Positions 1 through 64,000 of a DNA stretch of 64,000 nt are shown here, one piece after another. Location of the stretch: the NCBI RefSeq assembly GCF_001513975.1, contig NZ_KQ947985.1:1-64000 (forward strand), given 5' to 3'. Every line of letters begins with the position of its first letter. Positions within the stretch are counted from its first letter, which is position 1. The notes under the pieces were generated by a model. The model was given only the letters and a program-made list of their open reading frames with translations, made no database searches and was not told where the DNA came from. The translations under genes were made by a program, and so were the position numbers. Source of the stretch: Streptomyces curacoi (GTDB lineage: Bacteria > Actinomycetota > Actinomycetes > Streptomycetales > Streptomycetaceae).

Positions 1-286
1 TGGGCTGTCTTCGCGGCCGTTGGGCCGTTCCGACGTCTCAAACCTTAGCGGATCCTCTCGGCGATTCCCAATCGGGCCGCCGAGTCCCAATTCGAATTGA
101 ATTCGGGCACGCCGAAATCAACCCCGTCGGGAGATCGTGCTGGTGGTTTGGGTTGCCGCTTTCGCGGCGGGAGGTGCAGTCGCAGAACCGTTACGGCTCC
201 GCGGCAACCCGAAGAACCTTACGGATCTGGCAGAGCGGTGTCAAGCGTTCCCTGTCAAGATCTTTTCCTGTGGGTCAGGGCTCGCG
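1..286. other. Intergenic stretch downstream of the MarR gene, no gene recognised
   Basis: I see no convincing coding sequence here. The only structure is an inverted repeat, GGGTTGCCGC at 150-159 and GCGGCAACCC at 201-210, enclosing about 41 bases. It could be a structured RNA element or a terminator for the neighbouring minus-strand gene. The text around 205-220 resembles a scrap of 16S rRNA wording, but nothing around it supports an rRNA gene. Confidence 0.3.
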
Positions 287-835
287 TCAGTCGAGGTCGC
301 TGAGGCGTCCGCCGGCGTCCGGCTGGGCGTGTTCCACCCTGCGGAGCAGGCGGGTGAGGACCTCGCCCAGGGCCGTGCGCTCCTCCGCCGAGAGGTCCTG
401 GAGCAGGTCCTCCTCGAAGACCGACGCCAGCCTCATCGCCTCCAGCCACTTCTCGCGACCCTCCCCTGTCAGCTCCACGATGACGCGGACGCGGTTCGAC
501 TCGTCTCGTTCCCGGGTTACCAGACCCTCGGCGACCATGCGGTCGATCCGGTGGGTCATGGCGGCCGGGGTGAGGCCGAGGCGCTTGGCGAGGTCGCTGG
601 GGCCCATGCGGTAGGGGGCGCCGGAGAGGACGAGGGCCTTGAGGACCTCCCACTCGGCGTTACTGATGCCGAGGGCGGCGGTCTGGCGGCCGTAGGCGAC
701 GTTCATGCGGCGGTTCAGGCGGGACAGCGCCGAGACGATCTTCTCGACCTGGGGATCGAGGTCCTGGAACTCGCGCTGGTAGGCGGCGATCTGCTCTTCG
801 AGTGTCGGCTCGCTGATGCCGGTGGTGTCGCCCAT
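287..835 (-). CDS. MarR-family transcriptional regulator
   Basis: A 182-residue winged-helix DNA-binding protein of the MarR family, typically a dimeric repressor released by small ligands. The wHTH is readable in the middle: GISNAEWEVLKAL, then LAKRLGLTPAAMTHRIDRM as the recognition helix region, then the wing VTRERDESNRVRVIVELTGEG. Length is usual for the family, with a slightly long N-terminus. The ATG at 835 is chosen because homologous sequence begins soon after; no strong ribosome-binding site is visible. It is divergent from the MFS transporter starting at 945, the classic repressor-efflux pump layout, so it probably represses that gene and itself. The ligand is unknown. Confidence 0.88.
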   Translation of the reverse strand: MGDTTGISEPTLEEQIAAYQREFQDLDPQVEKIVSALSRLNRRMNVAYGRQTAALGISNAEWEVLKALVLSGAPYRMGPSDLAKRLGLTPAAMTHRIDRMVAEGLVTRERDESNRVRVIVELTGEGREKWLEAMRLASVFEEDLLQDLSAEERTALGEVLTRLLRRVEHAQPDAGGRLSDLD

Positions 836-887
836 GGGCCGAGTATCGCATGGGCTTGCTTGGCCTTAAAGTCCTTCGATGTGTACT

Positions 888-906
888 GTTTAGCTTCGAA
901 GTTTAG
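888..906. promoter_or_regulatory. Putative MarR operator between divergent marR and MFS genes
   Basis: The 110-bp divergent region holds an 8-bp perfect palindrome, CTTCGAAG at 894-901, flanked by a GTTTAG direct repeat at 888-893 and 901-906. It sits in the AT-richest part of the gap, about 45 bases upstream of the transporter start. The position and dyad fit an operator for the adjacent MarR protein; assignment is inference. Confidence 0.4.
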
Positions 907-944
907 GTTTGAAGTCTTCAGGTTTGCATGTGAGAGAGGTGAAC

Positions 945-2237
945 GTGACCAGGGCGATGGGCGCAGCGATGCGCCGGATCCACGTGGGCAATGCACTCAG
1001 CGCGTTCGGGCTCGGCTTCACCGTCCCCTATCTGTACGTCTATGTGGCGCAGGTGCGGGGGCTCGGTGCCATGACGGCGGGGCTCGTCCTCGCCGTGTTC
1101 GCCGTGGCCGCGCTGGTCGTGCTGCCGTTCGCCGGGCGGGCGATCGTGCGGCGGGGCCCGCTGCCGGTGCTGCTCGCCGCTCTGGTCACCGCCGCGCTCG
1201 GGGCGCTGAGCCTGGGGCTCGCGGGGAGTGCGGCGTCCGTACTGCTGGCGGCGGCCGCACTGGGAGCGGGGCAGGCCGTGATGCAGCCGGCGCTCGCCAC
1301 GATGATCGTGGACTGTTCGACGGCGGAGACGCGGTCGCGGGCGTTCGCGATGCAGTTCTTTCTGCAGAACCTGGGGCTCGGGGTCGGCGGGCTGATCGGT
1401 GGTCATCTCGTCGACGCGACGAGCGTCTCGTCCTTCACCCTGCTGTTCGCGATCGAGGCGGCGATGTTCCTGCTGCTCGTCGTGGTGATGTCGACGGTGC
1501 GGATGCCGCAGGCGCCTCGGATCGAGGGGGCGCCGGGGGCCGGGTCGGCGAAGGGCAGCTGGAAGCAGTTGCTGGGGAACCGGGCGATGGTGCAGCTGTG
1601 TGTGCTGGGCTTCGTGCTGTTCTTCGCTTGCTATGGGCAGTTCGAGTCGGGACTCGCCGCGTACGGGGTCGAGGCCGCCGGGGTGTCCACGTCCGCGCTC
1701 GGGACGGCGCTGGCTGCCAACACCGCGGTGATCGTCGTGGCGCAGTTCGTCGTGCTGAAGTTCGTCGAGCGGCAGCGGCGGTCGCGGGTGATCGCGGCTG
1801 TGGGGCTGATCTGGGCGGTGGCGTGGGTTGCCGCGGGGTATGCGGGGCTGGGGCACGGGAGTCAGGAGATGGCTGTGGCGGCCTTCGTCTCCACCTATGC
1901 CTTGTTCGGGCTGGGGGAGGCGATGTTGTCGCCGACTGTCGCTCCGTTGGTGGCTGACTTGGCGCCTGAGGGGATGGCTGGGCAGTACAACTCCGCTTTT
2001 GCTCTGGTCAAGCAGCTTGCGTTGGCGGTTGGGCCGGCGGTGGGTGGGCCGATGGGGGCCTCGCTGCATGGGCCGTACATTGTGACGTTTCTGGTGTTTT
2101 CACTGGGTATCATGGTTCTTGCGCTGCGGTTGGGGCGTCGGCTCACCGATGTGCAGGATCAGCCGTGGCTTGCGAAGAGTCGGGTGGTGGCGGAGGGGGC
2201 TGTCTCGCCGACGGGGCGGCCTCGGGCGCACGCCTGA
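945..2237 (+). CDS. MFS transporter, probable drug efflux pump
   Basis: A 430-residue major facilitator superfamily membrane protein with about 12 hydrophobic segments. The N-terminal half runs from LSAFGLGFTVPYLYVYVAQV, and the loop between helices 2 and 3 contains a RRGPLPVL-type positive motif. I take GTG 945 as start because GAGAGGTG lies just upstream (934-941); an upstream TTG at 909 lacks this. The divergent MarR gene suggests a regulated exporter of a toxic compound, although substrate cannot be read from sequence. The C-terminus ends in a hydrophilic tail. It is followed directly by an intergenic repeat element. Confidence 0.85.
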   Translation: MTRAMGAAMRRIHVGNALSAFGLGFTVPYLYVYVAQVRGLGAMTAGLVLAVFAVAALVVLPFAGRAIVRRGPLPVLLAALVTAALGALSLGLAGSAASVLLAAAALGAGQAVMQPALATMIVDCSTAETRSRAFAMQFFLQNLGLGVGGLIGGHLVDATSVSSFTLLFAIEAAMFLLLVVVMSTVRMPQAPRIEGAPGAGSAKGSWKQLLGNRAMVQLCVLGFVLFFACYGQFESGLAAYGVEAAGVSTSALGTALAANTAVIVVAQFVVLKFVERQRRSRVIAAVGLIWAVAWVAAGYAGLGHGSQEMAVAAFVSTYALFGLGEAMLSPTVAPLVADLAPEGMAGQYNSAFALVKQLALAVGPAVGGPMGASLHGPYIVTFLVFSLGIMVLALRLGRRLTDVQDQPWLAKSRVVAEGAVSPTGRPRAHA

Positions 2238-2242
2238 GTTTT

Positions 2243-2640
2243 TCTCGCCCCCGCCGCCCCATCCTCCAGGGGCTCCGCCCCTTCGACCCCGGCCCCCCTG
2301 GGGGCCTGCGGCCCCCAGACCCCCGCTATCGGCCCTGAACGGGCCTCGTCCTCAAACGCCGGACGGGCTGGATGATGCCGACCGGCGCTGGGTAGTGGCC
2401 GTCGTCGGGTGTGAGGAAGGGGCCGCTGCTGGGTGTGGGGCCCCAGCGGGTGGGTGGGGATCGGGATGGGGCGGTCTCGTCCTCAAACGCCGGACGGGCT
2501 GACATTGCCGGACCGGCGCCGAGAAGTGACCGCCACCGGCTGTGGGAAAGCGACCGCCGCCAGGTGCGCGGCCCCAGCGGGTGGGCGGGGCCAGGGATGG
2601 CCACGGCCGCGTCCTCAAACGCCGGACGGGCTGAAACACA
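2243..2640. repeat. Streptomyces-type GC-rich intergenic repeat (three 3' sub-copies)
   Basis: Fills the gap between the convergent MFS and PP2C genes. The 5' block contains GGGGCTCCGCCCCTTCGACC and a hairpin-forming GGGGGCCTGCGGCCCCC. The 3' block contains CCTCAAACGCCGGACGGG, present three times (near 2350, 2481 and 2612). Near-identical copies recur at 21,297 and 25,582, and a partial copy at 12,857. Such elements lie 3' of genes and can fold into strong hairpins, so they probably act as terminators or RNA stabilisers. No gene is seen in 2238-2683. Confidence 0.75.
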
Positions 2641-2683
2641 CCGGGCGGGCTGGATGATGCCGGGCGGCGCTGCGAAGTCGCGG

Positions 2684-4342
2684 CTAGCGGGGTGCTGTCT
2701 TCGGTAGGACGAACTCGCACCAGACCGCCTTCCCGCCTCCCGGTGTTCGCCGGGAGCCCCAGGCGGAGGCGATGGTGGCGACGATGGCGATGCCTCGGCC
2801 GGATTCGTCGCCCGGTTCGGCGCGGCGGCGGCGGGGGAGGTGGTCGTCGCCGTCGGTGACCTCGATGATCAGGCGGCGGTCGGTGCGGCGGAGCCGTAGG
2901 CGCATGGGTGGGGTGCCGTGTTGGAGGGAGTTGGCCACCAGTTCGCTGGTGGCGAGGACGCCCAGGTCGTGGAGGTCGGTCGGGAAGCGCCAGCTCGTCA
3001 GGACGCCGGAGGCGAAGGCACGCGCGCGGGGGGCTGCCTCGATGCCGCCCAGGAGTTCCAGGGCGGCGTTGCGGAAGAGGTCGCTGTCGGGGCCCGTGCG
3101 GGACGGGTGCTGGAGGACCAGGACCGCCACGTCGTCGTCGTGGTCCGCGGTGACGCCTGCGCTGCGGACCAGGCGGTCGCAGACGACCTGGGGGGTGCCG
3201 GTCGCGCCGGCCAGGGCTCGTTCGAGGGAGGCGATTCCCTCGTCGAGGTCCTCGTCCCGGCGTTCCACCAGACCGTCCGTGTAGAGGACGGCCGTGGAGC
3301 CGGGGCTCAGGGCGATCGAGCCGGAGGCGTGCATCCAGCCGCCGGTGCCGAGGGGCGGGCCGGTGGGTTCGTCGGCGCGTTGGACCTCGCCGTTCTCGTC
3401 GCGGACGAGGATCGGGAGGTGGCCGGCGGAGGCGTACACCAGGCGGCCCTCGTTCGGGTCGTGGATGGCGTAGACGCAGGTGGCGATCTGGTTGGCGTCG
3501 ATTTCGGTCGCCAGGCCGTCGAGGAGCTGGAGGACCTCGTGCGGGGGGAGGTCCAGGCGGGCGTAGGCCCTCACCGCCGTACGGAGTTGCCCCATGACCG
3601 CTGCCGCCCGTACGCCTCTGCCCATCACGTCGCCGATCACCAGGGCCGTGCGGCCGCCGCCCAGGGTGATCACGTCGTACCAGTCGCCGCCGACGGCGGC
3701 CTCCGTGCCGCCCGGGTGGTAGGTGGCGGCGATGCGCAGGTCGTCCGGTTGTTCCAGCTCCTGGGGGAGGAGGGAGCGCTGGAGGGTGACGGCTGTCTCG
3801 CGTTGGCGGCGTTCGCTGGCGCGGAGGCGTTCGGCGGCTTCCGCGTGGTCGGTGACGTCCGTGGCGAAGATGAGGACGCCGCCGTCTCCCTCCGCCACAG
3901 GGGTGCAGCTGAAGGTGTACGAACGGCCGTCGGGGGCCTTGCGGGACTTGAGGGTGCGGGGCTTGCCGCTGCGCAGGACCTGGTCGAGGAGGGGCAGCAG
4001 GCCCAGTTCGGCCAGTTCGGGGAGGGCGTCGCGGGCCGGTTCGCCCGGAGGGCGTACGCCGAAGGCCGTGGCGTAGGCGTCGTTGACGTACGCGAGACGG
4101 TGGTCGGTGCCGTGGACCAGGGCCACCAGGGCCGGGACGCGGTCGAGGACCTCGCGGACCGGCAGTTCGTCCACGGCGGGGATCGGCTTGGCGTCGTCGG
4201 TGAGTTGTTCGGCGCGGGCCGCGGGGACCGAGCCCGGGCTCTCTCCCCGGCGGTCCTGGGTGACTGCCGCTGCGGGTTCGGTCCGCGCTGCGGCGCGGCG
4301 CTGCGTTCCGGGGAGCCGGGCGCTCCAGCGCGTGAAGTTCAC
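2684..4342 (-). CDS. PAS - PP2C (SpoIIE) phosphatase - HATPase_c signalling protein
   Basis: A 552-residue cytoplasmic multidomain regulator. After a disordered N-terminus come a PAS sensor (about residues 65-170, including LAYVNDAYATAFGV), a linker coiled coil, a PP2C/SpoIIE phosphatase (about 205-415, with the metal-binding motifs VGGDWYDVI, GDVMGRG and DHDDDVAVLV) and a C-terminal RsbW-like ATPase (TSELVANSLQHG as the N box, ESGRGIAIV as the G box). Such proteins dephosphorylate anti-anti-sigma factors and bind sigma or anti-anti-sigma partners. I choose GTG 4342 because AAGGA lies six bases upstream, although the frame continues to a GTG at 4426. No partner genes are adjacent. Confidence 0.87.
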   Translation of the reverse strand: MNFTRWSARLPGTQRRAAARTEPAAAVTQDRRGESPGSVPAARAEQLTDDAKPIPAVDELPVREVLDRVPALVALVHGTDHRLAYVNDAYATAFGVRPPGEPARDALPELAELGLLPLLDQVLRSGKPRTLKSRKAPDGRSYTFSCTPVAEGDGGVLIFATDVTDHAEAAERLRASERRQRETAVTLQRSLLPQELEQPDDLRIAATYHPGGTEAAVGGDWYDVITLGGGRTALVIGDVMGRGVRAAAVMGQLRTAVRAYARLDLPPHEVLQLLDGLATEIDANQIATCVYAIHDPNEGRLVYASAGHLPILVRDENGEVQRADEPTGPPLGTGGWMHASGSIALSPGSTAVLYTDGLVERRDEDLDEGIASLERALAGATGTPQVVCDRLVRSAGVTADHDDDVAVLVLQHPSRTGPDSDLFRNAALELLGGIEAAPRARAFASGVLTSWRFPTDLHDLGVLATSELVANSLQHGTPPMRLRLRRTDRRLIIEVTDGDDHLPRRRRAEPGDESGRGIAIVATIASAWGSRRTPGGGKAVWCEFVLPKTAPR

Positions 4343-4537
4343 GAATCCTTGCCTCGTGTCGTCGTCTTCTGCCGGCTCCGGGCCCGGCCGGGGGGTCTGC
4401 GGGGTGGCGCCCCGGGGTTGCAGCACTGGGGGGAGAGCCTCGTGGGTCGGGATCGGTTCGGGATCAGTCTGGCAGTGCGGCCGACCTGGCCGACACCCGT
4501 CAGACGCCTGCCCGGTCGGTGGAGTTCCTGGGTCCGG

Positions 4538-5935
4538 TCAGGACGACCCCTTCGGGTTCCCTTCCGGGTTGTGAGGAGCCTTTCCACCGGCCGCGAGTTC
4601 GAACTCCGCACGGGGATGTTCGAGCGAACCGAGGGAGACGATCTCCCTCTTGAAGAGTCCCGACAGGGTCCACTCGGCCAGGACTCGGGCCTTGCGGTTG
4701 AAGGTCGGCACCCTGCTGAGGTGGTAGACGCGGTGCATGAACCAGGCAGGGTAGCCCTTCAGCTTGCGTCCGTAGACGTGTGCGACCCCTTTGTGGAAGC
4801 CGAGGGAGGCGACCGAGCCCGCGTACTTGTGGGCGTAGGTCTCCAGGGGTTCGCCGCGCAGGGCGTGGGCGATGTTGTCGCCCAGGACCTTCGCCTGGCG
4901 CAGGGCGTGCTGGGCGTTGGGGGCGCATTCCTTGCCGGGTTCGCCGGCGGTGGCGTCGGGGACGGCGGTGACGTCGGGGACGGCGGCGGCGTCTCCCGCG
5001 GCCCACGCGTGCGTGGTGCCCTCGATCGTCAGCTCGGGGGTGCACTTCAGCCTGCCGCGCTCATTGAGCGGCAGGTCGGTCCTGGCGAGGATCGGGTGGG
5101 GTTTGACGCCGGCCGTCCAGACGACCGTACGGGTCGGGAAGCGGGCGCCGTCGCTGAGGACGGCGATGCGGTCGGCGCAGGAGTCCAGGCGGGTGTTCAG
5201 ACGTACGTCGATGTTGCGGCGGCGCAGTTCGGTGACGGTGTAGCGGCCCATGTCCTCGCCGACCTCGGGGAGGATGCGGTCGGAGGCCTCGACGAGGATC
5301 CACTTCATGTCCTCGGGGCGGACGTTGTGGTAGTAGCGCGTGGCGTAGCGGGCCATGTCCTCGAGTTCGCCGAGTGCCTCCACGCCCGCGTAGCCGCCTC
5401 CCACGAAGACGAAGGTGAGGGCCGCGTCGCGGATCGCGGGGTCGCGGGTGGAGGAGGCGATGTCCATCTGCTCGATGACGTGGTTGCGCAGGCCGATGGC
5501 CTCTTCGACGGTCTTGAAACCGATGCCGTGGTCGGCGAGGCCAGGGATGGGCAGGGTGCGCGAGACGGAGCCGGGGGCGAGGACGAGTTCGTCGTACGAC
5601 AGCTGTTCGGTGCCTGTGCCCTCCTCCGCCGTCGCCAGGGTGGTGAGGGTCGCGGTGCGCTTCGCGTGGTCGATGGCGGTGGCCTCACCGACGATGACCC
5701 GGCACTGGGGCAGGACGCGGCGCAGAGGTACGACGACGTGGCGTGGGGAGATGGAGCCTGCGGCTGCCTCGGGGAGGAACGGCTGATACGTCATGTACGG
5801 GTCCGGAGTGACCACCGTGATCTCGGCCTCGCCCCGCCGCAGTTCCTGTTTGAGTCTGCGCTGGAGGCGCAGGGCCGTGTACATCCCGACGTAGCCGCCG
5901 CCGACAACGAGAATGCGCGCACGTTCCTTCACCAT
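4538..5935 (-). CDS. Type II NADH dehydrogenase-like FAD/NAD(P) oxidoreductase
   Basis: A 465-residue flavoprotein of the two-dinucleotide-binding-domain family. The FAD Rossmann motif is at the very N-terminus (ILVVGGGYVGMYTALRL), the second, NADH-binding Rossmann motif is FVFVGGGYAGVEALGEL, and the conserved flavin motif TVVWTAGV and HAWAAGDAAAVPD follow. The C-terminal part (YPAWFMHRVYHLSRVP) resembles the amphipathic membrane-binding end of NDH-2 enzymes, which oxidise NADH and reduce menaquinone without proton pumping. ATG 5935 is chosen because the Rossmann motif starts immediately after; the frame continues about 50 codons upstream with no convincing ribosome site, so the start is uncertain. 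Monocistronic appearance. Confidence 0.85.
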   Translation of the reverse strand: MVKERARILVVGGGYVGMYTALRLQRRLKQELRRGEAEITVVTPDPYMTYQPFLPEAAAGSISPRHVVVPLRRVLPQCRVIVGEATAIDHAKRTATLTTLATAEEGTGTEQLSYDELVLAPGSVSRTLPIPGLADHGIGFKTVEEAIGLRNHVIEQMDIASSTRDPAIRDAALTFVFVGGGYAGVEALGELEDMARYATRYYHNVRPEDMKWILVEASDRILPEVGEDMGRYTVTELRRRNIDVRLNTRLDSCADRIAVLSDGARFPTRTVVWTAGVKPHPILARTDLPLNERGRLKCTPELTIEGTTHAWAAGDAAAVPDVTAVPDATAGEPGKECAPNAQHALRQAKVLGDNIAHALRGEPLETYAHKYAGSVASLGFHKGVAHVYGRKLKGYPAWFMHRVYHLSRVPTFNRKARVLAEWTLSGLFKREIVSLGSLEHPRAEFELAAGGKAPHNPEGNPKGSS

Positions 5936-6319
5936 CCCATGACGCACCCGGCGCTTGCGTTTGTCCACAGGCTCGACAATTTGTGTGACCGGAGGCCGGC
6001 GGCGCCGCGATTTGGCCGAATTGCCGGAGTGCGGAGAAAGTTCGCAGGTCAATGGGTGTGCGCCGGGGGATCGCGGGTGGCGCAATCGGGACGTAAACGA
6101 CCCGTACTCCGATCGGGGGGCGCTCCGTGCGGAACCTGCCCCTTCTGAATTGACCCCCTCTCAACTATGTTCGTGTGTCGACGGGGTGTAGGGGGATGCG
6201 CTCTTCGAGTCCGTGAGTCACACGGGACGGGCTCGTTGTCCGGGCTTGTTCCGCGACGCTCCGGCTTGCAATGACGGGGAGAGTCTCCGGGGGGAGACGT
6301 CATTACCGGGGGATCGCTT

Positions 6320-7099
6320 ATGCATGTTCAGGATTCTCGTTGGGCTTCCGCATCCGCCCTCGCAGCGGGCGGCGGGGCGGTGAGCGGCACGATGAGCGCG
6401 GCGACGGGCAACGGACGCGGGGACCAAGCGCGTACGACGCCGCTGCGCGTGGACGCACAGCGCAATCTGGAGCACGTGCTGCGTGCGGCGCGCGAGGTCT
6501 TCGGCGAGCTGGGATACGGCGCGCCGATGGAGGACGTGGCGCGGCGCGCGCGGGTCGGCGTCGGGACGGTGTACCGGCGCTTCCCGAGCAAGGACGTCCT
6601 GGTGCGGCGGATAGCCGAGGAGGAGACCTCCCGGCTGACCGACCAGGCACGTGCGGCGCTCGGTCAGGAGGACGAGCCGTGGTCGGCGCTCTCGCGCTTC
6701 CTGCGCACGTCGGTGGCCTCGGGCGCGGGCCGGCTGCTGCCGCCGCAGGTGCTGCGGGTCGGGGTCGCGGATGACGTCGTGCTCGACGAGGCGCGGGTGC
6801 CGCAGCAGCGGATGCAGCCCGGTGCCGGTGAGCTGCGGCTGGTGCCGGAGCAGTCGGCGGCGGTGACGGCGCACCCGGCGGACGACGCGGGGGCGGCGGC
6901 GCTGCTCGACGTGGTGGGCCAGCTCGTGGAGCGGGCGCGCGCGGCGGGTGAGCTGCGGGCCGACGTGTCGGTGTCGGACGTCCTGCTGGTGATCGCGACG
7001 GCGGCGCCCTCGCTGCCGGATGCGGCGCAGCAGGCGGCGGCCTCCGCGCGGCTGCTGGACATCCTGCTGGAGGGGTTGCGGTCGCGGCCTCAGGCGTGA
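6320..7099 (+). CDS. TetR-family transcriptional regulator
   Basis: A 259-residue TetR/AcrR-type repressor. The N-terminal HTH is clear: LEHVLRAAREVFGELGYGAP followed by MEDVARRARVGVGTVYRRFP, the family signature. The C-terminal ligand-binding domain (about residues 110-250) is all helical and not diagnostic. The first 45 residues before the HTH are longer than usual, so translation may start further in, for example at the ATG encoding MSAATGNG; I keep ATG 6320 because GGGGGATC precedes it. No adjacent divergently transcribed target gene is obvious, since ndh upstream is on the opposite strand about 385 bases away. That divergent gene is the most natural candidate target. Confidence 0.82.
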   Translation: MHVQDSRWASASALAAGGGAVSGTMSAATGNGRGDQARTTPLRVDAQRNLEHVLRAAREVFGELGYGAPMEDVARRARVGVGTVYRRFPSKDVLVRRIAEEETSRLTDQARAALGQEDEPWSALSRFLRTSVASGAGRLLPPQVLRVGVADDVVLDEARVPQQRMQPGAGELRLVPEQSAAVTAHPADDAGAAALLDVVGQLVERARAAGELRADVSVSDVLLVIATAAPSLPDAAQQAAASARLLDILLEGLRSRPQA

Positions 7100-7415
7100 T
7101 CCGGCCGGTGTGACGACCGTGGCTCGGCACGGGTGACCGGAGGCGGGGTGCTGCGCCGCCCTCGCCTCGAACACCCTCGCGAGCCATGCCGGGCATTTCG
7201 GTCGCCGCACTCGACTCCCGCCGGGCGAGTCTCGACTCCCGCCCGGTGAGGGTCGTTTGAGCTTTCCCCATACGGGTGATGGCCAGTACTGCCGTGCGAG
7301 AAAATCCCCACGGATGAGTGGATGGTCCGTACTGGTGGGTCCTGGACCAAAAGCCGATGTGGCACCCTGACCCGGTGTCCGGGACTGGTGGAGCTGGCGG
7401 CGGGGGCTTTCCGCG
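7100..7415. other. Intergenic region between tetR and the sigma factor gene
   Basis: About 315 bases with no gene recognised. CTCGACTCCCGCC occurs twice about 24 bases apart (near 7208 and 7232) with complementary CGGGCGAG nearby, so this segment can fold and may terminate tetR. The more AT-rich portion at about 7255-7330 is the likely promoter for the sigma factor gene, but I cannot assign boxes with confidence. Confidence 0.3.
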
Positions 7416-9344
7416 ATGAGCGTTGACGGGTGGGACGAGTCACGCGGTGACGGTGACTCGGCGACTCCGCAGGTGCCGAGTCAGGGCGGACGGGCGGACC
7501 TGCCGCCACGCGGCGACTCGCCGGAGCGACGCACACGGGGCCGTGCGGAGGGCAGCGTCCCGGCACAGCGCGACCGGCGCGAGGAGAGCGTGCTGCCGCC
7601 ACCGCGTGAGCTGCCGCCGTCGGACGCCGATCTGATCGGCCGGATGCGCTCCGACGACGACACCGCCTACGAGGAGCTGTACCGGCGCCACGCCGAAGCG
7701 GTGCGCCGGTACGCGCGCACCTGCTGCCGTGACGCCCACACCGCGGACGACCTCACGGCCGAGGTCTTCGCCCGCATGCTCCAGGCGGTACGCGGCGGCT
7801 CCGGCCCCGAGCACGCCGTACGCGCGTATCTGCTCACCTCGATCCGGCGGGCCGCCGCGGACTGGACGAAGTCGGCGCGGCGGGAGCAGCTGGTCGACGA
7901 CTTCGCCGTGTTCGCCGCGCAGTCCGCGCGCGTCTCCGAAGTCTCGGACGACACCCTGGACCTGGGCGCCGATGTGCGGGCGATGCACGAGGCCGAGCAG
8001 TCCATGGCCATGCAGGCCTTCCGGTCGCTGCCGGAGCGCTGGCAGGCCGTGCTGTGGCACACCGAGGTCGAGGACGAGTCGCCCAGCGAGGTCGCCACGC
8101 TCTTCGGGCTCGACGCCAACGGCACGCGCGTGCTCGCCAGCCGCGCCCGTGAGGGCCTCAAGCAGGCCTATCTCCAGGCCCATGTCAGCGCCAGCCTCGC
8201 CAGCGACGAGGGGTGCGCCCGCTACGCCGACCGGCTCGGCGCCTACGCCCGCGGCAGCCTGCGCACCCGCGCCGAGCGGGGCCTGCGCAAGCACCTGGAG
8301 GAGTGCGCCAAGTGCCGGCTGGCCGCGGGCCAGATCAAGGAAGTCGCCAGCGGTATCCCCGCCGTCGTGCCGGTCGCGGTCATCGGCTGGTTCGGCGCCG
8401 CCGGGTACGCCAAGGCGGCCGGACTCATCGCCGGCGGTGCGGGGGCCGGTGCGGCCGGTGCCGCGGGGGCGGCCGCGGCGGCGGGTGGCGGGTCGTCGGG
8501 CGGGGCAAGCACGGGCGGCGGCGCGGCGGTCTCGGAGGGGCTGGGCGCGCCGCTGAAGGCCGGTGTCGCGGCCGGTGTGGTCGCCGTGGGCGTGGCGGCG
8601 GCGATCGTGATCGCGCTGTCCGGCAACGACAAGCCGGTCGACAACGCGGACGCCAAGCAGCCTCCCGCGCCCTCCCCCATCGTCGAGGAGACGCCGACGC
8701 CCGAGCCGCCGGAGAAGGAGTCCGCGCCACAGCCGCCGGCCATCGTGCCGGCCGCGGAGCCCGAGCCGACGCCGACACCCACACCGACTCCGCCCCAGTC
8801 ACCCACCCCCACGCCCGATCCGCCGCGCACGCCTTCTCCGACGCCGCCCCCCACACCCACGCCGACGCCCACACCCCCGCCCACGCCGACTCCGACACCC
8901 CCGCCGGCCCCGGTCGTCTACCAGTGGAGCGAGCTGTCGTACGACGTCGCTGGTGACGGCACCGCGCCGGAGATGCGCATCGGCGGGAGCAGCTGGGTGT
9001 GGCAGCGGTACGGCATGTCCATCGGCGACAAGCACTACGCGCACGGCGTCACCGTGCACGGCCGGTCCTCCGTCACCATCGATCTCAACCGGGAGTGCTC
9101 CGCCTACGACGCGATGGTCGGCGTCGACGACACGAACCTGGGGCTCGGCACGTTCTCCTTCTCCGTTCACGCCGACGGCGTCCGGCTGTGGTCGTCCGGA
9201 GCGATCAAGGGCGGGGACCCGGCGGTGCCCGTCCATGTGAACCTGGCCGGACGCCAGACCGTACGGCTGGTGGTCGAGCCGCACAGCGCCTTCGACACCC
9301 TGCTGCTGGCGGACTGGGCGGAGTCCAAGTTCAGCTGCGTGTAG
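7416..9344 (+). CDS. Membrane-anchored ECF sigma factor with zinc anti-sigma motif and NPCBM domain
   Basis: A 642-residue fusion. Sigma region 2 is at about residues 80-150 (AYEELYRRHAEAVRRYA, DDLTAEVFARM) and region 4 at about 203-250 (LPERWQAVLW, SPSEVATLFGLDANGTRVLA). Then comes an anti-sigma-like zinc motif (H293, C297, C300 in HLEECAKC), a Gly/Ala-rich stretch, one transmembrane helix (about 388-408), a long Pro/Thr spacer (about 430-503) and a C-terminal NPCBM-type carbohydrate-binding domain (about 505-642, YQWSELSYDV to KFSCV). The layout puts the sigma domains in the cytoplasm and the sugar-binding domain outside, so a wall or carbohydrate signal could control the tethered sigma. 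It resembles ECF groups with long C-terminal extensions. No separate anti-sigma gene is adjacent. Convergent with the next gene (18-bp gap). Confidence 0.85.
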   Translation: MSVDGWDESRGDGDSATPQVPSQGGRADLPPRGDSPERRTRGRAEGSVPAQRDRREESVLPPPRELPPSDADLIGRMRSDDDTAYEELYRRHAEAVRRYARTCCRDAHTADDLTAEVFARMLQAVRGGSGPEHAVRAYLLTSIRRAAADWTKSARREQLVDDFAVFAAQSARVSEVSDDTLDLGADVRAMHEAEQSMAMQAFRSLPERWQAVLWHTEVEDESPSEVATLFGLDANGTRVLASRAREGLKQAYLQAHVSASLASDEGCARYADRLGAYARGSLRTRAERGLRKHLEECAKCRLAAGQIKEVASGIPAVVPVAVIGWFGAAGYAKAAGLIAGGAGAGAAGAAGAAAAAGGGSSGGASTGGGAAVSEGLGAPLKAGVAAGVVAVGVAAAIVIALSGNDKPVDNADAKQPPAPSPIVEETPTPEPPEKESAPQPPAIVPAAEPEPTPTPTPTPPQSPTPTPDPPRTPSPTPPPTPTPTPTPPPTPTPTPPPAPVVYQWSELSYDVAGDGTAPEMRIGGSSWVWQRYGMSIGDKHYAHGVTVHGRSSVTIDLNRECSAYDAMVGVDDTNLGLGTFSFSVHADGVRLWSSGAIKGGDPAVPVHVNLAGRQTVRLVVEPHSAFDTLLLADWAESKFSCV

Positions 9345-9362
9345 CGCCCTCGGCTTCGGGAG

Positions 9363-12300
9363 CTACGGGGCCCGCTCGGCCGGGTGGTGGAGATCGCGCA
9401 CGGCCTCGGCGAGGTCGCGCTGGACGTCGTCCTGGGTGAGGGCGGTGCCCTTGGTGTGCTCGGCGGTGAACCGCTCGGCGCCGAGGGCGGCGCGGGCGGC
9501 GGCCTCGGCCCGCTCGGCGTGCGCACGCTCCGGCAGGGGGCGTGGATGGCCACGACGCCAGCGCTCCGAGGCAGCCAGCAGGCGGACCGAGCGCGGATGG
9601 TCGCCGAGGTCGGTCAGCAGATCCGCCGCGGCGTCCACGAGGGTCGTCGTGATCACATCGGCGCACCGGTTCGCCACGGCCAGGTGCAGCGTGTGGGCGA
9701 GGAGAGGCAGTCCGTGCTCCGGACCCGACTCGCCCGTCACGATCAGGGCATCGAGCGCGTTCAGCATCACCATGAACTGGGGCGGTGGCGTGCCATGGGC
9801 GGCCGCCGCGCGGGCCGCCTCGTACATCTCACGCGCGCGTGCGGTGTCCTTGTCGTCCAGCGCGATCCAAGCCCGCATCAGCAGCACGAACGCCCGTGAG
9901 TCCGCCACGCCGTACCGGTCGGCCGCGGCGCTCGCCTCGTCCAGCGCGGTCAGCGCTGCCGTACGGTCGCCCGAGCGGTAGGCGATCTCGGCGAGCCGGG
10001 CGACGATGAACGGGGTCTCGGCGTAGGCGCCCACCTCGTGGGCGAGGCGCAGCGCCTCCTCGTACTCGCCCTTGGCCTCCTCGAAGCGGCTGCGCAGCAT
10101 GGCCGTCTCGCCGGCCGCGCTGCACACCTGGGCCCGCATCCAGCGGTCGCCGGTGCGGCGGCTGAGGACGCGCAGCTCCGCGAGGTCGTCGTCGACGCCT
10201 GCCAAGCCGCCCGGTGAGTCGACAAGCAGGTGCGTGCGGAACATCAGGACGCAGCCCACCTCCCAGTCGCCGCCGTGCTCACGGCAGTTGGCGAGCACGG
10301 CGTCCATGAAGGACCTGGCGTTCACCGAGTCGCCCACGAAGAGGTGGGTGAACGGCCAGACCAGACCCGGCATACGGGCCGCCTCCGGGCCGCCCCGGAC
10401 GAAGTGGGCCCGCACCCGCTCGACGTACCGCCGCAGTCGCTCGTCCCGCCGCCGCTCCAGCGGTTCGAACTCGATGGCGAGAAACAGATGCAGGAGGCGG
10501 AGGTTCATCCGGGGCGCATGCCGCGGATGGTGTGCCTCCCCGTCCGGGGCGGCGAGGAAAGTGTCCACCGGGTCGGGGGTGGAAGGAGCGGCGGGGGTGG
10601 GTGGTCCGCCGGTGTCCAGGGCGGCACACAGGCGCAGCACCCGGTCGATCCAGGCCGCGCCCTCGACGCGGTAGTTGCGCAGCCACCAGAACCAGCCCAT
10701 GGCGAGGGCGATGGAGGTGGCATCCGGCTCGTCGCCTGCCGTGAGGGCCCGGTCGAGGGCCGCCCGGATGTTGTCCAGCTCCGTCTCCAGGCGGGAGATC
10801 CACGGGAGTTGACCGGCGGAACGCAGGAGCGGATCGGCCTCCTCGACGAGCCCGCGCACCCACCCGCGGTGTCGGCGCTCGGCCGCGAGGCGCAGCTCGG
10901 GGACCTCGGCGGCGCGCTCGACGGCGTACTCGTGGATGGTCTCCAGCATGCGGTACCGCATCCCGTCGGAGCCGTCCCGCTCGCACGGGGCGGCCACGAT
11001 CAGGGACTTGTCGACGAGCGCGCCCATGAGGTCCGCGACCGGTCCGGTGCACACGGCCTCCGCCGCCGTCAGGTCCCAGCCGCCCGCGAAGACCGACGCC
11101 TCGCGCAGCACTGTCCGCTCCTGCTCGTCGAGCAGTTCCCAGGACCAGTCGACGACCGCGCGCAGGGTCTGTTGGCGGGGCAGGACCGTACGGCTTCCGG
11201 AGGTGAGGAGGCGGAAGCGGTCGTCGAGGCGGTCGGCGATCTGCCGGGGGGTGAGCAGCCGGAGCCGGGCCGCCGCCAGCTCGATGGCGAGCGGCAGACC
11301 GTCGAGGCGGCGGCAGATCTCGGCGACGGCCTCCTGGTCGCGGCCGTCGCTCAGCACGGCGTCGGTGTCGGGGCGGACGGCCGCCGCGCGCTCCGCGAAG
11401 AGTCGGTGCGCCTGGTCGGGGGGCAGGGGCTCGACCGGGCGCACCGACTCGCCGGGCACGCCCAGGGGCTCGCGGCTGGTGGCGAGGATGGTGAGCCCTG
11501 GGCAGTGGGTGAGCAGGGTCTCGGCGAGGGTGGCGGCCGCGCCGATGACATGTTCGCAGTTGTCAAGGATCAGGAGTCGGCTGCGCGGCGCGCAGTACTC
11601 GATCAGCAGGGCGACCGGGTCGTCCTGCGGGGCCGTGAGCTCGTTGGTCATGAGCACGGTCTCGCGCAGACCGAGCGCGTTGACCACCGCGCCTGGCACC
11701 GCCTCCGGCCGGTCGAGGGGGGCGAGCTCGACGAGCCATGCCTGGGGGAGGCCGGCGGCGGCTTCCTCGGCGAGGCGGGTCTTTCCAGAGCCGCCCGGTC
11801 CGGTGAGTGTGACCAGTCGGGCCCTGTGCAATTCGGAACGGATGGCGTCGAGTTCGAGTTCCCGGCCCACGAAAGAGGTAAGGCGAGGACGGAGGTTGCC
11901 GTTGGGTTCTGGGGGGTGGGGGTGGGGGTGGTGGGGAGCTGGCGGGGTGGGATGCGGTTGGGGGGTCGGGTTGAGGGCCAGGGTGGGGGTCGGGGCCGGT
12001 TGTCGGTTGGGGCCGGCCTCGGGGTGCTCCGGTGTGAGCAGTTCCGTGTGCAGGGAGCGGAGTTGGGGTCCGGGGTCGGTGCCGAGGCCGTCGGCGAGGG
12101 TGCGGCGGGCGGTTTCGTACGCGGCGAGGGCGTCGGCGGTGCGGCCCGTGGCGCGCAGGGCGCGGATGAGGTGGGAGTGCAGCGGTTCGTCGTACGGGTG
12201 CGCCGCGGTGAGTTCCTTGAGTTCGGGTACGACGGCCTGGGCGCGGCCGAGTCGCAGGTCCGCCTCGATACGGGCTCGGGTCGCCTCCAGGCGCAGGGCG

Positions 12301-12746
12301 TCCAGGCGGGTCGCGGTGGTGGTGCGGTCGGGGAGGTCGGCCAGGGCGGGGCCGCGCCACAGGGCCAGGGCGGTGGCCAGGTCGCGGGCGGCTGTGGAAG
12401 GGGCGCCGTGGGTGAGGGCGGCGGTGCCCTGGCGTACGAGGCGTTCGAAGACGAAGAGGTCCACGTCGTCCTTGGTCGCCGTGAGTCGGTAGTCGCCGGG
12501 GGCGGAGGTGATGGTGGCCTTGCCGAGGGTGCGGCGCAGGCGGCCGATCAGGGCCTGGAGGGCGGCGGGGGCGTCCTTGGGTGGGGCGCCGGCCCAGACC
12601 TCGTCTATCAGGGTGTGGGAGGTGGTGATGTGGCCGGGGCGTAGGGCCAGGGCGGTGAGCAGGGCGCGCAGGCGGGGGCCGTCTAGGGATATGACGGTGC
12701 CGTGATCGTCTTCCGCCTGGGTGACGCCCAGGATTCTGTACCGCAC
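9363..12746 (-). CDS. AfsR/SARP-type transcriptional regulator with NB-ARC ATPase and TPR-like tail
   Basis: An 1127-residue regulator. Order: OmpR/SARP-type winged helix (residues 1-95, LRALLTALALRPGHITT and VWAGAPPKDAPAALQALIGR), bacterial transcriptional activation domain (about 97-245, VDLFVFERLV to ALAAYETARRTLADGLGTD), a Pro/His-rich linker, then a STAND ATPase (SFVGRELELDAI, Walker A LTGPGGSGKTRLAEEAA, Walker B LLILDNCEHV, ATSREPLGV) and a helical repeat C-terminus. Proteins of this shape activate secondary metabolism. Start is GTG 12746 because the SARP domain begins there; no good ribosome site is seen, and the frame runs on upstream through repeat DNA. No biosynthetic cluster is adjacent, so it is probably an orphan regulator. 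Confidence 0.88.
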   Translation of the reverse strand: MRYRILGVTQAEDDHGTVISLDGPRLRALLTALALRPGHITTSHTLIDEVWAGAPPKDAPAALQALIGRLRRTLGKATITSAPGDYRLTATKDDVDLFVFERLVRQGTAALTHGAPSTAARDLATALALWRGPALADLPDRTTTATRLDALRLEATRARIEADLRLGRAQAVVPELKELTAAHPYDEPLHSHLIRALRATGRTADALAAYETARRTLADGLGTDPGPQLRSLHTELLTPEHPEAGPNRQPAPTPTLALNPTPQPHPTPPAPHHPHPHPPEPNGNLRPRLTSFVGRELELDAIRSELHRARLVTLTGPGGSGKTRLAEEAAAGLPQAWLVELAPLDRPEAVPGAVVNALGLRETVLMTNELTAPQDDPVALLIEYCAPRSRLLILDNCEHVIGAAATLAETLLTHCPGLTILATSREPLGVPGESVRPVEPLPPDQAHRLFAERAAAVRPDTDAVLSDGRDQEAVAEICRRLDGLPLAIELAAARLRLLTPRQIADRLDDRFRLLTSGSRTVLPRQQTLRAVVDWSWELLDEQERTVLREASVFAGGWDLTAAEAVCTGPVADLMGALVDKSLIVAAPCERDGSDGMRYRMLETIHEYAVERAAEVPELRLAAERRHRGWVRGLVEEADPLLRSAGQLPWISRLETELDNIRAALDRALTAGDEPDATSIALAMGWFWWLRNYRVEGAAWIDRVLRLCAALDTGGPPTPAAPSTPDPVDTFLAAPDGEAHHPRHAPRMNLRLLHLFLAIEFEPLERRRDERLRRYVERVRAHFVRGGPEAARMPGLVWPFTHLFVGDSVNARSFMDAVLANCREHGGDWEVGCVLMFRTHLLVDSPGGLAGVDDDLAELRVLSRRTGDRWMRAQVCSAAGETAMLRSRFEEAKGEYEEALRLAHEVGAYAETPFIVARLAEIAYRSGDRTAALTALDEASAAADRYGVADSRAFVLLMRAWIALDDKDTARAREMYEAARAAAAHGTPPPQFMVMLNALDALIVTGESGPEHGLPLLAHTLHLAVANRCADVITTTLVDAAADLLTDLGDHPRSVRLLAASERWRRGHPRPLPERAHAERAEAAARAALGAERFTAEHTKGTALTQDDVQRDLAEAVRDLHHPAERAP

Positions 12747-13102
12747 CGGGTCATTGTCGCGGGGGTGGCTGTTGGGGGCACGGGTTTTGTGGGCTTGGGG
12801 GGCGTGGGGTGGGGGTTTGTGGTTGCGGTGGTCGCGTGGGTGGGCGCTGGGAGGGTTTTCGCCCCCGCCGCCCCTACCCTTCCCATCCTGAAGGGGCTCC
12901 GCCCCTTCCACCCCGCCAGGGGGCTCCGCCCCCTGGACCCCCAGGCCTTTGCCCACCCACCACCCGACTCGGTCCGCCAAGAGGCGGGCTCGCGGGTCTG
13001 CACCACTCGGTCCGCCAAGAGGCAGCGCCGCCGGACGGAACGACCACCGCCCCCACTGGCCAGCCAGCCCACAAGGAACTGGCCCCACCCCTCCGACGCC
13101 CC
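12747..13102. repeat. Partial intergenic repeat plus a 19-bp direct repeat
   Basis: The gap upstream of the SARP regulator (minus strand) and 3' of the asparagine-synthetase-like gene holds a partial copy of the window's intergenic repeat (about 12,857-12,958: CCCCCGCCGCCCCTACCC, GGGGCTCCGCCCC) and a perfect 19-bp direct repeat ACTCGGTCCGCCAAGAGGC at 12,967-12,985 and 13,005-13,023. I see no gene here. The repeat may be a regulator site or a duplicated transcript-end element. Confidence 0.6.
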
Positions 13103-15202
13103 CTACCCCCTGCGCACCGCAGCCCCCGCCCCCAGCGCCCCCCGCTGGGGCGTGATCCCCGCCGGTACCGCTCGCTGGCGGGCGGGGGTGCCCGTCCAGC
13201 AGGTGCCGCGGCGGGCCAGTAGGCGGCGTAGCCAGAGTTCCAGGGAGACCAGGTCGGCCAGGCCGTCCAGGGGCAACGGCTCGCCCTCGGCCGCCGCGCG
13301 GAGGGCCTTGCGGACGACTCGGGCCTCCACCAGGCCCGCCTGGGCCAGGAGGGGGGTGCCGAACAGGGCCATCAGTGAGTCCGCTGCCACCCTCAGGCCG
13401 GTTCGCGCGGCTACCGCCGTGGGGGCGTGGGACGGGACGCCCCAGCCCGGTGGGAGGTCGGCCACTCCGGCGCCCTCCAGGACCGTGCGGAGGATTGCCG
13501 CGCGGGCGCCCGGCTGGACGCGCAGGGCCTCCGGGAGGGCTCGGCAGGCTCGGACTACCTGGTTGTCGAGGAACGGGGTGTGCAGGCGTTGGGAGCGGAT
13601 CTCGGCGGCCTGTTCGAGGACGCGTAGGTCCGCCGCGTGGCGGGCCAGTGCCGCACGCGCGCGATAGTCGCCCGGACGCTGGCCCGGGCCCACTCCGTTG
13701 CGGTGTGTGGCCGCTTGCAGGCGAACCGATACTTCAGCCAGCGCCTCGCCGGTCAGCCAGCGGGCCGCCGGGCCCGGTCTGGCCCAGGTGAGCGCGGCGA
13801 GCGACGCCCCTACGGCACCTCCGGGCTCGTCGAAGCGGCGGTGGAGGAGGCGGTCCGCCAGGGATTCCAGGCCCGTTCGGTAGGGGGTGCGGGACAGTTT
13901 GCGTGCCGCGCCGTACACGCGCGCGGGGACCAGCACCGAGCCGTCCGCCTTCGTCAGGGCCGCGACCGGGCGGACCAGGTGGCGGCGTTTGCGGTCCATC
14001 AGGAGGTCCGCGAGGCGGGCGGGGTGGGCGTCGAGGACCTGGCGGGCGCCGTAGCCGGTGAAGTGGTCCGCGCTGCCGGACGCCAGGCGTGCGCGGTGCC
14101 TCGCCGCCGTCACCAGGCTCGGTCCCGGCTCGTCCGTCAGCGGGCCGTCCAGGTCGGCGTACGGCAGCGTCTCCTCGCCGCCGGTCACCACCACGTGGTG
14201 CAGGCGGGGGTTGGCCGCCAGGGTTCCGGCGCGTTCCATCTCGGCCTCGCGGCCGCCCACCGCCAGGTCGTTGAAGGTGACGGCCAGGAGGCGTTCCCCC
14301 GCGCCCGTGCCGTGGCCCAGGACCGTGCCCGGCATGCCGGGGAGGCCGGCGGCCAGCAGCGCGAGGGTTGCCGAAGCCGGTCCCCCGGACAGGTCCGCCC
14401 CGATGCCCGGAACCGGCATCCCGCGCGCGGCGCGCCGCTCGGCGGGGCCCATCCCCGGCACCGGCCCGGGGTCTATGTCGGCGCCGGGCACATGGCGGGG
14501 CGCGGACAGACGCGCGCGTACCGCCTCGATCAGCGCGTCCCGTACGGCGTCCACCGCGCTGTCCGGGTCCGCCGTGGGCGCGGCCACCGCCAGCGAGGCG
14601 ACCGGCTCGTACCCGGCGATCTCCCGGGTCCCCGCGCGCAGGATCAGCGCATGTCCGGGCGGAATGCGCCGTACGCCGTCGTACGGGGTGGAGTCGTGCA
14701 GGGCGGCCGGTACGTCGGGGGCGGCGAGCAGGGCGGCGAGGTGCCCGAAGTCGAGGTTGGCCTCGATGAGGTCGGCGAGGGGGAGCGCGGCGGTCGCATA
14801 CGCCGTACCGCCCGCCCACGGGGTGTAGAACACCGGCCGTGCGCCCGCCAGGTCGCCGCACACCGTGACCCTGCGGCCGACCTGGACGACGGCCGTGTAG
14901 CTGCCGGGCCACGCGGTCAGATGCCGAAGTGCCCCTCCGCGCGCGGCGAAGAGGCCGACCCGCAGCTGTTCGTCGGTGGCGCCGCATGTCCCCAGGACGG
15001 CGATCCGGTTCTGCGCGTCGGCCTTCACCACGCGCACCTCGTCCGGGCGCCAGTCACCGACCGCCCACAGCGGATCGGGGTCGCCCCACAGGAGTTGGGA
15101 CCCCACCGGGTGCACGGTCTCGCCGTCGCTTCCGGTGGCCCCCGCGGAGCCGATCCGGGCGGCCACCGCGGCGGTGCTGCTCCATCCCACCAACCACCGC
15201 AT
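13103..15202 (-). CDS. Asparagine-synthetase-like protein with degenerate catalytic motifs
   Basis: A 699-residue protein with the asparagine synthetase B fold. The N-terminal glutaminase-like domain (about 1-210; GDLAGARPVFYTPW, RRIPPGHALIL) lacks the Cys2 nucleophile, as the protein starts MRWLVGW. The C-terminal synthetase domain (about 230-690) carries GADLSGGPASATLAL where the PPi loop SGGxDS would be, with Asp replaced by Ala. Its later part, LDNQVVRACRALP, matches the family. Lasso-peptide cyclases use this fold to form isopeptides, but no precursor, protease or RRE gene is nearby. ATG 15202 follows GGAGG closely. Possibly an inactive homologue or a divergent adenylating enzyme. Confidence 0.75.
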   Translation of the reverse strand: MRWLVGWSSTAAVAARIGSAGATGSDGETVHPVGSQLLWGDPDPLWAVGDWRPDEVRVVKADAQNRIAVLGTCGATDEQLRVGLFAARGGALRHLTAWPGSYTAVVQVGRRVTVCGDLAGARPVFYTPWAGGTAYATAALPLADLIEANLDFGHLAALLAAPDVPAALHDSTPYDGVRRIPPGHALILRAGTREIAGYEPVASLAVAAPTADPDSAVDAVRDALIEAVRARLSAPRHVPGADIDPGPVPGMGPAERRAARGMPVPGIGADLSGGPASATLALLAAGLPGMPGTVLGHGTGAGERLLAVTFNDLAVGGREAEMERAGTLAANPRLHHVVVTGGEETLPYADLDGPLTDEPGPSLVTAARHRARLASGSADHFTGYGARQVLDAHPARLADLLMDRKRRHLVRPVAALTKADGSVLVPARVYGAARKLSRTPYRTGLESLADRLLHRRFDEPGGAVGASLAALTWARPGPAARWLTGEALAEVSVRLQAATHRNGVGPGQRPGDYRARAALARHAADLRVLEQAAEIRSQRLHTPFLDNQVVRACRALPEALRVQPGARAAILRTVLEGAGVADLPPGWGVPSHAPTAVAARTGLRVAADSLMALFGTPLLAQAGLVEARVVRKALRAAAEGEPLPLDGLADLVSLELWLRRLLARRGTCWTGTPARQRAVPAGITPQRGALGAGAAVRRG

Positions 15203-15927
15203 CGACGCCTCCACAGGCTGTGGACAACCAGTGCACCGAACGAACCGGGTCACCATGCTGCCATGAAGGGCGCGCGCCGGAGCGGCGGCGGAGCCGCTCG
15301 AGATCCGGTAATCGCGCCTGCGCGGGCGCCCCCGTGCCGATCGGGGCGCGAGTCGGACACGGCCCGAACTCAAGGACGGGGCAAGGGGATCGATGGACGG
15401 CCGCGACGCGAATGCGCCCCCGGTACGCTCCCCGAAAACGCCCTTCGCGCCCTCAACTGCCATGGTGGGAGCGGTAATCACCCCAAGGCAGCGGGGTCGA
15501 TTTTCGGCCAAATCGGCGCTGTAGAGACAGGCTCGCGCACACTCCGTGCAAGCCCTGCGGACTACTCGCCGTGCTCGGCGTGCGCGCAGTCCGGGGAACG
15601 GAGTTCGCCCCCCGGACCGTTCCGCCGCCCGCGGGGATGGAGGCGGCGGAATCCCCCAGCCCACTGGATCCAGTACAGCGGGCCGACCCACGCACGAGTC
15701 ATGGAACCGTTCCCCGGATGGCCGGAGAAGAGCGCACGGACGGGCGCACGGCCACACAGCGGGAGCACGCCACAACTGTCCGTACAGAGGCCGTACTTCA
15801 GTACGGACCACAATCCCGCCATCCGGAAGAATGCCCCTTAACGCTTGGGATGCGGCGAACTACGCTGGGTTTACGAATGCCGCGTGGTTATGCCAGCGCG
15901 GCAGCCGTCTGTGTCGAGGGGTGGCGC
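15203..15927. other. Long divergent intergenic region with hairpins
   Basis: 725 bases between two divergent genes, with no protein-coding signal I trust, although GC-rich frames stay open. Two perfect hairpins stand out: TTCCGCCGCC (15,620-15,629) with GGCGGCGGAA (15,642-15,651), and CCGTAC-TTCA-GTACGG (15,791-15,806), the latter inside a wider GTCCGTAC/GTACGGAC dyad (15,778-15,808). The second lies about 120 bases upstream of the TPR regulator start and may be an operator or an RNA structure in its 5' leader. Confidence 0.4.
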
Positions 15928-17352
15928 ATGTCCAGGGAGCAACGCGGGCCGAACGAAAAACTCGGCACCGTTCTCGCCCTCGCGGGAATCAGCAACGCAG
16001 GACTCGCCCGACGCGTCAACGACCTTGGCGCTCAGCGGGGACTGACTCTTCGCTACGACAAGACGTCGGTGGCGCGCTGGGTGTCGAAGGGCATGGTGCC
16101 GCAGGGTGCGGCGCCGCACCTCATCGCGGCCGCCATCGGCCAGAAGCTGGGCCGTCCGGTGCCGCTCCACGAGATCGGCCTGGCGGACGCGGACCCCGCA
16201 CCCGAAGTGGGCCTCGCCTTCCCCCGGGACGTCGGACAGGCGGTGAAGTCGGCGACGGAGCTGTACCGTCTCGACCTCGCCGGGCGTCGCGCCGGCTCCG
16301 GCGGCATCTGGCAGTCGCTGGCCGGATCGTTCGCAGTAAGCGCATACGCAACGCCTGCCTCACGGTGGCTGATAACCCCGGCCGACAGTTCGGTGGCGCG
16401 CGAGGCGACCCCGGCCGAGGGCTCCGGCGCACCGCTCAAAGTCGGCCACAGCGATGTGCAGAAGCTGCGGGAGGCCGCCGAGGACGCCAGGCGCTGGGAC
16501 TCCAAGTACGGAGGCGGCGACTGGCGTTCGTCCATGGTGCCGGAGTGCCTGCGGGTGGAGGCGGCACCGCTGCTGCTCGGCTCGTACTCCGACGAGGTGG
16601 GGCGGGCGCTGTTCGGCGCGAGTGCCGAACTCACGCGTCTGGCCGGGTGGATGGCCTTCGACACCGGGCAGCAGGAGGCCGCCCAGCGCTACTACATCCA
16701 GGCGCTGCGGCTCGCGCGGGCCGCCGCCGACGTCCCCCTCGGGGGGTACGTGCTGGCGTCGATGTCGCTGCAGGCGACCTACCGGGGCTTCGGCGACGAG
16801 GGCGTCGACCTCGCGCAGGCCGCCCTGGAACGCAACCGGGGGCTCGCCACGGCCCGCACCATGAGCTTCTTCCGACTCGTCGAGGCACGCGCGCACGCAC
16901 GCGCGGGTGACGCGCAGGCGGCGGGCGCCGCACTGAAGGCCGCCGAGGGCTGGCTGGAGCGGTCCAGGGAGGGCGACAACGACCCCTCATGGCTCGGGTT
17001 CTACTCCTACGACCGGTTCGCCGCCGACGCCGCGGAGTGCTACCGGGATCTGAAGGCGCCACGGCAGGTGCGGCGGTTCACGGAGCAGGCGCTGTCGAAA
17101 CCGACGGAGGAGTTCGTGCGCTCGCACGGGCTGCGGCTCGTCGTTTCGGCGGTCGCCGAGCTCGAATCGGGCAATCTCGATGCCGCATGCGAGCAGGGCG
17201 TGCGGGCGGTGGAGGTCGCGGGGCGCATATCGTCGGCCCGCACCACCGAGTATGTGAAGGATCTTCTGCATCGGCTGGAGCCGTACGGGGACGAGCCGCG
17301 GGTGGTGGAGCTGCGGGAGCGGGCACGGCCACTGCTCATGGCTCCCGCCTAG
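15928..17352 (+). CDS. TPR-containing regulator of the Streptomyces development/antibiotic type
   Basis: A 474-residue protein. An N-terminal helix-turn-helix-like region (about 1-60; [31 protein letters not shown]) is followed by a long all-helical domain with TPR-like pairs (about 215-450, [41 protein letters not shown]). The composition recalls Streptomyces regulators such as NsdA or the S. griseus ORF1590 sporulation protein; this is family recollection, not a search result. ATG 15928 is favoured because GAGGGGTGG lies just upstream, while an upstream in-frame ATG near 15,850 has no such site. The following FAD oxidoreductase is on the same strand but starts 129 bases later. Confidence 0.7.
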
Positions 17353-17481
17353 GAGTGAGTGCCCGACTGCCCCGTCAGTGCTCCCTCGGTGCCCCGTCGC
17401 CTGCCGGGGCGCTGTCCGCCTGCCGCGTTTGAAGGCGATGTCAGTGGCACAGTGCACTATCGGAAGCGGGAGGTGGTGCAG

Positions 17482-18693
17482 GTGCGGCCGGGGATCGCTT
17501 ACGACTGCGATGTGCTCGTGATCGGGGGTGGGATCGTCGGGCTGTCCACGGCGTATGCGATCACGCGTGCCGCGCCGGGGACGCGGGTGACCGTGCTGGA
17601 GAAGGAGCCGGGGCCGGCCCGGCATCAGACTGGGCGCAACAGCGGGGTCATCCACAGCGGGATCTACTACCGGCCCGGCTCCCTGAAGGCGCGCTATGCG
17701 GTGCGGGGCGCCGCCGAGATGGTCAAGTTCTGCGCGGAGTACGGCATCGCGCACGCCGTCACCGGCAAGCTGATCGTCGCCACGGAGCGGGAGGAGCTGC
17801 CCCGGCTGCACGCGCTGGTGCAGCGCGGGCGGGAGAACGGCATTCCGGTGCGGGAGCTGGGCGCCGCGCAGATCGCGGAGTACGAGCCCGAGGTGCGGGG
17901 GCTCGCCGCGATACACGTCGGGACGACGGGCGTGTGCGACTTCGTCGGGGTGGCGCGGCAGCTGGCCGAGGCGTCGGGGGCGGAGATCCGCTACGGCGCG
18001 GAGGTCGAGCGCGTCGACCGGCGGGCGGAGCTGGGGGTCGCCGTACGGACCTCGCGCGGGGACGTCGTGCGGGGGCGGGTGCTGGTGAACTGTGCCGGGC
18101 TGCACTGCGACGAGGTGGCCCGGCTGACGGGGGACGAGCCGGAAGTGCGGATCGTGCCGTTCCGCGGGGAGTACTACTCGCTGGCACGGCCCGAGCTGGT
18201 GCGGGGGCTGGTGTATCCGGTGCCTGACCCGGCGTTTCCGTTTCTCGGTGTGCATCTCACGCGCGGGATCGACGGGAGCGTGCACATCGGACCCAACGCG
18301 GTGCCGGCGCTGGCCCGCGAAGGGTACGGGTGGGGAGTCGTACGGCCGCGGGAGGTCGGCGCGACGGTGGCCTGGCCCGGAGTGTGGCGGATGGCCCGGC
18401 GGCACTGGCGGTACGGGGCCGGGGAGCTGCGCCGGTCGGTGTCCAAGGGGGCGTTCGCGGGGGCGGTACGGAGACTGTTGCCGGCCGTGACGTCCGATGA
18501 TCTGGTGCCGGCGGCTGCGGGCGTGCGGGCGCAGGCGGTGTTGCGGGACGGGACGCTGGTGGACGACTTCCTGATCAGGGAGGGGGACCGGGCCGTGCAT
18601 GTGCTGAACGCGCCTTCCCCGGCGGCTACGGCGTCGCTGCCGATCGGGCGGGAGGTGGCGCGCAGGGCGTTGGCGGTGTTGCGGGGGGTGTGA
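17482..18693 (+). CDS. lhgO: L-2-hydroxyglutarate oxidase (FAD-dependent)
   Basis: A 403-residue flavoprotein of the DAO superfamily. It opens with the FAD Rossmann motif DVLVIGGGIVGLSTAYAI, followed by ARHQTGRNSGVIHSGIYY, the LhgO signature region, and ends with ALRDGTLVDDF-like sequence (residues near 345-375) and FAD-contact segments. The family oxidises L-2-hydroxyglutarate to 2-oxoglutarate, feeding electrons to the quinone pool. Start is GTG 17482, placed six to nine bases after GGGAGGTGG; two GTGs at 17473 and 17476 overlap that ribosome site and are less likely. The stop codon TGA forms the first bases of the tandem repeat that follows. Confidence 0.85.
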   Translation: MRPGIAYDCDVLVIGGGIVGLSTAYAITRAAPGTRVTVLEKEPGPARHQTGRNSGVIHSGIYYRPGSLKARYAVRGAAEMVKFCAEYGIAHAVTGKLIVATEREELPRLHALVQRGRENGIPVRELGAAQIAEYEPEVRGLAAIHVGTTGVCDFVGVARQLAEASGAEIRYGAEVERVDRRAELGVAVRTSRGDVVRGRVLVNCAGLHCDEVARLTGDEPEVRIVPFRGEYYSLARPELVRGLVYPVPDPAFPFLGVHLTRGIDGSVHIGPNAVPALAREGYGWGVVRPREVGATVAWPGVWRMARRHWRYGAGELRRSVSKGAFAGAVRRLLPAVTSDDLVPAAAGVRAQAVLRDGTLVDDFLIREGDRAVHVLNAPSPAATASLPIGREVARRALAVLRGV

Positions 18694-18798
18694 GCGGTGT
18701 GGGGTGGTGTGAGCGGTGTGGGGTGGTGTGAGCGGTGTGGGCAGCGTGAGCAGTGTGAGGTGGTGTGAGCGGTGTGGGCAGCGTGAGCAGTGTGGGGG
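18691..18798. repeat. Imperfect 18-19-bp tandem repeat, six copies
   Basis: TGAGCRGTGTG recurs at 18,691, 18,710, 18,729, 18,747, 18,766 and 18,784, a period of 19, 19, 18, 19 and 18 bases, with units such as TGAGCGGTGTGGGGTGGTG. The array starts exactly at the lhgO stop codon. The purine/G-rich strand has no hairpin. It looks like replication-slippage DNA; copy number may vary between strains. Confidence 0.85.
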
Positions 18799-18958
18799 AC
18801 CGCCGGCACTGGGGCCGTCTGGATGGGCTGGGCGATGGCGTCCGGGTCAGAGGATGATCGTTGGCCGCATGGAGGGCGATCGCTGGTCGCATGGGTGTCA
18901 TCGGGCCCGGACACCGGGCGGCTCGTCGGCTTGGCGGCGCCGTAAAATCGGTTGCACT

Positions 18959-19810
18959 GTGTCTGACTCCCTCAACGCCCCCGACGTCCCCCAGCCCGGC
19001 ACCACCGGTCGGTCCGACAACGACGGTGAGCACCCCCGCCACCTGCCCGGTGTCTCCGTTCGGCATAGCCGGGCCAAGGGTGAGCCCCGGTTTCCGGACG
19101 GGCCCAAGGCCGATCCCGCCGGGTCCCACTTCGAGCGGCGGATCCGGAGTTTTCAGCCGCGGCGGAGCCGGGTGACCGCGGGCCAGGCGGACGCGTTGCA
19201 GCGGCTGTGGCCCAAGTGGGGGCTCGACATCGACGGGCAGCGGGTCGTCGACCTCGGCGAGCTGTTCGGGAACGACAATCCCGTCGTCCTCGAGATCGGC
19301 TTCGGGATGGGCGAGGCCACCGCGCAGATGGCCGCCGCCGACCCCGGCACCAACATCCTCGCCGTCGACGTACACACCCCGGGGCAGGGAAACCTGCTCA
19401 GCCTCGCCGACCGGAACGGGCTGAACAACGTCCGCGTCGGCAACGGCGACGCCATCATCCTGCTGCGCGAGATGCTCGCGCCGGACTCGCTCGACGGGCT
19501 GCGCGTCTACTTCCCCGACCCCTGGCCCAAGAAGCGGCACCACAAGCGGCGGCTCATCCAGCCCGAGTTCCTCAGCCTCGCCGCGACCCGGCTGAAACCC
19601 GGCGCCCTCGTGCACTGCGCCACCGACTGGGAACCGTACGCCGAACAGATGCTCGAAGCGCTGACCGCGCACCCCGACTTCGAGAACACCCAGGCCGACG
19701 GCGGTTTCGCGCCGCGTCCGCAGTTCCGGCCGCTGACCCGTTTCGAGGGGCAGGGACTGGACAAGGGACATGTGGTGAACGACCTGCTCTTCCGCCGCGT
19801 AGAGCGGTAG
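18959..19810 (+). CDS. trmB: tRNA (guanine-N7-)-methyltransferase
   Basis: A 283-residue SAM-dependent enzyme that makes m7G46 in the tRNA variable loop. The SAM-binding motif I is VVLEIGFGMGEATAQMA, followed by the acidic AVDVHTPG and the TrmB catalytic signature VYFPDPWPKKRHHKRRL near residue 180; the C-terminus holds TRFEGQGLDKGHVVNDLLF. The first ~65 residues are a disordered extension common in actinobacteria. The start is GTG 18959: no ribosome site precedes it, but a TAAAAT -10-like hexamer at 18,943-18,948 sits about ten bases upstream, suggesting a leaderless mRNA. It is followed by a 128-bp gap to prsW on the same strand. Confidence 0.92.
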   Translation: MSDSLNAPDVPQPGTTGRSDNDGEHPRHLPGVSVRHSRAKGEPRFPDGPKADPAGSHFERRIRSFQPRRSRVTAGQADALQRLWPKWGLDIDGQRVVDLGELFGNDNPVVLEIGFGMGEATAQMAAADPGTNILAVDVHTPGQGNLLSLADRNGLNNVRVGNGDAIILLREMLAPDSLDGLRVYFPDPWPKKRHHKRRLIQPEFLSLAATRLKPGALVHCATDWEPYAEQMLEALTAHPDFENTQADGGFAPRPQFRPLTRFEGQGLDKGHVVNDLLFRRVER

Positions 19811-19938
19811 GAGCAGCGGGAAGAAAGCGAAGAACAGCAGACCAGCACCGACAAGAGCACTGAGAGCAACCCCCCACCGGCGCCTGAGCCCCCTCGCGCT
19901 GCTGCGGGCGGCGCCCTTCCCTCGTTAGGGTCAATGCC

Positions 19939-21285
19939 GTGGCCACCTGTCCCCCGTATCCGACGCCCCCCACCGGTCCCACCGGCGGTGCACTGCGGCA
20001 GGCGCACTGGTGGCAGAAGCGGTGGGTGCGTTACGGCGCGCTCAGCACCCTGCTCGCGCTGTCCGGGCTGGTCATCCTCGCCCTGGTGCGTGAGCAGACC
20101 GGCACCGAAGGGTTCCTGGTCGGGCTGGGGCTCGCCGTCCTGCCCGTGCCGCTGCTCGTCGCCTCCTTCCGGTGGCTGGACCGGGTCGAGCCGGGCCCCT
20201 GGCGCAATCTGGTGTTCTCCTTCGCCTGGGGCGCCTGCGCGGCGGCGCTGATAGCGATCGTCGCCAACAGCTTCGCGACCAGATGGATAGCGACGGCGAC
20301 CGCCGATCCGTCCCACGCGGACACGCTCGGCGCGACGGTCATAGCGCCCGTCGTGGAGGAGACCGCGAAGGCCGCCGCCGTCTTACTCGTCTTCCTCTTC
20401 CGCAGGCAGGACTTCACCGGGATCGTCGACGGCGTGGTGATAGCGGGGGTCACGGCCACCGGATTCGCCTTCACCGAGAACATCCTCTACCTCGGCACCG
20501 CCTTCGGTACCGACCAGCTCTCCGGCGACAGCGGCATCGCCTCCGTCACCGCGGCGACCTTCTTCGTCCGCGTCATCATGTCGCCGTTCGCGCATCCGCT
20601 CTTCACCGTCCTCACCGGCATCGGCTTCGGGATCGCGGCGCTGTCGGGCGAACGGCAGCACCTGCGCCGCGTCTTCCTCCCGCTTTCCGGGCTGCTGCTC
20701 GCCATGGGCATGCACGCGCTGTGGAACGGCTCGTCGACCTTCGGTGAGTTCGGGTTCTTCGCCGTGTACGCGGCTTTCATGGTGCCCGCGTTCGGGCTGC
20801 TGACCTGGCTGGTGATCTGGACGCGGCAGCGTGAGCTGAGAACCGTGCGGGAGGAACTGCCCGCATATGTCCTCGCCGGGTGGCTGGCGCCGGCGGAGCC
20901 CTTCGCGCTCGGGTCGATGCGGGCCCGGCGGGTGGCCCGGCAGTATGCGCGGCGCCATGGTGGGCGGGCGGCCGGCCGGGCGGTGGCGCAGTACGAGGCC
21001 TACGCGACGTCGTTGGCGTTCCTGCGGCATCGGGGGCGTCGGGGGCGGGCCGGGGCGGACTTCGTCGTGCGGGAACGGGAGTTGCTGTACGAGCTGTGGC
21101 GGCGTCGGGAGGTTGCTCGGCCGGCGCTGGAGCGGGCGGCGGGTGCGGCGCAGGCTTGGCCGGGGTATGGGTATGGCTATGCGGGGCCGGTGGCGGTTTA
21201 CTGGCCGGCGTACGGGCAGGGGGGTGCTGGGCAGGTCCACGGGTCGGTGGCGCCGTATCCCGCGTACAACCCGTATCGGTCGTGA
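19939..21285 (+). CDS. PrsW-family intramembrane metalloprotease
   Basis: A 448-residue polytopic membrane protein. About eight hydrophobic segments span residues 30-310. The PrsW active-site motifs are visible: VVEETAKA (EExxK, about residue 138), GFAFTENILYL, HPLFTVLTGI and MGMHALWNGS. PrsW proteases clip membrane anti-sigma factors (site-1 cleavage) in Bacillus; the Streptomyces substrate is unknown. The C-terminal ~130 residues form a soluble tail rich in Arg, then Tyr/Gly. GTG 19939 is directly preceded by TTAGGGTCAATGCC with a TAGGGT -10-like box, so this transcript may also be leaderless. An intergenic repeat element follows the stop. Confidence 0.88.
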   Translation: MATCPPYPTPPTGPTGGALRQAHWWQKRWVRYGALSTLLALSGLVILALVREQTGTEGFLVGLGLAVLPVPLLVASFRWLDRVEPGPWRNLVFSFAWGACAAALIAIVANSFATRWIATATADPSHADTLGATVIAPVVEETAKAAAVLLVFLFRRQDFTGIVDGVVIAGVTATGFAFTENILYLGTAFGTDQLSGDSGIASVTAATFFVRVIMSPFAHPLFTVLTGIGFGIAALSGERQHLRRVFLPLSGLLLAMGMHALWNGSSTFGEFGFFAVYAAFMVPAFGLLTWLVIWTRQRELRTVREELPAYVLAGWLAPAEPFALGSMRARRVARQYARRHGGRAAGRAVAQYEAYATSLAFLRHRGRRGRAGADFVVRERELLYELWRRREVARPALERAAGAAQAWPGYGYGYAGPVAVYWPAYGQGGAGQVHGSVAPYPAYNPYRS

Positions 21286-21296
21286 CCGGGGGTTTT

Positions 21297-21436
21297 CCTC
21301 GCCCCCGCCGCCCCTACCCGTCCCATCCCCCAGGGGCTCCGCCCCTTCGACCCCGGGCCTCCTGGGGGCCTGCGGCCCCCAGACCCCCGCTATCGGCCCT
21401 GAACGGGCCTCGTCCTCAAACGCCGGACGGGCTGAG
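21297..21436. repeat. Intergenic GC-rich repeat, full copy
   Basis: Nearly identical to the copy at 2243: CCGCCGCCCCTACCC, GGGGCTCCGCCCCTTCGACC, CTATCGGCCCTGAACGGGCC, then CCTCAAACGCCGGACGGG. Lies immediately 3' of the PrsW gene and between it and the convergent aldo/keto reductase gene. Its G- and C-blocks can fold into a strong hairpin, so a bidirectional terminator role is plausible. Confidence 0.8.
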
Positions 21437-21560
21437 ATCGCCGGGACCCGCGCCGAGAAGTGACCCTCGCCGGGTATGGGCAAGTGACCGCCGTCCCGCG
21501 CGCGACCCCAGCGGGTGGGCGGGGGCTGGGGGTGATGCGGTCTCGTGCTCGGACCTCGGA

Positions 21561-21620
21561 GGCCGGTGCAGGCCGATGCAGGCCGGTGCAGGCCGATGCA
21601 GGCCGATGCAGGCCGGTGCT
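21561..21620. repeat. Decamer tandem repeat (GGCCGRTGCA) x6
   Basis: Six adjacent 10-base units alternate GGCCGGTGCA and GGCCGATGCA, the last ending in T. The array lies 25 bases beyond the stop codon of the aldo/keto reductase gene, inside the gap to the convergent PrsW gene. I see no gene in 21,286-21,645 other than the two repeat families. Confidence 0.9.
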
Positions 21621-21645
21621 CAGAGGTCGTGAGGTGGCCGGGGGA

Positions 21646-22593
21646 TCAGGCCGACGCTTCCGTCAGGCGGGTGAGTTCCTCGTCTGTCAGGGTCAGTTCC
21701 GCCACGCCCAGCAGCGCCGGGAGTTGGTCGACCGTCCGGGCCGAGGCGATGGGGGCCGTGACCGTCGGCTGGGCGGCGAGCCAGGCGAGGGCTGCCGTGG
21801 CTACCGGGACCTCGTGGGAGTGGGCCACCTCGTCCAGGGCGGACAGCACCCTGCGGCCCCGCTCGGTCTCCAGGTGCTTGGCGGCGCCCTGGGCGCGCGG
21901 GCTGCCCACCGTGGTGCCGGCGCGGTACTTGCCGGTGAGGAAGCCGGACGCCAGGGCGTAGTACGGAACCGCGGCCAGGCCTTCGCGCTCGGCGAGGTTC
22001 TGGAGTTCGCCCTCGTAGGTGTCGCGTGAGACCAGGTTGTAGTGGGGCTGCAGGGCCACGTACCGGGCGAGGCCCTCGCGGTCGGAGAAGTCCAGGGACG
22101 CCTGCAGCCGCTCGGCGGAGATGTTGGACGCGGCGATGTGGCGCACCTTGCCCGCCTTCACCAGGTCGTCCAGTGCGCCGATGATCTCCTCGACGGGGAC
22201 TTCGGGCTTGTCGAAGTGGGTGTAGTAGAGGTCGATGTAGTCGGTGCCGAGACGGCGCAGGGAGGCGTCGGCGGCGGCCTTGATGTTGGCCGCGGTCAGG
22301 CCCTGGAAGTCGGGGTGCTGGCTGACCTTCGTGGCGATGACGACGTCCGAGCGGTTGCCGCGCGCCTTCAGCCAGTTGCCGATGATGGTCTCGGACTCGC
22401 CGCCGACGTTGCCCTCGACCCACGCCGAGTACGCGTCGGCCGTGTCGATGAAGTTGCCGCCTGCCGCTGTGTAGGCGTCGAGGACGGCGAAGGACTCGGT
22501 CTCGTCGGCGGTCCAGCCGAAGACGTTGCCACCGAGGGCGAGGGGGAAGACCTCAAGGCCGGAGGAGCCGAGCTTGCGAAGAGAGACAGTCAT
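21646..22593 (-). CDS. Aldo/keto reductase
   Basis: A 315-residue NADPH-dependent TIM-barrel oxidoreductase. Catalytic tetrad positions are readable: FIDTADAYSAW (Asp, Tyr), VVIATKV (Lys), DYIDLYYTHFDKP (His). The NADPH-binding end is PIASARTVDQLPALL. The family reduces aldehydes and ketones; substrate unknown. ATG 22593 follows TGGAGC. The gene is monocistronic, with a strong hairpin (22,664-22,699) upstream that separates it from the M23 peptidase gene on the same strand. Confidence 0.9.
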   Translation of the reverse strand: MTVSLRKLGSSGLEVFPLALGGNVFGWTADETESFAVLDAYTAAGGNFIDTADAYSAWVEGNVGGESETIIGNWLKARGNRSDVVIATKVSQHPDFQGLTAANIKAAADASLRRLGTDYIDLYYTHFDKPEVPVEEIIGALDDLVKAGKVRHIAASNISAERLQASLDFSDREGLARYVALQPHYNLVSRDTYEGELQNLAEREGLAAVPYYALASGFLTGKYRAGTTVGSPRAQGAAKHLETERGRRVLSALDEVAHSHEVPVATAALAWLAAQPTVTAPIASARTVDQLPALLGVAELTLTDEELTRLTEASA

Positions 22594-22663
22594 GCTCCAT
22601 ATCAACGCCCTTGGCGGAGGCCGGGCTTCCGGGACCGCCGCAAAGATCCCGTAAACAAGCGAG

Positions 22664-22699
22664 CCGGCGCTCCGGACATGCAGGGCATCGGAGCGCCGG
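22664..22699 (-). terminator. Hairpin terminator after the M23 peptidase gene
   Basis: Perfect 11-bp arms CCGGCGCTCCG (22,664-22,674) and CGGAGCGCCGG (22,689-22,699) with a 14-base loop, 18 bases after the M23 stop codon. There is no clear T-run, as is usual in Streptomyces. Confidence 0.65.
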
Positions 22700-22717
22700 G
22701 TGAACCTCAAGGGTCGT

Positions 22718-23743
22718 TCAGGGCGTGAGGCCCTTGCCGCGCAGCCACGCCAGCGGGTCGATGCCGTTGCTGCTGCCGTCGGGGTGCACCTCAAGGTGCA
22801 GGTGGGCGCCGGTCACGTTGCCCGTCGCACCCACGCGGCCGATGACGTCGCCCGTGCTGACCTTCTGGCCCACGCTCACGCTGATCGAGGACTGGTGGGC
22901 GTACCAGATCTCGGTGCCGTCCTCCAGGGTGAGCACCGTCTTGTAGCCGTACGACCCGTCCCAGCCGGCGAAGGTGATCGTGCCGGTGTGCACCGCCTTG
23001 ATCAGCGTGCCGGAGGGGGCGGCGAAGTCGAGGCCCGTGTGGTAGCCGGAGGACCAGTAGGCGCCGGCCTGACCGAAGGTCGAGGTGATGGTGTACGAGG
23101 AGGTCGGCAGCGCGAACTGCTTGGCCAGCTCGGCGAGGCGCTCCGCCTCGGCCTTCTTGCGGGCCTCCTCCTCGGCCTTGGCCTTCGCGGCGGCGGCCTT
23201 GGCCTCGGCCTCCTTCTCCGCCTTGGCGGCCGCGGCGGCGGCCTCCTTCTCGGCGGCGGCGACCGCGTCGGCGACGGCCTTGCTCTCGATCTGGTCCTGC
23301 TGCTGCTCGACCTGGGCCATGATCCGGGCCCGCAGCGCCTCACCGGCGTCGCCGGCGCCCTGCGTGGTCTCCTCGGTGACCTCGCCCATGGTGCTCAGCG
23401 CGGTCGCGGAGTCCTCGGGGTTGTCGGAGGAGTCGTCCGAGACGAGGGGCAGGTCGGGGATGGAGATGGAGACCGGCGGCTTGCCGGTCTGCGCGGTGGC
23501 CATGCCGCCCGCGCCGACGGCGGCTATGACGCCGACGCCGAGAACTGTGGAGCTGCGGGCGAGTCCCCCGCCGCGCTGCTTGGTGACGCGATGCCTGCCG
23601 CGGACCGGACGGATGGACTCCGCGGTGGGGTTCCACTCCTCGAACGGGGCCTCGTCGGTGCGGTAGCGGTCGTAGCCGAAGGTGTCGGTGCTGCGCTGAC
23701 TCGGCACAAACGGGGCTTGCGGAGCAGGCCTGTTGGACGCCAC
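22718..23743 (-). CDS. Secreted M23-family peptidoglycan endopeptidase
   Basis: A 341-residue protein with an internal hydrophobic signal/anchor (about residues 65-85, SSTVLGVGVIAAVGAGGMATA) after a charged N-terminus, an Ala/Lys/Glu-rich coiled coil (about 135-215, where many frames are open) and a C-terminal LytM/M23 domain. Zinc ligands are visible: SGYHTGLDFAAPSGT (HxxxD) and GNVTGAHLHLEVH (HLH). It probably cleaves peptide cross-links of peptidoglycan. GTG 23743 is chosen because AAAGGAG lies about ten bases before. The long leader carries a c-di-AMP riboswitch, so expression should respond to that second messenger. Confidence 0.9.
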   Translation of the reverse strand: MASNRPAPQAPFVPSQRSTDTFGYDRYRTDEAPFEEWNPTAESIRPVRGRHRVTKQRGGGLARSSTVLGVGVIAAVGAGGMATAQTGKPPVSISIPDLPLVSDDSSDNPEDSATALSTMGEVTEETTQGAGDAGEALRARIMAQVEQQQDQIESKAVADAVAAAEKEAAAAAAKAEKEAEAKAAAAKAKAEEEARKKAEAERLAELAKQFALPTSSYTITSTFGQAGAYWSSGYHTGLDFAAPSGTLIKAVHTGTITFAGWDGSYGYKTVLTLEDGTEIWYAHQSSISVSVGQKVSTGDVIGRVGATGNVTGAHLHLEVHPDGSSNGIDPLAWLRGKGLTP

Positions 23744-23769
23744 GTGGGCGTACTCCTTTCCTTCCTTCT

Positions 23770-23925
23770 CGCCTACCGGGTTAGCTGACGGGTTCGGAGC
23801 AGGAAGGTCTCCTACGCGCGTAAACCGGCCGTGAGTTCACGGCGGTTTTCGCGCGATTCACCCCAGGGTGGTGGTTCCCCGGTTCCCGTACTGCGGTACG
23901 GGATTCGGCGCGTGCGCACGGAGCC
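23770..23925 (-). promoter_or_regulatory. c-di-AMP (ydaO-yuaA class) riboswitch
   Basis: The minus strand between 24,160 and the M23 start carries the conserved ydaO blocks in order: CCGGGGAACC, GGGGTGAATC, GTAGGAGACCTTCC and CCGAACCCGTCAGCTAACC ending with CGGTAGGCG. The ydaO class senses c-di-AMP and is known upstream of cell-wall hydrolases in Streptomyces. The aptamer ends 26 bases before the start codon, close to the ribosome site. Sequence 23,926-24,157 upstream is leader/promoter DNA; I see no gene there. Confidence 0.93.
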
Positions 23926-24157
23926 GCCTCTTGTGACGGCTGGGACGACCGCGCTGCGTTATCGAACGTTAATAGACCCGGGGTAGGGATTCCAAGCTGT
24001 TCCACTTGATCGTTAACGATTTCCGCGTGGACTTACGGGTCACGAGCGGGCCAAATCGGGCGAGTTGACCAGAGCGCGAGGGGCGCGTCAGCGCTGACGG
24101 TTTGTCAGTTGTTATGCGGAGGGGGGTCGCCCGGTCACGGTTGGTGACAGGCGGGGA

Positions 24158-25267
24158 TCAGGGCCGTCGTACGGCGAGGAGGGCCAGGTCGTCCGCCATG
24201 CCGCCGCCGGAGTGCCGGCGCACCTCCGCTTCGAGCTCGTCGATCAGCGCCGCCGGTTCGGGAAAGACGCCGGCCCGGCCCGCGAGCCGCACCTCGGGGT
24301 CGTAGAACCGTCCGCTGTCGTCCCGCGCCTCCGTCAGGCCGTCGGTGTAGAGCAGCAGCGTGGCCCCGCTCGGGAATCCGGCCTCCTCGGCCCGGTCGGG
24401 CCAGGCGCCGAGCTCGCCCATGCCGAGCGGCAGCGCGGGCTCGGTGGCGAGGAGCGAGGTCACGGTGCCGTCGGCGTACAGCAGCAGGGGTGGTGGATGG
24501 CCGCGGTTGACGATGCGGACGACGCCGTTGCCGTGCGGGAGCTCGGCCAGTACGACGGTGGTGAACCCCTCGTAGGACTCGGTTCCGTCGCGCCGTGTGC
24601 GCTCGCGGGCCAGCGCCCGCTCCAGGCGCTGTGCGACCGCCTCCAGTGTGGCCTCCTGCTCGGCGGCCTCCCGGAAGGCGCCGATGAGCACGGCGACGAC
24701 CGCGACGGCACCCATGCCCTTGCCGCGCACGTCCCCCACGACGAGGCGTACGCCGTGCGGGCTGTCCTGCACGGCGTACAGGTCGCCGCCGATGGAGGCA
24801 CCCTCCTGCGCCGCCTCGTACCGTGCCGCGATCTGGAACCCGCCGATGCGTTCCGGGGGTGCGGGCAGTACGGCCCGCTGGGCGGCCTCGGCGATCTCAC
24901 GGGCGGAGGCGAGGCGCTCGCCGGTGCGGCGGACGAGGAGGTTGATGAGGACGGCCAGGCCGGAGACGGTCGCGATGGTGACGAGTTCGGTGATCGTGGT
25001 GGCGTCGAAGGCGACGCCGAGATGGATGCGGACGCCGAGTGCGACGGCGAGCGCCGCGATGCCTGTGAGGACCGTGTCGCGCCGGGAGTAGAGCGGGGCG
25101 GCGATGAGGGGGGCGGCGGTGAACAGCGGGGCGCCGGTGAAGTCCGCGGGGGTGACGTAGTCGTACACGCCGCCCAGCGCGATCAGGAGGGCAGGGAGCA
25201 GCAGAACGAATCGGCGGGCATAGGAGATCCGCCGCCCGCCGGCTCTGGCGTACGGTCCCTCCTCCAC
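24158..25267 (-). CDS. Membrane-anchored PP2C/SpoIIE-type phosphatase
   Basis: A 369-residue protein. Three or four transmembrane segments occupy residues 15-120 (RFVLLLPALLIALGGVYDYV and following), then a HAMP-length linker, then a SpoIIE/PP2C domain (about 150-365) with GGDLYAVQD, VVGDVRGKGMGAV, LLYTDGLTEARD and GGGMADDLALLAV as metal-binding motifs. It is expected to dephosphorylate an anti-anti-sigma factor in response to a membrane signal. GTG 25267 is chosen because an upstream extension to 25,342 would run into the 36-bp palindrome; no strong ribosome site is present. Confidence 0.85.
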   Translation of the reverse strand: MEEGPYARAGGRRISYARRFVLLLPALLIALGGVYDYVTPADFTGAPLFTAAPLIAAPLYSRRDTVLTGIAALAVALGVRIHLGVAFDATTITELVTIATVSGLAVLINLLVRRTGERLASAREIAEAAQRAVLPAPPERIGGFQIAARYEAAQEGASIGGDLYAVQDSPHGVRLVVGDVRGKGMGAVAVVAVLIGAFREAAEQEATLEAVAQRLERALARERTRRDGTESYEGFTTVVLAELPHGNGVVRIVNRGHPPPLLLYADGTVTSLLATEPALPLGMGELGAWPDRAEEAGFPSGATLLLYTDGLTEARDDSGRFYDPEVRLAGRAGVFPEPAALIDELEAEVRRHSGGGMADDLALLAVRRP

Positions 25268-25341
25268 GTCACCAGGGTGGCCCGGGAGGGGGGTGGGTGG
25301 CGAGCGCTGAGGGCCGACCGGATGACATGGCCCGGGAAACA

Positions 25342-25377
25342 CTCAGGGCCCGGAACTGATCAGTTCCGGGCCCTGAG
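25342..25377. terminator. Perfect 36-bp palindrome between initiator tRNA and PP2C gene
   Basis: CTCAGGGCCCGGAACTGA (25,342-25,359) is followed without a loop by its exact reverse complement (25,360-25,377). It begins eight bases beyond the tRNA 3' end and is most simply the tRNA terminator. A fully palindromic 36-mer with no spacer can also form a cruciform or a protein-binding site. Confidence 0.7.
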
Positions 25378-25384
25378 CCTTCAG

Positions 25385-25458
25385 TAGCGGGGACAGGATT
25401 TGAACCTGCGACCTCTGGGTTATGAGCCCAGCGAGCTACCGAGCTGCTCCACCCCGCG
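25385..25458 (-). tRNA. Initiator tRNA-Met (anticodon CAT)
   Basis: A complete cloverleaf reads on the minus strand, beginning CGCGGGGTGG with D arm GAGCAGCTCGGTAGCTC, an anticodon arm CTGGGCTCATAACCCAG and T arm AGGTTCAAATCCT. The anticodon is CAT, and the anticodon stem ends in three G-C pairs (GGG/CCC), the hallmark of initiator tRNA. The first base C lacks a Watson-Crick partner at position 72, also an initiator feature. CCA is not encoded. Confidence 0.95.
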
Positions 25459-25581
25459 TCGTTGAATCCATAGTACGCCATCCGCAGGACCCGAAGCACA
25501 CGGCTTTCCGACGCCCGGCCGTGGCCTGCGGTTTTTTGGTCGGTGACGGGGCTTGGGCGGAGGGGTACGACAAGGGGTTTC

Positions 25582-25735
25582 CTCGCCCCCGCCGCCCCTA
25601 CCCGTCCCATCCCCCAGGGGCTCCGCCCCTTCAACCCCGGCCCCCCTGGGGGCCTGTGGCCCCCAGACCCCGCTTCGGCCCTGAACGGGCCTCGTCCTCA
25701 AACGCCGGACGGGCTGGGTAATACTGACCGGCGTT
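25582..25735. repeat. Intergenic GC-rich repeat, full copy
   Basis: A third full copy of the element at 2243 and 21,297, ending in CCTCAAACGCCGGACGGG. It sits between the tRNA gene and the 3' end of the RibD-like gene, again directly 3' of a gene. The rest of 25,459-25,775 shows no gene. Confidence 0.8.
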
Positions 25736-25775
25736 GGGAAGTGACCGCTCTCACACCGCCAACGCCGTCCGGCCG

Positions 25776-26909
25776 TCAAGGCAGCAAGTGAGCGTTCGGT
25801 GCCTTGGCCTGGGTCTCGTACTCGGGCAGGACCAGGACGTCCACCCCCGCCGCCGCCAGCAGCCCGCTCCCGTCGGCCCCCGCCACGAACGTGTCCGGCT
25901 CTCGCCATGCCGTCACCACCCGCCGCACCCCCGCTTCGAGGATCAGCCGTGCGCAGGGCACCGGGCGGGAGGCCCGGTGGGTGCATGGCTCCAGGCTGGT
26001 GTACACGGTCGCGGAGGCCAGCCTGGGGTCGCCGGGCGCCAGCTTCGCGAGCGCCGCCTCCTCCGCGTGCACCACCGGGTCGTCGCCCTCGCGGGAGTGC
26101 CCGCGGGCCAGTTCCGTCCCGTCGGCCGCGACGACCACCGCGCCGACGCTGAACGCCGTCCGCGACGGTGGGCACTGGGCGGCCAGTTCGCACGCCAGCG
26201 CCAGCCAGTGGCGGTCGGCGGCGGAGGGGAGGGTGCCCGTTCCGGGGGCGGTGGGCTGGTAGCGCATCAGCACGACGTCCTCGATCCGGCGCGTCTCCAG
26301 CAGGCGCAGCCGTCCCTCCTGATACCCGCCCGGGCCGAACAGCCGGGGCGCGTCCGGGTCCCCCACGAACAGCGGCGCCAGCACCAGCTGCAACTCGTCG
26401 GCCAGCCCCTGCTGGAGCAGCTGCGTGTGGATCGTGCCGCCGCCCTCGACCATCAGCCGGTCGACGCCGCGCACCTCGTGCAGATGCCGCAGCAGGTCCC
26501 GCCAGTCCAGCTCCGCGCCCAGCGCGACCACGTCCGCCGCGACCGGCGTCCGCCGCAGCCGCTCCGCGCCCTTGTCCGTCGTGCAGACGAGCTTCTCGCC
26601 GCCCGTGTGCCAGAAGTTCGCCGTGGGGTCCAGCTCGCCCGAGGCGCTGACCGTGACCTTCAGGGGGTACTCCGGCTTGCCCGCCGCCACCCGCGCCGCG
26701 CGCCGCTCGGCCGAGTTCACGAGCAGCCGTGGGTTGTCGGCCCGGATCGTGCCGGCGCCGATCAGGATCGCGTCCACGGACGCCCGTACCTCGTCGACCC
26801 GGTCGAAGTCGGCCGGGCTGGAGAGGAGCAGGCGCTCGGGGGTGGTGTCGTCGAGGTAACCGTCGAGCGAGACCGCGGCGGACAGCAGGACATAGGGGTA
26901 CGACGGCAT
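25776..26909 (-). CDS. RibD-like bifunctional protein with reversed domain order (reductase then deaminase)
   Basis: A 377-residue fusion. The N-terminal half (about 1-215; VLLSAAVSLDGYLDD, ILIGAGTIRADNPRLL, VEGGGTIHTQLLQQGLADEL) is a RibD-C/DHFR-like pyrimidine reductase. The C-terminal half (about 235-375) is a zinc cytidine-type deaminase with HAEEAAL and EPCTHRASRPVPC. Canonical RibD has the deaminase first, so the order is swapped. Both activities act on the pyrimidine made by GTP cyclohydrolase II, whose gene (27,601) is nearby. ATG 26909 follows CCGGAGCGCG. The divergent MarR gene and shared operators indicate coregulation. Confidence 0.82.
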   Translation of the reverse strand: MPSYPYVLLSAAVSLDGYLDDTTPERLLLSSPADFDRVDEVRASVDAILIGAGTIRADNPRLLVNSAERRAARVAAGKPEYPLKVTVSASGELDPTANFWHTGGEKLVCTTDKGAERLRRTPVAADVVALGAELDWRDLLRHLHEVRGVDRLMVEGGGTIHTQLLQQGLADELQLVLAPLFVGDPDAPRLFGPGGYQEGRLRLLETRRIEDVVLMRYQPTAPGTGTLPSAADRHWLALACELAAQCPPSRTAFSVGAVVVAADGTELARGHSREGDDPVVHAEEAALAKLAPGDPRLASATVYTSLEPCTHRASRPVPCARLILEAGVRRVVTAWREPDTFVAGADGSGLLAAAGVDVLVLPEYETQAKAPNAHLLP

Positions 26910-26938
26910 CGGCGCGCTCCGGCTCGGCAATCTCGGTC

Positions 26939-26967
26939 TTGGTTCAACTTTGAAACAAACCTACACT
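26939..26967 (+). promoter_or_regulatory. Leaderless marR promoter overlapping an operator-like dyad
   Basis: TTGGTT (26,939-26,944), a 17-base spacer and TACACT (26,962-26,967) form a promoter whose start would be at or near the ATG at 26,974. The spacer contains TTCAACTTTGAA, related to the dyads at the ribA promoter. Binding there would block both divergent genes. Confidence 0.5.
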
Positions 26968-26973
26968 GGTCGC

Positions 26974-27489
26974 ATGACGACTCGCTGGCTCACTCCGGAG
27001 GAGCAGCGCGCCTGGCGCGCCTACATCGCCTCCGTCGCCCTCGTGGAGGACGCACTGGACCGGCAGCTCCAGCAGGAAGCCGGCATGCCCCACCTGTATT
27101 ACTCCATCCTGGCCTCCCTCTCCGAGGCCCCGGAGCGCCGGTTGCGCATGACCGACCTCGCGGAGCGGCTGAAGATCACCCGCAGCCGGCTGACGTACGC
27201 CGTGACGCGGCTGGAGAAGGACGGTCTGGTGCGGCGCGAGGACTGCCGCTGGGACAAGCGGGGCAGCATCGCGACCCTCACCGACGAGGGGATGCGGGTC
27301 CTGGAGCGCGCGGCACCGGGTCATGTGGAGACCGTACGGGCGCTGCTCTTCGACCGGCTGACCCCGGAGCAGGTCGGGCAGCTGGAGGAGATCTTCACGG
27401 CGGTCGGCGAGGGGTTCCAGGGGGACAGCGCGCACGCCACGCCGGAGGACGTGCCCTGGCGGCGGCGCTCCCCCAAGTCCTGCTCGTGA
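26974..27489 (+). CDS. MarR-family regulator of the riboflavin-type locus
   Basis: A 171-residue winged-helix protein. Visible elements: YYSILASLSEAPERRLRMTD leading into LAERLKITRSRLTYAVTRLEKDGLVRRE (HTH plus wing), then DKRGSIATLTDEGMRVLE, typical of MarR. It lies between the RibD-like gene (divergent) and ribA (same strand). TTCAA-TGAA dyads lie at both promoters, so it probably represses the locus and itself. The ligand may be a flavin or pathway intermediate (inference). No ribosome site precedes ATG 26974, consistent with a leaderless transcript. Confidence 0.85.
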   Translation: MTTRWLTPEEQRAWRAYIASVALVEDALDRQLQQEAGMPHLYYSILASLSEAPERRLRMTDLAERLKITRSRLTYAVTRLEKDGLVRREDCRWDKRGSIATLTDEGMRVLERAAPGHVETVRALLFDRLTPEQVGQLEEIFTAVGEGFQGDSAHATPEDVPWRRRSPKSCS

Positions 27490-27507
27490 CCTGCGCGACA
27501 AACTTGT

Positions 27508-27570
27508 TGCTTCAAATTTAAAGCATGGGGTAGGGTCCTGAACCGAGGAACTGCTTCAAATCTGAAGCAG
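27508..27570 (+). promoter_or_regulatory. ribA promoter with two MarR-type operators
   Basis: TTGCTT (27,508-27,513), 17 bases, TAGGGT (27,531-27,536) is a plausible promoter. One dyad, GCTTCAAATTTAAAGC (27,509-27,524), lies over the -35 and spacer; a second, CTGCTTCAAATCTGAAGCAG (27,551-27,570) with 8-bp perfect arms, lies after the start site. Their shared TTCAAA core matches the dyad in front of marR. Confidence 0.65.
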
Positions 27571-27600
27571 ATGGCCACGTACGGAACCCGGAGAACCCGC

Positions 27601-28245
27601 ATGCCCGACTTCACCGCCGCCGCCACCCAGCGCGCCCGTGTCCGGGTCCCGCTGCGCTTCCACGACGGCTACCGCGCCGACGCCGAACTCGTCACCTTCC
27701 ACGGCCTGGCGGACGGCCGGGAGCACGTGGCCGCCGTCCTCGGCGACCCGGCCCCCGGCACCACCCCACTGGTCCGGCTGCACTCCGAGTGCCTGACCGG
27801 CGACGTCTTCGGCTCGGCCCGCTGCGACTGCGGCCCCCAGCTGCGCGAGGCCGTCGAGCGCATCGCCGAGCGCGGCGGCGTACTGCTGTACCTCCGCCAG
27901 GAGGGCCGGGGCATCGGCCTCTACAACAAGCTCGACGCGTACGCCCTCCAGGACCAGGGCCTGGACACCTACGCCGCGAACGCCGCCCTCGGCCTCCCGG
28001 AGGACGCCCGCGACTACACGGCGGCCGCCCAGATGCTCACCGCCCTCGGCGTCGGCGAGGTGGACCTGCTCTCCAACAACCCGGACAAGGCGGGCCAGTT
28101 GCGCGCCCTCGGCATCGAGGTCCGTGACCGCGTCCCCACCGGCGTCTTCGCCACCCCGGACAACGTCCGCTATCTGCGCGCCAAGGTCCTGCAGACCCAG
28201 CACACGCTGCCCCTGGGCGACCTCGCGGAACTCGGCGTCGGCTGA
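27601..28245 (+). CDS. ribA: GTP cyclohydrolase II
   Basis: A 214-residue zinc enzyme converting GTP to 2,5-diamino-6-ribosylamino-pyrimidinone phosphate, formate and pyrophosphate. Zinc ligands are in HSECLTGDVFGSARCDCG, followed by the signature LRQEGRGIGLYNKLDAYALQ and the C-terminal LLSNNPDKAGQL. The Tyr in DAYALQ is kept; its replacement by Met in some Streptomyces paralogues changes the product, so this copy looks canonical. ATG 27601 follows CGGAGAACC; an ATG at 27571 overlaps the second operator. It is a stand-alone protein without a RibB domain. Promoter dyads suggest MarR control with the divergent RibD-like gene. Confidence 0.92.
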   Translation: MPDFTAAATQRARVRVPLRFHDGYRADAELVTFHGLADGREHVAAVLGDPAPGTTPLVRLHSECLTGDVFGSARCDCGPQLREAVERIAERGGVLLYLRQEGRGIGLYNKLDAYALQDQGLDTYAANAALGLPEDARDYTAAAQMLTALGVGEVDLLSNNPDKAGQLRALGIEVRDRVPTGVFATPDNVRYLRAKVLQTQHTLPLGDLAELGVG

Positions 28246-28262
28246 CCGTACGGCAACGGGAA

Positions 28263-28294
28263 GGGGCGGGTGTCCGGCATCGGACACCCGCCCC
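28263..28294. terminator. Hairpin terminator between ribA and the subtilase gene
   Basis: Perfect 14-bp arms GGGGCGGGTGTCCG and CGGACACCCGCCCC with a GCAT tetraloop, between two convergent genes, so it likely serves both. No T-run. Confidence 0.8.
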
Positions 28295-28343
28295 TCACTC
28301 GTGCGATCACTCGCGCGAGACGGCTACAGCAGCCGTACGGCGA

Positions 28344-31300
28344 CTACGGCGTGACCTTCTGGATCGTCACCCCGCCCACACCCGCGGTCGTGCCGCGCGT
28401 GTTCACCAGCCGTACCTCGCCGAAGAGCTGCCGGCCCTCGGGCACCGCCCGCGCGACGGTGACGTTCGCCGACACCTTCGCCGAGTCGCCCGTGCCGAGC
28501 TTCACCGGCGCCGAGCCGTCGACCGTGACCGAGCCGAGCGAGGACGAGAAGAACGCGTCCCGGTAGTCGAACGCGGTCGAGCCGGACGGCACCTCGAAGC
28601 CAACCACCTCGACGGTGTACGTACCGGCGGCCGGGTCGGCGATGGAGACGGACTCCTCGGAGTCGCCGTCCGCGGACTGGCCGACCAGGTCGCCCTTGGC
28701 GTCGTACACGCTCAGGTCGAGGTCGGAGCCCAGGTCGGAGACCTTGCCGATGGCCACGTCCAGCGACGTGGTGCCCTCGGGCACCTCGATCGTGCTGGTC
28801 TGCGTCGCACCGTCGGCGATGGTCGGCCGCGCGGTCCTGGACGAGCCGAGCGCGCCGCCCTTGAGGCTGCCCCCGACGGCCTCCAGCTTGTTGGTCACCG
28901 TCCAGGAGGCGGCGACCGGGGTGCCGACCTTGGCCTCCGGCACGGTCACGGACTCGGGGTCGAAGGACGCGCCGTACACGGTGGCGTTCAGCTTGTACGG
29001 GTTGTCCAGCAGGGCCGACGTACGGCGCGAGTCGACCTCGATCTCCCAGACGCCGGGCAGTGGGTCCTCGTACCGGGCGATGTCCGTGGTGTTCGGGTCG
29101 TCGTCGGCGACCTGGGTGCCGTACGGGCTGATCGCGCTGAACAGCGTCCGGCTGCCCTCCTTCAGCCCGCCCAGCGTGACCTGGAGCGACTTCGCGCCCT
29201 CGGGGACGGTCACGAAGTAGGACCTGAAGTTGTTGCGCTGCACCGAGCCCGAGGCGGTGAAGGTGTGCTGCACCGGCGTGGAGACCACGACGGTGTTGAG
29301 GATCTGCTTGTCGACGCCCACGGTCCGCGGGTCGTCGGCGACCAGGATCGCGCTCTTGATGCCCGCGCGCTTGGGCGCGGCCTGCACCTTGACGGTCACC
29401 GCCTTGTTCAGCGGCAGGTCGACGACCCTCGGGCCGGCGATCGAGAAGGTGCGGGCCTTGTTGTTCACCAGGCGCAGGGTGTGCGGGAGCGAGCCGGCGG
29501 GGCCGGACGTACGGGTGATGGTGACGTCGTACGTCTTCTTCTGCCCGGCCTTCAGGCCGCCCTCGCGGTCGTAGACGCCGGTGCCGAAGCCCGGCGTCTT
29601 CAGCGCCTGGTCGAGCGCGGTGTCGACCGGGGCCTTGACGGCGTAGTCGTGGGCGGTGGCGCCTGCCTTGATCGCCTTCCAGGCGTCGACGATGTCGATG
29701 AGGCCGGCACCCTCCTCGTACGCCTGAAGCCCCTTGATGTGCTTGGCGGTCGAGGTGAGGGCGGTGCGCAGCTTCTCCGGCGTCAGCTTGACGCCCTGCT
29801 GCTCGGCGGCGCTCAGCAGCAGCGCGCTCGCGCCCGCCGTCTGCGGGGACGCCATCGACGTGCCGTTGTACATGGCGTAGCCGGCCGGCAGCTTCCAGCC
29901 CGCCTCGGCGATGGGCGCGCCGGGCATCCAGGCCGGGATCGGGCTGACCGCGGAGCCGGGGGCGACGACGGTCGGGGTGAAGCCGCCGTCCTCACGGGGG
30001 CCGCGCGAGGAGAAGTTGAACAGCTGGTACCTGTTCTTCACGCCGGTGCCGTAGTTGGCGGCGAAGGTCTCCTTGGAGACGCCCGCGCCGACCGAGATGA
30101 CCTTGTCGGCGAGGCCGGGGTCGCCGATGGTGTTGGCGCCGGGGCCGGAGTTGCCGCCGGAGATCACGAGCTGCACGCCGTAGGTGTCGATCAGGCGGGT
30201 GTACAGCTCGGCGCGGGCGTTGTTGCCGTCGTTCAGCGGCGGCAGGCCGCCGATGGACATGTTGACGACGTCGACGCCGCGGTTGACGACGAGGTCGATC
30301 ATGCCCTCGGTCATCGCGACGCTGGAGCAGCCGGGGCCGAAGACGCAGGCCCGGGACGACACGATCGTCGCGCCGGGGGCGGCGCCGTTCATGTGCTTGC
30401 TGCCGAGCATGCCGTGCGCGGCGGTGATGCCGGCCACGTGGGTGCCGTGCGAGCCGGCGGTGAGGCCGATGTTGACGAAGTCGGCCTTCTTGCCGGCCCA
30501 GTCGCCGCCCAGCGGGTCCATCGGGACGTCCTTGCGGATCTCCACGACGAAGTCCTGGCTCTCGGGGATGTCCGTGGCCGGGTCGTCGGTGCCGAAGTGG
30601 CCGACCTGGTGGCCGTCCTTGTACGGCTTCATCGGGGTGTCGTCGGTGAAGTCGCCGTTGTCGTCGACGTCGACGGTGACCGTGCCGGCGGTGGGGTCGT
30701 AGAGGACGCCCCAGTCGTCGGTGGTGTCGCCGTCGCGGTTGACGTCACCGTCGGCGTCGCCGTCCGTGACCTTGCCCTGGTTGGTGACGGCCTCGCGGAA
30801 GGTGCTGATCCGGTACGAGCCCTCGGGGGCCTTCCAGCTCTTGCCGCCGTAGGTGAAGGACGACCCGGAGACGGAGGTGGTCATCGGCCGCCAGGTGCCG
30901 TCGCCGTCGACGATCGGGTCCGTGGCGGTCACCCAGTCGACGATCTTGCGCTCACCGGTCGTCGTCTTCTGCAACGACGGGCTCGCGAGGTCGACGCCGG
31001 TGTCGAGGACACCGATGGTCACGCCGCGGCCGTCGGCCTTGGGGTTCTTCTTCACGAAGTCGACGGCGCCCGTCTCGAAGGACGGGTTGTACGGGTTCTT
31101 CGCGGGGGTGTTCTCGTCCGGGCCGGGGTAAGTGGCCGCGGAGGCGCTGGTCTTGCTGCCGCTGTCGAGGCTCGGCTCCTCCAGGGGTATCTCGTTGCGC
31201 AGGTCGATGGCCTGCACGGAGGAGAGCTTCGCGGCGGCGGCGATGGCCGAGTCCGCCTTGCCGGTCGGCACGGTGGCCCGTACGTAGCCGAGCTTGTCGT

Positions 31301-31625
31301 AGGTACGGCCCACGGAGCCGCCCTTGATCGCGTCCAGCTCCTCGGCGACCTTCTCGGTCTGCCCGGGGGCCGTGGCGATCATCATCGTGACGGTCTTGTC
31401 GCGCTGTGCCTTGGCCTCCGCGAGGAGGTCGGCGTCGTCCGAACCGAGCTTGTCGTGCGCGGACTTGACGCCGGGGTCGGCCGCGGTGGCGGTGGAGCCG
31501 TCCGCGGCGAGGGCGAGGGGTATGGGCCCGGCCGCGGAGAGCGCGGCGACGAGGCCGGCGGCCACGGCGATACGGGCGACGCGTGTCGCGCCCGGTATCG
31601 GGGCCGGGTGGGGGGTGGTGGGCAT
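28344..31625 (-). CDS. Large secreted S8-family (subtilisin-like) serine protease
   Basis: A 1093-residue precursor. A signal peptide is visible (RVARIAVAAGLVAALSAAGP, cleavage near ALA-AD), then a prodomain, then the S8 domain with Asp (VTIGVLDTGVDL), His (GSHGTHVAGITAAHG) and Ser (MYNGTSMASPQTAGASALLL). The oxyanion Asn is in LVISGGNSGPGANT. A large acidic, Asp/Gly-rich insertion lies between Asp and His. The C-terminal ~450 residues are beta-rich, including pre-peptidase-like segments (FRSYFVTVPEGAKSLQVTL). It is probably a nutrient-scavenging extracellular protease. ATG 31625 follows AGGGATCACC. Monocistronic, ended by the hairpin at 28,263. Confidence 0.92.
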   Translation of the reverse strand: MPTTPHPAPIPGATRVARIAVAAGLVAALSAAGPIPLALAADGSTATAADPGVKSAHDKLGSDDADLLAEAKAQRDKTVTMMIATAPGQTEKVAEELDAIKGGSVGRTYDKLGYVRATVPTGKADSAIAAAAKLSSVQAIDLRNEIPLEEPSLDSGSKTSASAATYPGPDENTPAKNPYNPSFETGAVDFVKKNPKADGRGVTIGVLDTGVDLASPSLQKTTTGERKIVDWVTATDPIVDGDGTWRPMTTSVSGSSFTYGGKSWKAPEGSYRISTFREAVTNQGKVTDGDADGDVNRDGDTTDDWGVLYDPTAGTVTVDVDDNGDFTDDTPMKPYKDGHQVGHFGTDDPATDIPESQDFVVEIRKDVPMDPLGGDWAGKKADFVNIGLTAGSHGTHVAGITAAHGMLGSKHMNGAAPGATIVSSRACVFGPGCSSVAMTEGMIDLVVNRGVDVVNMSIGGLPPLNDGNNARAELYTRLIDTYGVQLVISGGNSGPGANTIGDPGLADKVISVGAGVSKETFAANYGTGVKNRYQLFNFSSRGPREDGGFTPTVVAPGSAVSPIPAWMPGAPIAEAGWKLPAGYAMYNGTSMASPQTAGASALLLSAAEQQGVKLTPEKLRTALTSTAKHIKGLQAYEEGAGLIDIVDAWKAIKAGATAHDYAVKAPVDTALDQALKTPGFGTGVYDREGGLKAGQKKTYDVTITRTSGPAGSLPHTLRLVNNKARTFSIAGPRVVDLPLNKAVTVKVQAAPKRAGIKSAILVADDPRTVGVDKQILNTVVVSTPVQHTFTASGSVQRNNFRSYFVTVPEGAKSLQVTLGGLKEGSRTLFSAISPYGTQVADDDPNTTDIARYEDPLPGVWEIEVDSRRTSALLDNPYKLNATVYGASFDPESVTVPEAKVGTPVAASWTVTNKLEAVGGSLKGGALGSSRTARPTIADGATQTSTIEVPEGTTSLDVAIGKVSDLGSDLDLSVYDAKGDLVGQSADGDSEESVSIADPAAGTYTVEVVGFEVPSGSTAFDYRDAFFSSSLGSVTVDGSAPVKLGTGDSAKVSANVTVARAVPEGRQLFGEVRLVNTRGTTAGVGGVTIQKVTP

Positions 31626-32190
31626 GGTGATCCCTGGTCCTGAAGGAACGTAGGCACCGGCGGCCGTATCGAGCATCTTCGACCGCCGCGGTCCGGAATG
31701 TGATCCCAGATGATCGCCTAGCTTTCCTCAACGGACCGATTTCTGTTGATACTTCACGGACGCGAGATCGCCGACTGGCGGGAACTCGCCATACGCCACC
31801 GGGGATGTACCGGGCCAGTCTGTGACATTCCTGTGAGGTGAGGTGAGGTGAGGTGAGGCGAGGTGACCGGGCCGGGGACCGGGCCGGTGACCGACCGACC
31901 CCGCTCACGGTGGTCGCCCCCCGGCCGCCCCCACCGGGCCAATCCACCTCCCCGGCCTCCCAGTTCCGGCCGTCACACACTCTTGGCCCATTACTTCCCG
32001 GCGAATACCCCGAACAACTTCCGCAGCACCGCCGCCGAATTCTCACGACCTCCCGTACCGGGATGAATCGCGGTGACGTGTAACGCTCCTCCGGAGTGCG
32101 GCGCAGTTTTTGGCAAGGGCGCGCGAGTGCCCGCACGTCGCTCTTCCGTGCCGTCGAGGCGGTGCACACGTCAGTCAGATTGGGAACCCC
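31626..32190. repeat. Divergent intergenic region with a TGAGG pentamer array
   Basis: 565 bases between the subtilase and a small membrane protein gene. At 31,834-31,863 the pentamer TGAGG repeats five times and is followed by CGAGG, then by CCGGGCCGGGGACCGGGCCGG-like repeats. AT-richer DNA at 31,690-31,790 probably carries the protease promoter. No gene is recognised. Confidence 0.6.
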
Positions 32191-32556
32191 GTGAGTAACA
32201 CCGAACCCCGTTACGACAATCAGCAGTACGACCACAACCACCAGGGCCAGAGCCAGCCGTACAGAAGCCCCAGGGACGGCTCGGCCGCACGGCGAGCAGC
32301 CCTGACAGCCCACACCCTCGGCGACATCGCCGCCGTGTTCCTGGGCCTGTGGGTCCTGCTCTACCTGCTCGAAGCCAACCAGGCGAACGTGTTCGTCGAG
32401 TTTGTGAAAGACGTCGCCGACTGGCTGGCGTGGTGGTCGCAGGACATCTTCACGATGGACACGGAGGGCCTTCGCGTTCTGCTCAACTACGGCCTGCCCG
32501 CGGTGATTTATCTGCTGGTCGGGCACGGTATAGCAACGTGGATTCGGCGGCTCTGA
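32191..32556 (+). CDS. Small two-helix membrane protein, unknown function
   Basis: A 121-residue protein. The N-terminal ~45 residues are hydrophilic and Gln/Asn/Tyr/His-rich (YDNQQYDHNHQGQSQPY), followed by two hydrophobic helices (about 55-73, DIAAVFLGLWVLLYLLEA, and 102-118, YGLPAVIYLLVGHGIATWI) with an amphipathic Trp-rich segment between. I do not recognise the family. GTG 32191 is chosen because TGGGAA lies upstream and the residues before it look non-coding. The next gene, a kinase, is on the same strand but 334 bases away. Confidence 0.7.
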   Translation: MSNTEPRYDNQQYDHNHQGQSQPYRSPRDGSAARRAALTAHTLGDIAAVFLGLWVLLYLLEANQANVFVEFVKDVADWLAWWSQDIFTMDTEGLRVLLNYGLPAVIYLLVGHGIATWIRRL

Positions 32557-32890
32557 GTGGCGGCTCCGAGTCGATCCACCCCACGTCGATTCTGTGAAGA
32601 ATCCACGATGATTCGGCGGCGGATTTGAAACCGCATTTCGAGGGGTCCTGGGATTCGGTCGGCAATCCTGCGGAATTCGAGGAACGCCGGACCGGCCCGG
32701 GCGCCCGTCGGCCGAGGCACACCACCAGCAGGCAGCTGTCGGGGGGCAGGCCCCCGCCCGCCCGAGGGTGCTGTGACGTCGTGCGCTCCGAGTGCGCTGA
32801 AAGGTGGTACGGGTCGCCGCGTGCCCTGTGGGGCGCTCCCCGCACCGACGGGTACGGCGACGACAACAGGCGGGTACGGGGACGTGGTAC
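32557..32890. other. Intergenic region upstream of the kinase gene
   Basis: 334 bases with no gene. GCGGCTCYGAG is directly repeated at the very start, across the stop of the upstream gene, and GATTCGGCGG recurs at about 32,543 and 32,611. The AT-rich stretch 32,595-32,690 is the likely promoter zone for the kinase; I assign no boxes. Confidence 0.3.
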
Positions 32891-34174
32891 GTGGTGCTGG
32901 TAGCGGAGCGGTACTGGCTGGAGCAGCCCCTCGGCCGGGGTGCAATGGGCGAGGTGTGGCGCGCCCGGGACGAGTTGCTGGGCCGCATCGTGGCCGTCAA
33001 GCTGCTCCTCGCAGAGGCGGACGAGACGGCGACCCGGCGTTTCCGCCGCGAGGCGGAGATCGCCGCCCGGCTGAACCATCCCCATGTGGTGGCCCTGTAC
33101 GACGCCGGAGCCCACGAGGGCAGGCTCTTCCTGGCGATGGAGTTCGTCGACGGCGGCAGCCTGGCCGGACAGCTCGCGGTGCACGGTGTGCTGCCCCCTG
33201 AGCAGGTCGCCCGTATCGCGGCGCAGATCGCGACGGGTCTGTCCACCGCGCACCAGCAGGGCGTCATCCACCGGGACATCAAGCCCAGCAACCTGCTGCT
33301 GTCCACCGACGGCATGGCGAAGATCTCGGACTTCGGAATCGCGCGGATCGTCCACGAGACTTCGGCACCGCTGACCATGACCGGGCAGATCCTGGGCACC
33401 AGCTCCTACCTCGCTCCGGAGCGTGCCCTGGGACGCCCGGCCGGCCCCGCGTCCGACGTGTACTCCCTGGGCTGCGTGCTGTACGAGCTGCTCACCGGCC
33501 GGCCGCCCTTCCTCGCGGACACCGCCGCCGCCGTCGTGCACCAGCACGTCGATGCCCTCCCCACCCGGCCGGGCGAGCTGCGGCCCGGCCTGCCCGGCAG
33601 TTTCGAGGACTATCTGCTGCGCCTGCTGGCCAAGGAGCCCGGCCACCGGCCCACCGCCGAACGCGTCGCCGACTGGTTCACCGCCTGGCACACCGACCAG
33701 CACGCCCCCACGTCCGGGCCGCACATGGCGCAGCACGCCGCCGCGGCCACGCTGTCATCGCCCCCGCGGGCACGGCAGCACGCCCGACGGCGCACCACGC
33801 TGCTCCTCGGCACCGCCGGCGCCGTCCTCTTCGGCTCCTCCGTTCTGCTCGGCACCACCCTGGGCAGCCAAGCGGACGGCCAGCCGGGGGGTGCGGGCCC
33901 CTCCCCCACGCCCACCGCACCGACGACCACGCCCACCACGCCGACGACCACCCCCGGCGAGCCCTCAAGCCCGCGGCAGACCGGCGCGCCCACCACCTCG
34001 CCCACCACCGCACCACCGCCCGCTCATCGGACCAGCCCCACTCCGACGGCCCGCCCGACCAGCGCCACGCCGTCCGCGACGCCCACGGAGTCTGCGACCT
34101 CGCCGGAGTTTGCGACCACGCCCACGCAACCGGCCAAGAAGAAGGGCCCCAAGCGCAAGTCGACGGCCAGGTAG
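32891..34174 (+). CDS. Membrane Ser/Thr protein kinase (Hanks type) without PASTA repeats
   Basis: A 427-residue protein. The kinase domain spans about 10-265: P loop GRGAMGEVW, VAVKLL (Lys), catalytic HRDIKPSNLLL, DFGIAR (Mg) and GTSSYLAPERA (activation end). A single transmembrane helix (about 300-322, TTLLLGTAGAVLFGSSVLLG) is followed by a Pro/Thr/Ser-rich extracellular tail ending in a Lys/Arg cluster; there are no PASTA repeats. Start is GTG 32891 (or 32894), since upstream in-frame sequence is Arg-rich and unlike a kinase. The last ~50 codons overlap, antisense, the end of the stress-protein frame on the other strand. Confidence 0.88.
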   Translation: MVLVAERYWLEQPLGRGAMGEVWRARDELLGRIVAVKLLLAEADETATRRFRREAEIAARLNHPHVVALYDAGAHEGRLFLAMEFVDGGSLAGQLAVHGVLPPEQVARIAAQIATGLSTAHQQGVIHRDIKPSNLLLSTDGMAKISDFGIARIVHETSAPLTMTGQILGTSSYLAPERALGRPAGPASDVYSLGCVLYELLTGRPPFLADTAAAVVHQHVDALPTRPGELRPGLPGSFEDYLLRLLAKEPGHRPTAERVADWFTAWHTDQHAPTSGPHMAQHAAAATLSSPPRARQHARRRTTLLLGTAGAVLFGSSVLLGTTLGSQADGQPGGAGPSPTPTAPTTTPTTPTTTPGEPSSPRQTGAPTTSPTTAPPPAHRTSPTPTARPTSATPSATPTESATSPEFATTPTQPAKKKGPKRKSTAR

Positions 34175-34839
34175 CCGCCGCCACGGCCGACATCGTCCGG
34201 AGCGCTTGCCCGGCGGGGCTGCGTCAGGGGCGGTGGCCGGGGCCGGGGGGGCGGGGACGAGGGTGCGGGCGGCGGGGACGCGGGCGGAGGTGCGGACGGC
34301 GGGGACGCGGGCGGAGGTGCGGACGGCGGGCCCGGGGGCGGAGGTGTGTGCGGCTGTGTGTGCGGGGCCTCGCCGGGCCAGACCAGGAGGACGGGGCAGG
34401 GTGCGTGGTCGACGACGAAGCGGGCGGCGTGGCCGAGGCTGTGCGGGCCGAGGCGGGTGGGGTCTCCGTCGCGGGCGCAGATCAGCAGGTCCGCGGCCCG
34501 GACCGCGGCGACGACCTCGCGCTCGACGCGCCCGGCGCGCTCCACGCGGGCGCAGGGACGTCCCAGGCGGTCGGCGGCGGCCCGCAGCAACTGCCGGGCG
34601 GAGGCGGCGGCCAGCTGCTCGACCCGGGTGCCGGGGTCGCTCCCCCAGCCGTCGGCCGGGCCGTGCCCCCGGGGGTGGCCGCGGCCGAGGAGGCCGGCGA
34701 AGGCGCCGTGCGCGGTCGCGGCGACGGTGTCGTCGTGGACGTAGAGCAGCACGGTCTCCGCGTCCGGTGCCGTGCGGCTGCGGGCGGCGTCCACGCAGGC
34801 GGGCCAGGTGCCCTCGGTGATCCAGACGATGACGCTCAT
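34024..34839 (-). CDS. Universal stress protein-like domain with Pro-rich, antisense-overlapping tail
   Basis: A 271-residue frame. The first ~150 residues are a UspA-like alpha/beta domain: MSVIVWITEGTW, ETVLLYVHDD, and the ATP-loop-like GPHSLGHAARFVVDHAPCP followed by VLLVW. Then comes a Pro/Ser/Ala tail with a near-perfect tandem unit (SAPPPASPP twice, encoded by about 27-bp DNA repeats near 34,270-34,325). The last ~50 residues lie antisense to the kinase coding end. ATG 34839 follows GGAGCC. A frameshift or stop variant may have extended the protein; the Usp part is convincing, the tail is not. Confidence 0.65.
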   Translation of the reverse strand: MSVIVWITEGTWPACVDAARSRTAPDAETVLLYVHDDTVAATAHGAFAGLLGRGHPRGHGPADGWGSDPGTRVEQLAAASARQLLRAAADRLGRPCARVERAGRVEREVVAAVRAADLLICARDGDPTRLGPHSLGHAARFVVDHAPCPVLLVWPGEAPHTQPHTPPPPGPPSAPPPASPPSAPPPASPPPAPSSPPPRPRPPPLTQPRRASAPDDVGRGGGYLAVDLRLGPFFLAGCVGVVANSGEVADSVGVADGVALVGRAVGVGLVR

Positions 34840-34870
34840 GGGCGGCTCCGGCGCTGCGGACGGGACGGGC

Positions 34871-36130
34871 TCAGGTGCCGATGGTGTGCAGCATCCCCCA
34901 CAGCGCCACGGTGGAAGCAAGCAGTGTGGCCGGTACGGTCACCAGGCCGAGCCGGGTGAAGTGGCCGAGGTCGGCGCGGGTGTCGTGGGCGTGCAGGATG
35001 CGCCGCCACAGCAGGGTGGCCAGCGAGCCGACATAGGCGAGGTTGGGGCCGAGGTTCACGCCGATCAGCACCGCGAGAACCGGGCCGGGGCCGCCGGGCG
35101 CGGTCAGCGGGAGCAGAGCCAGGACCGCGGGCAGGTTGTTGATCAGATTGGCGAGCAGGGCGGCCACACCGGCCACCGCCAGGAGCGCCGGCAGCGAGGT
35201 GCCGTCCGGCAGCAGACGGCCGAGCCCGGCTTCCAGGCCGTTGTTGACGACCGCCTGCACCACGATGCCCAACGCCAGCACGAACAGGCAGAACAAAGGG
35301 GCGGCGGCACTGGCCAGTTCGCGTACGCCGGTCCGGCGCCGCCTGAGCGCCCGCCCGCCGAGCACGAGCACCCCGCCGAGCGCCGCCCACGCCGGTTCGA
35401 GCCCGGCGAAGGAGGTCACGGCGAACCCGCCCAGCGTCAGCGCCAGCACGACGAGCGTGAACACCGGGAAGCCCCGGCCCTTCTCCTGGCTGTCCGGCGC
35501 GACGGGGACGGCGAGGTCGGCGCGGAAGTACCACCGGAAGACCAGGTACTCGACGGCGACCGCGGCCAGCCAGGGCAGCGCCATCAACGCGGCGAACCGG
35601 GTGAAGGTCAGGCCGCTGGCGCTGAGCGCCAGCAGGTTGGTCAGATTCGACACCGGCAGCAGCAGGGAGGCGGAGTTCGCCAGGTGGGCGGTGGCGTACA
35701 CGTGGGGACGCGGCCGGGCACCGGCTCGGGCGGCGGTGACGAAGACGACCGGGGTGAGCAGCACGACCGTCGCGTCGAGGCTGAGGACAGCCGTGATCGC
35801 GGAGGCCACGGCGAACACCCCGGCCAGCAGCCGCGGCGGACTGCCGCCGCACCAGCGGGCCACGGCCGCCCCGGCCGCCTCGAACAGCCCCTCGTCCGCG
35901 CACAGCCGCGCCAGCACCAGGATGAGCGCGAGGAAGACGACCACCGGCAGCAGGCTCCGTGTCTGCTCCCAGGCGTCCTGCGGCGACACCGCGCCGACGG
36001 CCACGGCCAGCCCGGCAGCCGGAACGGCGGCCGCAGCCTCCGGCCAGCCCCGGGGGCGTACGACGGCGAAGGCGAGCACACCCAGCAGCAGGGCAGCGGA
36101 GACGATCCCGGAGACGACGGTGGCGGACAG
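34871..36130 (-). CDS. ArsB/NhaD-type (SLC13-like) anion permease
   Basis: About 419 residues with 10 to 12 hydrophobic helices in two related halves: VVFLALILVLARLCADEG and later LGIVVQAVVNNGLEAGLG. The short conserved motifs SLDATVVLLTPVVF, ANSASLLLPVSNLTN, LINNLPAVLALL and GVNLGPNLAYVGSLATLLW match the ion-transporter superfamily of arsenite/citrate/Na+ permeases. Substrate cannot be fixed; no arsenic genes are adjacent. The frame has no ATG, GTG or TTG where homology begins; a CTG at 36,130 follows GGAGGAG (36,142-36,148), so I suggest a CTG start, but the frame stays open to 36,322. Usp upstream in reading direction is 32 bases after the stop. Confidence 0.75.
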   Translation of the reverse strand: MSATVVSGIVSAALLLGVLAFAVVRPRGWPEAAAAVPAAGLAVAVGAVSPQDAWEQTRSLLPVVVFLALILVLARLCADEGLFEAAGAAVARWCGGSPPRLLAGVFAVASAITAVLSLDATVVLLTPVVFVTAARAGARPRPHVYATAHLANSASLLLPVSNLTNLLALSASGLTFTRFAALMALPWLAAVAVEYLVFRWYFRADLAVPVAPDSQEKGRGFPVFTLVVLALTLGGFAVTSFAGLEPAWAALGGVLVLGGRALRRRRTGVRELASAAAPLFCLFVLALGIVVQAVVNNGLEAGLGRLLPDGTSLPALLAVAGVAALLANLINNLPAVLALLPLTAPGGPGPVLAVLIGVNLGPNLAYVGSLATLLWRRILHAHDTRADLGHFTRLGLVTVPATLLASTVALWGMLHTIGT

Positions 36131-36415
36131 CGGACTTTCTCTCCTCCAGCACCAGGGGGGCCGGACGGCACCCTTCGAACAGCAACGCTCAAAAGGCTCG
36201 CACCCCTGGGTAAGGCGGGAGTCAACGCCCCGGCCCCCAGTGGACCGGCCGGCACAACACCCCTCGCCCCACGCCGGTTTCGCCCTCCGTAGCCGTCGAC
36301 CCTCGCCATGACGCCGGCGCACAAGGGCCCGGAAACGAGTCAGCGCCCGAGCCGACCGAAGCCGACCCGGACGCTGCGTAGCAGGTCAGAGGGCATATCC
36401 CCCGCCTACCACCGG

Positions 36416-36460
36416 TAGGCCCTGTGGGACTCGAACCCACAACCAATGGATTAAAAGTCC
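36416..36460 (-). tRNA. 3' half of tRNA-Lys(TTT): attachment site (att) at island left end
   Basis: Read on the minus strand, 45 bases run from GGACTTTTAATCC (anticodon stem and loop, anticodon TTT) through the T arm GTGGGTTCGAGTCCCAC to AGGGCCTA, the acceptor 3' end. The 5' half is absent: the sequence before it (36,461 onward) does not pair and is unlike a tRNA. A 3' tRNA half alone is the usual footprint left by a tyrosine integrase at one end of an integrated element. An intact gene should lie beyond the right edge, on the same strand. Confidence 0.85.
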
Positions 36461-36477
36461 TGGCCAAAGCTTGCTGG

Positions 36478-36512
36478 GTGGTTCCGGACGCTGGTTCGGC
36501 GTCCAGAACCAC
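36478..36512 (-). terminator. Hairpin downstream of the STAND operon
   Basis: Arms GTGGTTCCGGACGC (36,478-36,491) and GCGTCCAGAACCAC (36,499-36,512) are 14 bases long with one mismatch and a 7-base loop. It lies between the att site and the end of the minus-strand operon, so it may be that operon's terminator or an integrase/excisionase arm site. Nothing else is recognised in 36,461-36,654. Confidence 0.55.
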
Positions 36513-36654
36513 CTGGTCAGAGCATGTGCGCCGTAAGTGCCGATCCGCCGCGTGGCCGGTTGTGCCGCACCGTCCGCTCACGCATCGCTCACGCGTTACA
36601 CCTCGCCAGGACAGCCGCTGGAGGTGATGCGTGGGCGGCAGCCCTCGCGCCGAC

Positions 36655-37584
36655 TTACGAACTAGTTTTGGCACGGGCCACCACGCGTTCTGCGAGCTTC
36701 AGCCGCGCTCGTGAGAGCTTCCTGATTTGCCGCAGTGCTGATTCGGCTCGCTCTGGTGCCGTCAGGCTTGTGCCCTGTTCCCTTTGCTGACGTCCTTGTG
36801 CGAGTTGTAGGGACGCCGACCTGTCAGTCAGTCGCTCGTCCAGTCGTTCCTCCGCATGCTCCGCCGCATCAGCGATGGACTCAAGTTGCTGCCTTTCCTC
36901 CTCCCCCAGAGTTGCTCCTCGCTGCTCAAGCCACGCGCGGATGTCGCTTGGGTCGACGTCAGCGAGGGCCGTCAGTCGCCAAAGCTCTTGCTCTTCCGAC
37001 AACAAGTCGAGTGCCGCCGGCAGTACCGTCCACCACGAGACGTCATCGTCCTGCTCCGGCATACGTGCCCTTCGCCATGGGCTTGTTTCCTCCAAGCCGC
37101 TAACGACTTGCCTGGCAGATTCGGGAGGCCAGCCCTGGGGCCAATTCGATCGTGCTTCCCAAACTCGCAGGACCAGATCTTCGCAGTTACGCGCGGCTTC
37201 TTCCCGCACGGAGGCGTCATCGGCTTCCTCCACATCGCGCATGAGTTGCGCAATGCGCAGAGCCATCCACCTCGACAGCAGCGTGGAGTCGTCTCCGCCG
37301 AGCTCAGTTGTGATGCGCAGACCCAAGGCGAATGTGTCAGCTCCGAGAAGATGCTCTGCTGCCTGGCGCTGAGTGTCCTCGGCACTGTTGGTGTGTCTTT
37401 CGTCCATGCCGTTCTGTGGCTCTTTTCCGGCTTTGTTGGTCGCCGGTGGGCCAGCGGATGCGGTTGAGGTTCCTGCCTCAGCCTTGTCACCTGGGTGGTA
37501 CGGCTCAGATGGTCTGGTCAACCTCGACGCTGACTCGCCGTCCGTCCTCGTGGAGGACGGTGTAACGGGCTCGCCGGTGTTCAT
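36655..37584 (-). CDS. Unknown protein overlapping and co-transcribed with the giant STAND gene
   Basis: A 309-residue soluble, mostly helical, acidic protein that I do not recognise. The first ~85 residues are low-complexity; the middle has a conserved-looking segment (about 97-155: STLLSRWMALRIAQLMRDVE, NCEDLVLRVWEARSNWPQG), the C-terminal part is Arg/Glu-rich coiled coil. ATG 37584 is preceded by GGAGGCG and lies inside the end of the STAND gene, an 80-base overlap, so translation is probably coupled. An internal ATG at 37407 would give a shorter protein. As a dedicated partner of an Avs-like protein it could be an effector, chaperone or inhibitor (inference). A/T-ending codons are commoner than in the core genes. 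Confidence 0.72.
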   Translation of the reverse strand: MNTGEPVTPSSTRTDGESASRLTRPSEPYHPGDKAEAGTSTASAGPPATNKAGKEPQNGMDERHTNSAEDTQRQAAEHLLGADTFALGLRITTELGGDDSTLLSRWMALRIAQLMRDVEEADDASVREEAARNCEDLVLRVWEARSNWPQGWPPESARQVVSGLEETSPWRRARMPEQDDDVSWWTVLPAALDLLSEEQELWRLTALADVDPSDIRAWLEQRGATLGEEERQQLESIADAAEHAEERLDERLTDRSASLQLAQGRQQREQGTSLTAPERAESALRQIRKLSRARLKLAERVVARAKTSS

Positions 37585-40500
37585 CTTTCGCCTCCTGCTG
37601 GCTGCGGTTCATGAGATACACATGGGCGTCTGCTGCCAAGGCGAGGCTGAGGCAGCGTTCCTTGAGATATGCCATCAAGACGTCGCGACGTACCGAGAGG
37701 TAGGAGCCTGAATAGTCGTCGTATGTGTTGCGCTGACCGCGTTTGTTCTCGTCTCCCCAGCACGTCATGTGGGCGGCGATCTTTCCTTTCGGGTCGATGA
37801 ATTGAGTGCCTGCCGCGTTAGCAGACAGATGAGCCCAAGCGAAAAAGTCCGTGAAAAGTGAGCGTTGAGCGGTAGTGATTCCACCCGTCAGCGGGTCGTC
37901 GCGGTCTAGGCCGCCGTCGTCTGACTCGCGATAAACGATCCAGCCGAGCAGTTGCAGCTTGGGTTCATCTATTTCGTCTCCCCATGGCGGCCCCTCGCCA
38001 GCCCCAGGCAGGCCCTGCGGACGTGTGCTGCTTGCCAGAGCAGCGAGTAGGGCGGCACTGGCTTCTGGGGTTACTAGAGCGCTGGTCAACCAGGCCGTAC
38101 ACGAATGGCGGTCAGAATAGGTGGTGATGGATGCGGACACTACGATCATTTCGGGATCGTCATCGAGCATGTCCAGTTCGCGGCATGCCTGTCGCGCTAC
38201 AGCGGCTCCGTCGAATCCCCTCCGAACTGCTGAATCCGGATCAACAGCAGACGTGGAAGCATCCTGAGACGTCGTCGTTTGCACTGAGGTAATGGCGTCG
38301 TCTAGCTGGAGCCGATCCCACATACCGAGGGTGAGCGAGCGAGCCGGAACCGGTTCGCGGATATCGGCCAGCCAGTGGGTTGATGAGTGGGGAAGATGAC
38401 CGGTCAGCCAGCCCGTCCACTCGTCGTCGTCACGCCAGTGTCTGAGCACGGGGTTTTCCCCGTCGATAAGTTCGCCAGCCACCATGTGGAGTGCGTGGTA
38501 CTCCAGGTACTTCTGGAGCGTTTCCACAATCGGCAAGGAACCATGGTCAGCACTGATCAGCGCCCACGACCGCTCGTGTTGGGCCGCCCTGGGGTCCTGC
38601 CGTGTTTCCTCGGAGCTCCGGCCCCACCGCTCGCTGATCCACTTGTCTGCACTCTGCATGACGTCGGCGAGAAACACTCCGTCGAATGCCTCTGCCAGAG
38701 GGGAGTACCAGTACGGTACGACGTCCATAGAGTCGAAGTGGAAGCGCGTGTCGTAGTCGCCATAACGCGATCCAACGTTCCGTACGTCGCGTGAGGTGCT
38801 GCACAATCGAGGCCGATTCGCGAACGCGAGGTCGCTGACAACGTGCGCAGGCAATGCCTCAGGATGAGCTGCGGCCACGTCGAGCGCCGCTTGGCGTGCC
38901 AACTCGCGAATAGCTGCATGGGGCTGACTTCGGTCTACTGCCATTGCGGCTAGTTCAGTGGCCAGCGGCACTAGGACCAGTGGGGCTTCACTGGCTACCC
39001 GCGCGAAGACGATGAGCAGCCACTGTTGAGCTGATAGCGGAAAGAATTCAAGCGTGGCGGAACGGAAACTACCACCGGTGGAGAATTCCGTTACGCAGCG
39101 CCAGAGCGCGTCAGCCACAGAGCTGCCGTCGCTGCTTCGAGTCAGGATAATTCGTGCCGTGTGTGCAGCTCGCCATCGCACGCGCCGGTCGGGATGGCCG
39201 AGCAGGGCCCACAATACCGCTGCAAAGAGTGTGCTCGAGTCCTCTGGTGGTTCAGGCAAGGTCTCTCGGGCGGCCTTGATGTCAGCTGCGGAATTACTAA
39301 TCGCCGAAGCAGCGGGAATCCGTGTGATAGGTGCAGAGTTGGGTAGAGACGGACGAGAGTCCAAAGCCCATTCGATGATTTGTGAAAGTGTGGACGTGGC
39401 CGGCAGTGTTTCTGCCAGTGATGCTGCCAACGTGTAAAGCTGGTTGGCAGTCAACTCATCGAGGTGAGCAGATGCTGACGGAAGGAGCCAATTTGACCAT
39501 CCCGGTTCATTACTTGGCAATTTTAGCAATAGGCCGTAGTTGCCATGCCGATCTAGTCCGGTGGTGAATAGGTCGAGTAGATGTCGCGATACCCACATCG
39601 GCAGATGCTGGCTAGCCCAGTCACGCACGCTTGCGCTCGCACGCCATTCGTAGCATAGCCCGCTCACTACGCGCGCTACCTGGGGTGCGCGGGCGCCCCG
39701 CACCCCACGATCGGCGAGTTTTAGGAGCTCCTCCAGCGCCGTAGTACGTCCCGACGGGCCGGCGCGATGAGCCGCAGTCGTCAGGTAGGTGACTACGCGT
39801 TCATCAGAGGCATAATGAGCGACAAGTACGGGGAGATCCTGATCGGCTCGGATGAAACTCGCCGCACTGACTAGGCCAGCAATGTCCACTGCTTGCTCTT
39901 CACCGGATCCTCCCCAGTCCCGTGAGGAGCGGATGGCTGGCTTATTTGCGCTTAGGGCGGAAAGTTCCTGTGCACGGGATTGCAGTCGCTGCGCGGCCTG
40001 AATCTGACCCAGTCCCATTTCTTGAATGGCAGTATTGAGATTACGGGAAGCGTCACCTTGTTGGTGAGGCGGTAGATCGCGAACGACCCAGTCGGCGAGC
40101 GTTCCGAGGCACGTGACGGCCTGGCTACGACCCGCCGGTCCCTGGTTGAGGAGGCATCTGAGAACAGTGACCGCAGGGGTTACCACATCGGAGTGCTGAC
40201 TGAGCAGCCGCAGCATCCAGAACGCCTCAAAGCCGCCGACTGTTCCTGTCTCGGCGAGGAGAGGAATGACCGTGCCAATGCCTTCAGATAGGCCCACGTG
40301 TCCGTCGTCCTCCCACCGGCAGGCGAGAGCTAGACCAGACGGCCCGTGGAGTCGGCTCGCCACGCTGAGAGCGAGCCGGTATGGCACTTGTTCCCGAGGG
40401 TCCGGCACAAAGGGGGTGGCGTCTTCAACTGCGTGGGCGAGCCGACGGGCGATGTGTGCACGGTCTCCGCCTGTTGTGGGGTCTGTTGGCCGATCGGGGA

Positions 40501-43500
40501 TCCGGTCGGCAATCGTGAGCAGAGCCCGTAGCCTCAGGGCGACATCCACGTCCACGCCGCTGGCGGCATCTACTGCGGCAGCGAACAGGTCCGCGGCCAG
40601 AGCCGTGTCAGCGTGTTGCGCTGCCGCCGCTGCGTCCAGGAGTACGTCCCGCCGTTCTGTTGCCGGGACCGTCGCTGCACCCATGACGTCTCCCACCCGC
40701 TGAAGTAGCTGAAGAGCAACTTCTCGGGCGACCCCATTTTCAAGGAGGATACGGCTCATTTGCACCCACGCGTATGCCGACCCGTCGGCCAACTGCTGTC
40801 CGATGCTCTTCCCTACGTCTGCCAACAGATTTTCGATCTGCATCTGCATGGCATTTGCCTCTATGCTGGTGAACGCGGCCATGGCCCGTGCAGCTGATAC
40901 CAATGCCTCGACCGCAGCCATGAACCAGACGCGTTGGCGATTACCAGGCCGGTCGAATCTATGCTCTGATCCCTGGGCCTCCACCCGACTACGCACGACC
41001 TGTACGACCTCTGCAGTTGCCAGCTCGACATCGTCAGCGCGGGATTTACGATCGGCGGCAACTTTCACACATTCGGCCTGTGTAGTTACTACAGGCAGCA
41101 AGTCATTAGCAATCTGCAAGAAAAGCCGACGTGTGGACTCATTCTTGTCATAACTTCGGTCATTATCGGTCGGTGGCCGCAAATTGTCTGGGAGCAGCTT
41201 CTCAGCTGTGATTTTGGAGCCGCGGATGGCGGCTTCCAGGCATGCCGCCTTCAACGGACTAAGCATCTCGCTGCTGCCGGTGTAACTATTGAGGTGAGAC
41301 GGTACTGGCGGCGCAAAGCGCCGGAGTAGACGTCTCACCTTGGATTTGGCGGCACCATGCGCCAGCGCGATCTCACAGAACGGCATACCCCACTCGGCTG
41401 GATGGCTCACCGGGCGCAGAGGCAACCGGTCTAGCCGGGTCGCAACCTGCAGTACCCACCTGCCGGGCAGACTTTCCCCGGCCCGTGCGTAGGCGACTGC
41501 GAACTGGGCCTGGGTCCATGCACTGGCTCGTACCTGATTCAGGTCCCGAATTGCCTGCTTGACGGGCACATGCGCAGGTGCATGTTGGGCCACGTGCCAC
41601 GTTACCTTGTCAACGAATTGGGGCGGATTCCAGCCGGCCGCCAGGCGATGGGCGCGATTTAGGCCACGCAGCACGTATGCCGCATGTACGCCGTAGGCGA
41701 TGTCCTCTGCGCTCAGTTCCCAGCCCGCGTCCTGCCGCGACCAGGCCCGCAGCCACGCGTAGGCAAGGTCGAGTTGCTCGACCGCCTCTGCCGTACGTCC
41801 GTTCAGCCATGCAAGCATGGCTGCGGCCCGGAAGTGAGCGCGGCCTCGCCAAGTGCCCGATTCTTCTCGCAACAAGATCTCGGCGACTGTGCTCGCATCT
41901 GCATGTAGCAATGCGAGTTCCGGCCGCTGACGGACCGTGTCAACGAGGCTGGAATCGGTGCGGGCTGCGTCCCCTGCAGCCAGCAGGAGTCGGACCGCAT
42001 CTCCGGATGCGTTGTTGTCATTGCGCTCCATGACCGCGCGCAGTGCCAGCGTGAGCCGGGTCCGTTGAGCTTGGGCTCGTGCTATGCCGTCTGCGATCGC
42101 CGCTGGCGCGCCTTCATCAAGTGCTATGGCGAGCAGTTCTTCGTGGCGGCCGGAGTTAAAAAGATGCTCACCAACCAGTCGTGCTGCTTCCTCGTCGACA
42201 TGGCGGTGGTGAAGGAAGTCCTCAGCAAAGAGATCGTGGGCCTGGCGTACATCGGACACTGACAACTTTTGACGCAAATGATTCTCAAAGTCCTCGTCGG
42301 CGAAACCGACGGCGCCGTCGGAGATTCGCAGCGCCGGAAACAAGTCGTCGCACAGCTGCCGCACGCGGCCTTCGTTGGTCTTCAGTACCCGGGCGAGTGT
42401 CGAGGGCCGCGCAGGGCGGGCCATGGCAGCAAGGACGCCCATGTGCTGCTGCCGCACGTCGCGGTCATGGACGGTGGAGAAGGCGCTATCTAGGACCTCG
42501 TCGAAGATGGCTGCCAGGCCGGCTTCCGCGCGTACGAGTACGTCCTCGATATCCAGCATGGCTGGGGTTTCACTCGTGCCTTGTGACCGCTGCTCCCCAG
42601 CGCCCAGTGCGTATGTCTGGACGCGCGCCACTCCGTTGCTGGCGGCATGGAAGGCCGCGCATTGGTTATCCGTTGCGTTCGGATACATCGAACGCAACAT
42701 CGCCGCGCTGGCCGAGGCATCAAATGCGCCAAGTGCTGTCTCAGTGATACCTGTCTCTTCGGCTCCAGCCAGGACGTCCGAGCGACGAGCGCTGCGTGCA
42801 GTCATCAGCACTCGCACGTTAGGCGGCAGTTGCATGTGCCACAGCCCACGCACGAACGGTTCAGCTCCACTACGGTGCGCCGCGAAAACGGCGTTATCGG
42901 CAGCATCGACTGCGACAACGAGGAGGGCGGACTCTGGCAGTGCGTCTGCCACCACGGTGAGCGTTCTCTCAAGTCCTCGCCAAAGCTCACTGTGGACGAC
43001 TGGCCCATCGGGCACCACCAAGGGCAGAGCGCCGCCTCGAACCGCGACGTCGTTTGCGATCTGGACAACGGCCCGTTCGCTGTGCCGATCGTTGGCCGGA
43101 TTGAGGTACTGGCCGTCGCCGTAGCAGTCGTACGCAACGAGGATCGATCCTGGTGGCAGTTCGGCTTCCAACGCAGTCAGAACGGTTGTCTTGCCGACAC
43201 CCGGCCCACCGTGCGCCAGGAGCTTTCCGGCCGTTGCACCCGTTACAGCTGCGGCCAGACTCTGCGGCTGGGCCGTTGGTACAAGCTTCTTAGGCTTCGC
43301 CACAAGTGTGGGATAGGGAAATAGCGATCGTTCCCCGCTTGCACCCAAAGCGACGATGATGTCAGCGCGACTCAGCCCAGGGTCACCCGCTGTTTCTGGG
43401 AGCATCTGCTGGCGCATGAGTTCTATCAGCCCGATGACTCCAGGACGGGACGAGCCGACGAGGAAGGAGGATGCCTCCTGGTGGAGTGTCAGCGTCTGCA

Positions 43501-44062
43501 GTGCCCGGCTGTCAGCGCCACAGCCAGAAAGGTCCAATACCCGAACAAAATCAGTAAACCGACCACTCTTCAGCCCGGACGCCGAACGCAACTTGGTCAA
43601 GATCTGCTGGTGAGGCTTGGCCAGTGAAGCAAAGGCGCGTCCCGCGTGCGCACCCAGCGGTCGGTCCGCCAGTGCTGCCTGGGCCGATTTCAGCGCATTG
43701 AGGAGGTCGACGTCGGCTGGCTGGTTACTCACCAGTGCGACATTGATCTTGCTTACTACGGTCGACGCATCCCAGTCTTCTGCTAGCCCGCTGAACATGT
43801 CTGCCAAGCGGCGAAGCGGAGGTGCACCGCCAGGGGTCTTGGCCTGGCACAGTCTGGCCGCCGTCCAGGCTCGACCTGAGTGCTTGACGCTGTATTTCAG
43901 CTGAGTCAAAACCAGACGATTCGCTGTCGCGAAGGTGTCTCCGCCGTAGTATTCACTCAGGTCGCAGCCCAAGTAGCGATCATCTTCTTCGGCTGCGTCA
44001 GCTGGTGATAGCCCCTCCAACCGCAGAATCCTCAGGTCGGTGTGGGGCATCAGGAGTTGCAA
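37505..44062 (-). CDS. Giant STAND NTPase with N-terminal nuclease-like domain (Avs-like defence protein)
   Basis: A 2185-residue protein. Residues 10-60 carry a PD-(D/E)xK-like pattern: E16 (RLEGLSP), D34 (GCDLSEYYG), Q54-x-K56 (LTQLKYS), resembling Cap4-type dsDNA nuclease domains. The STAND ATPase follows: Walker A GGPGVGKTT (285-293), Walker B LLVVAVDAAD (380-389), VLMTARSAR (418-426). The remaining ~1700 residues are helical repeat-like sensor sequence. This architecture and size match the Avs family, which recognises phage proteins and activates the nuclease; that is family knowledge. TTG 44062 is the first usual start, but homology-like residues (AGDDFHLLWAARRA) continue upstream, where ATT 44125 follows GGAG by six bases. 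The gene is visibly lower in GC than the core. Confidence 0.8.
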   Translation of the reverse strand: MQLLMPHTDLRILRLEGLSPADAAEEDDRYLGCDLSEYYGGDTFATANRLVLTQLKYSVKHSGRAWTAARLCQAKTPGGAPPLRRLADMFSGLAEDWDASTVVSKINVALVSNQPADVDLLNALKSAQAALADRPLGAHAGRAFASLAKPHQQILTKLRSASGLKSGRFTDFVRVLDLSGCGADSRALQTLTLHQEASSFLVGSSRPGVIGLIELMRQQMLPETAGDPGLSRADIIVALGASGERSLFPYPTLVAKPKKLVPTAQPQSLAAAVTGATAGKLLAHGGPGVGKTTVLTALEAELPPGSILVAYDCYGDGQYLNPANDRHSERAVVQIANDVAVRGGALPLVVPDGPVVHSELWRGLERTLTVVADALPESALLVVAVDAADNAVFAAHRSGAEPFVRGLWHMQLPPNVRVLMTARSARRSDVLAGAEETGITETALGAFDASASAAMLRSMYPNATDNQCAAFHAASNGVARVQTYALGAGEQRSQGTSETPAMLDIEDVLVRAEAGLAAIFDEVLDSAFSTVHDRDVRQQHMGVLAAMARPARPSTLARVLKTNEGRVRQLCDDLFPALRISDGAVGFADEDFENHLRQKLSVSDVRQAHDLFAEDFLHHRHVDEEAARLVGEHLFNSGRHEELLAIALDEGAPAAIADGIARAQAQRTRLTLALRAVMERNDNNASGDAVRLLLAAGDAARTDSSLVDTVRQRPELALLHADASTVAEILLREESGTWRGRAHFRAAAMLAWLNGRTAEAVEQLDLAYAWLRAWSRQDAGWELSAEDIAYGVHAAYVLRGLNRAHRLAAGWNPPQFVDKVTWHVAQHAPAHVPVKQAIRDLNQVRASAWTQAQFAVAYARAGESLPGRWVLQVATRLDRLPLRPVSHPAEWGMPFCEIALAHGAAKSKVRRLLRRFAPPVPSHLNSYTGSSEMLSPLKAACLEAAIRGSKITAEKLLPDNLRPPTDNDRSYDKNESTRRLFLQIANDLLPVVTTQAECVKVAADRKSRADDVELATAEVVQVVRSRVEAQGSEHRFDRPGNRQRVWFMAAVEALVSAARAMAAFTSIEANAMQMQIENLLADVGKSIGQQLADGSAYAWVQMSRILLENGVAREVALQLLQRVGDVMGAATVPATERRDVLLDAAAAAQHADTALAADLFAAAVDAASGVDVDVALRLRALLTIADRIPDRPTDPTTGGDRAHIARRLAHAVEDATPFVPDPREQVPYRLALSVASRLHGPSGLALACRWEDDGHVGLSEGIGTVIPLLAETGTVGGFEAFWMLRLLSQHSDVVTPAVTVLRCLLNQGPAGRSQAVTCLGTLADWVVRDLPPHQQGDASRNLNTAIQEMGLGQIQAAQRLQSRAQELSALSANKPAIRSSRDWGGSGEEQAVDIAGLVSAASFIRADQDLPVLVAHYASDERVVTYLTTAAHRAGPSGRTTALEELLKLADRGVRGARAPQVARVVSGLCYEWRASASVRDWASQHLPMWVSRHLLDLFTTGLDRHGNYGLLLKLPSNEPGWSNWLLPSASAHLDELTANQLYTLAASLAETLPATSTLSQIIEWALDSRPSLPNSAPITRIPAASAISNSAADIKAARETLPEPPEDSSTLFAAVLWALLGHPDRRVRWRAAHTARIILTRSSDGSSVADALWRCVTEFSTGGSFRSATLEFFPLSAQQWLLIVFARVASEAPLVLVPLATELAAMAVDRSQPHAAIRELARQAALDVAAAHPEALPAHVVSDLAFANRPRLCSTSRDVRNVGSRYGDYDTRFHFDSMDVVPYWYSPLAEAFDGVFLADVMQSADKWISERWGRSSEETRQDPRAAQHERSWALISADHGSLPIVETLQKYLEYHALHMVAGELIDGENPVLRHWRDDDEWTGWLTGHLPHSSTHWLADIREPVPARSLTLGMWDRLQLDDAITSVQTTTSQDASTSAVDPDSAVRRGFDGAAVARQACRELDMLDDDPEMIVVSASITTYSDRHSCTAWLTSALVTPEASAALLAALASSTRPQGLPGAGEGPPWGDEIDEPKLQLLGWIVYRESDDGGLDRDDPLTGGITTAQRSLFTDFFAWAHLSANAAGTQFIDPKGKIAAHMTCWGDENKRGQRNTYDDYSGSYLSVRRDVLMAYLKERCLSLALAADAHVYLMNRSQQEAKDEHRRARYTVLHEDGRRVSVEVDQTI

Positions 44063-44287
44063 TGCACGCCGGGCTGCCCATAGCAGGTGGAAATCATCCC
44101 CGGCTCGTGATTCGCGAACAGAAATGACTCGCTCCGGACGGATCGGGCACGCAATGCGCGCTACTAGCAGACCTAGTTCATTGTCCCGCAGATCAGCAGA
44201 CCAGGACCCGCGGAGCGAGTAGCGATCCCAAACTGACGGTCAAGATCTACTGCGATCGGCTCTGTAACGAATGGAGAGACGTCGGGA

Positions 44288-44827
44288 TCAGCGAATGATG
44301 CGGATCATCACCGTGAGGACTGGCGAAGCCGGTGACGGTTGGCTCTGCCCGATGTCCTCGTACCCCCACGACTTGTAGAGCGCGTGAACCTTTCCGTCGC
44401 CGGCGGCCGGGTTGACCATGAGCGTGACGTACGGCTCGTCGCGGGTGGCGAGGAGGGCGTCGTGGATACGGCGGGCGGTGCCGGTCTTCCGCCAGGTCGG
44501 CCGGACGCCGATCTCCTTGAGGGCCACGGCAGGGCGCTCGGTGTACTTCTCGGCCGGCGTCGGGGTGGTGCGCTGCCAGTAGCGGTCGCCGTGTTCGATG
44601 GTGTTGCCGTAGGCGTAACCGACCGGGTGCCCGTCCGCGTACGCGAGGACGGCTGTGAACCCCGGCTCGGTGCTGTGTCGGTCCAGGCGTTCGCCGAACG
44701 CGGTGACGGCGTAGTTCGGCAGGTGGAGGAGCGGGGCGCGCACGTCTGCGTACACGTCGAGGAGGTCACCGCGGGCTGTGTCGAGGGTGGTGAAGGTGCG
44801 CAGTTCGATGGAGGGCGCCGTGGTCAT
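44288..44827 (-). CDS. GNAT-family N-acetyltransferase
   Basis: A 179-residue acetyltransferase. The GNAT core is visible from FTAVLAYADGHPVGYAYGNT through ALKEIGVRPTWRKTGTARRIHD, where the acetyl-CoA pyrophosphate loop (V-RP-W-R-G-like) lies, to VTLMVNPAAGDGKVHALYKSWGYEDIG. ATG 44827 overlaps the stop codon of the upstream TPR regulator (ATGA), so the two form a coupled operon. Its substrate is unknown; in this locus it might modify an amine of a peptide product or serve self-protection, but nothing in sequence shows that. Confidence 0.85.
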   Translation of the reverse strand: MTTAPSIELRTFTTLDTARGDLLDVYADVRAPLLHLPNYAVTAFGERLDRHSTEPGFTAVLAYADGHPVGYAYGNTIEHGDRYWQRTTPTPAEKYTERPAVALKEIGVRPTWRKTGTARRIHDALLATRDEPYVTLMVNPAAGDGKVHALYKSWGYEDIGQSQPSPASPVLTVMIRIIR

Positions 44828-46107
44828 GCGGCCATCCTCCAGGCGGCGGTGTGCTCGGTCCAGGTCTGCACGGTGGAGCTGCCAGGCGCGGTGGCGCGCA
44901 GTGCGGCCCCGAACTCCTGCAGCATGCGCGTGACCCGGGCGTGCTGGGTGGCGGCTTCGGCGGGGACTTTCATCGCGGTGGCCGTAGCAGCGTCGGGGGC
45001 GCCCTGGGCGAGCTGGGCGTGGGCGAGCCGGGTGGTGGTGATGGCGCGGGACCGGATCATGTGGGGTCGGAGGGCGGACAGGCAGCGGTGGGCGTGGTAC
45101 TCGGCGGTCGAGTAGTCGCCGAGCGCCAAGTGTGCGGAGAGGGCCAGGGAGTCCAGTTCGGCCTGGTCGTAGAAGGCGAGCATCCACACCGGCCGGTAGT
45201 CGGCGGGGTCGGCGCGCAGCATGGCGTCCTGCGCCTGCTCGAACGCGCGGCGGGTGCCGGTGCGGTCCTGTGCCGTGCCGTGGATGGCCGCCTGGCGGGC
45301 CAGGCCGAGGGAGGCGAACAGGGGGTCGCGGCGGGTGAGGTGCAGGTTGCGGGCGACGTCGTTGGCGGCGAACGCGTCGGCGGGTCGGCCCATGTGGCGG
45401 TACATGGTGCCGGCGTGACTCCAGATGCGGAACTTGATCGCCTGGTCGCCGGACATCTCGGCGAGGGCCTGGGCCTCGCGCATGTGCGCCTTGGCGACGT
45501 CGTAGCGCCGGCCGTCGATGGCGGCCCACATCGCGGAGGAGCGGAAAGCGGCTGCTGAGGCGTAGAGGTTGCTGCGTACGCGCTGGGTGGCGCTGCCTGC
45601 GTTCTGGAGGTTGAGCGCCTCGTCGGCGAGGGCGGCGGCCCGCTGTTCGATGCCGAGTTGTCCGCCATGGCGGTGGTCGCTGGCGATGATCTCGGCGAAG
45701 CGCTTGTTGAGGCGGTTGACGTCGCTCATGCCGATACGGCGCGGCGATGCGGTGCCGGGTGCGGCTGCTGCTGCGGCAGCCGCCGCGATGCTGCCGACGA
45801 GGGTGCGGCGCTTCATGTCGGGGTCCTCCTGCTGCGGTGGGGCCGGGGTGGACGAAGGCCGGCTCCGTGGCACGAACCCTAAGGCGATGGCGGGTAGTCC
45901 GGTGACGTCCTCAAGTGCCTTGCGGGCGGCCGACTTTGGCCACGTGACCCGGCCCGCTTTCCATGCCCGGACCGATGAGCCGTCGAGTCCTCCAAGGCGC
46001 CCGGTCAACCGTTCAATGGCCCTGTTCACGGCCTCGGCGAGGCTGTTGGAGCTGTAGCCGTGCTCGGTCATCCACGCCTCAAGAACGGTGTTGCGGGTGG
46101 TGTCCAT
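44824..46107 (-). CDS. HTH- and TPR-containing regulator of the lanthipeptide island
   Basis: A 427-residue protein. The N-terminal ~75 residues resemble a degenerate HTH (TEHGYSSNSLAEAVNRAIER, SSVRAWKAGRVTWPKSAARK). A hydrophobic Ala stretch (MKRRTLVGSIAAAAAAAAA, about 99-117) recalls a Tat-like signal but follows an intracellular domain; the rest is TPR-like helices (AFRSSAMWAAIDGRRYDVAK, YRHMGRPADAFAANDVAR). This type of regulator is common beside Streptomyces peptide clusters. The start at 46107 has no clear ribosome site; AACGTCCTA direct repeats lie just upstream. Overlaps the GNAT gene by four bases and is divergent from the lanthipeptide genes. Confidence 0.75.
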   Translation of the reverse strand: MDTTRNTVLEAWMTEHGYSSNSLAEAVNRAIERLTGRLGGLDGSSVRAWKAGRVTWPKSAARKALEDVTGLPAIALGFVPRSRPSSTPAPPQQEDPDMKRRTLVGSIAAAAAAAAAPGTASPRRIGMSDVNRLNKRFAEIIASDHRHGGQLGIEQRAAALADEALNLQNAGSATQRVRSNLYASAAAFRSSAMWAAIDGRRYDVAKAHMREAQALAEMSGDQAIKFRIWSHAGTMYRHMGRPADAFAANDVARNLHLTRRDPLFASLGLARQAAIHGTAQDRTGTRRAFEQAQDAMLRADPADYRPVWMLAFYDQAELDSLALSAHLALGDYSTAEYHAHRCLSALRPHMIRSRAITTTRLAHAQLAQGAPDAATATAMKVPAEAATQHARVTRMLQEFGAALRATAPGSSTVQTWTEHTAAWRMAA

Positions 46108-46159
46108 GCGGGCACGGTAGTCCGCGCGATCCCCACTCGCCAGGTAAAGGGGAGGTCAA

Positions 46160-46202
46160 AACGTCCTAGGTGGGTCCGTCGGCTGAGTGCCTGAACGTCC
46201 TA
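46160..46202. promoter_or_regulatory. AACGTCCTA direct repeats between divergent regulator and lanthipeptide operon
   Basis: AACGTCCTA occurs at 46,160-46,168 and 46,194-46,202, 34 bases apart (about three helical turns), in the 240-base divergent region. The spacing suits an operator bound by a dimer or oligomer, perhaps the adjacent HTH/TPR regulator. Nothing else is recognised in 46,108-46,348. Confidence 0.4.
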
Positions 46203-46348
46203 ACCAACCTGCTGCGAAAGGGAGTTGTCTGGGTGCTGGTCGCCCGCCGCGCCCCACCGTGCGGGCGGCTGTTGACGGCCCGGCCCGCCCCTGAGGTTCC
46301 CCCGCGGGGGTGGGCCGGGCGCCGAGACGACACGAAGGCTCCACCCCA

Positions 46349-46795
46349 ATGACGAGTCTGAAAACACCAGTTGAGGCCCTCTCCGTCGGCCACCCCACGT
46401 ACAGCCAGACCTTCCCGTGCAAGCCGTCCACGGCCGAGCTCGGCCGCGAACTCGTCCGGGACGTCCTCGGCGTGTGGCACCTCGACGGCCTCGCCGACCG
46501 TGCCGCGCTGATCATCACCGAGCTCATCGCGAACGCCTCCAGGCACACTCCGTGTCCCGAGATCCGCCTCACGGTTGGGCGGCCGAGCGCGACTCGACTG
46601 CGTGTCGGGGTCGTGGACCGGGAACCATCGCGTCTTCCCATACTCAGCCAGGCGGCTGACGACGACGAATCGGGCCGCGGGCTGCTCCTCGTCGATGCTG
46701 TCGCCGACCGCTGGGGCTACGACCTGCACGGCTCAGGCAGACGCCCTTGGGGCAAAGAGGTCTGGGCGGAACTCCGCACCGGGGGCGGCGAGTGA
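46349..46795 (+). CDS. RsbW-like ATP-binding protein (HATPase_c)
   Basis: A 148-residue single-domain ATPase of the anti-sigma/serine-kinase fold. Motifs: LIITELIANASRHT (N box), GVVDREPSRLPI (variant G1) and ESGRGLLLVDAVADRWG (G2), ending WAELRTGGG. Many Streptomyces copies sit beside peptide clusters as regulators. ATG 46349 has AAGG about twelve bases upstream. The following small gene starts within its stop codon (GTGA), so they are coupled. Confidence 0.85.
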   Translation: MTSLKTPVEALSVGHPTYSQTFPCKPSTAELGRELVRDVLGVWHLDGLADRAALIITELIANASRHTPCPEIRLTVGRPSATRLRVGVVDREPSRLPILSQAADDDESGRGLLLVDAVADRWGYDLHGSGRRPWGKEVWAELRTGGGE

Positions 46796-47004
46796 GCATC
46801 CCCGCCACGGCACCCTCGCCCCTTCCGGACCTCGCCCGACTCCGGCCCCGCCAGCAGATGGCCATGGACTGCGCCCTCTGTGCCCGGCCGCTGGGAGCGA
46901 GCGGTCGACGGCTGGGCGAGATACGCCACCGGGGCCTGCCGTTCCAGCTCTGGGCCTGTGCTCCTGACTGCCAGGCCACCAGATCGACCATCCCGACCGG
47001 CTGA
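46792..47004 (+). CDS. Small Cys-containing protein
   Basis: A 70-residue protein. MDCALCARPLGASGRRLG and LWACAPDC supply two CxxC/CxxxC-type pairs, so it may bind zinc. The start is GTG 46792, overlapping the stop of the ATPase gene. I do not recognise a family. It and the frameshifted reading frame that follows both look like small zinc-binding accessory proteins in this operon. Confidence 0.6.
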   Translation: MSIPATAPSPLPDLARLRPRQQMAMDCALCARPLGASGRRLGEIRHRGLPFQLWACAPDCQATRSTIPTG

Positions 47005-47022
47005 GAAAGGGGACGTCCTTCC

Positions 47023-47212
47023 ATGGAGTGGCCGCGGATCACCGGTGATTGCTGGCTCGGCTGTGGGCGTACTGGAGTCCTGGTGATCTGGCTCGGCCCG
47101 GTGCAGTGGGACGGGCAGCACGCCCCCTTCTACCACATGCGAGCCGTGCCTCGATCGTCTCAAGGCCCAGGCACTCGCCTACTTCATGGAGCGGCGACCG
47201 GCATCCGCTTGA
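47023..47212 (+). pseudogene. Frameshifted small zinc-ribbon protein
   Basis: The frame from ATG 47023 (after AAAGGGGA) reads MEWPRITGDCWLGCGRTGVL and VIWLGPVQWDGQHAPFY, with a CxxxC-like pair. It then continues into unrelated residues. Skipping one base near 47,138 restores TCEPCLDRLKAQALAYFMER and a stop at 47,212, completing a four-Cys zinc ribbon. The match in style before and after strongly suggests one gene with a +1 insertion (mutation, sequencing error, or programmed slip). Frame one reads on to 47,244 without the second Cys pair. Confidence 0.6.
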
Positions 47213-47401
47213 TCAGACTCCCGGCACACGACTTCCCGGCGTGAGGCAGGCAGCCCGCGAGGACTTCCTACGCGGGGCACGTTGCCTCCCGCCGGGCGGC
47301 CAGGAGCCGTCCGGGGAGCAGCCGTCTGGCAACGCTCCCGTGACGGCACCTGGTGGGCGCTCCAGCCCAGTAACACCACAACGATTGCGAGGAGTTGCAG
47401 C

Positions 47402-47581
47402 ATGACGCGCAGCACCGTAGTTCCCAGCCGCACCGAAGTACGCCCCCAGATCCGGGGGGCATCAGACGGCTTCGACCTGGACGTCTCCCTCGTCGAGATC
47501 GCCGACCCGGCGGGCCTGGTCAACCTGACCGACGACAACTGCGGGTCCACCTGCGGCGCCTGCACCACCAACGTCGCCTGA
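47402..47581 (+). CDS. lanA: Lanthipeptide precursor, FxLD family
   Basis: A 59-residue precursor. The leader contains GFDLDVSLVEIADP, with the class I FxLD recognition box at residues 24-27. The C-terminal core, about NLTDDNCGSTCGACTTNVA, holds Cys47, Cys51 and Cys54 with Ser49, Thr43, Thr50, Thr55 and Thr56 as dehydration candidates, and an Asp pair (44-45) that could be the target of the PIMT-like methyltransferase. The leader cleavage site is unknown. ATG 47402 follows GAGGAG. It precedes lanB with a strong hairpin between, consistent with high precursor expression. Confidence 0.9.
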   Translation: MTRSTVVPSRTEVRPQIRGASDGFDLDVSLVEIADPAGLVNLTDDNCGSTCGACTTNVA

Positions 47582-47604
47582 CCCGGACCCCAGATCACCC
47601 CGGT

Positions 47605-47638
47605 CTGGTGCCGCCGCGTCTCCGCGCGGCGGCACCAG
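47605..47638 (+). terminator. Hairpin attenuator between lanA and lanB
   Basis: CTGGTGCCGCCGCG (47,605-47,618) and CGCGGCGGCACCAG (47,625-47,638) form a perfect 14-bp stem with a 6-base loop, 23 bases after the lanA stop. Partial termination here would make precursor mRNA exceed enzyme mRNA. Confidence 0.8.
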
Positions 47639-47669
47639 CCGCCCGCCCCCTCACCTACGGAGGTACTTG

Positions 47670-50600
47670 GTGGTTGCTCCGCCCGCAGCGTTCCGCACCG
47701 GTTCCACTGCTCTCGTGCGCGCCGTGGCCCGGCCCTCGCTGCCGTTTCCTCCATGTCCTGACCTCGATGACCGCTCACCCAGTGGTTCGTCTGCCCATGT
47801 GGCGTGGCTACGCGCGGTCTGGGCTGACACGGACGTCGCCGAGGCACTCCAGCACTCCAGCCCGGTCCTGGCCACGCAGGTAGGAGCCCTGTGCACGGCC
47901 GAGTACCCCGCCCTCCGGGATGTGCGGCGCGCGGTGCTGTCCGTGGCCCGCTACCTGCTGCGGACCCAGCACCGGGCGACACCCTTCGGCCTGTTCGCCG
48001 GCGTGGCCACCGCGGAGTTCGGCCCGCAGGCGCGGGCCGACTGGGGCGAGGAGCACGTGGCCGTCGGCCGCGCGGGAGCAGAGTGGCTGGCGGCCCTGGT
48101 CGCACGGTTGGAGTCGTGCCCGGACCTCCTCGAACGGCTGCCCGTCGTCATCAACAACACCGTGACATACCGGGGAGACCGGCTCATCGTGCCGTTCCAG
48201 CCCGACGTCCAGGACGACCGGACTCGCCCGGTCGAGGCGTCCCTGGCCCTGACCGGACCGGTGCACGCCGTCCTCGCTGCGACCCGACTGCCGATCCGGT
48301 TCGGCACCCTCGTGGACAAGCTCCAGGCGGAGTTCCCCGAGGCCGGTCCCGAGAAGGCGCGTCAACTGCTGGCAGAGTTGATCCGGCGGCGGGTGCTGAT
48401 CACGGGCCTGCACGCTCCGAGCACTGAGACCGACGCCCTTGGGTATCTGCTCGGCCAACTCGACGCGATCGACGCTGGAACCCTTGCCCCGGTGGCGGAG
48501 ACGGTGCGCGAGCTACGCGCGGTCCGGGCGGGCCTGGAGGAGTGTGCCACGCACGGAGGCCGGGACAGCGTCGCGGCGCGGATGCGAGACCTCGTCCCTG
48601 GTCTGCGTCGCCACCCCGTCGCGCTCGACCTCCGCCTGGACGCCCAGATCGTTCTACCGGAAGCGGTCGCCCGAGAGATCGAGCGCTCCGCTCTCATCCT
48701 GACCCACTTGAGTATCCGCCCGTACGGGACCGCCGCGTGGAACGCGTATCACCAGCGGTTCTACGAGCGGTACGGCATCGGCACGATGGTGCCGCTCGTG
48801 GAGGCCGTGGCGGACAGCGGCACCGGCTATCCCGACGGCTACCCAGGCGCTTCGGCCAGCGCACGCAGGCCCCGCGTCTCTGCTCGGGATGACGCCCTCG
48901 TACGGCTGGCTCAGGCCGCCGCGCTCGACGGCCGTGACGAAGTGATCCTCACGGACGAACAGATCGAGGCCCTGGATGCGGGTCCCGACGAGCCTCGGCT
49001 GCCGCCGCACTTGGAGATCGGGGTAAGGGTGCACGCGGCCAGCCTGGAGGAGTTGCAGCGCGGGCGGTTCCGGCTGGAGGTCGTGAGCGTCTCCCGTGGT
49101 GTCGGCGTCTCCACAGGCCGATTCCTCAGCGTGCTGGCCCCCGCCGACCGGGAGGCCCTGGTCGCAGAGCTTGCCGGCCTCCCGGCCGCAGACGGCAACA
49201 CCGTGCCCGCGCAGCTCTCTTTCCCGCCCCTGCTCCCCGAGAGCGCCCACGTCACCCGCTCCCCACAGGTTCTACCCACCGTGATCAGCCTTCAGGAGCA
49301 CCGCGCCCCGCAGGACACCGTCCTCACCCCGGAGGACTTGGCCGTAGGGTGTGATGGCCGCCGCATGTACCTCGCCGTCCCCGAGCGGGGCCACCGTGTT
49401 GAGGCCGTCGGGGTGCACGCGCTGAACCTGCGCACCCACACCCCGCCGCTGGTGCGGTTCCTCACTGAACTGTCCCGCGCCCAGTGCGCGCAGGTCACCG
49501 TCTTCGACTGGGGCGCCGCAGCGGCGATGCCGTTCCTTCCACGTCTGCGGTACGGCCGGACCGTGCTGGCCCCAGCGCGCTGGCGGCTGGAAGTGTCCGA
49601 ACTGCCCGGCCATGCCCGCCCTCGGGCCGAGTGGGACGCCGCGCTCAGCGACTGGCGTGCCCGGCGGAGGCTGCCGCGCCGCGTCCATCTCGTCGAGGAC
49701 GACCGGCGCCTCTTCCTCGACCTCGACGAGGCCGGCCACCGTGCGCTCCTGCGCAGACACCTCGACCATAGGCGCCTGGCCGTACTCGTCGAGGCCCCGG
49801 AACCGGAGGCGTATGGCTGGTGCGGCGGGCGAGCCCACGAGGTCGTGGTGCCCCTCAAAGCGACCAGGCCGTCGGCATGGCCGCCACTGCCCGCCCCCAG
49901 CCGCGCCCGTGCCCTGTCTGCGGCTCAGATGCAGACGCCTGCCGCTTCCTCGGTTGTTCTTGCCGCCCTGTACGGCGCCCCTCGCCGCCAAGACGTCTTG
50001 CTCTCACAGCACTTGCCCGGCCTCCTCGAACAACTCGGTAACCCGCCGTGGTGGTTCATCCGCTTCCGAGACCCGGACCAACACCTCCGCGTACGCATCG
50101 CCCTCCCCGACCCGGAAGCCTTCGCCGACACGGCCCGAACCGTGAGCGCTTGGGCCGACGAGCTACGAAGCATCGGCCTGCTGGCCGACCTGCGCTATCC
50201 CACCTCCTACCGCGAGATGGGCCGCTGGGGCTCCGGCACCGCATGGGAGGCGGCTGAGGAGGTGTTCCGGGCGGACTCGCGCGCCATCCTGGTCCAGCTT
50301 GCGCAGCCACAGCGCCCCGGACTGCGCACGCTGGTGGTGGCCCACACCGTCGCCATCGCCTCCGCGTTCCTCGGCAGCACCGCAGCCGGGATGCGGTGGC
50401 TGATTGACCACATCCCGCCGACAGCCCCCGCTCCCGTTCCGCGCCCGCAGTTCACCGACGCCGTACGACTCGCCGACCCGAGCGACGACTGGGCGGCGCT
50501 GCGCCAGGTCCCGGGCGGGGACGCCATTGTGTCGGGATGGGCAGACCGAGATGCGGCGCTCGCCGCGTACCGGCCGCACCTGCCCGGCCCGGACACCCAG

Positions 50601-50753
50601 GGCATCGCCGTCGACGACGTCCTGACCTCCCTGCTGCACGTTCACTTCGTGCGCCACGTCGCCGTGAACTTCCCGGAGGAAGAGGTGTGCCTCTACCTGG
50701 CGCGCGCCGCCGCCCTGGCCTGGACGGCCCGCACCCGTGGGAGGGCCTCGTGA
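47670..50753 (+). CDS. lanB: Full-length class I lanthipeptide dehydratase (LanB)
   Basis: A 1027-residue enzyme that uses glutamyl-tRNA to dehydrate Ser/Thr in the precursor. The glutamylation domain spans about 1-700, with the family segments RYLLRTQHRATPFGLFAGVA and LTHLSIRPYGTAAWNAYHQRF. The C-terminal glutamate-elimination (SpaB_C) domain runs from LLEQLGNPPWWFIRFRDPDQ to the end. GTG 47670 follows GGAGG by six bases; TTG 47667 is too close. The stop overlaps the lanC start. It therefore contains its own elimination domain, although another copy-like domain occurs in the downstream methyltransferase. Confidence 0.92.
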   Translation: MVAPPAAFRTGSTALVRAVARPSLPFPPCPDLDDRSPSGSSAHVAWLRAVWADTDVAEALQHSSPVLATQVGALCTAEYPALRDVRRAVLSVARYLLRTQHRATPFGLFAGVATAEFGPQARADWGEEHVAVGRAGAEWLAALVARLESCPDLLERLPVVINNTVTYRGDRLIVPFQPDVQDDRTRPVEASLALTGPVHAVLAATRLPIRFGTLVDKLQAEFPEAGPEKARQLLAELIRRRVLITGLHAPSTETDALGYLLGQLDAIDAGTLAPVAETVRELRAVRAGLEECATHGGRDSVAARMRDLVPGLRRHPVALDLRLDAQIVLPEAVAREIERSALILTHLSIRPYGTAAWNAYHQRFYERYGIGTMVPLVEAVADSGTGYPDGYPGASASARRPRVSARDDALVRLAQAAALDGRDEVILTDEQIEALDAGPDEPRLPPHLEIGVRVHAASLEELQRGRFRLEVVSVSRGVGVSTGRFLSVLAPADREALVAELAGLPAADGNTVPAQLSFPPLLPESAHVTRSPQVLPTVISLQEHRAPQDTVLTPEDLAVGCDGRRMYLAVPERGHRVEAVGVHALNLRTHTPPLVRFLTELSRAQCAQVTVFDWGAAAAMPFLPRLRYGRTVLAPARWRLEVSELPGHARPRAEWDAALSDWRARRRLPRRVHLVEDDRRLFLDLDEAGHRALLRRHLDHRRLAVLVEAPEPEAYGWCGGRAHEVVVPLKATRPSAWPPLPAPSRARALSAAQMQTPAASSVVLAALYGAPRRQDVLLSQHLPGLLEQLGNPPWWFIRFRDPDQHLRVRIALPDPEAFADTARTVSAWADELRSIGLLADLRYPTSYREMGRWGSGTAWEAAEEVFRADSRAILVQLAQPQRPGLRTLVVAHTVAIASAFLGSTAAGMRWLIDHIPPTAPAPVPRPQFTDAVRLADPSDDWAALRQVPGGDAIVSGWADRDAALAAYRPHLPGPDTQGIAVDDVLTSLLHVHFVRHVAVNFPEEEVCLYLARAAALAWTARTRGRAS

Positions 50754-52024
50754 CCACCCACCCCGCGCTCGGCCTGGTCGACGCCATCGCCGCCCAGCTC
50801 GCCGACCCCGACACCGTGCCCCGCGGCTCCAGGGCGCTGTCCTCGGACCGGCAGCACCTTGCCTACGGCCCGCCCGGCATCGCGCTCCTGCACATCGAGC
50901 TGGCCGCGAACGGCCTCGGCCCGTGGCACCGCGCCCACGACTGGCTCGCCGCCGCCTCCCGGCAGCCGCTCACCAGCGGCCCAGCCAGTCACCCCTTCTA
51001 CGGAGTACCCGCCTTCGCCCACGCCCTGACCTGTGCGGCCGACCACCTTCCCGGCTCCTACCAACGCGCCCTCGACGCGATGGACGCCCAGATCGCAGTC
51101 GACGTCGGACGCCGTCTCGATGCCGCACACCGCCGCATCGACGCCGGACGCCTGCCGCAGCTCGCCGAGTTCGACGCCATCCGGGGCCTCATCGGATACG
51201 GCGCCTACCTACTGCGCCGAAACCCCGGCAGCTCCACGATGCGCGCCGTTCTCGACTACTGCGTGCGCCTCACCGAACCGATCACCCACCACGGCGAGAG
51301 CCTGCCGGGCTGGTGGGCGGAGACCGGGCCCTCAGGCAGCCCGGACGACCGATTCCCCGGCGGTCACGCCAACACCGGTATGGCCCACGGCATCGGCGGC
51401 GTGCTTGCACTCCTGGCCCTCGCCGCTCGGAACCGCTCCGTCACCGATGGGCACCATGCAGCACTGCGCACCATCCTGGCCTGGCTGGACCGCTGGAAGG
51501 AGAAGACCAGCGGCGGACCGGTCTGGCCGTACTGGGTCACTCAGGGGGAGCTGCGCAGCGGGCGTCCCGGCTCGTCAGCCCCCAGGCGGCCCTCCTGGTG
51601 CTACGGCACCGCCGGCCTCGCCCGCGCCCAGCAACTTGCCGCGCTGGCCCTCGGCGATGCGAGCCGCCAGATCGCCGCGGAGAACGCGCTCGTGGCCGCC
51701 CTCACTGATCCCGAGCAGCTGAAGGCCACGACGGACAACGGCCTCTGCCACGGCTTCTCCGGCCTCGCCCACGCTGCCGCACGCACGGCCGACGACGCCC
51801 ACCCCTCGACCGCTGGGAAACTCCGCGCCGCGATCCCGACCCTCCTGGCTGCGGTCATCCCACCGGGCACCGACCCCGAACTCATGGCCACGGCGCTCAT
51901 CCAGGACGAGGAAGGCGGCCCCGGCCTACTCGACGGCGCCGCCGGCATAGCCCTGGCCCTCCTCGCGCCCAGCACCGCCGCACCACACCGGTCCGCCTGG
52001 GACGCATGCCTCCTCATCGCTTGA
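50750..52024 (+). CDS. lanC: Lanthionine cyclase (LanC)
   Basis: A 424-residue zinc enzyme that adds Cys thiols to dehydro-residues. Zinc ligands are readable: SWCYGTAGLARA (Cys) and NGLCHGFSGLAHAA (Cys-His); the catalytic-side motif NTGMAHGIGGVLALLALAAR matches the family. GTG 50750 overlaps the LanB stop (GTGA), with GGGAGGG as ribosome site, so translation is coupled. Length is slightly short of some homologues but complete. Confidence 0.93.
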   Translation: MTTHPALGLVDAIAAQLADPDTVPRGSRALSSDRQHLAYGPPGIALLHIELAANGLGPWHRAHDWLAAASRQPLTSGPASHPFYGVPAFAHALTCAADHLPGSYQRALDAMDAQIAVDVGRRLDAAHRRIDAGRLPQLAEFDAIRGLIGYGAYLLRRNPGSSTMRAVLDYCVRLTEPITHHGESLPGWWAETGPSGSPDDRFPGGHANTGMAHGIGGVLALLALAARNRSVTDGHHAALRTILAWLDRWKEKTSGGPVWPYWVTQGELRSGRPGSSAPRRPSWCYGTAGLARAQQLAALALGDASRQIAAENALVAALTDPEQLKATTDNGLCHGFSGLAHAAARTADDAHPSTAGKLRAAIPTLLAAVIPPGTDPELMATALIQDEEGGPGLLDGAAGIALALLAPSTAAPHRSAWDACLLIA

Positions 52025-52045
52025 TCCACCGACCGAAGGACCTCT

Positions 52046-54127
52046 ATGCCTCCCGACCGCTGGCAGCAGCACAACATCACCTTCGTCGACCGCGAGATTG
52101 CCCAGCGCACCATCGCCGAACGCCTCGGCCCCACCCTGATCGAGGCGGAGGCCGACGGGCAGCTCACCGACTGGTGGTTCATGAACAAGCAGCCCTGGCC
52201 GCTGCGTTACCTCGCGGACAAGCCCTCACCAGCCATTGAGTCGCTCCTGAGCGATCTCGTCCGCGACAGCGTGGCCGTGTCGTGCCTGCCCTGCGTCTAC
52301 GAGCCCGAGACCGACACGTTCGGCGGCCCGGAGGCCATGGACACAGCCCACGAACTGTTCCACAGCGACTCGCGCCACCTGCTCACCTACCAGCTGAGCC
52401 CGATGCATTTGGGACGTCGGGAGACCGCCGTCCTGCTGGCGAGCGTCATGATGCGCGGTGCTGGACTCGACTGGTTCGAGCAGGGCGATGTATGGGCGAA
52501 GGTCGCGGCCCTTCGCCCGGCCACCGCTCCACAACCACCTGAACGAACCGCCGAACTGACTCCGGCCATGCGGAAGCTCATGACCGCCGACGCCCACCGC
52601 CTCTGCCGCCCGGGTAGCCCACTCCACGCGCACGAGGAATGGGTGACCGCCTTCGAACGGGCCGGCGCCACGCTCGCTGACCTCGCAGCCCGCGGCGCCC
52701 TCACCCGCGGCCTGCGAGCCGTCATCGCCCACCACGTGATCTTCCACGCCAACCGCGCCGGTCTCCTCCGGGACGACCAGAGCGCCCTGTCCCACATCGC
52801 ACGAGAGGTAGTCATGGGAACGAGTGACCACACCGAGTCGCCCACCGAGGCAACGGCCGAGATCGATAGCGTCAGCGCGGTGAACCCCGACACGATCGCC
52901 ACCCCCACGGCGGACGCCGAGCGTCTCCGCAACGCCCTGGTCGACCAGCTCCGCGCGGACGGGCATGCCCGCACGCCCGCCGTCGAGACCGCGTTGCGGA
53001 CCGTCCCCCGCCATGTGTTCGTGCCCGACGCGTCCCTCGAAGACGCCTACGCCAACGCACCGGTGCACATCAAATACGACACCCACGGCACATCGATCTC
53101 CTGCGCCTCCCAGCCGGGCGTCGTCGCCCTCATGCTGGATCAGCTCGACGCCCAGCCCGGGCAGCGCGTCCTCGAACTCGGCGCCGGCACTGGCTACAAC
53201 GCCGGTCTGCTCGCCCACCTGGTCGGCGAGAGCGGACACGTGACCACCCTCGACGTCGACGACGACCTCGTGGAGGGCGCCCGCGCGCACCTCGCCGCCG
53301 CCGGGATCACCAACGCCGAGGCCGTGACCCGTGACGGAGCCCTCGGCTACGCCGAGGGAGCGCCGTACGACCGGATCATCGCCACCGTGGGCGCGCACGG
53401 CGTACCGCACGCCTGGCTGCAGCAGCTCGCCCCCGGCGGCCGGCTCCTTGTCCCCCAGCGCCTGAAGGGCACCGTCTCCCGTTCCATCGCCTACGAGCAG
53501 CGCGATGGCCGATGGGTGTCCCTCGGCAGCGAGATGAACACCTTCATGCCGCTTCGGAGGGGCATCGCCGACGACGACCGCCGAGTGATCCCGCTCAGCA
53601 CGGACGGCACCGTACGACTCCAGGCCCCCGCCGGACTCAACATCGACGCCGACGCCCTCGCAGGTGTACTCGACCAGCCGCGCACCGAGGAGTGGACCGG
53701 CATGACGGTCCGCGCCATGGAATCGCCGGAGTGGATGGAACTGTTCCTCACCTGCTCCCTCTCCTCCGGCCTAATCCGGATGCTGTTCCCTCAGAGCGCC
53801 AAGGGCACTCTGCTCACCGAGGATCCCTACCCCTCGTCGACCGCCGTCGTCGACCAGGGCGCCGTCACCTACCTGGCGCGGCGGCTGTCGGAGAAGAGGA
53901 CCCCCGAGGGCGGCAAGCTCTGGGAGTTCGGCGTCATCGGCCACGGTCCCGGCAGCGACGAACTGGCCGCGAAGGTCGCCGACGCCATCCGCACCTGGGA
54001 CCGCGAATACCGCAGCCGTGAGGCCACGTTCGAAATCCAGCCCCTCGACGCCCCCAGCATCGAGCGGCGCCCCGGCCTCTTCGCTCTCGACACCCCGCTG
54101 AACCGCATTGTCGTCGACTGGCAGTGA
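52046..54127 (+). CDS. Fused thiopeptide-type (SpaB_C-like) domain and PIMT-like methyltransferase, FxLD system
   Basis: A 693-residue fusion. Residues 1-255 resemble thiopeptide-type bacteriocin proteins/the LanB elimination domain: WQQHNITFVDREIAQRTIAE, WWFMNKQPWPLRYL, YEPETDTFGGPEAMD, GLDWFEQGDVWAKVA. After an acidic linker, residues 290-693 are a protein-L-isoaspartate methyltransferase-like domain with SAM motif RVLELGAGTGYNAGLLAHL and TLDVDDDLVEGA. In known lanthipeptide systems a PIMT homologue methylates Asp to give aspartimide or isoaspartate; the precursor has an Asp pair in the core. ATG 52046 follows GAAGGA. The long C-terminus beyond the PIMT core is typical of the FxLD methyltransferases. 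Confidence 0.88.
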   Translation: MPPDRWQQHNITFVDREIAQRTIAERLGPTLIEAEADGQLTDWWFMNKQPWPLRYLADKPSPAIESLLSDLVRDSVAVSCLPCVYEPETDTFGGPEAMDTAHELFHSDSRHLLTYQLSPMHLGRRETAVLLASVMMRGAGLDWFEQGDVWAKVAALRPATAPQPPERTAELTPAMRKLMTADAHRLCRPGSPLHAHEEWVTAFERAGATLADLAARGALTRGLRAVIAHHVIFHANRAGLLRDDQSALSHIAREVVMGTSDHTESPTEATAEIDSVSAVNPDTIATPTADAERLRNALVDQLRADGHARTPAVETALRTVPRHVFVPDASLEDAYANAPVHIKYDTHGTSISCASQPGVVALMLDQLDAQPGQRVLELGAGTGYNAGLLAHLVGESGHVTTLDVDDDLVEGARAHLAAAGITNAEAVTRDGALGYAEGAPYDRIIATVGAHGVPHAWLQQLAPGGRLLVPQRLKGTVSRSIAYEQRDGRWVSLGSEMNTFMPLRRGIADDDRRVIPLSTDGTVRLQAPAGLNIDADALAGVLDQPRTEEWTGMTVRAMESPEWMELFLTCSLSSGLIRMLFPQSAKGTLLTEDPYPSSTAVVDQGAVTYLARRLSEKRTPEGGKLWEFGVIGHGPGSDELAAKVADAIRTWDREYRSREATFEIQPLDAPSIERRPGLFALDTPLNRIVVDWQ

Positions 54128-54215
54128 CGCCCCACGCGTAGCGGACGGTGCCCGTCGACACATGGCTGGCGGGCACCGCCGCCTCAGCATTCCTCACTCT
54201 CGACAAGGGGGATCC

Positions 54216-55001
54216 ATGGACCCACACGGCTCCACAGCCCAGCGCTTCCCGCTCGTCGCCCGATTCCGACCCGCCTGCCTGCCCCTGCCTGAACGCGTAC
54301 GCGCACTCGTCGACCTGGCCGACACCGCGGTGAAAGAGACTGACCAGGGGCTCGCATCAGCCGTCTACAACCAGGCCGCGCTCATCGCCTCCGACCTCGG
54401 CCTCCCCGACCTCGCCCGCGAGATGTGCCACCAGCACGCCGCCGCCTACCTTCACGCCTGCCCCCTGCCCGGCATGAGCGCGATCCGAGGACTGGAACCG
54501 GTCGTCAACCTCGCTCGCCTCCAGATCCGCGCCGGTCACGCCGATGAGGGTCGGCAGCGACTCCTCAACCTGTACAAGGCCGTCGAGGCGGGCGCAGCCG
54601 CCCGGTTCGAGCGCGTCACCGTACCCGCGAGCCTCACTGCGACCGGCGAAGACCGCCAGGAGGTTCGCGCGTGGCTGTGGCGCGTCCTCCTCGCAGACGG
54701 CACGCGCACCCTCACCACCGAGGGGCAATGGGCCGAAGCGCTGGCGCACATCGAAGCCCACCATGGCATCGGAAAGCGGATGCTCGACGGTCGGCAGGTC
54801 GCCGTCCTCGCCGCTCTCGTTGCGGGTGACACCGCGTGGGCCGCTGCCCTCCTTGCCGACACGATGCCCGGCGGCCCATGGGAACAAGCCGTCACGACAT
54901 GCCTGACCGTCCTATGCCGCCGCGACGCCGGGCAGCCGATCGACGGGCACCTGGCGGACCTGGTGACGGTCTACTCCCGACGGAAGACCGAACCCGGGTG
55001 A
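54216..55001 (+). CDS. Conserved-type helical protein in lanthipeptide operon, unknown function
   Basis: A 261-residue all-helical, TPR-like protein (AVYNQAALIASDLGLPDLAR, EMCHQHAAAYLHA, VVNLARLQIRAGHADEGRQR, WLWRVLLADGTRTL). I recognise the style from Streptomyces peptide loci, but I cannot name a function. ATG 54216 is preceded by AAGGGGGA. It overlaps the next gene by four bases. Upstream is the methyltransferase stop with an 88-base gap that could hold a weak hairpin. Confidence 0.7.
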   Translation: MDPHGSTAQRFPLVARFRPACLPLPERVRALVDLADTAVKETDQGLASAVYNQAALIASDLGLPDLAREMCHQHAAAYLHACPLPGMSAIRGLEPVVNLARLQIRAGHADEGRQRLLNLYKAVEAGAAARFERVTVPASLTATGEDRQEVRAWLWRVLLADGTRTLTTEGQWAEALAHIEAHHGIGKRMLDGRQVAVLAALVAGDTAWAAALLADTMPGGPWEQAVTTCLTVLCRRDAGQPIDGHLADLVTVYSRRKTEPG

Positions 55002-55348
55002 TCGTATTCGACACCCGGCTCGGACTTACGGCCCTCGACGCGATCGGTTCCGCCGAGGCGCTCGCCGCGCACCGCATCGTCGAGGACCTCCACCGCAGGA
55101 CGACAGACGCCGAAGACGGCTATGCGGCTCGCGAGAGCTTGGCTCATCCTCTGTTCACCGAGACCGCCACGGACCGGCAAGGGCAGGACTGTCGCGCGCT
55201 GGTACGCGCCTGCGCCCTTGGCTCAGGGACCCTCCCGAACGAGCTGCGAGGAGAACTGACGGCGGCTCTGCGCGCCAGCGACCGCGTGATCCGGGAAAGC
55301 CTCGCACGTCCCTCCGATCCCGGAGGAACGCAACTCCTGCGGCTCTGA
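54998..55348 (+). CDS. Small conserved-type protein, unknown function
   Basis: A 116-residue protein opening VIVFDTRLGLTALDAIGSAE, then a helical middle (EALAAHRIVEDLHRRTTDAE) and ending ESLARPSDPGGTQLL. No family recognised. GTG 54998 overlaps the stop of the previous gene (GTGA), so it is the last gene of the lanthipeptide operon. Its stop is six bases before the convergent relaxase stop. Confidence 0.65.
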   Translation: MIVFDTRLGLTALDAIGSAEALAAHRIVEDLHRRTTDAEDGYAARESLAHPLFTETATDRQGQDCRALVRACALGSGTLPNELRGELTAALRASDRVIRESLARPSDPGGTQLLRL

Positions 55349-55354
55349 CGGTGT

Positions 55355-57070
55355 CTAACGGCGCCATCGGTGCTGCTGCTCGGCAGGCGTCGTCGCCGCC
55401 GACGGAAGCTGACCGTTATGGATCTGCTGGACGCGGACCGAGGGTGTGATGGTCGAGCGTCGGCGGGCAGCTTCAGCGCGGCGGTTCGGGGCCGGGTTCC
55501 GGCCGGTGTGCTGAATACGGGTGATCAGCACTCGGGCCGGTTGGCGGGCGCTGGTCAACTCGCGCTGGACAGCGGCCTCCTTGAGGAGCTGGTGGGGTTG
55601 ATGGCCACGGGCTTCGGCGTCGGCAAGGACGGTGGCGAGCGCGGGCCAGGCCGGGTCGGCGAGGATGCGCTCGGCGTGGTCGGGGACGGCTGCTCGTACG
55701 TCGTTCGCGAAAACGCGGCGCGTTTGCTCCCTGGGCGGTCGGGCTGTGAGTTCGGCGAGAGTCGGAGCAAGGGCACGGTCGGCGGCCGTCTGGAGGTGCT
55801 GGACGGCCTGGCCGGCGGCGTCAGCCTGGTGGGCGTGGTGCTTCGCTTCGTGCCAGCGCCTGGCGACGATGGTGGCCCAGACGAGGGCTGCGACCATGGC
55901 TGCCAGTGCGCTGCCGTCGGGGCCGGTGGCGGTGTGGACGATGTCGCGGGCCGCGCTGCGCAGGGCGTGGGCGGCGCGGTCTTCGGCTCGGATCTGGGAG
56001 CGCTGGGCTCGGGCGAACGCCTTGGCGGCGGCCTGGAGTTCGGTGCGCAGGTTGGCGGGTACCTTCTGGGCGGTAGCTTCGAGCAGTTCACCGAGGGCGG
56101 TGATGTGGGCCTGGGCGTGTGTGTCGGCGGCGAGGTCGCTGTGGAGGGTGTCAAGGGCGTCGGTCGCTTGGCGCCAGGGGGTGCTGGGGTGGTTGCGGCG
56201 GGCGGTGGGGTGTTCTTCGGGGCGGCTGGATTCGAGACGGGCCTTGATCTTGGGCAGGGAGAGGTCGGGGGAGATCTTGCTTCCGGGGTGGTAGATCTGC
56301 TCGCCGGCCTCGTTGACGTCGCCAGGTCGGCCGGCGGCGTAGCCGAGGAGGTCGCCTGACGGGCCGCGCCGGACCTGGACCTCGACGCCGCTGGCTTCGA
56401 GGTAGGCGATGAATTCCCCGGCGTTGGTCACGTGCGGGATGGCGGCGCGGATGCGGGCCTGGAGCCACTCAGGGCTGGGCTGTTCCCAGCCGAGGCGTTC
56501 GGCCTTGTGCATCTCGGCCTGGGTGGGGCGGCGGGTGCCGGTGCGGTCGCCCTTCTTTAGGCGGCGCAGCCCGTAGTCCTTCTCGGCCTCGCGGCAGGCG
56601 TCGCCGACGCGGATGCCGCTGTCGTGGAGCTTGGGGCGGCGTCCGTCTTCGCGGACGGTGGTGGCCAGGATGTGGATGTGGTCGTCGGCGTGGCGTACGG
56701 CGATCCAGCGGCAGGCCAGGTCGTCACCGGCCGGAGCGATGCCGGCCGCCTGGACGATGCGCTGGGCGATGTCGCCCCACTCGGTGTCGGAGAGATAGCG
56801 GTCCTCGGGGGCGGCGCGCACAGGGCAGTGCCAGACGTGGTCGGTGACCTTCCCGCCGAACTCGCTGTTGCGCAGCCGCACGGGCTGGTCGAGGTAGCGG
56901 GCGAGTTCGGTGAGGGTGGCGTTCTCGTCTCGGCCGGGGTCGGGCATGCCGAGCATCGCGAATCCCGCGACGATGTGCGGGTCGAGGTGCTCGTCGTGGT
57001 CGCCGGGGCCGTAGAGGTAGGCGAGCAGGCCGCGGGTGTTGGACCCGGCCGGTTTGATGGCGGCGATCAC
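55355..57070 (-). CDS. Relaxase (MobA/VirD2-like mobilisation nuclease)
   Basis: A 571-residue DNA transfer nuclease. The N-terminal domain has the likely nicking Tyr in RGLLAYLYGPGD and the His motif RHADDHIHILATTVREDG (HxDDHxH type), the metal site of relaxases. The C-terminal half is a long Ala-rich helix region and an Arg-rich tail. GTG 57070 overlaps the MobC stop (GTGA), so the pair is translationally coupled. It nicks oriT and stays bound to the transferred strand. Probably the origin lies in the upstream gap or within this island. Confidence 0.82.
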   Translation of the reverse strand: MIAAIKPAGSNTRGLLAYLYGPGDHDEHLDPHIVAGFAMLGMPDPGRDENATLTELARYLDQPVRLRNSEFGGKVTDHVWHCPVRAAPEDRYLSDTEWGDIAQRIVQAAGIAPAGDDLACRWIAVRHADDHIHILATTVREDGRRPKLHDSGIRVGDACREAEKDYGLRRLKKGDRTGTRRPTQAEMHKAERLGWEQPSPEWLQARIRAAIPHVTNAGEFIAYLEASGVEVQVRRGPSGDLLGYAAGRPGDVNEAGEQIYHPGSKISPDLSLPKIKARLESSRPEEHPTARRNHPSTPWRQATDALDTLHSDLAADTHAQAHITALGELLEATAQKVPANLRTELQAAAKAFARAQRSQIRAEDRAAHALRSAARDIVHTATGPDGSALAAMVAALVWATIVARRWHEAKHHAHQADAAGQAVQHLQTAADRALAPTLAELTARPPREQTRRVFANDVRAAVPDHAERILADPAWPALATVLADAEARGHQPHQLLKEAAVQRELTSARQPARVLITRIQHTGRNPAPNRRAEAARRRSTITPSVRVQQIHNGQLPSAATTPAEQQHRWRR

Positions 57071-57810
57071 GCGGCTGACTCCGTCCCCGGATCGGTGGGC
57101 TGGCACAGAGCTTCGGCGATCAGCTCCAGCAGGTCGTGGAGTTCGGTCAGGCGCTGGCGGATGTCGGGTGGGGTGCGGTCGCTGTTGAGAGCGCGGGCGA
57201 TCTGGTTGACGTTCACCCCGATCCGGTTGAGCTGGCGCAGCACCTGGGCTCGGAAGATGTGCGTGCGACGGCGGTCCTCCGACAGGGGCAGGTTGGCAGT
57301 GAACCGGCCGGTGATGAAGGCGAGGACGATGTCGGCGGCGAACCCGGAGTCGCCCTTGTAGCCGTGCTCGGCGGCGGCCTCCTGGAGCTGGGTGTGCTCG
57401 TCGCCGGTGAAGCGCAAGGGGCCGACGCGGACGACGCGTTTGGTGCCGGTGAAGCGGCGGATCGTGGGCTGGACGCTCTTCACGACGGGCTCACCGCCAA
57501 CGCTCTCGGCGGTGTCGGTGGCGCGTACGGGGCGCAGGGTCTCGCGCTGGACGGTGTGGAGCGTGTCCTCGTCGGGGCCGCCCTCGGCCCCGACGTGCTG
57601 GCCTGGCGCTCCCTGGCGCTGGGCCATCTCCGCCACCCCCGGGGCGGAGATCCCCGATGCCCGGCCGTGAGTCGGACTCGGGGTACTACTGGCTCCGCCA
57701 GGGGCAGGTCGTCCGAACGCGCGGCGCCAACGGTCCAGCAGCGTAGGGGGCTTCGTCAGCGGGAGCGGCTCGTCGGGGGTGTTCTCGGGGTGGGGCGGGT
57801 CGTGCGTCAT
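57067..57810 (-). CDS. mobC: MobC-type mobilisation accessory protein
   Basis: A 247-residue protein. The first 130 residues are Pro/Ser-rich and probably disordered. The C-terminal part has RVGPLRFTGDEHTQLQEAAA and ILNRIGVNVNQIARALNSD-like sequence (residues about 200-225, LRQLNRIGVNVNQIARALNS), the signature of MobC/relaxosome proteins. ATG 57810 follows GGAGAACC. It precedes and overlaps the relaxase gene. It is expected to help open or bend oriT DNA. Confidence 0.82.
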   Translation of the reverse strand: MTHDPPHPENTPDEPLPLTKPPTLLDRWRRAFGRPAPGGASSTPSPTHGRASGISAPGVAEMAQRQGAPGQHVGAEGGPDEDTLHTVQRETLRPVRATDTAESVGGEPVVKSVQPTIRRFTGTKRVVRVGPLRFTGDEHTQLQEAAAEHGYKGDSGFAADIVLAFITGRFTANLPLSEDRRRTHIFRAQVLRQLNRIGVNVNQIARALNSDRTPPDIRQRLTELHDLLELIAEALCQPTDPGTESAA

Positions 57811-57981
57811 GGACGGTTCTCCGGAGAAAGGGTGGGAGGGCGTGCGGGTCACCGCGGAGATCAGATGGAGTTCGGGCGGCTGCCGCCTCGTCCACAGGTG
57901 TGGACGCTCGCGCGCTGCGCGGGGCGGTGGCCGGCGGGCCGGGTGACCGGAAGGGTTCCGGTCACCCGGCAGCGGTTGCGG

Positions 57982-58923
57982 TCAGCCGCCGTCCCGATCG
58001 GTCTCGGCTGGGGCTTCGAGTTCGGCCCGGAGGATGTCCATCACCTCGGTCAGCCGCTTGCTGCCGATCGTCAGCCCTTTGGCCTCAACCGCCGTTCGGA
58101 CGACGACCCGGGTGAGCTTGCCCTGCTCAGCGGCCGCAGCCCGGCCGATCTCCACGAGTACCTCAAGCGGGGCGCCGGGCGGACGGCCACCGCGCGGCTT
58201 GCCCTCCGCAGCCTGGGAAGGCGATTCCGGCGACTGGCCGGATACAGCGATCGGCAGCCCAGTGATCCGACCGGGCTGAACCACTAGGTCGGCAGGCCGA
58301 ACGCCCTCGGCCGGAGCCTCGGCAGACGGGCCAACCGCGGTGGCCGGCGCCTTGGCGGGGTGGACGGATGTGGTGGCCGGTAGTTGCGGCACGTGCGCTG
58401 AATCGGGGTCCGGATGGCCGGCAGCAGGCTGTGTGACGAGTTCGTGGATCTGCCGCATCAACACGCCGAAGGCCACCATCGCGGCGGCCGGGGGAACCGC
58501 GGCGACCACGTAGTCGAGCAACGGCACGCTACCGATGTCGCGAGTGCCGGTCACCCCGGCCACGTTGAGCCCGATGGAGCCGACTGAACCGATGGCGGTG
58601 ACGCCGATGGCCCATTTGTCCTTGACGCGGCGCAGGCCCGCACGGAGCATGAGCAGCTCGCCCGCGACGATGAACGCGTCCAGCGTCGCGGGCCACGCCC
58701 ATCGGCGGGTCGGCGAGTCACGGAGTCCATGCTGGGCGGCGACGTCCGCCAGGTGCGCATACGAGAGCCAGAACGCACCCGCGGTCAGGGCCACGATGAC
58801 GACGCCGGCCATACGGAGCACGTACTGCTCCACGGTGAGCTTCGTCTTCGCCGGCTGCTCCAGGCCGGGCTGGTCGCCCCGCAGCGGGCGTTGTCGGTGA
58901 CGGGACACGAGAGGGATCCTCAA
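57982..58923 (-). CDS. DUF2637-type membrane protein
   Basis: A 313-residue protein. Four hydrophobic helices occupy residues 35-165 (MAGVVIVALTAGAFWLSYAH, ATLDAFIVAGELLMLRAGL, WAIGVTAIGSVGSIGLNVAG, VVAAVPPAAAMVAFGVLM), as in DUF2637 proteins common on Streptomyces mobile elements. The C-terminal ~115 residues are a soluble, positively charged DNA-binding-like tail. TTG 58923 is favoured because CAGGAG lies upstream. It is probably linked to plasmid spread or replication; the specific role is unknown. Confidence 0.75.
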   Translation of the reverse strand: MRIPLVSRHRQRPLRGDQPGLEQPAKTKLTVEQYVLRMAGVVIVALTAGAFWLSYAHLADVAAQHGLRDSPTRRWAWPATLDAFIVAGELLMLRAGLRRVKDKWAIGVTAIGSVGSIGLNVAGVTGTRDIGSVPLLDYVVAAVPPAAAMVAFGVLMRQIHELVTQPAAGHPDPDSAHVPQLPATTSVHPAKAPATAVGPSAEAPAEGVRPADLVVQPGRITGLPIAVSGQSPESPSQAAEGKPRGGRPPGAPLEVLVEIGRAAAAEQGKLTRVVVRTAVEAKGLTIGSKRLTEVMDILRAELEAPAETDRDGG

Positions 58924-59378
58924 GCGGGGTTCTCCTGGGGTAGTAGTGGGGTGCGTCTTTGCCGTCTTGACCGTTGCAGGCACAGGTCAGAGCAGGTACG
59001 GCAACCGCCTCTGCCATCCGTCCTGGCGGGTGCCGCCGACGCCGTGTTCCGAGCCGGAACACGACATCGGGGCGTCCTGGCGGGCCTGACCCGGGGTGGA
59101 CCGTGTCCCGATTCGGGACAGAGGCGTTGCGTCTTCCGTCCCGGAGGGCAGAGCTGTGACCTGCGGCGATACGGCAGGACGGCGCGGGACGGCGCAAGAC
59201 GGATGCGGGCAGCGTCTTGACGGCAGGCTGCGATTACGGATCGCTGTGCCGTCTTAGCCTCGGTTCCCGTCTTGGCTGCATGCCGTTTGACCTGCGAGAT
59301 CACGGCAGGGACGGCAAGTACGGCAACAAGAGGAGCAGGGGTTCAGCCTGCGTCGAGACCGCCGGGCGGGGCGTTCAC
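58924..59378. other. Dyad-rich, GACGGCA-repeat region, candidate origin or regulatory centre
   Basis: 455 bases lacking a gene. Palindromes include CGTGTTCCG-AGC-CGGAACACG (59,043-59,063) and TGTCCCG-ATT-CGGGACA (59,104-59,120). GTTCACTCAGTGAAC (about 59,375-59,389) and GTCCACCGGGTGGAC (about 59,420-59,434) follow in or near the end of the DUF3631 gene. The words GCCGTCTTG and ACGGCA recur at least eight times on both strands. Iteron-like repeats between a membrane protein and an ATPase gene suggest an origin of replication or transfer. Confidence 0.5.
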
Positions 59379-60707
59379 TCAGTGAACGGCAGGTGGTTCA
59401 CCAGGCGGAGCCGCCTGAGTGTCCACCGGGTGGACGGTGGGGCAGTACCGGCGCCAGGCATCGAGGAACTTGTTGCGCATGTAGCCCTTGCGCTGGGTCC
59501 GGTCGGCCATGCGCACGTTGCCGGATTTGATCTCGTACGTGCGCAGCATCCTGCTCAGCTCACGCGCGGCCAGTCCGCCGCGTCCCCACTCCGCCCACGG
59601 AGCCTCGGGGTCCTGGCGCAGGTGGTGGAGGAGTTCCTCGGTGGACAGGCTGTCCACCTCGCGCTGGGAGTAGAAGACCCGGCGGATGTCGGCGAGGATC
59701 CGCGCACCACTGGGGTGGTCCTCCTCGGCCGCCTCTTCGGCGGCGACCATCCGCACACAGGCGACCCGCGCCAGCCGGGGCCAACGTCCACCGGCCAGGT
59801 CGGCGACGATGACCAGAGGCTCCCAGGTGTCGGCGGCGCGGTCCTCGACCGGCATGTCCGGCTCCAGGTTCGCGGCCTCGTCCAGCAGCGGCCTGGCCCA
59901 CGCGGCGATGCGGTCGCGCAGATCATGCAGGGCCGGGATGTCGCGACGGGAGCGGAAGGGCTTGACCTTCTCGCCCTCGGCCCTCCGCCGCATGCGGATC
60001 ACGATGGCCCGGTCCATCACCGTGTCGGGCAGGTCACCGATCCCCGCAATGGCCGCCATGGCGAAGGTAGCGAAGCGGTGCGGGGTGTGGTCGTTGCCGA
60101 CGACCCGGGTGACGTACCGGTTGCGTTGGTGGCCGGCGTTGAGCAGGCCACGCATCTCCTCATTCTTCTCGGCCATCTTCGGGGTGCCGAAGATGGTGTC
60201 GGCCTCGTCCACCAGGAGTGTGGGCGGGTTCTCCTCGGTGATCGACCGGAAGATGGCCGCCGGTGTGGTGTTGATGGTGAGCATCGGTTCGTGGACCGTC
60301 TCGGTCAGCACATCCAGCAGCCGCGACTTGCCGCACCGCTTCGCCGGCCCCACCACCGCCAGGCGTGGGGCGTGCTGCCAGGCAGGCTGCAAGTGCGTCG
60401 CCGCCACCCACAAGGTGATCGCGTCCAGGGCTTCCTGCGAGGGCGGGATCACGAACTGGGCGATCTGCGCACGCAGTTCATCCAGCAGCTTCGAGCCGTG
60501 GGTCGGCTCCGCATCGGGTATCGCATCCGGGCCGCTCGGCGTCTCCGCCTCGTCGGCGCTACGGGCGTCCGCATCGCCGCTGAGGTCCGGATCGGCGTCG
60601 TCAGCCTGCGTGGCACGCAGGTGGGCGCCGGGCCGGCCGGGGACGGCGGTTGCGGGCCAGGTTGCCTTGGCGGGGGCGGAATAGGACTCGGGGTTCTCGG
60701 GTTGCAC
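59379..60707 (-). CDS. DUF3631 ATPase, probable replication/maintenance protein
   Basis: A 442-residue AAA-like ATPase. After an acidic, disordered ~65-residue start, Walker A is AVVGPAKRCGKSRLLDVL (about residue 125) and Walker B PPTLLVDEADTIFG, followed by the arginine-finger-like DRAIVIRMRRR. The C-terminal part resembles a winged helix (EELLHHLRQDPEAPWAEWG). DUF3631 proteins are frequent on actinobacterial elements and resemble replicative helicases. GTG 60707 follows GAGGAG; the frame continues upstream in low-complexity text. The last codons overlap dyads of the candidate origin. Confidence 0.8.
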   Translation of the reverse strand: MQPENPESYSAPAKATWPATAVPGRPGAHLRATQADDADPDLSGDADARSADEAETPSGPDAIPDAEPTHGSKLLDELRAQIAQFVIPPSQEALDAITLWVAATHLQPAWQHAPRLAVVGPAKRCGKSRLLDVLTETVHEPMLTINTTPAAIFRSITEENPPTLLVDEADTIFGTPKMAEKNEEMRGLLNAGHQRNRYVTRVVGNDHTPHRFATFAMAAIAGIGDLPDTVMDRAIVIRMRRRAEGEKVKPFRSRRDIPALHDLRDRIAAWARPLLDEAANLEPDMPVEDRAADTWEPLVIVADLAGGRWPRLARVACVRMVAAEEAAEEDHPSGARILADIRRVFYSQREVDSLSTEELLHHLRQDPEAPWAEWGRGGLAARELSRMLRTYEIKSGNVRMADRTQRKGYMRNKFLDAWRRYCPTVHPVDTQAAPPGEPPAVH

Positions 60708-60940
60708 TCGGCAGCTCCTCGTCTGGCGGTGGCGGGCTCGCACGCCCTTGCCGCCGGGTTGGTTCTTCCAGGGCCGTTCGGGGGTGCTCGGGCCTCCGGC
60801 GTTGCACCGCCGGAGGCCCACCCCTTTCTCGCGGGCGCCAGGCCATCGCGAGGGAACACGGACCGTACGTCCACACCCGGCAGCAGTCCAGCGTTTCTGT
60901 GTCAGCTCAGCGCAGAACGGGCTGCTATGACTCCCCGCTC

Positions 60941-61171
60941 TCACGCGGCCAGGCCCGGCAGAGCCAGCAGGTCGGCGGTCACCACCCGGTAGGCGTTGCC
61001 CAGCCGCAGCACCTTGCACGGGTACTGGCCGCGCTTCGCCAGCTCGTACCCCTTGCTCCGCCCGAGCCCCAGCGCCCGATTACCCGTCTCCAGGTCAACG
61101 GCGGCGGGAAGCTCCAGCAGCTCCTCTCGACTCATGCCCTTCACTCGGCCGGCGAGTTCGTTCTCGCGCAT
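60941..61171 (-). CDS. Excisionase-like DNA-binding protein
   Basis: A 76-residue protein with a MerR/HTH_17-like fold: LETGNRALGLGRSKGYELAK then RVVTADLLALPGL. Small proteins of this form are Xis/recombination directionality factors in Streptomyces elements. Two further upstream ATGs (61186, 61228) are in frame; ATG 61171 follows GGAGCG, and ATG 61186 follows GAGGG. It is divergent from the XRE regulator, near the integrase, as expected of Xis. Confidence 0.72.
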   Translation of the reverse strand: MRENELAGRVKGMSREELLELPAAVDLETGNRALGLGRSKGYELAKRGQYPCKVLRLGNAYRVVTADLLALPGLAA

Positions 61172-61265
61172 ACGCGCTCCATCCATGACTGAGCCCTCGG
61201 CGAACACGGCAATCGCGCTCGTCTCCAAGCCATGGAATCAACGTTAGGGAAGTTAATGTGTCCTC

Positions 61266-61952
61266 ATGACACAACACGGTTGGGATGCTGGAGGGGACGA
61301 GGACGACGTCCCGGAGTGGGTGGACCAGGTGATGGCAACCGTGGCCGCCGAAGTCCGCAGACGAAGGAAGGAGCTAGGGATGAGCGCCCAGGACCTGGCG
61401 GACCGCTGTGAGGAGATCGGGCACCCGATCCCGCGCAACGTGATCGCCAACATGGAATCCGGCCGCCGAGCCAACCTGCCCCTGGTCGACGTCATCGTCC
61501 TCGCCGAAGCCCTGCGGACCTACCCGATCTGCCTGCTCTACCCCGTCGGCTACGTCGACCGAGTCCAGCGCCTTCCCCTTCAGCACTCCGAACCGGCCTG
61601 GGATGCCATGCGCTGGTTCACCGGTGACAGCGAGGACTTCGGCTTGGAAGACGACATGCTCCGTTCCTTCCGTGCCCACGTCCGCCACCAGCGCGCCGCC
61701 CTGGCCGCCCTGAAGGGCGAGAAGCACGAGCGCTGGAAGGCCGAGACGGCACCCAACCGGGCAGAACGCGAGGAAGCCGTACTCGCCCAAGCCGACTACG
61801 CAGAAAGGGCGTTGGAAGCCAAGTATCGGCTCCGCAGTGCCCGCGCCTTCATCCGCGAAGACGGCGGCACCCCACCGCACCTGCCACCGGAACTCGCCGA
61901 CGTCGACCCACCCGAGACCGACCCCAGTACCACCGAGGAGAACGATCTTTGA
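61266..61952 (+). CDS. XRE-type helix-turn-helix regulator
   Basis: A 228-residue protein. The HTH lies at residues 25-75: VAAEVRRRRKELGMSAQDLAD, RNVIANMESGRRANLPLVDV, LAEALRT. The C-terminal half has an Arg/Glu-rich coiled coil (QRAALAALKGEKHERWK, REEAVLAQADYAERALEAKY). ATG 61266 has no ribosome site and GTTA repeats just upstream, so a leaderless promoter is likely. The stop overlaps the integrase start (TTGA), implying it controls integrase expression from the same mRNA. Confidence 0.85.
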   Translation: MTQHGWDAGGDEDDVPEWVDQVMATVAAEVRRRRKELGMSAQDLADRCEEIGHPIPRNVIANMESGRRANLPLVDVIVLAEALRTYPICLLYPVGYVDRVQRLPLQHSEPAWDAMRWFTGDSEDFGLEDDMLRSFRAHVRHQRAALAALKGEKHERWKAETAPNRAEREEAVLAQADYAERALEAKYRLRSARAFIREDGGTPPHLPPELADVDPPETDPSTTEENDL

Positions 61953-63460
61953 AGGGTTCCACCCACCGCCGCTGCTGCTGCCGCGACCCCCACACCGGCA
62001 AGCCGCTCGGCAAGAAGTGCCCCAAGCTCTCCAGCCGCAAGCACGGCTCGTACTCCATACGCCAGGAACTCCCGCCCCGCGAAGACGGCACCCGCCGTTC
62101 CTTCAGCCGCGCCGGCTACGAGTCCCTCAAGGACGCGCAGGCCGACCTCGACCACGTCCGCTCCCTGCTCGCCCTGGCGGAGAAGGACGACCCCGACAGT
62201 CTTCAGCGCCTCGTCGACATGCTGGAGGAGGTCGCGGTCGAGAAGGCTCCACTCCCGGCCATCGAGGAGACCCGACGCCGCCTAAGGGCGGGCCTGGCCC
62301 TCCGTGGCAGCCTCACCGTCGGTGAGTGGCTCGACCAGTGGTTCGCCGCGAAGAAGCGCCGCAAGACCACGCTCAACGGTTACGCCTCCCACATCCGCGT
62401 CCATCTGAAGCCGCGCATCGGCCACGTACGCCTCGACCGCCTCAACGTCGGCCACTTGGTGGAGATGTTCGACGGGATCGCCGACGACAACGAGGTCATC
62501 GCGGCCGAGAACGAGGCCCGCCGCGAGCAGATCGCCCGCTGCAAGCCGAGTAAGCCCGGCCGCCCCGTAGGAGCTGAGCAGAAGCTGCTCGCGATCGAGC
62601 GGGCCAAGCTGGCGGAGATGAAGCCGTTCCGGAAGATCACCGGCCCGGCATCCCGTCAGGCGATACGCCGAACCTTGCGCGCGGCCCTGAACTCCGCGAT
62701 CGCCCAGCAGCTCATTACCTTCAACCCGGCGTCCCATGTCGAGTTGGAGTCCGGCAAGCGCCCGAAGCCACTTCTCTGGACCGATGAGCGAGTCCGACGC
62801 TGGCGCGCGACGGGCGAGATCCCCGGCCCGGTGATGGTGTGGACCCCGCAGCAGTTCGGCGCCTTCCTCGACGCAGCCGAGGGCGACCGCCTGTACGCGA
62901 TCTTCCACCTCATGGGTACCCGCGGCCTCCGTCGCGGCGAGGCGGTCGGCCAGGACTGGCACGAGATCGACCTCGACGCCGGCCTCATCACGCCTGCCAA
63001 GGAGATCGTGGTGGATGGCTGGGATCCCTACGAATCCGAGCCCAAGACGGACGGCAGCGCCAACACGATCGCGCTCGACAGCACGACCATCATGGAGTTG
63101 CGCGATCACAAAGTCCGCCAGGAGAAGGAGCGCGCGCAGTGGGGCGACGCCTGGCAGGACACGGGCAAGGTCTTCACCAAGGAGGACGGCTCCTGGCTCC
63201 ACCCGGAGACCGTCTCCGAGACTTTCCGCCGCATCCTTGCCACGACCGACCTGCCGCCCATCACCCTGCGGGACCTACGCCACGTCGCCGCGACGCTCAC
63301 GCACGGAGGTGGCGGCGACATCCACGCGGTAAAGGAAACCCTGCGGCACTCCACCATCGCGCTGACCTCGGACACGTACACGAGCCTGCTCCCCGAGTTG
63401 GACCGGGAGATCGCCGAAGCGGCGGCACGTCTCATACCTCGTGCTCGTCAGCCTCGGTGA
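61949..63460 (+). CDS. int: Tyrosine recombinase (integrase)
   Basis: A 503-residue site-specific recombinase. A Cys-rich N-terminus (HRRCCCRDPHTGKPLGKKC) may bind zinc, followed by a SAM-like core-binding domain (about 120-180; TVGEWLDQWFAAKKRRKTTL) and the catalytic domain: box I GTRGLRRGEAVG (Arg), the TLRDLRHVAATL region where the first His of HxxR is replaced by Arg, then VKETLRHSTIALTSDTYTSL (His, catalytic Tyr). TTG 61949 overlaps the XRE stop, with GAGGAG upstream. It probably inserts this island into tRNA-Lys, but its own att site is not visible within the window. Confidence 0.9.
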   Translation: MKGSTHRRCCCRDPHTGKPLGKKCPKLSSRKHGSYSIRQELPPREDGTRRSFSRAGYESLKDAQADLDHVRSLLALAEKDDPDSLQRLVDMLEEVAVEKAPLPAIEETRRRLRAGLALRGSLTVGEWLDQWFAAKKRRKTTLNGYASHIRVHLKPRIGHVRLDRLNVGHLVEMFDGIADDNEVIAAENEARREQIARCKPSKPGRPVGAEQKLLAIERAKLAEMKPFRKITGPASRQAIRRTLRAALNSAIAQQLITFNPASHVELESGKRPKPLLWTDERVRRWRATGEIPGPVMVWTPQQFGAFLDAAEGDRLYAIFHLMGTRGLRRGEAVGQDWHEIDLDAGLITPAKEIVVDGWDPYESEPKTDGSANTIALDSTTIMELRDHKVRQEKERAQWGDAWQDTGKVFTKEDGSWLHPETVSETFRRILATTDLPPITLRDLRHVAATLTHGGGGDIHAVKETLRHSTIALTSDTYTSLLPELDREIAEAAARLIPRARQPR

Positions 63461-63503
63461 AAATGCCAGCACGTCACGCCTCGACCGACCGCATGATGTT
63501 CAC

Positions 63504-64000
63504 ATGAAGGATGAAGGTGCCGAGCGAGTCGTGCTGTTCACGCTGGATCGGGTAACCGAGTGCCTCGTTCTTACGAGATCTGATCGTAAAGAAGCGCGAA
63601 TCCCGCTGCAGCATCCTCCGTTTGAGGACAGCAGCGCGCTCGCCAGGCTGCACCTTGCAGCAGAGACCCTTGATGCTGTGGTGGCTGAAACGCTCCGCGG
63701 AGACTCGATCTACTTCGAGCTTCCTACAGCAACCCGTGTTGAACCGCTCGATGGTCGCCTCATCGTGTACCTCGACCAAAACAAGTGGAGCGAGATCAGT
63801 AACGCTCTGCACTCACCGGAAAAGGTCAGCTCCGAGAACCGTCGGGCATCTGCACAGCTACTCCAATGGGTGCAGGACAGGCTCATCGTGTTGCCGGCAT
63901 CCGCCGGCCATTACGCCGAGACAGGCAAGAGGTTCAGCACCGAGAAGCGCTACGACCTCGCCCTGACCATCCTGCAGCACAGTCGTGGCTGGCAGATGCG
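63504..64000 (+). CDS. Partial PIN-like protein gene running off the window edge
   Basis: At least 165 codons are open from ATG 63504 to the edge without a stop. After a beta-rich N-terminal segment (VVLFTLDRVTECLVLTRSDR), residues 86-95 read LIVYLDQNKW with Asp91, then ASAQLLQWVQDRLIVLPASA and GHYAETGKRFS (Glu139), a pattern of PIN-type ribonuclease domains with acidic active-site residues. No ribosome site precedes ATG. Codon use is less GC-biased than the integrase gene. Such genes beside integrases often encode toxins or defence effectors, which is inference here. Confidence 0.55.
   Translation, partial: MKDEGAERVVLFTLDRVTECLVLTRSDRKEARIPLQHPPFEDSSALARLHLAAETLDAVVAETLRGDSIYFELPTATRVEPLDGRLIVYLDQNKWSEISNALHSPEKVSSENRRASAQLLQWVQDRLIVLPASAGHYAETGKRFSTEKRYDLALTILQHSRGWQM

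Follow-up and report, generated by a model that had tools for sequence, protein, structure and literature searches.

A gene in the 64,000-nucleotide stretch of Streptomyces curacoi DNA analyzed here (the window; contig NZ_KQ947985.1, positions 1 to 64,000) encodes an ECF52 sigma factor that, judged by domain architecture and gene order, is the ortholog of SCO4117 of Streptomyces coelicolor. One 642-residue chain joins an extracytoplasmic function sigma factor, a zinc finger of the anti-sigma type, a membrane helix, a Pro/Thr-rich spacer and a sugar-binding NPCBM domain. This sigma-membrane-NPCBM design is already known; what is added here comes from comparisons and is modest in extent. Coordinates are reported in Table 1.

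Table 1. Features of the ECF52 locus in the window; residue numbers are those of the encoded protein.
Feature	Coordinates	Strand	Basis or remark
TetR regulator, AtrA ortholog by position	6320..7099	+	Pfam TetR_N
Conserved upstream blocks CCCaCGGAcGaGTGg; TGGCACnCTGacCCGGTG	7307..7377	+	76 upstream sequences, window's included
ECF52-type sigma gene, 642 aa	7416..9344	+	ATG start; Pfam/NCBIfam domain matches
Sigma region 2, residues 88-156	7677..7883	+	Pfam PF04542 (Sigma70_r2), 48.3 bits, cut-off 24
Sigma region 4, residues 199-246	8010..8153	+	Pfam PF08281 (Sigma70_r4_2), 20.8 bits, below cut-off 25.7
Zinc finger zf-HC2, anti-sigma type, residues 267-301	8214..8318	+	Pfam, 23.1 bits, cut-off 22.2
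Conserved hydrophobic juxtamembrane segment, residues 313-334	8352..8417	+	dN/dS, hydropathy
Main transmembrane helix, residues 383-401	8562..8618	+	Kyte-Doolittle mean 2.6
Pro/Thr-rich spacer, residues 403-500	8622..8915	+	Composition in 58-protein alignment
NPCBM (CBM51-like) domain, residues 505-639	8928..9332	+	Pfam, 100.9 bits, cut-off 23.9
SARP/AfsR-type regulator, convergent, SCO4116 position	9363..13088	-	Pfam BTAD
PrsW-family intramembrane protease	19939..21285	+	Full Pfam match; not needed by the preferred model

The first-pass annotation had read sigma regions 2 and 4, an HxxxCxxC finger, a membrane helix, a Pro/Thr spacer and an NPCBM domain on one chain, and Pfam, NCBIfam and hydropathy bear this out. 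Sigma region 4 lies inside the span of the NCBIfam sigma70-ECF match TIGR02937 (residues 84–251, 63.3 bits, cut-off 42.9). The published hallmarks of ECF52 are present, namely an ECF sigma factor with regions 2 and 4, a fused finger, a transmembrane region, a proline-rich extension and a predicted carbohydrate-binding domain. Relatives were confirmed in species genomes for 327 of 341 candidate stretches, and 80 of the 327 were kept, all titled Streptomyces. The full-length alignment contains 58 proteins; 23 of the 80 loci were excluded for a frame running off the contig, an early stop or a mis-joined sequence. L021, L059, and L064 appear broken in or beyond the repeat-rich part and were taken as sequencing or assembly faults. 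L031 and L067 were excluded from the sigma-finger alignment because anchor patterns failed or the sequence was too short. An artefactual fusion through a missed stop or an assembly error was ruled out, as 57 full-length relatives besides the window's protein carry the fusion in one frame.

Gene order was compared with that published for SCO4116 to SCO4119 of S. coelicolor, where SCO4117 has the same domain order (PMC5826349, available portions). The window shows this ECF52 order: the counterpart of atrA (SCO4118) precedes the gene and that of SCO4116 follows it. Where the flank is long enough, the TetR gene is the same-strand upstream neighbor in 78 of 79 loci (the exception is L074), and an NADH-dehydrogenase gene lies beyond it on the opposite strand in all 79. 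A convergent SARP-type regulator follows in 47 of the 59 loci whose flank reaches far enough; the other 12 have no match within range. An sRNA of family Scr4115 (RF02829, 112 bits) at 15585–15693 (-) overlaps the listed start of an asparagine-synthase-like ORF (13103–15811) and supports correspondence to the SCO4115 region. Farther along, a c-di-AMP riboswitch (Rfam RF00379, 95.7 bits) at 23755–23920 (-) lies just upstream of an M23 peptidase gene on the same strand (22718–23743).

The likeness to SCO4117, the first characterized ECF52 member (PMC5826349, available portions), comprises the domain order, the gene order by atrA and SCO4116, the standing as sole ECF52-type gene of its genome, and conservation in the genus. 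No difference of kind was seen; the strain and the exact residues differ, and the two were likened by description rather than by alignment. Ser15 and Thr231 are published phosphosites of SCO4117. In the available portions of other papers, a Streptomyces venezuelae sigma factor is tabulated as “r2, r4, NPCBM” (PMC11256431), and glycosyl hydrolase and carbohydrate-binding domains are mentioned for ECF52/53 (PMC10766802). The ECF52/SCO4117 literature, in the portions available, describes no cleavage, ligand or zinc binding of an ECF52 protein.

The two conserved blocks upstream of the gene are a possible promoter or operator, as read from their conservation, and one of them contains a CCAC/GTGG inverted repeat. 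A genome search for TGGCACnCTGacCCGGTG with at most two mismatches returned five sites, the gene's own included, versus five for the reversed control, showing no excess. The published motif CSGYN-17-SRHA is degenerate; 5′ of the gene it has one match under one spacing reading and none under the other, and its background in the window is 0.37–0.54 per 300 bp on one strand.

Constraint was estimated by simple counting as the median dN/dS of the window's gene versus 57 relatives. Sigma region 4 has the lowest value of the protein's parts (0.04), and 50 of its 60 residues at 196–255 are invariant across 58 proteins; a degenerate sigma factor was rejected on this value. Residues 313–345, which follow the finger, are second lowest (0.096), and sigma region 2 (residues 80–156) is at 0.15. 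Such low values for sigma region 4 and the post-finger segment are expected if both are functional. Values are higher for the N-terminal extension (0.35), finger (0.38), spacer (0.39) and membrane helix (0.47), and NPCBM is under moderate constraint only (0.48). The finger is not tightly conserved overall, yet its ligand residues are. The HxxxCxxC motif, H293/C297/C300, appeared in 27 of 20,000 shuffles of the protein, C267 is the candidate fourth ligand, and none of the four candidate zinc ligands varies among the 58 aligned proteins. The finger has the Hx3Cx2C pattern of class I anti-sigma domains. In class I anti-sigmas, sigma region 2 is bound by helix 4 and sigma region 4 by helix 1 (PMC7406223, available portions). 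By position and constraint, the segment at residues 313–334 is probably the fourth helix of an anti-sigma domain. AlphaFold was run on the full protein (58 rows) and on sigma plus finger (79 rows) with shallow alignments of Streptomyces sequences throughout, and the sigma/finger part was unusable in both, with a mean pLDDT of 53.

The spacer between helix and NPCBM is 90–115 residues long (median 102) in the 58 proteins, with a median of 57% proline plus threonine. The AlphaFold model of NPCBM is usable, with 11 of 15 ten-residue blocks from residue 501 at 90 or above. It matches the CBM51 modules 7js4, 8pvs, 7jrl (with GlcNAc) and 2vmg (with methyl-galactose), and the best solved relatives by sequence are 2vmh and 2vmg (E about 1e-5). 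The C-terminal domain has the same fold as 2vmg, 7jrl and 7js4, with a TM-score of up to 0.76 by target length, whereas those modules belong to glycosidases and a peptidase and share about 20% identity with it. GlcNAc-containing sugars may tentatively be named as the first candidate ligand, because 7jrl is a GlcNAc-bound CBM51 relative and the neighboring regulator AtrA activates the GlcNAc permease gene nagE2 (PMC4457907, available portions). The genome of S. curacoi has one NPCBM match. Two loci of the genus, L154 (genome G076) and L155 (G342), contain the ECF52 sigma and finger with no NPCBM match at E 1e-5. The L154 frame continues without NPCBM and the L155 frame reaches the end of the fetched stretch; loss, swap or frameshift is possible.

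The first-pass annotation had also proposed a search for related fusions. A profile of the finger and the following segment was run at E 0.001 against a sample of 393 genomes from the class to which the window belongs (Actinomycetes), and this sigma-finger-membrane chassis was matched in 103 of them, weak matches included. Strong matches (E below 1e-17) occur in 42 of 44 Streptomyces genomes; of the other two, G390 has a weak match only and G286 none. The S. curacoi genome has one strong match and a second, weak one (E 7.5e-4) with an internal stop. Forty weaker matches were picked for closer inspection. HxxxCxxC is present in 39, and at E 0.001 Pfam finds sigma region 2 in 30, region 4 in 24 and zf-HC2 in 28. 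Above the cut-off, 17 of the 40 carry a domain from families that we take to be exported-type: a ricin-type lectin in nine, an Ig-like domain in four (one protein has both), and DUF642, DUF3344, DUF11, CAP and NPCBM in one each. The NPCBM-bearing match (L140) is a diverged ECF52 of Streptomyces. Five Streptomyces loci (L116, L128, L133, L135, and L141) combine a ricin lectin, HxxxCxxC and a membrane helix with no Pfam sigma or zinc-finger match, and may or may not be working sigma factors. Among the literature titles and abstract openings listed, no earlier mention of ricin-type versions was found; this does not establish novelty. On a tree of 44 sigma-finger segments, from which L142 (no HxxxCxxC) was left out and whose long branches make details unsafe, the ricin label needs three changes, gains or losses, with at least two forced by well-supported branches. 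For the Ig-like label, clustering does not exceed that of shuffled labels.

A single transmembrane helix had been annotated at first. The strong helix at about residues 383–401 stands, and the number of passes is uncertain since a second hydrophobic stretch at about residues 310–331 (Kyte-Doolittle mean 1.63–1.78) is conserved. If that stretch also spanned the membrane, NPCBM would lie inside the cell. This arrangement draws on the hydrophobicity and conservation of the stretch, which the octanol scale ranks above the main helix and Kyte-Doolittle below it, and on the weaker chassis matches, of which 22 of 40 have at least two stretches above threshold, 19 of these with one soon after the finger. 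NPCBM has moreover been suggested to act as a sensor inside the cell in some actinobacterial conflict systems (PMC8195603, available portions), so the domain type by itself is no proof that it lies outside. Two passes are nevertheless judged very improbable. NPCBM contains exactly two cysteines, C561 and C641 (the latter just past the Pfam domain end), both invariant in 58 of 58 proteins, and the Pro/Thr spacer has none. This pair, the Pro/Thr spacer and the exported-type domains among the weaker matches argue that NPCBM would be outside the cell. By position, the segment also fits anti-sigma helix 4, and under that assignment a single pass would be kept with NPCBM outside. Three passes are likewise possible.

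For activation, the preferred account, held to be moderately probable for this protein, is autoinhibition in cis relieved by glycan-triggered cleavage outside the cell and then by M50-type cleavage in the membrane. The sigma-2/sigma-4 module would be held inactive by the fused zinc-finger anti-sigma domain, and one membrane helix with the spacer of about 100 residues would carry the CBM51-like domain into the wall. Binding of a glycan, probably a wall or matrix sugar at a developmental switch, would lay the stalk open to cleavage by a site-1 protease, after which a protease of the M50 family (RseP/RasP-type) would cut in the membrane and trimming would free the sigma factor for development and antibiotic genes. 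IutY and the ligand-binding anti-sigma receptor RsiV, both described below, serve as precedents. Proteolytic release of the ECF52 sigma has already been proposed, in the discussion of PMC5826349 and the review PMC8999054 (available portions of both). The initial reading of a tethered sigma factor with an exported sugar-binding domain in need of release therefore agrees with what is published for ECF52/SCO4117.

Published mutants of SCO4117 bear on whether cleavage is needed. In the available portions of PMC5826349, the knockout delays aerial mycelium, sporulation and actinorhodin and lowers CDA. A strain with only the sigma part is late in both actinorhodin production and sporulation and yields less CDA than wild type, but it outpaces the full deletion in sporulating, and its SCO4117 expression is up 1.3-fold; these last two observations count in favor of the preferred account. 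The sigma-only strain is not hyperactive, so taking away finger and tether is not by itself an on-switch, and the C-terminal part of SCO4117 may also act positively. These data would suit a mechanism free of proteolysis, in which glycan binding or wall tension would shift the conformation, the finger would release, and sigma would work while still tethered to the membrane; a positive role of the tether would fit a sigma-only strain with neither full nor excess function, and the same discussion (PMC5826349) lists a change of conformation as another option. A Pro/Thr spacer of this length, however, should pass on force or shape poorly, and proteolysis is what activates IutY, a fused relative (PMC8999054, available portions), so this mechanism is considered unlikely. 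The PrsW-type gene noted in the first pass about 10.6 kb away is confirmed and is the sole PrsW match in the genome. PrsW acts on the anti-sigma factor RsiW of Bacillus subtilis, which favors it as the site-1 protease releasing sigma, as does its distribution: it is found in 240 of the 393 genomes, comprising 98 of 103 with the chassis versus 142 of 290 others (Fisher odds ratio 20, p 2e-19, kinship uncorrected). Against it, genome G213 of the same genus has no PrsW match and retains a complete ECF52 gene (L153), sigma part through NPCBM, flanked by the same neighbors, so PrsW does not occur wherever the system is intact. The link, called unproven when first suggested, is not supported. PrsW is also without a match over the cut-off in chassis-match genomes G023, G124, G128, and G227; chassis genes are full-length in G023 and G128, that of G227 runs off the contig, and the match of G124 is weak. 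One of the five genomes has a chance-level match (E 0.66). No PrsW-like sequence was found within the fetched 5–7 kb around 40 other chassis genes. PrsW in this role is accordingly rated improbable. The stretch between the TrmB-like and M23 genes of G213 yielded neither a PrsW-like nor an aldo/keto-reductase-like sequence, and a nearby oxidoreductase gene was also unmatched, so that the block of this genome differs in several genes; TrmB, reductase and oxidoreductase were named by eye. M50 proteases are matched in the S. curacoi genome and in all five chassis-match genomes lacking PrsW. They are also matched in 14 of 14 control genomes, so their presence says little. For the membrane cut, an M50 protease of RseP type is preferred as candidate on the model of IutY, which uses RseP.

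Related systems place the protein among known designs, as described in the available portions of the sources. ECF53 and ECF48 also fuse sigma to a zinc-finger anti-sigma domain and one to two membrane helices, with proteolysis expected (PMC8999054), but are ECF groups separate from ECF52. IutY of Pseudomonas putida (ECF243) likewise has sigma and a membrane anti-sigma on one chain, and Prc and RseP release its sigma; in contrast, it is an iron-starvation system with a siderophore signal (aerobactin), and no glycan-binding ectodomain is described for it in those portions (PMC8999054). In RsiV/SigV of B. subtilis, the anti-sigma itself serves as receptor through its extracellular portion, and cleavage begins once the ligand binds, whereas sigma and anti-sigma are separate proteins and the ligand is lysozyme (PMC5014341). 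A wider reading is offered tentatively and is on balance doubtful: the fusion could be an interchangeable actinomycete receptor chassis whose exported domains, lectin and Ig-like ones among them, were swapped repeatedly, with ECF52 as the Streptomyces core version that would respond to a wall or matrix glycan and be released by M50 without PrsW.

The protein would be a one-chain signaling device leading from the cell wall to RNA polymerase, and in S. coelicolor its counterpart influences when sporulation and antibiotic production occur. The comparisons narrow the protease question, as PrsW looks dispensable and M50 stays possible. Related proteins with different exterior domains provide a set for testing the receptor idea.
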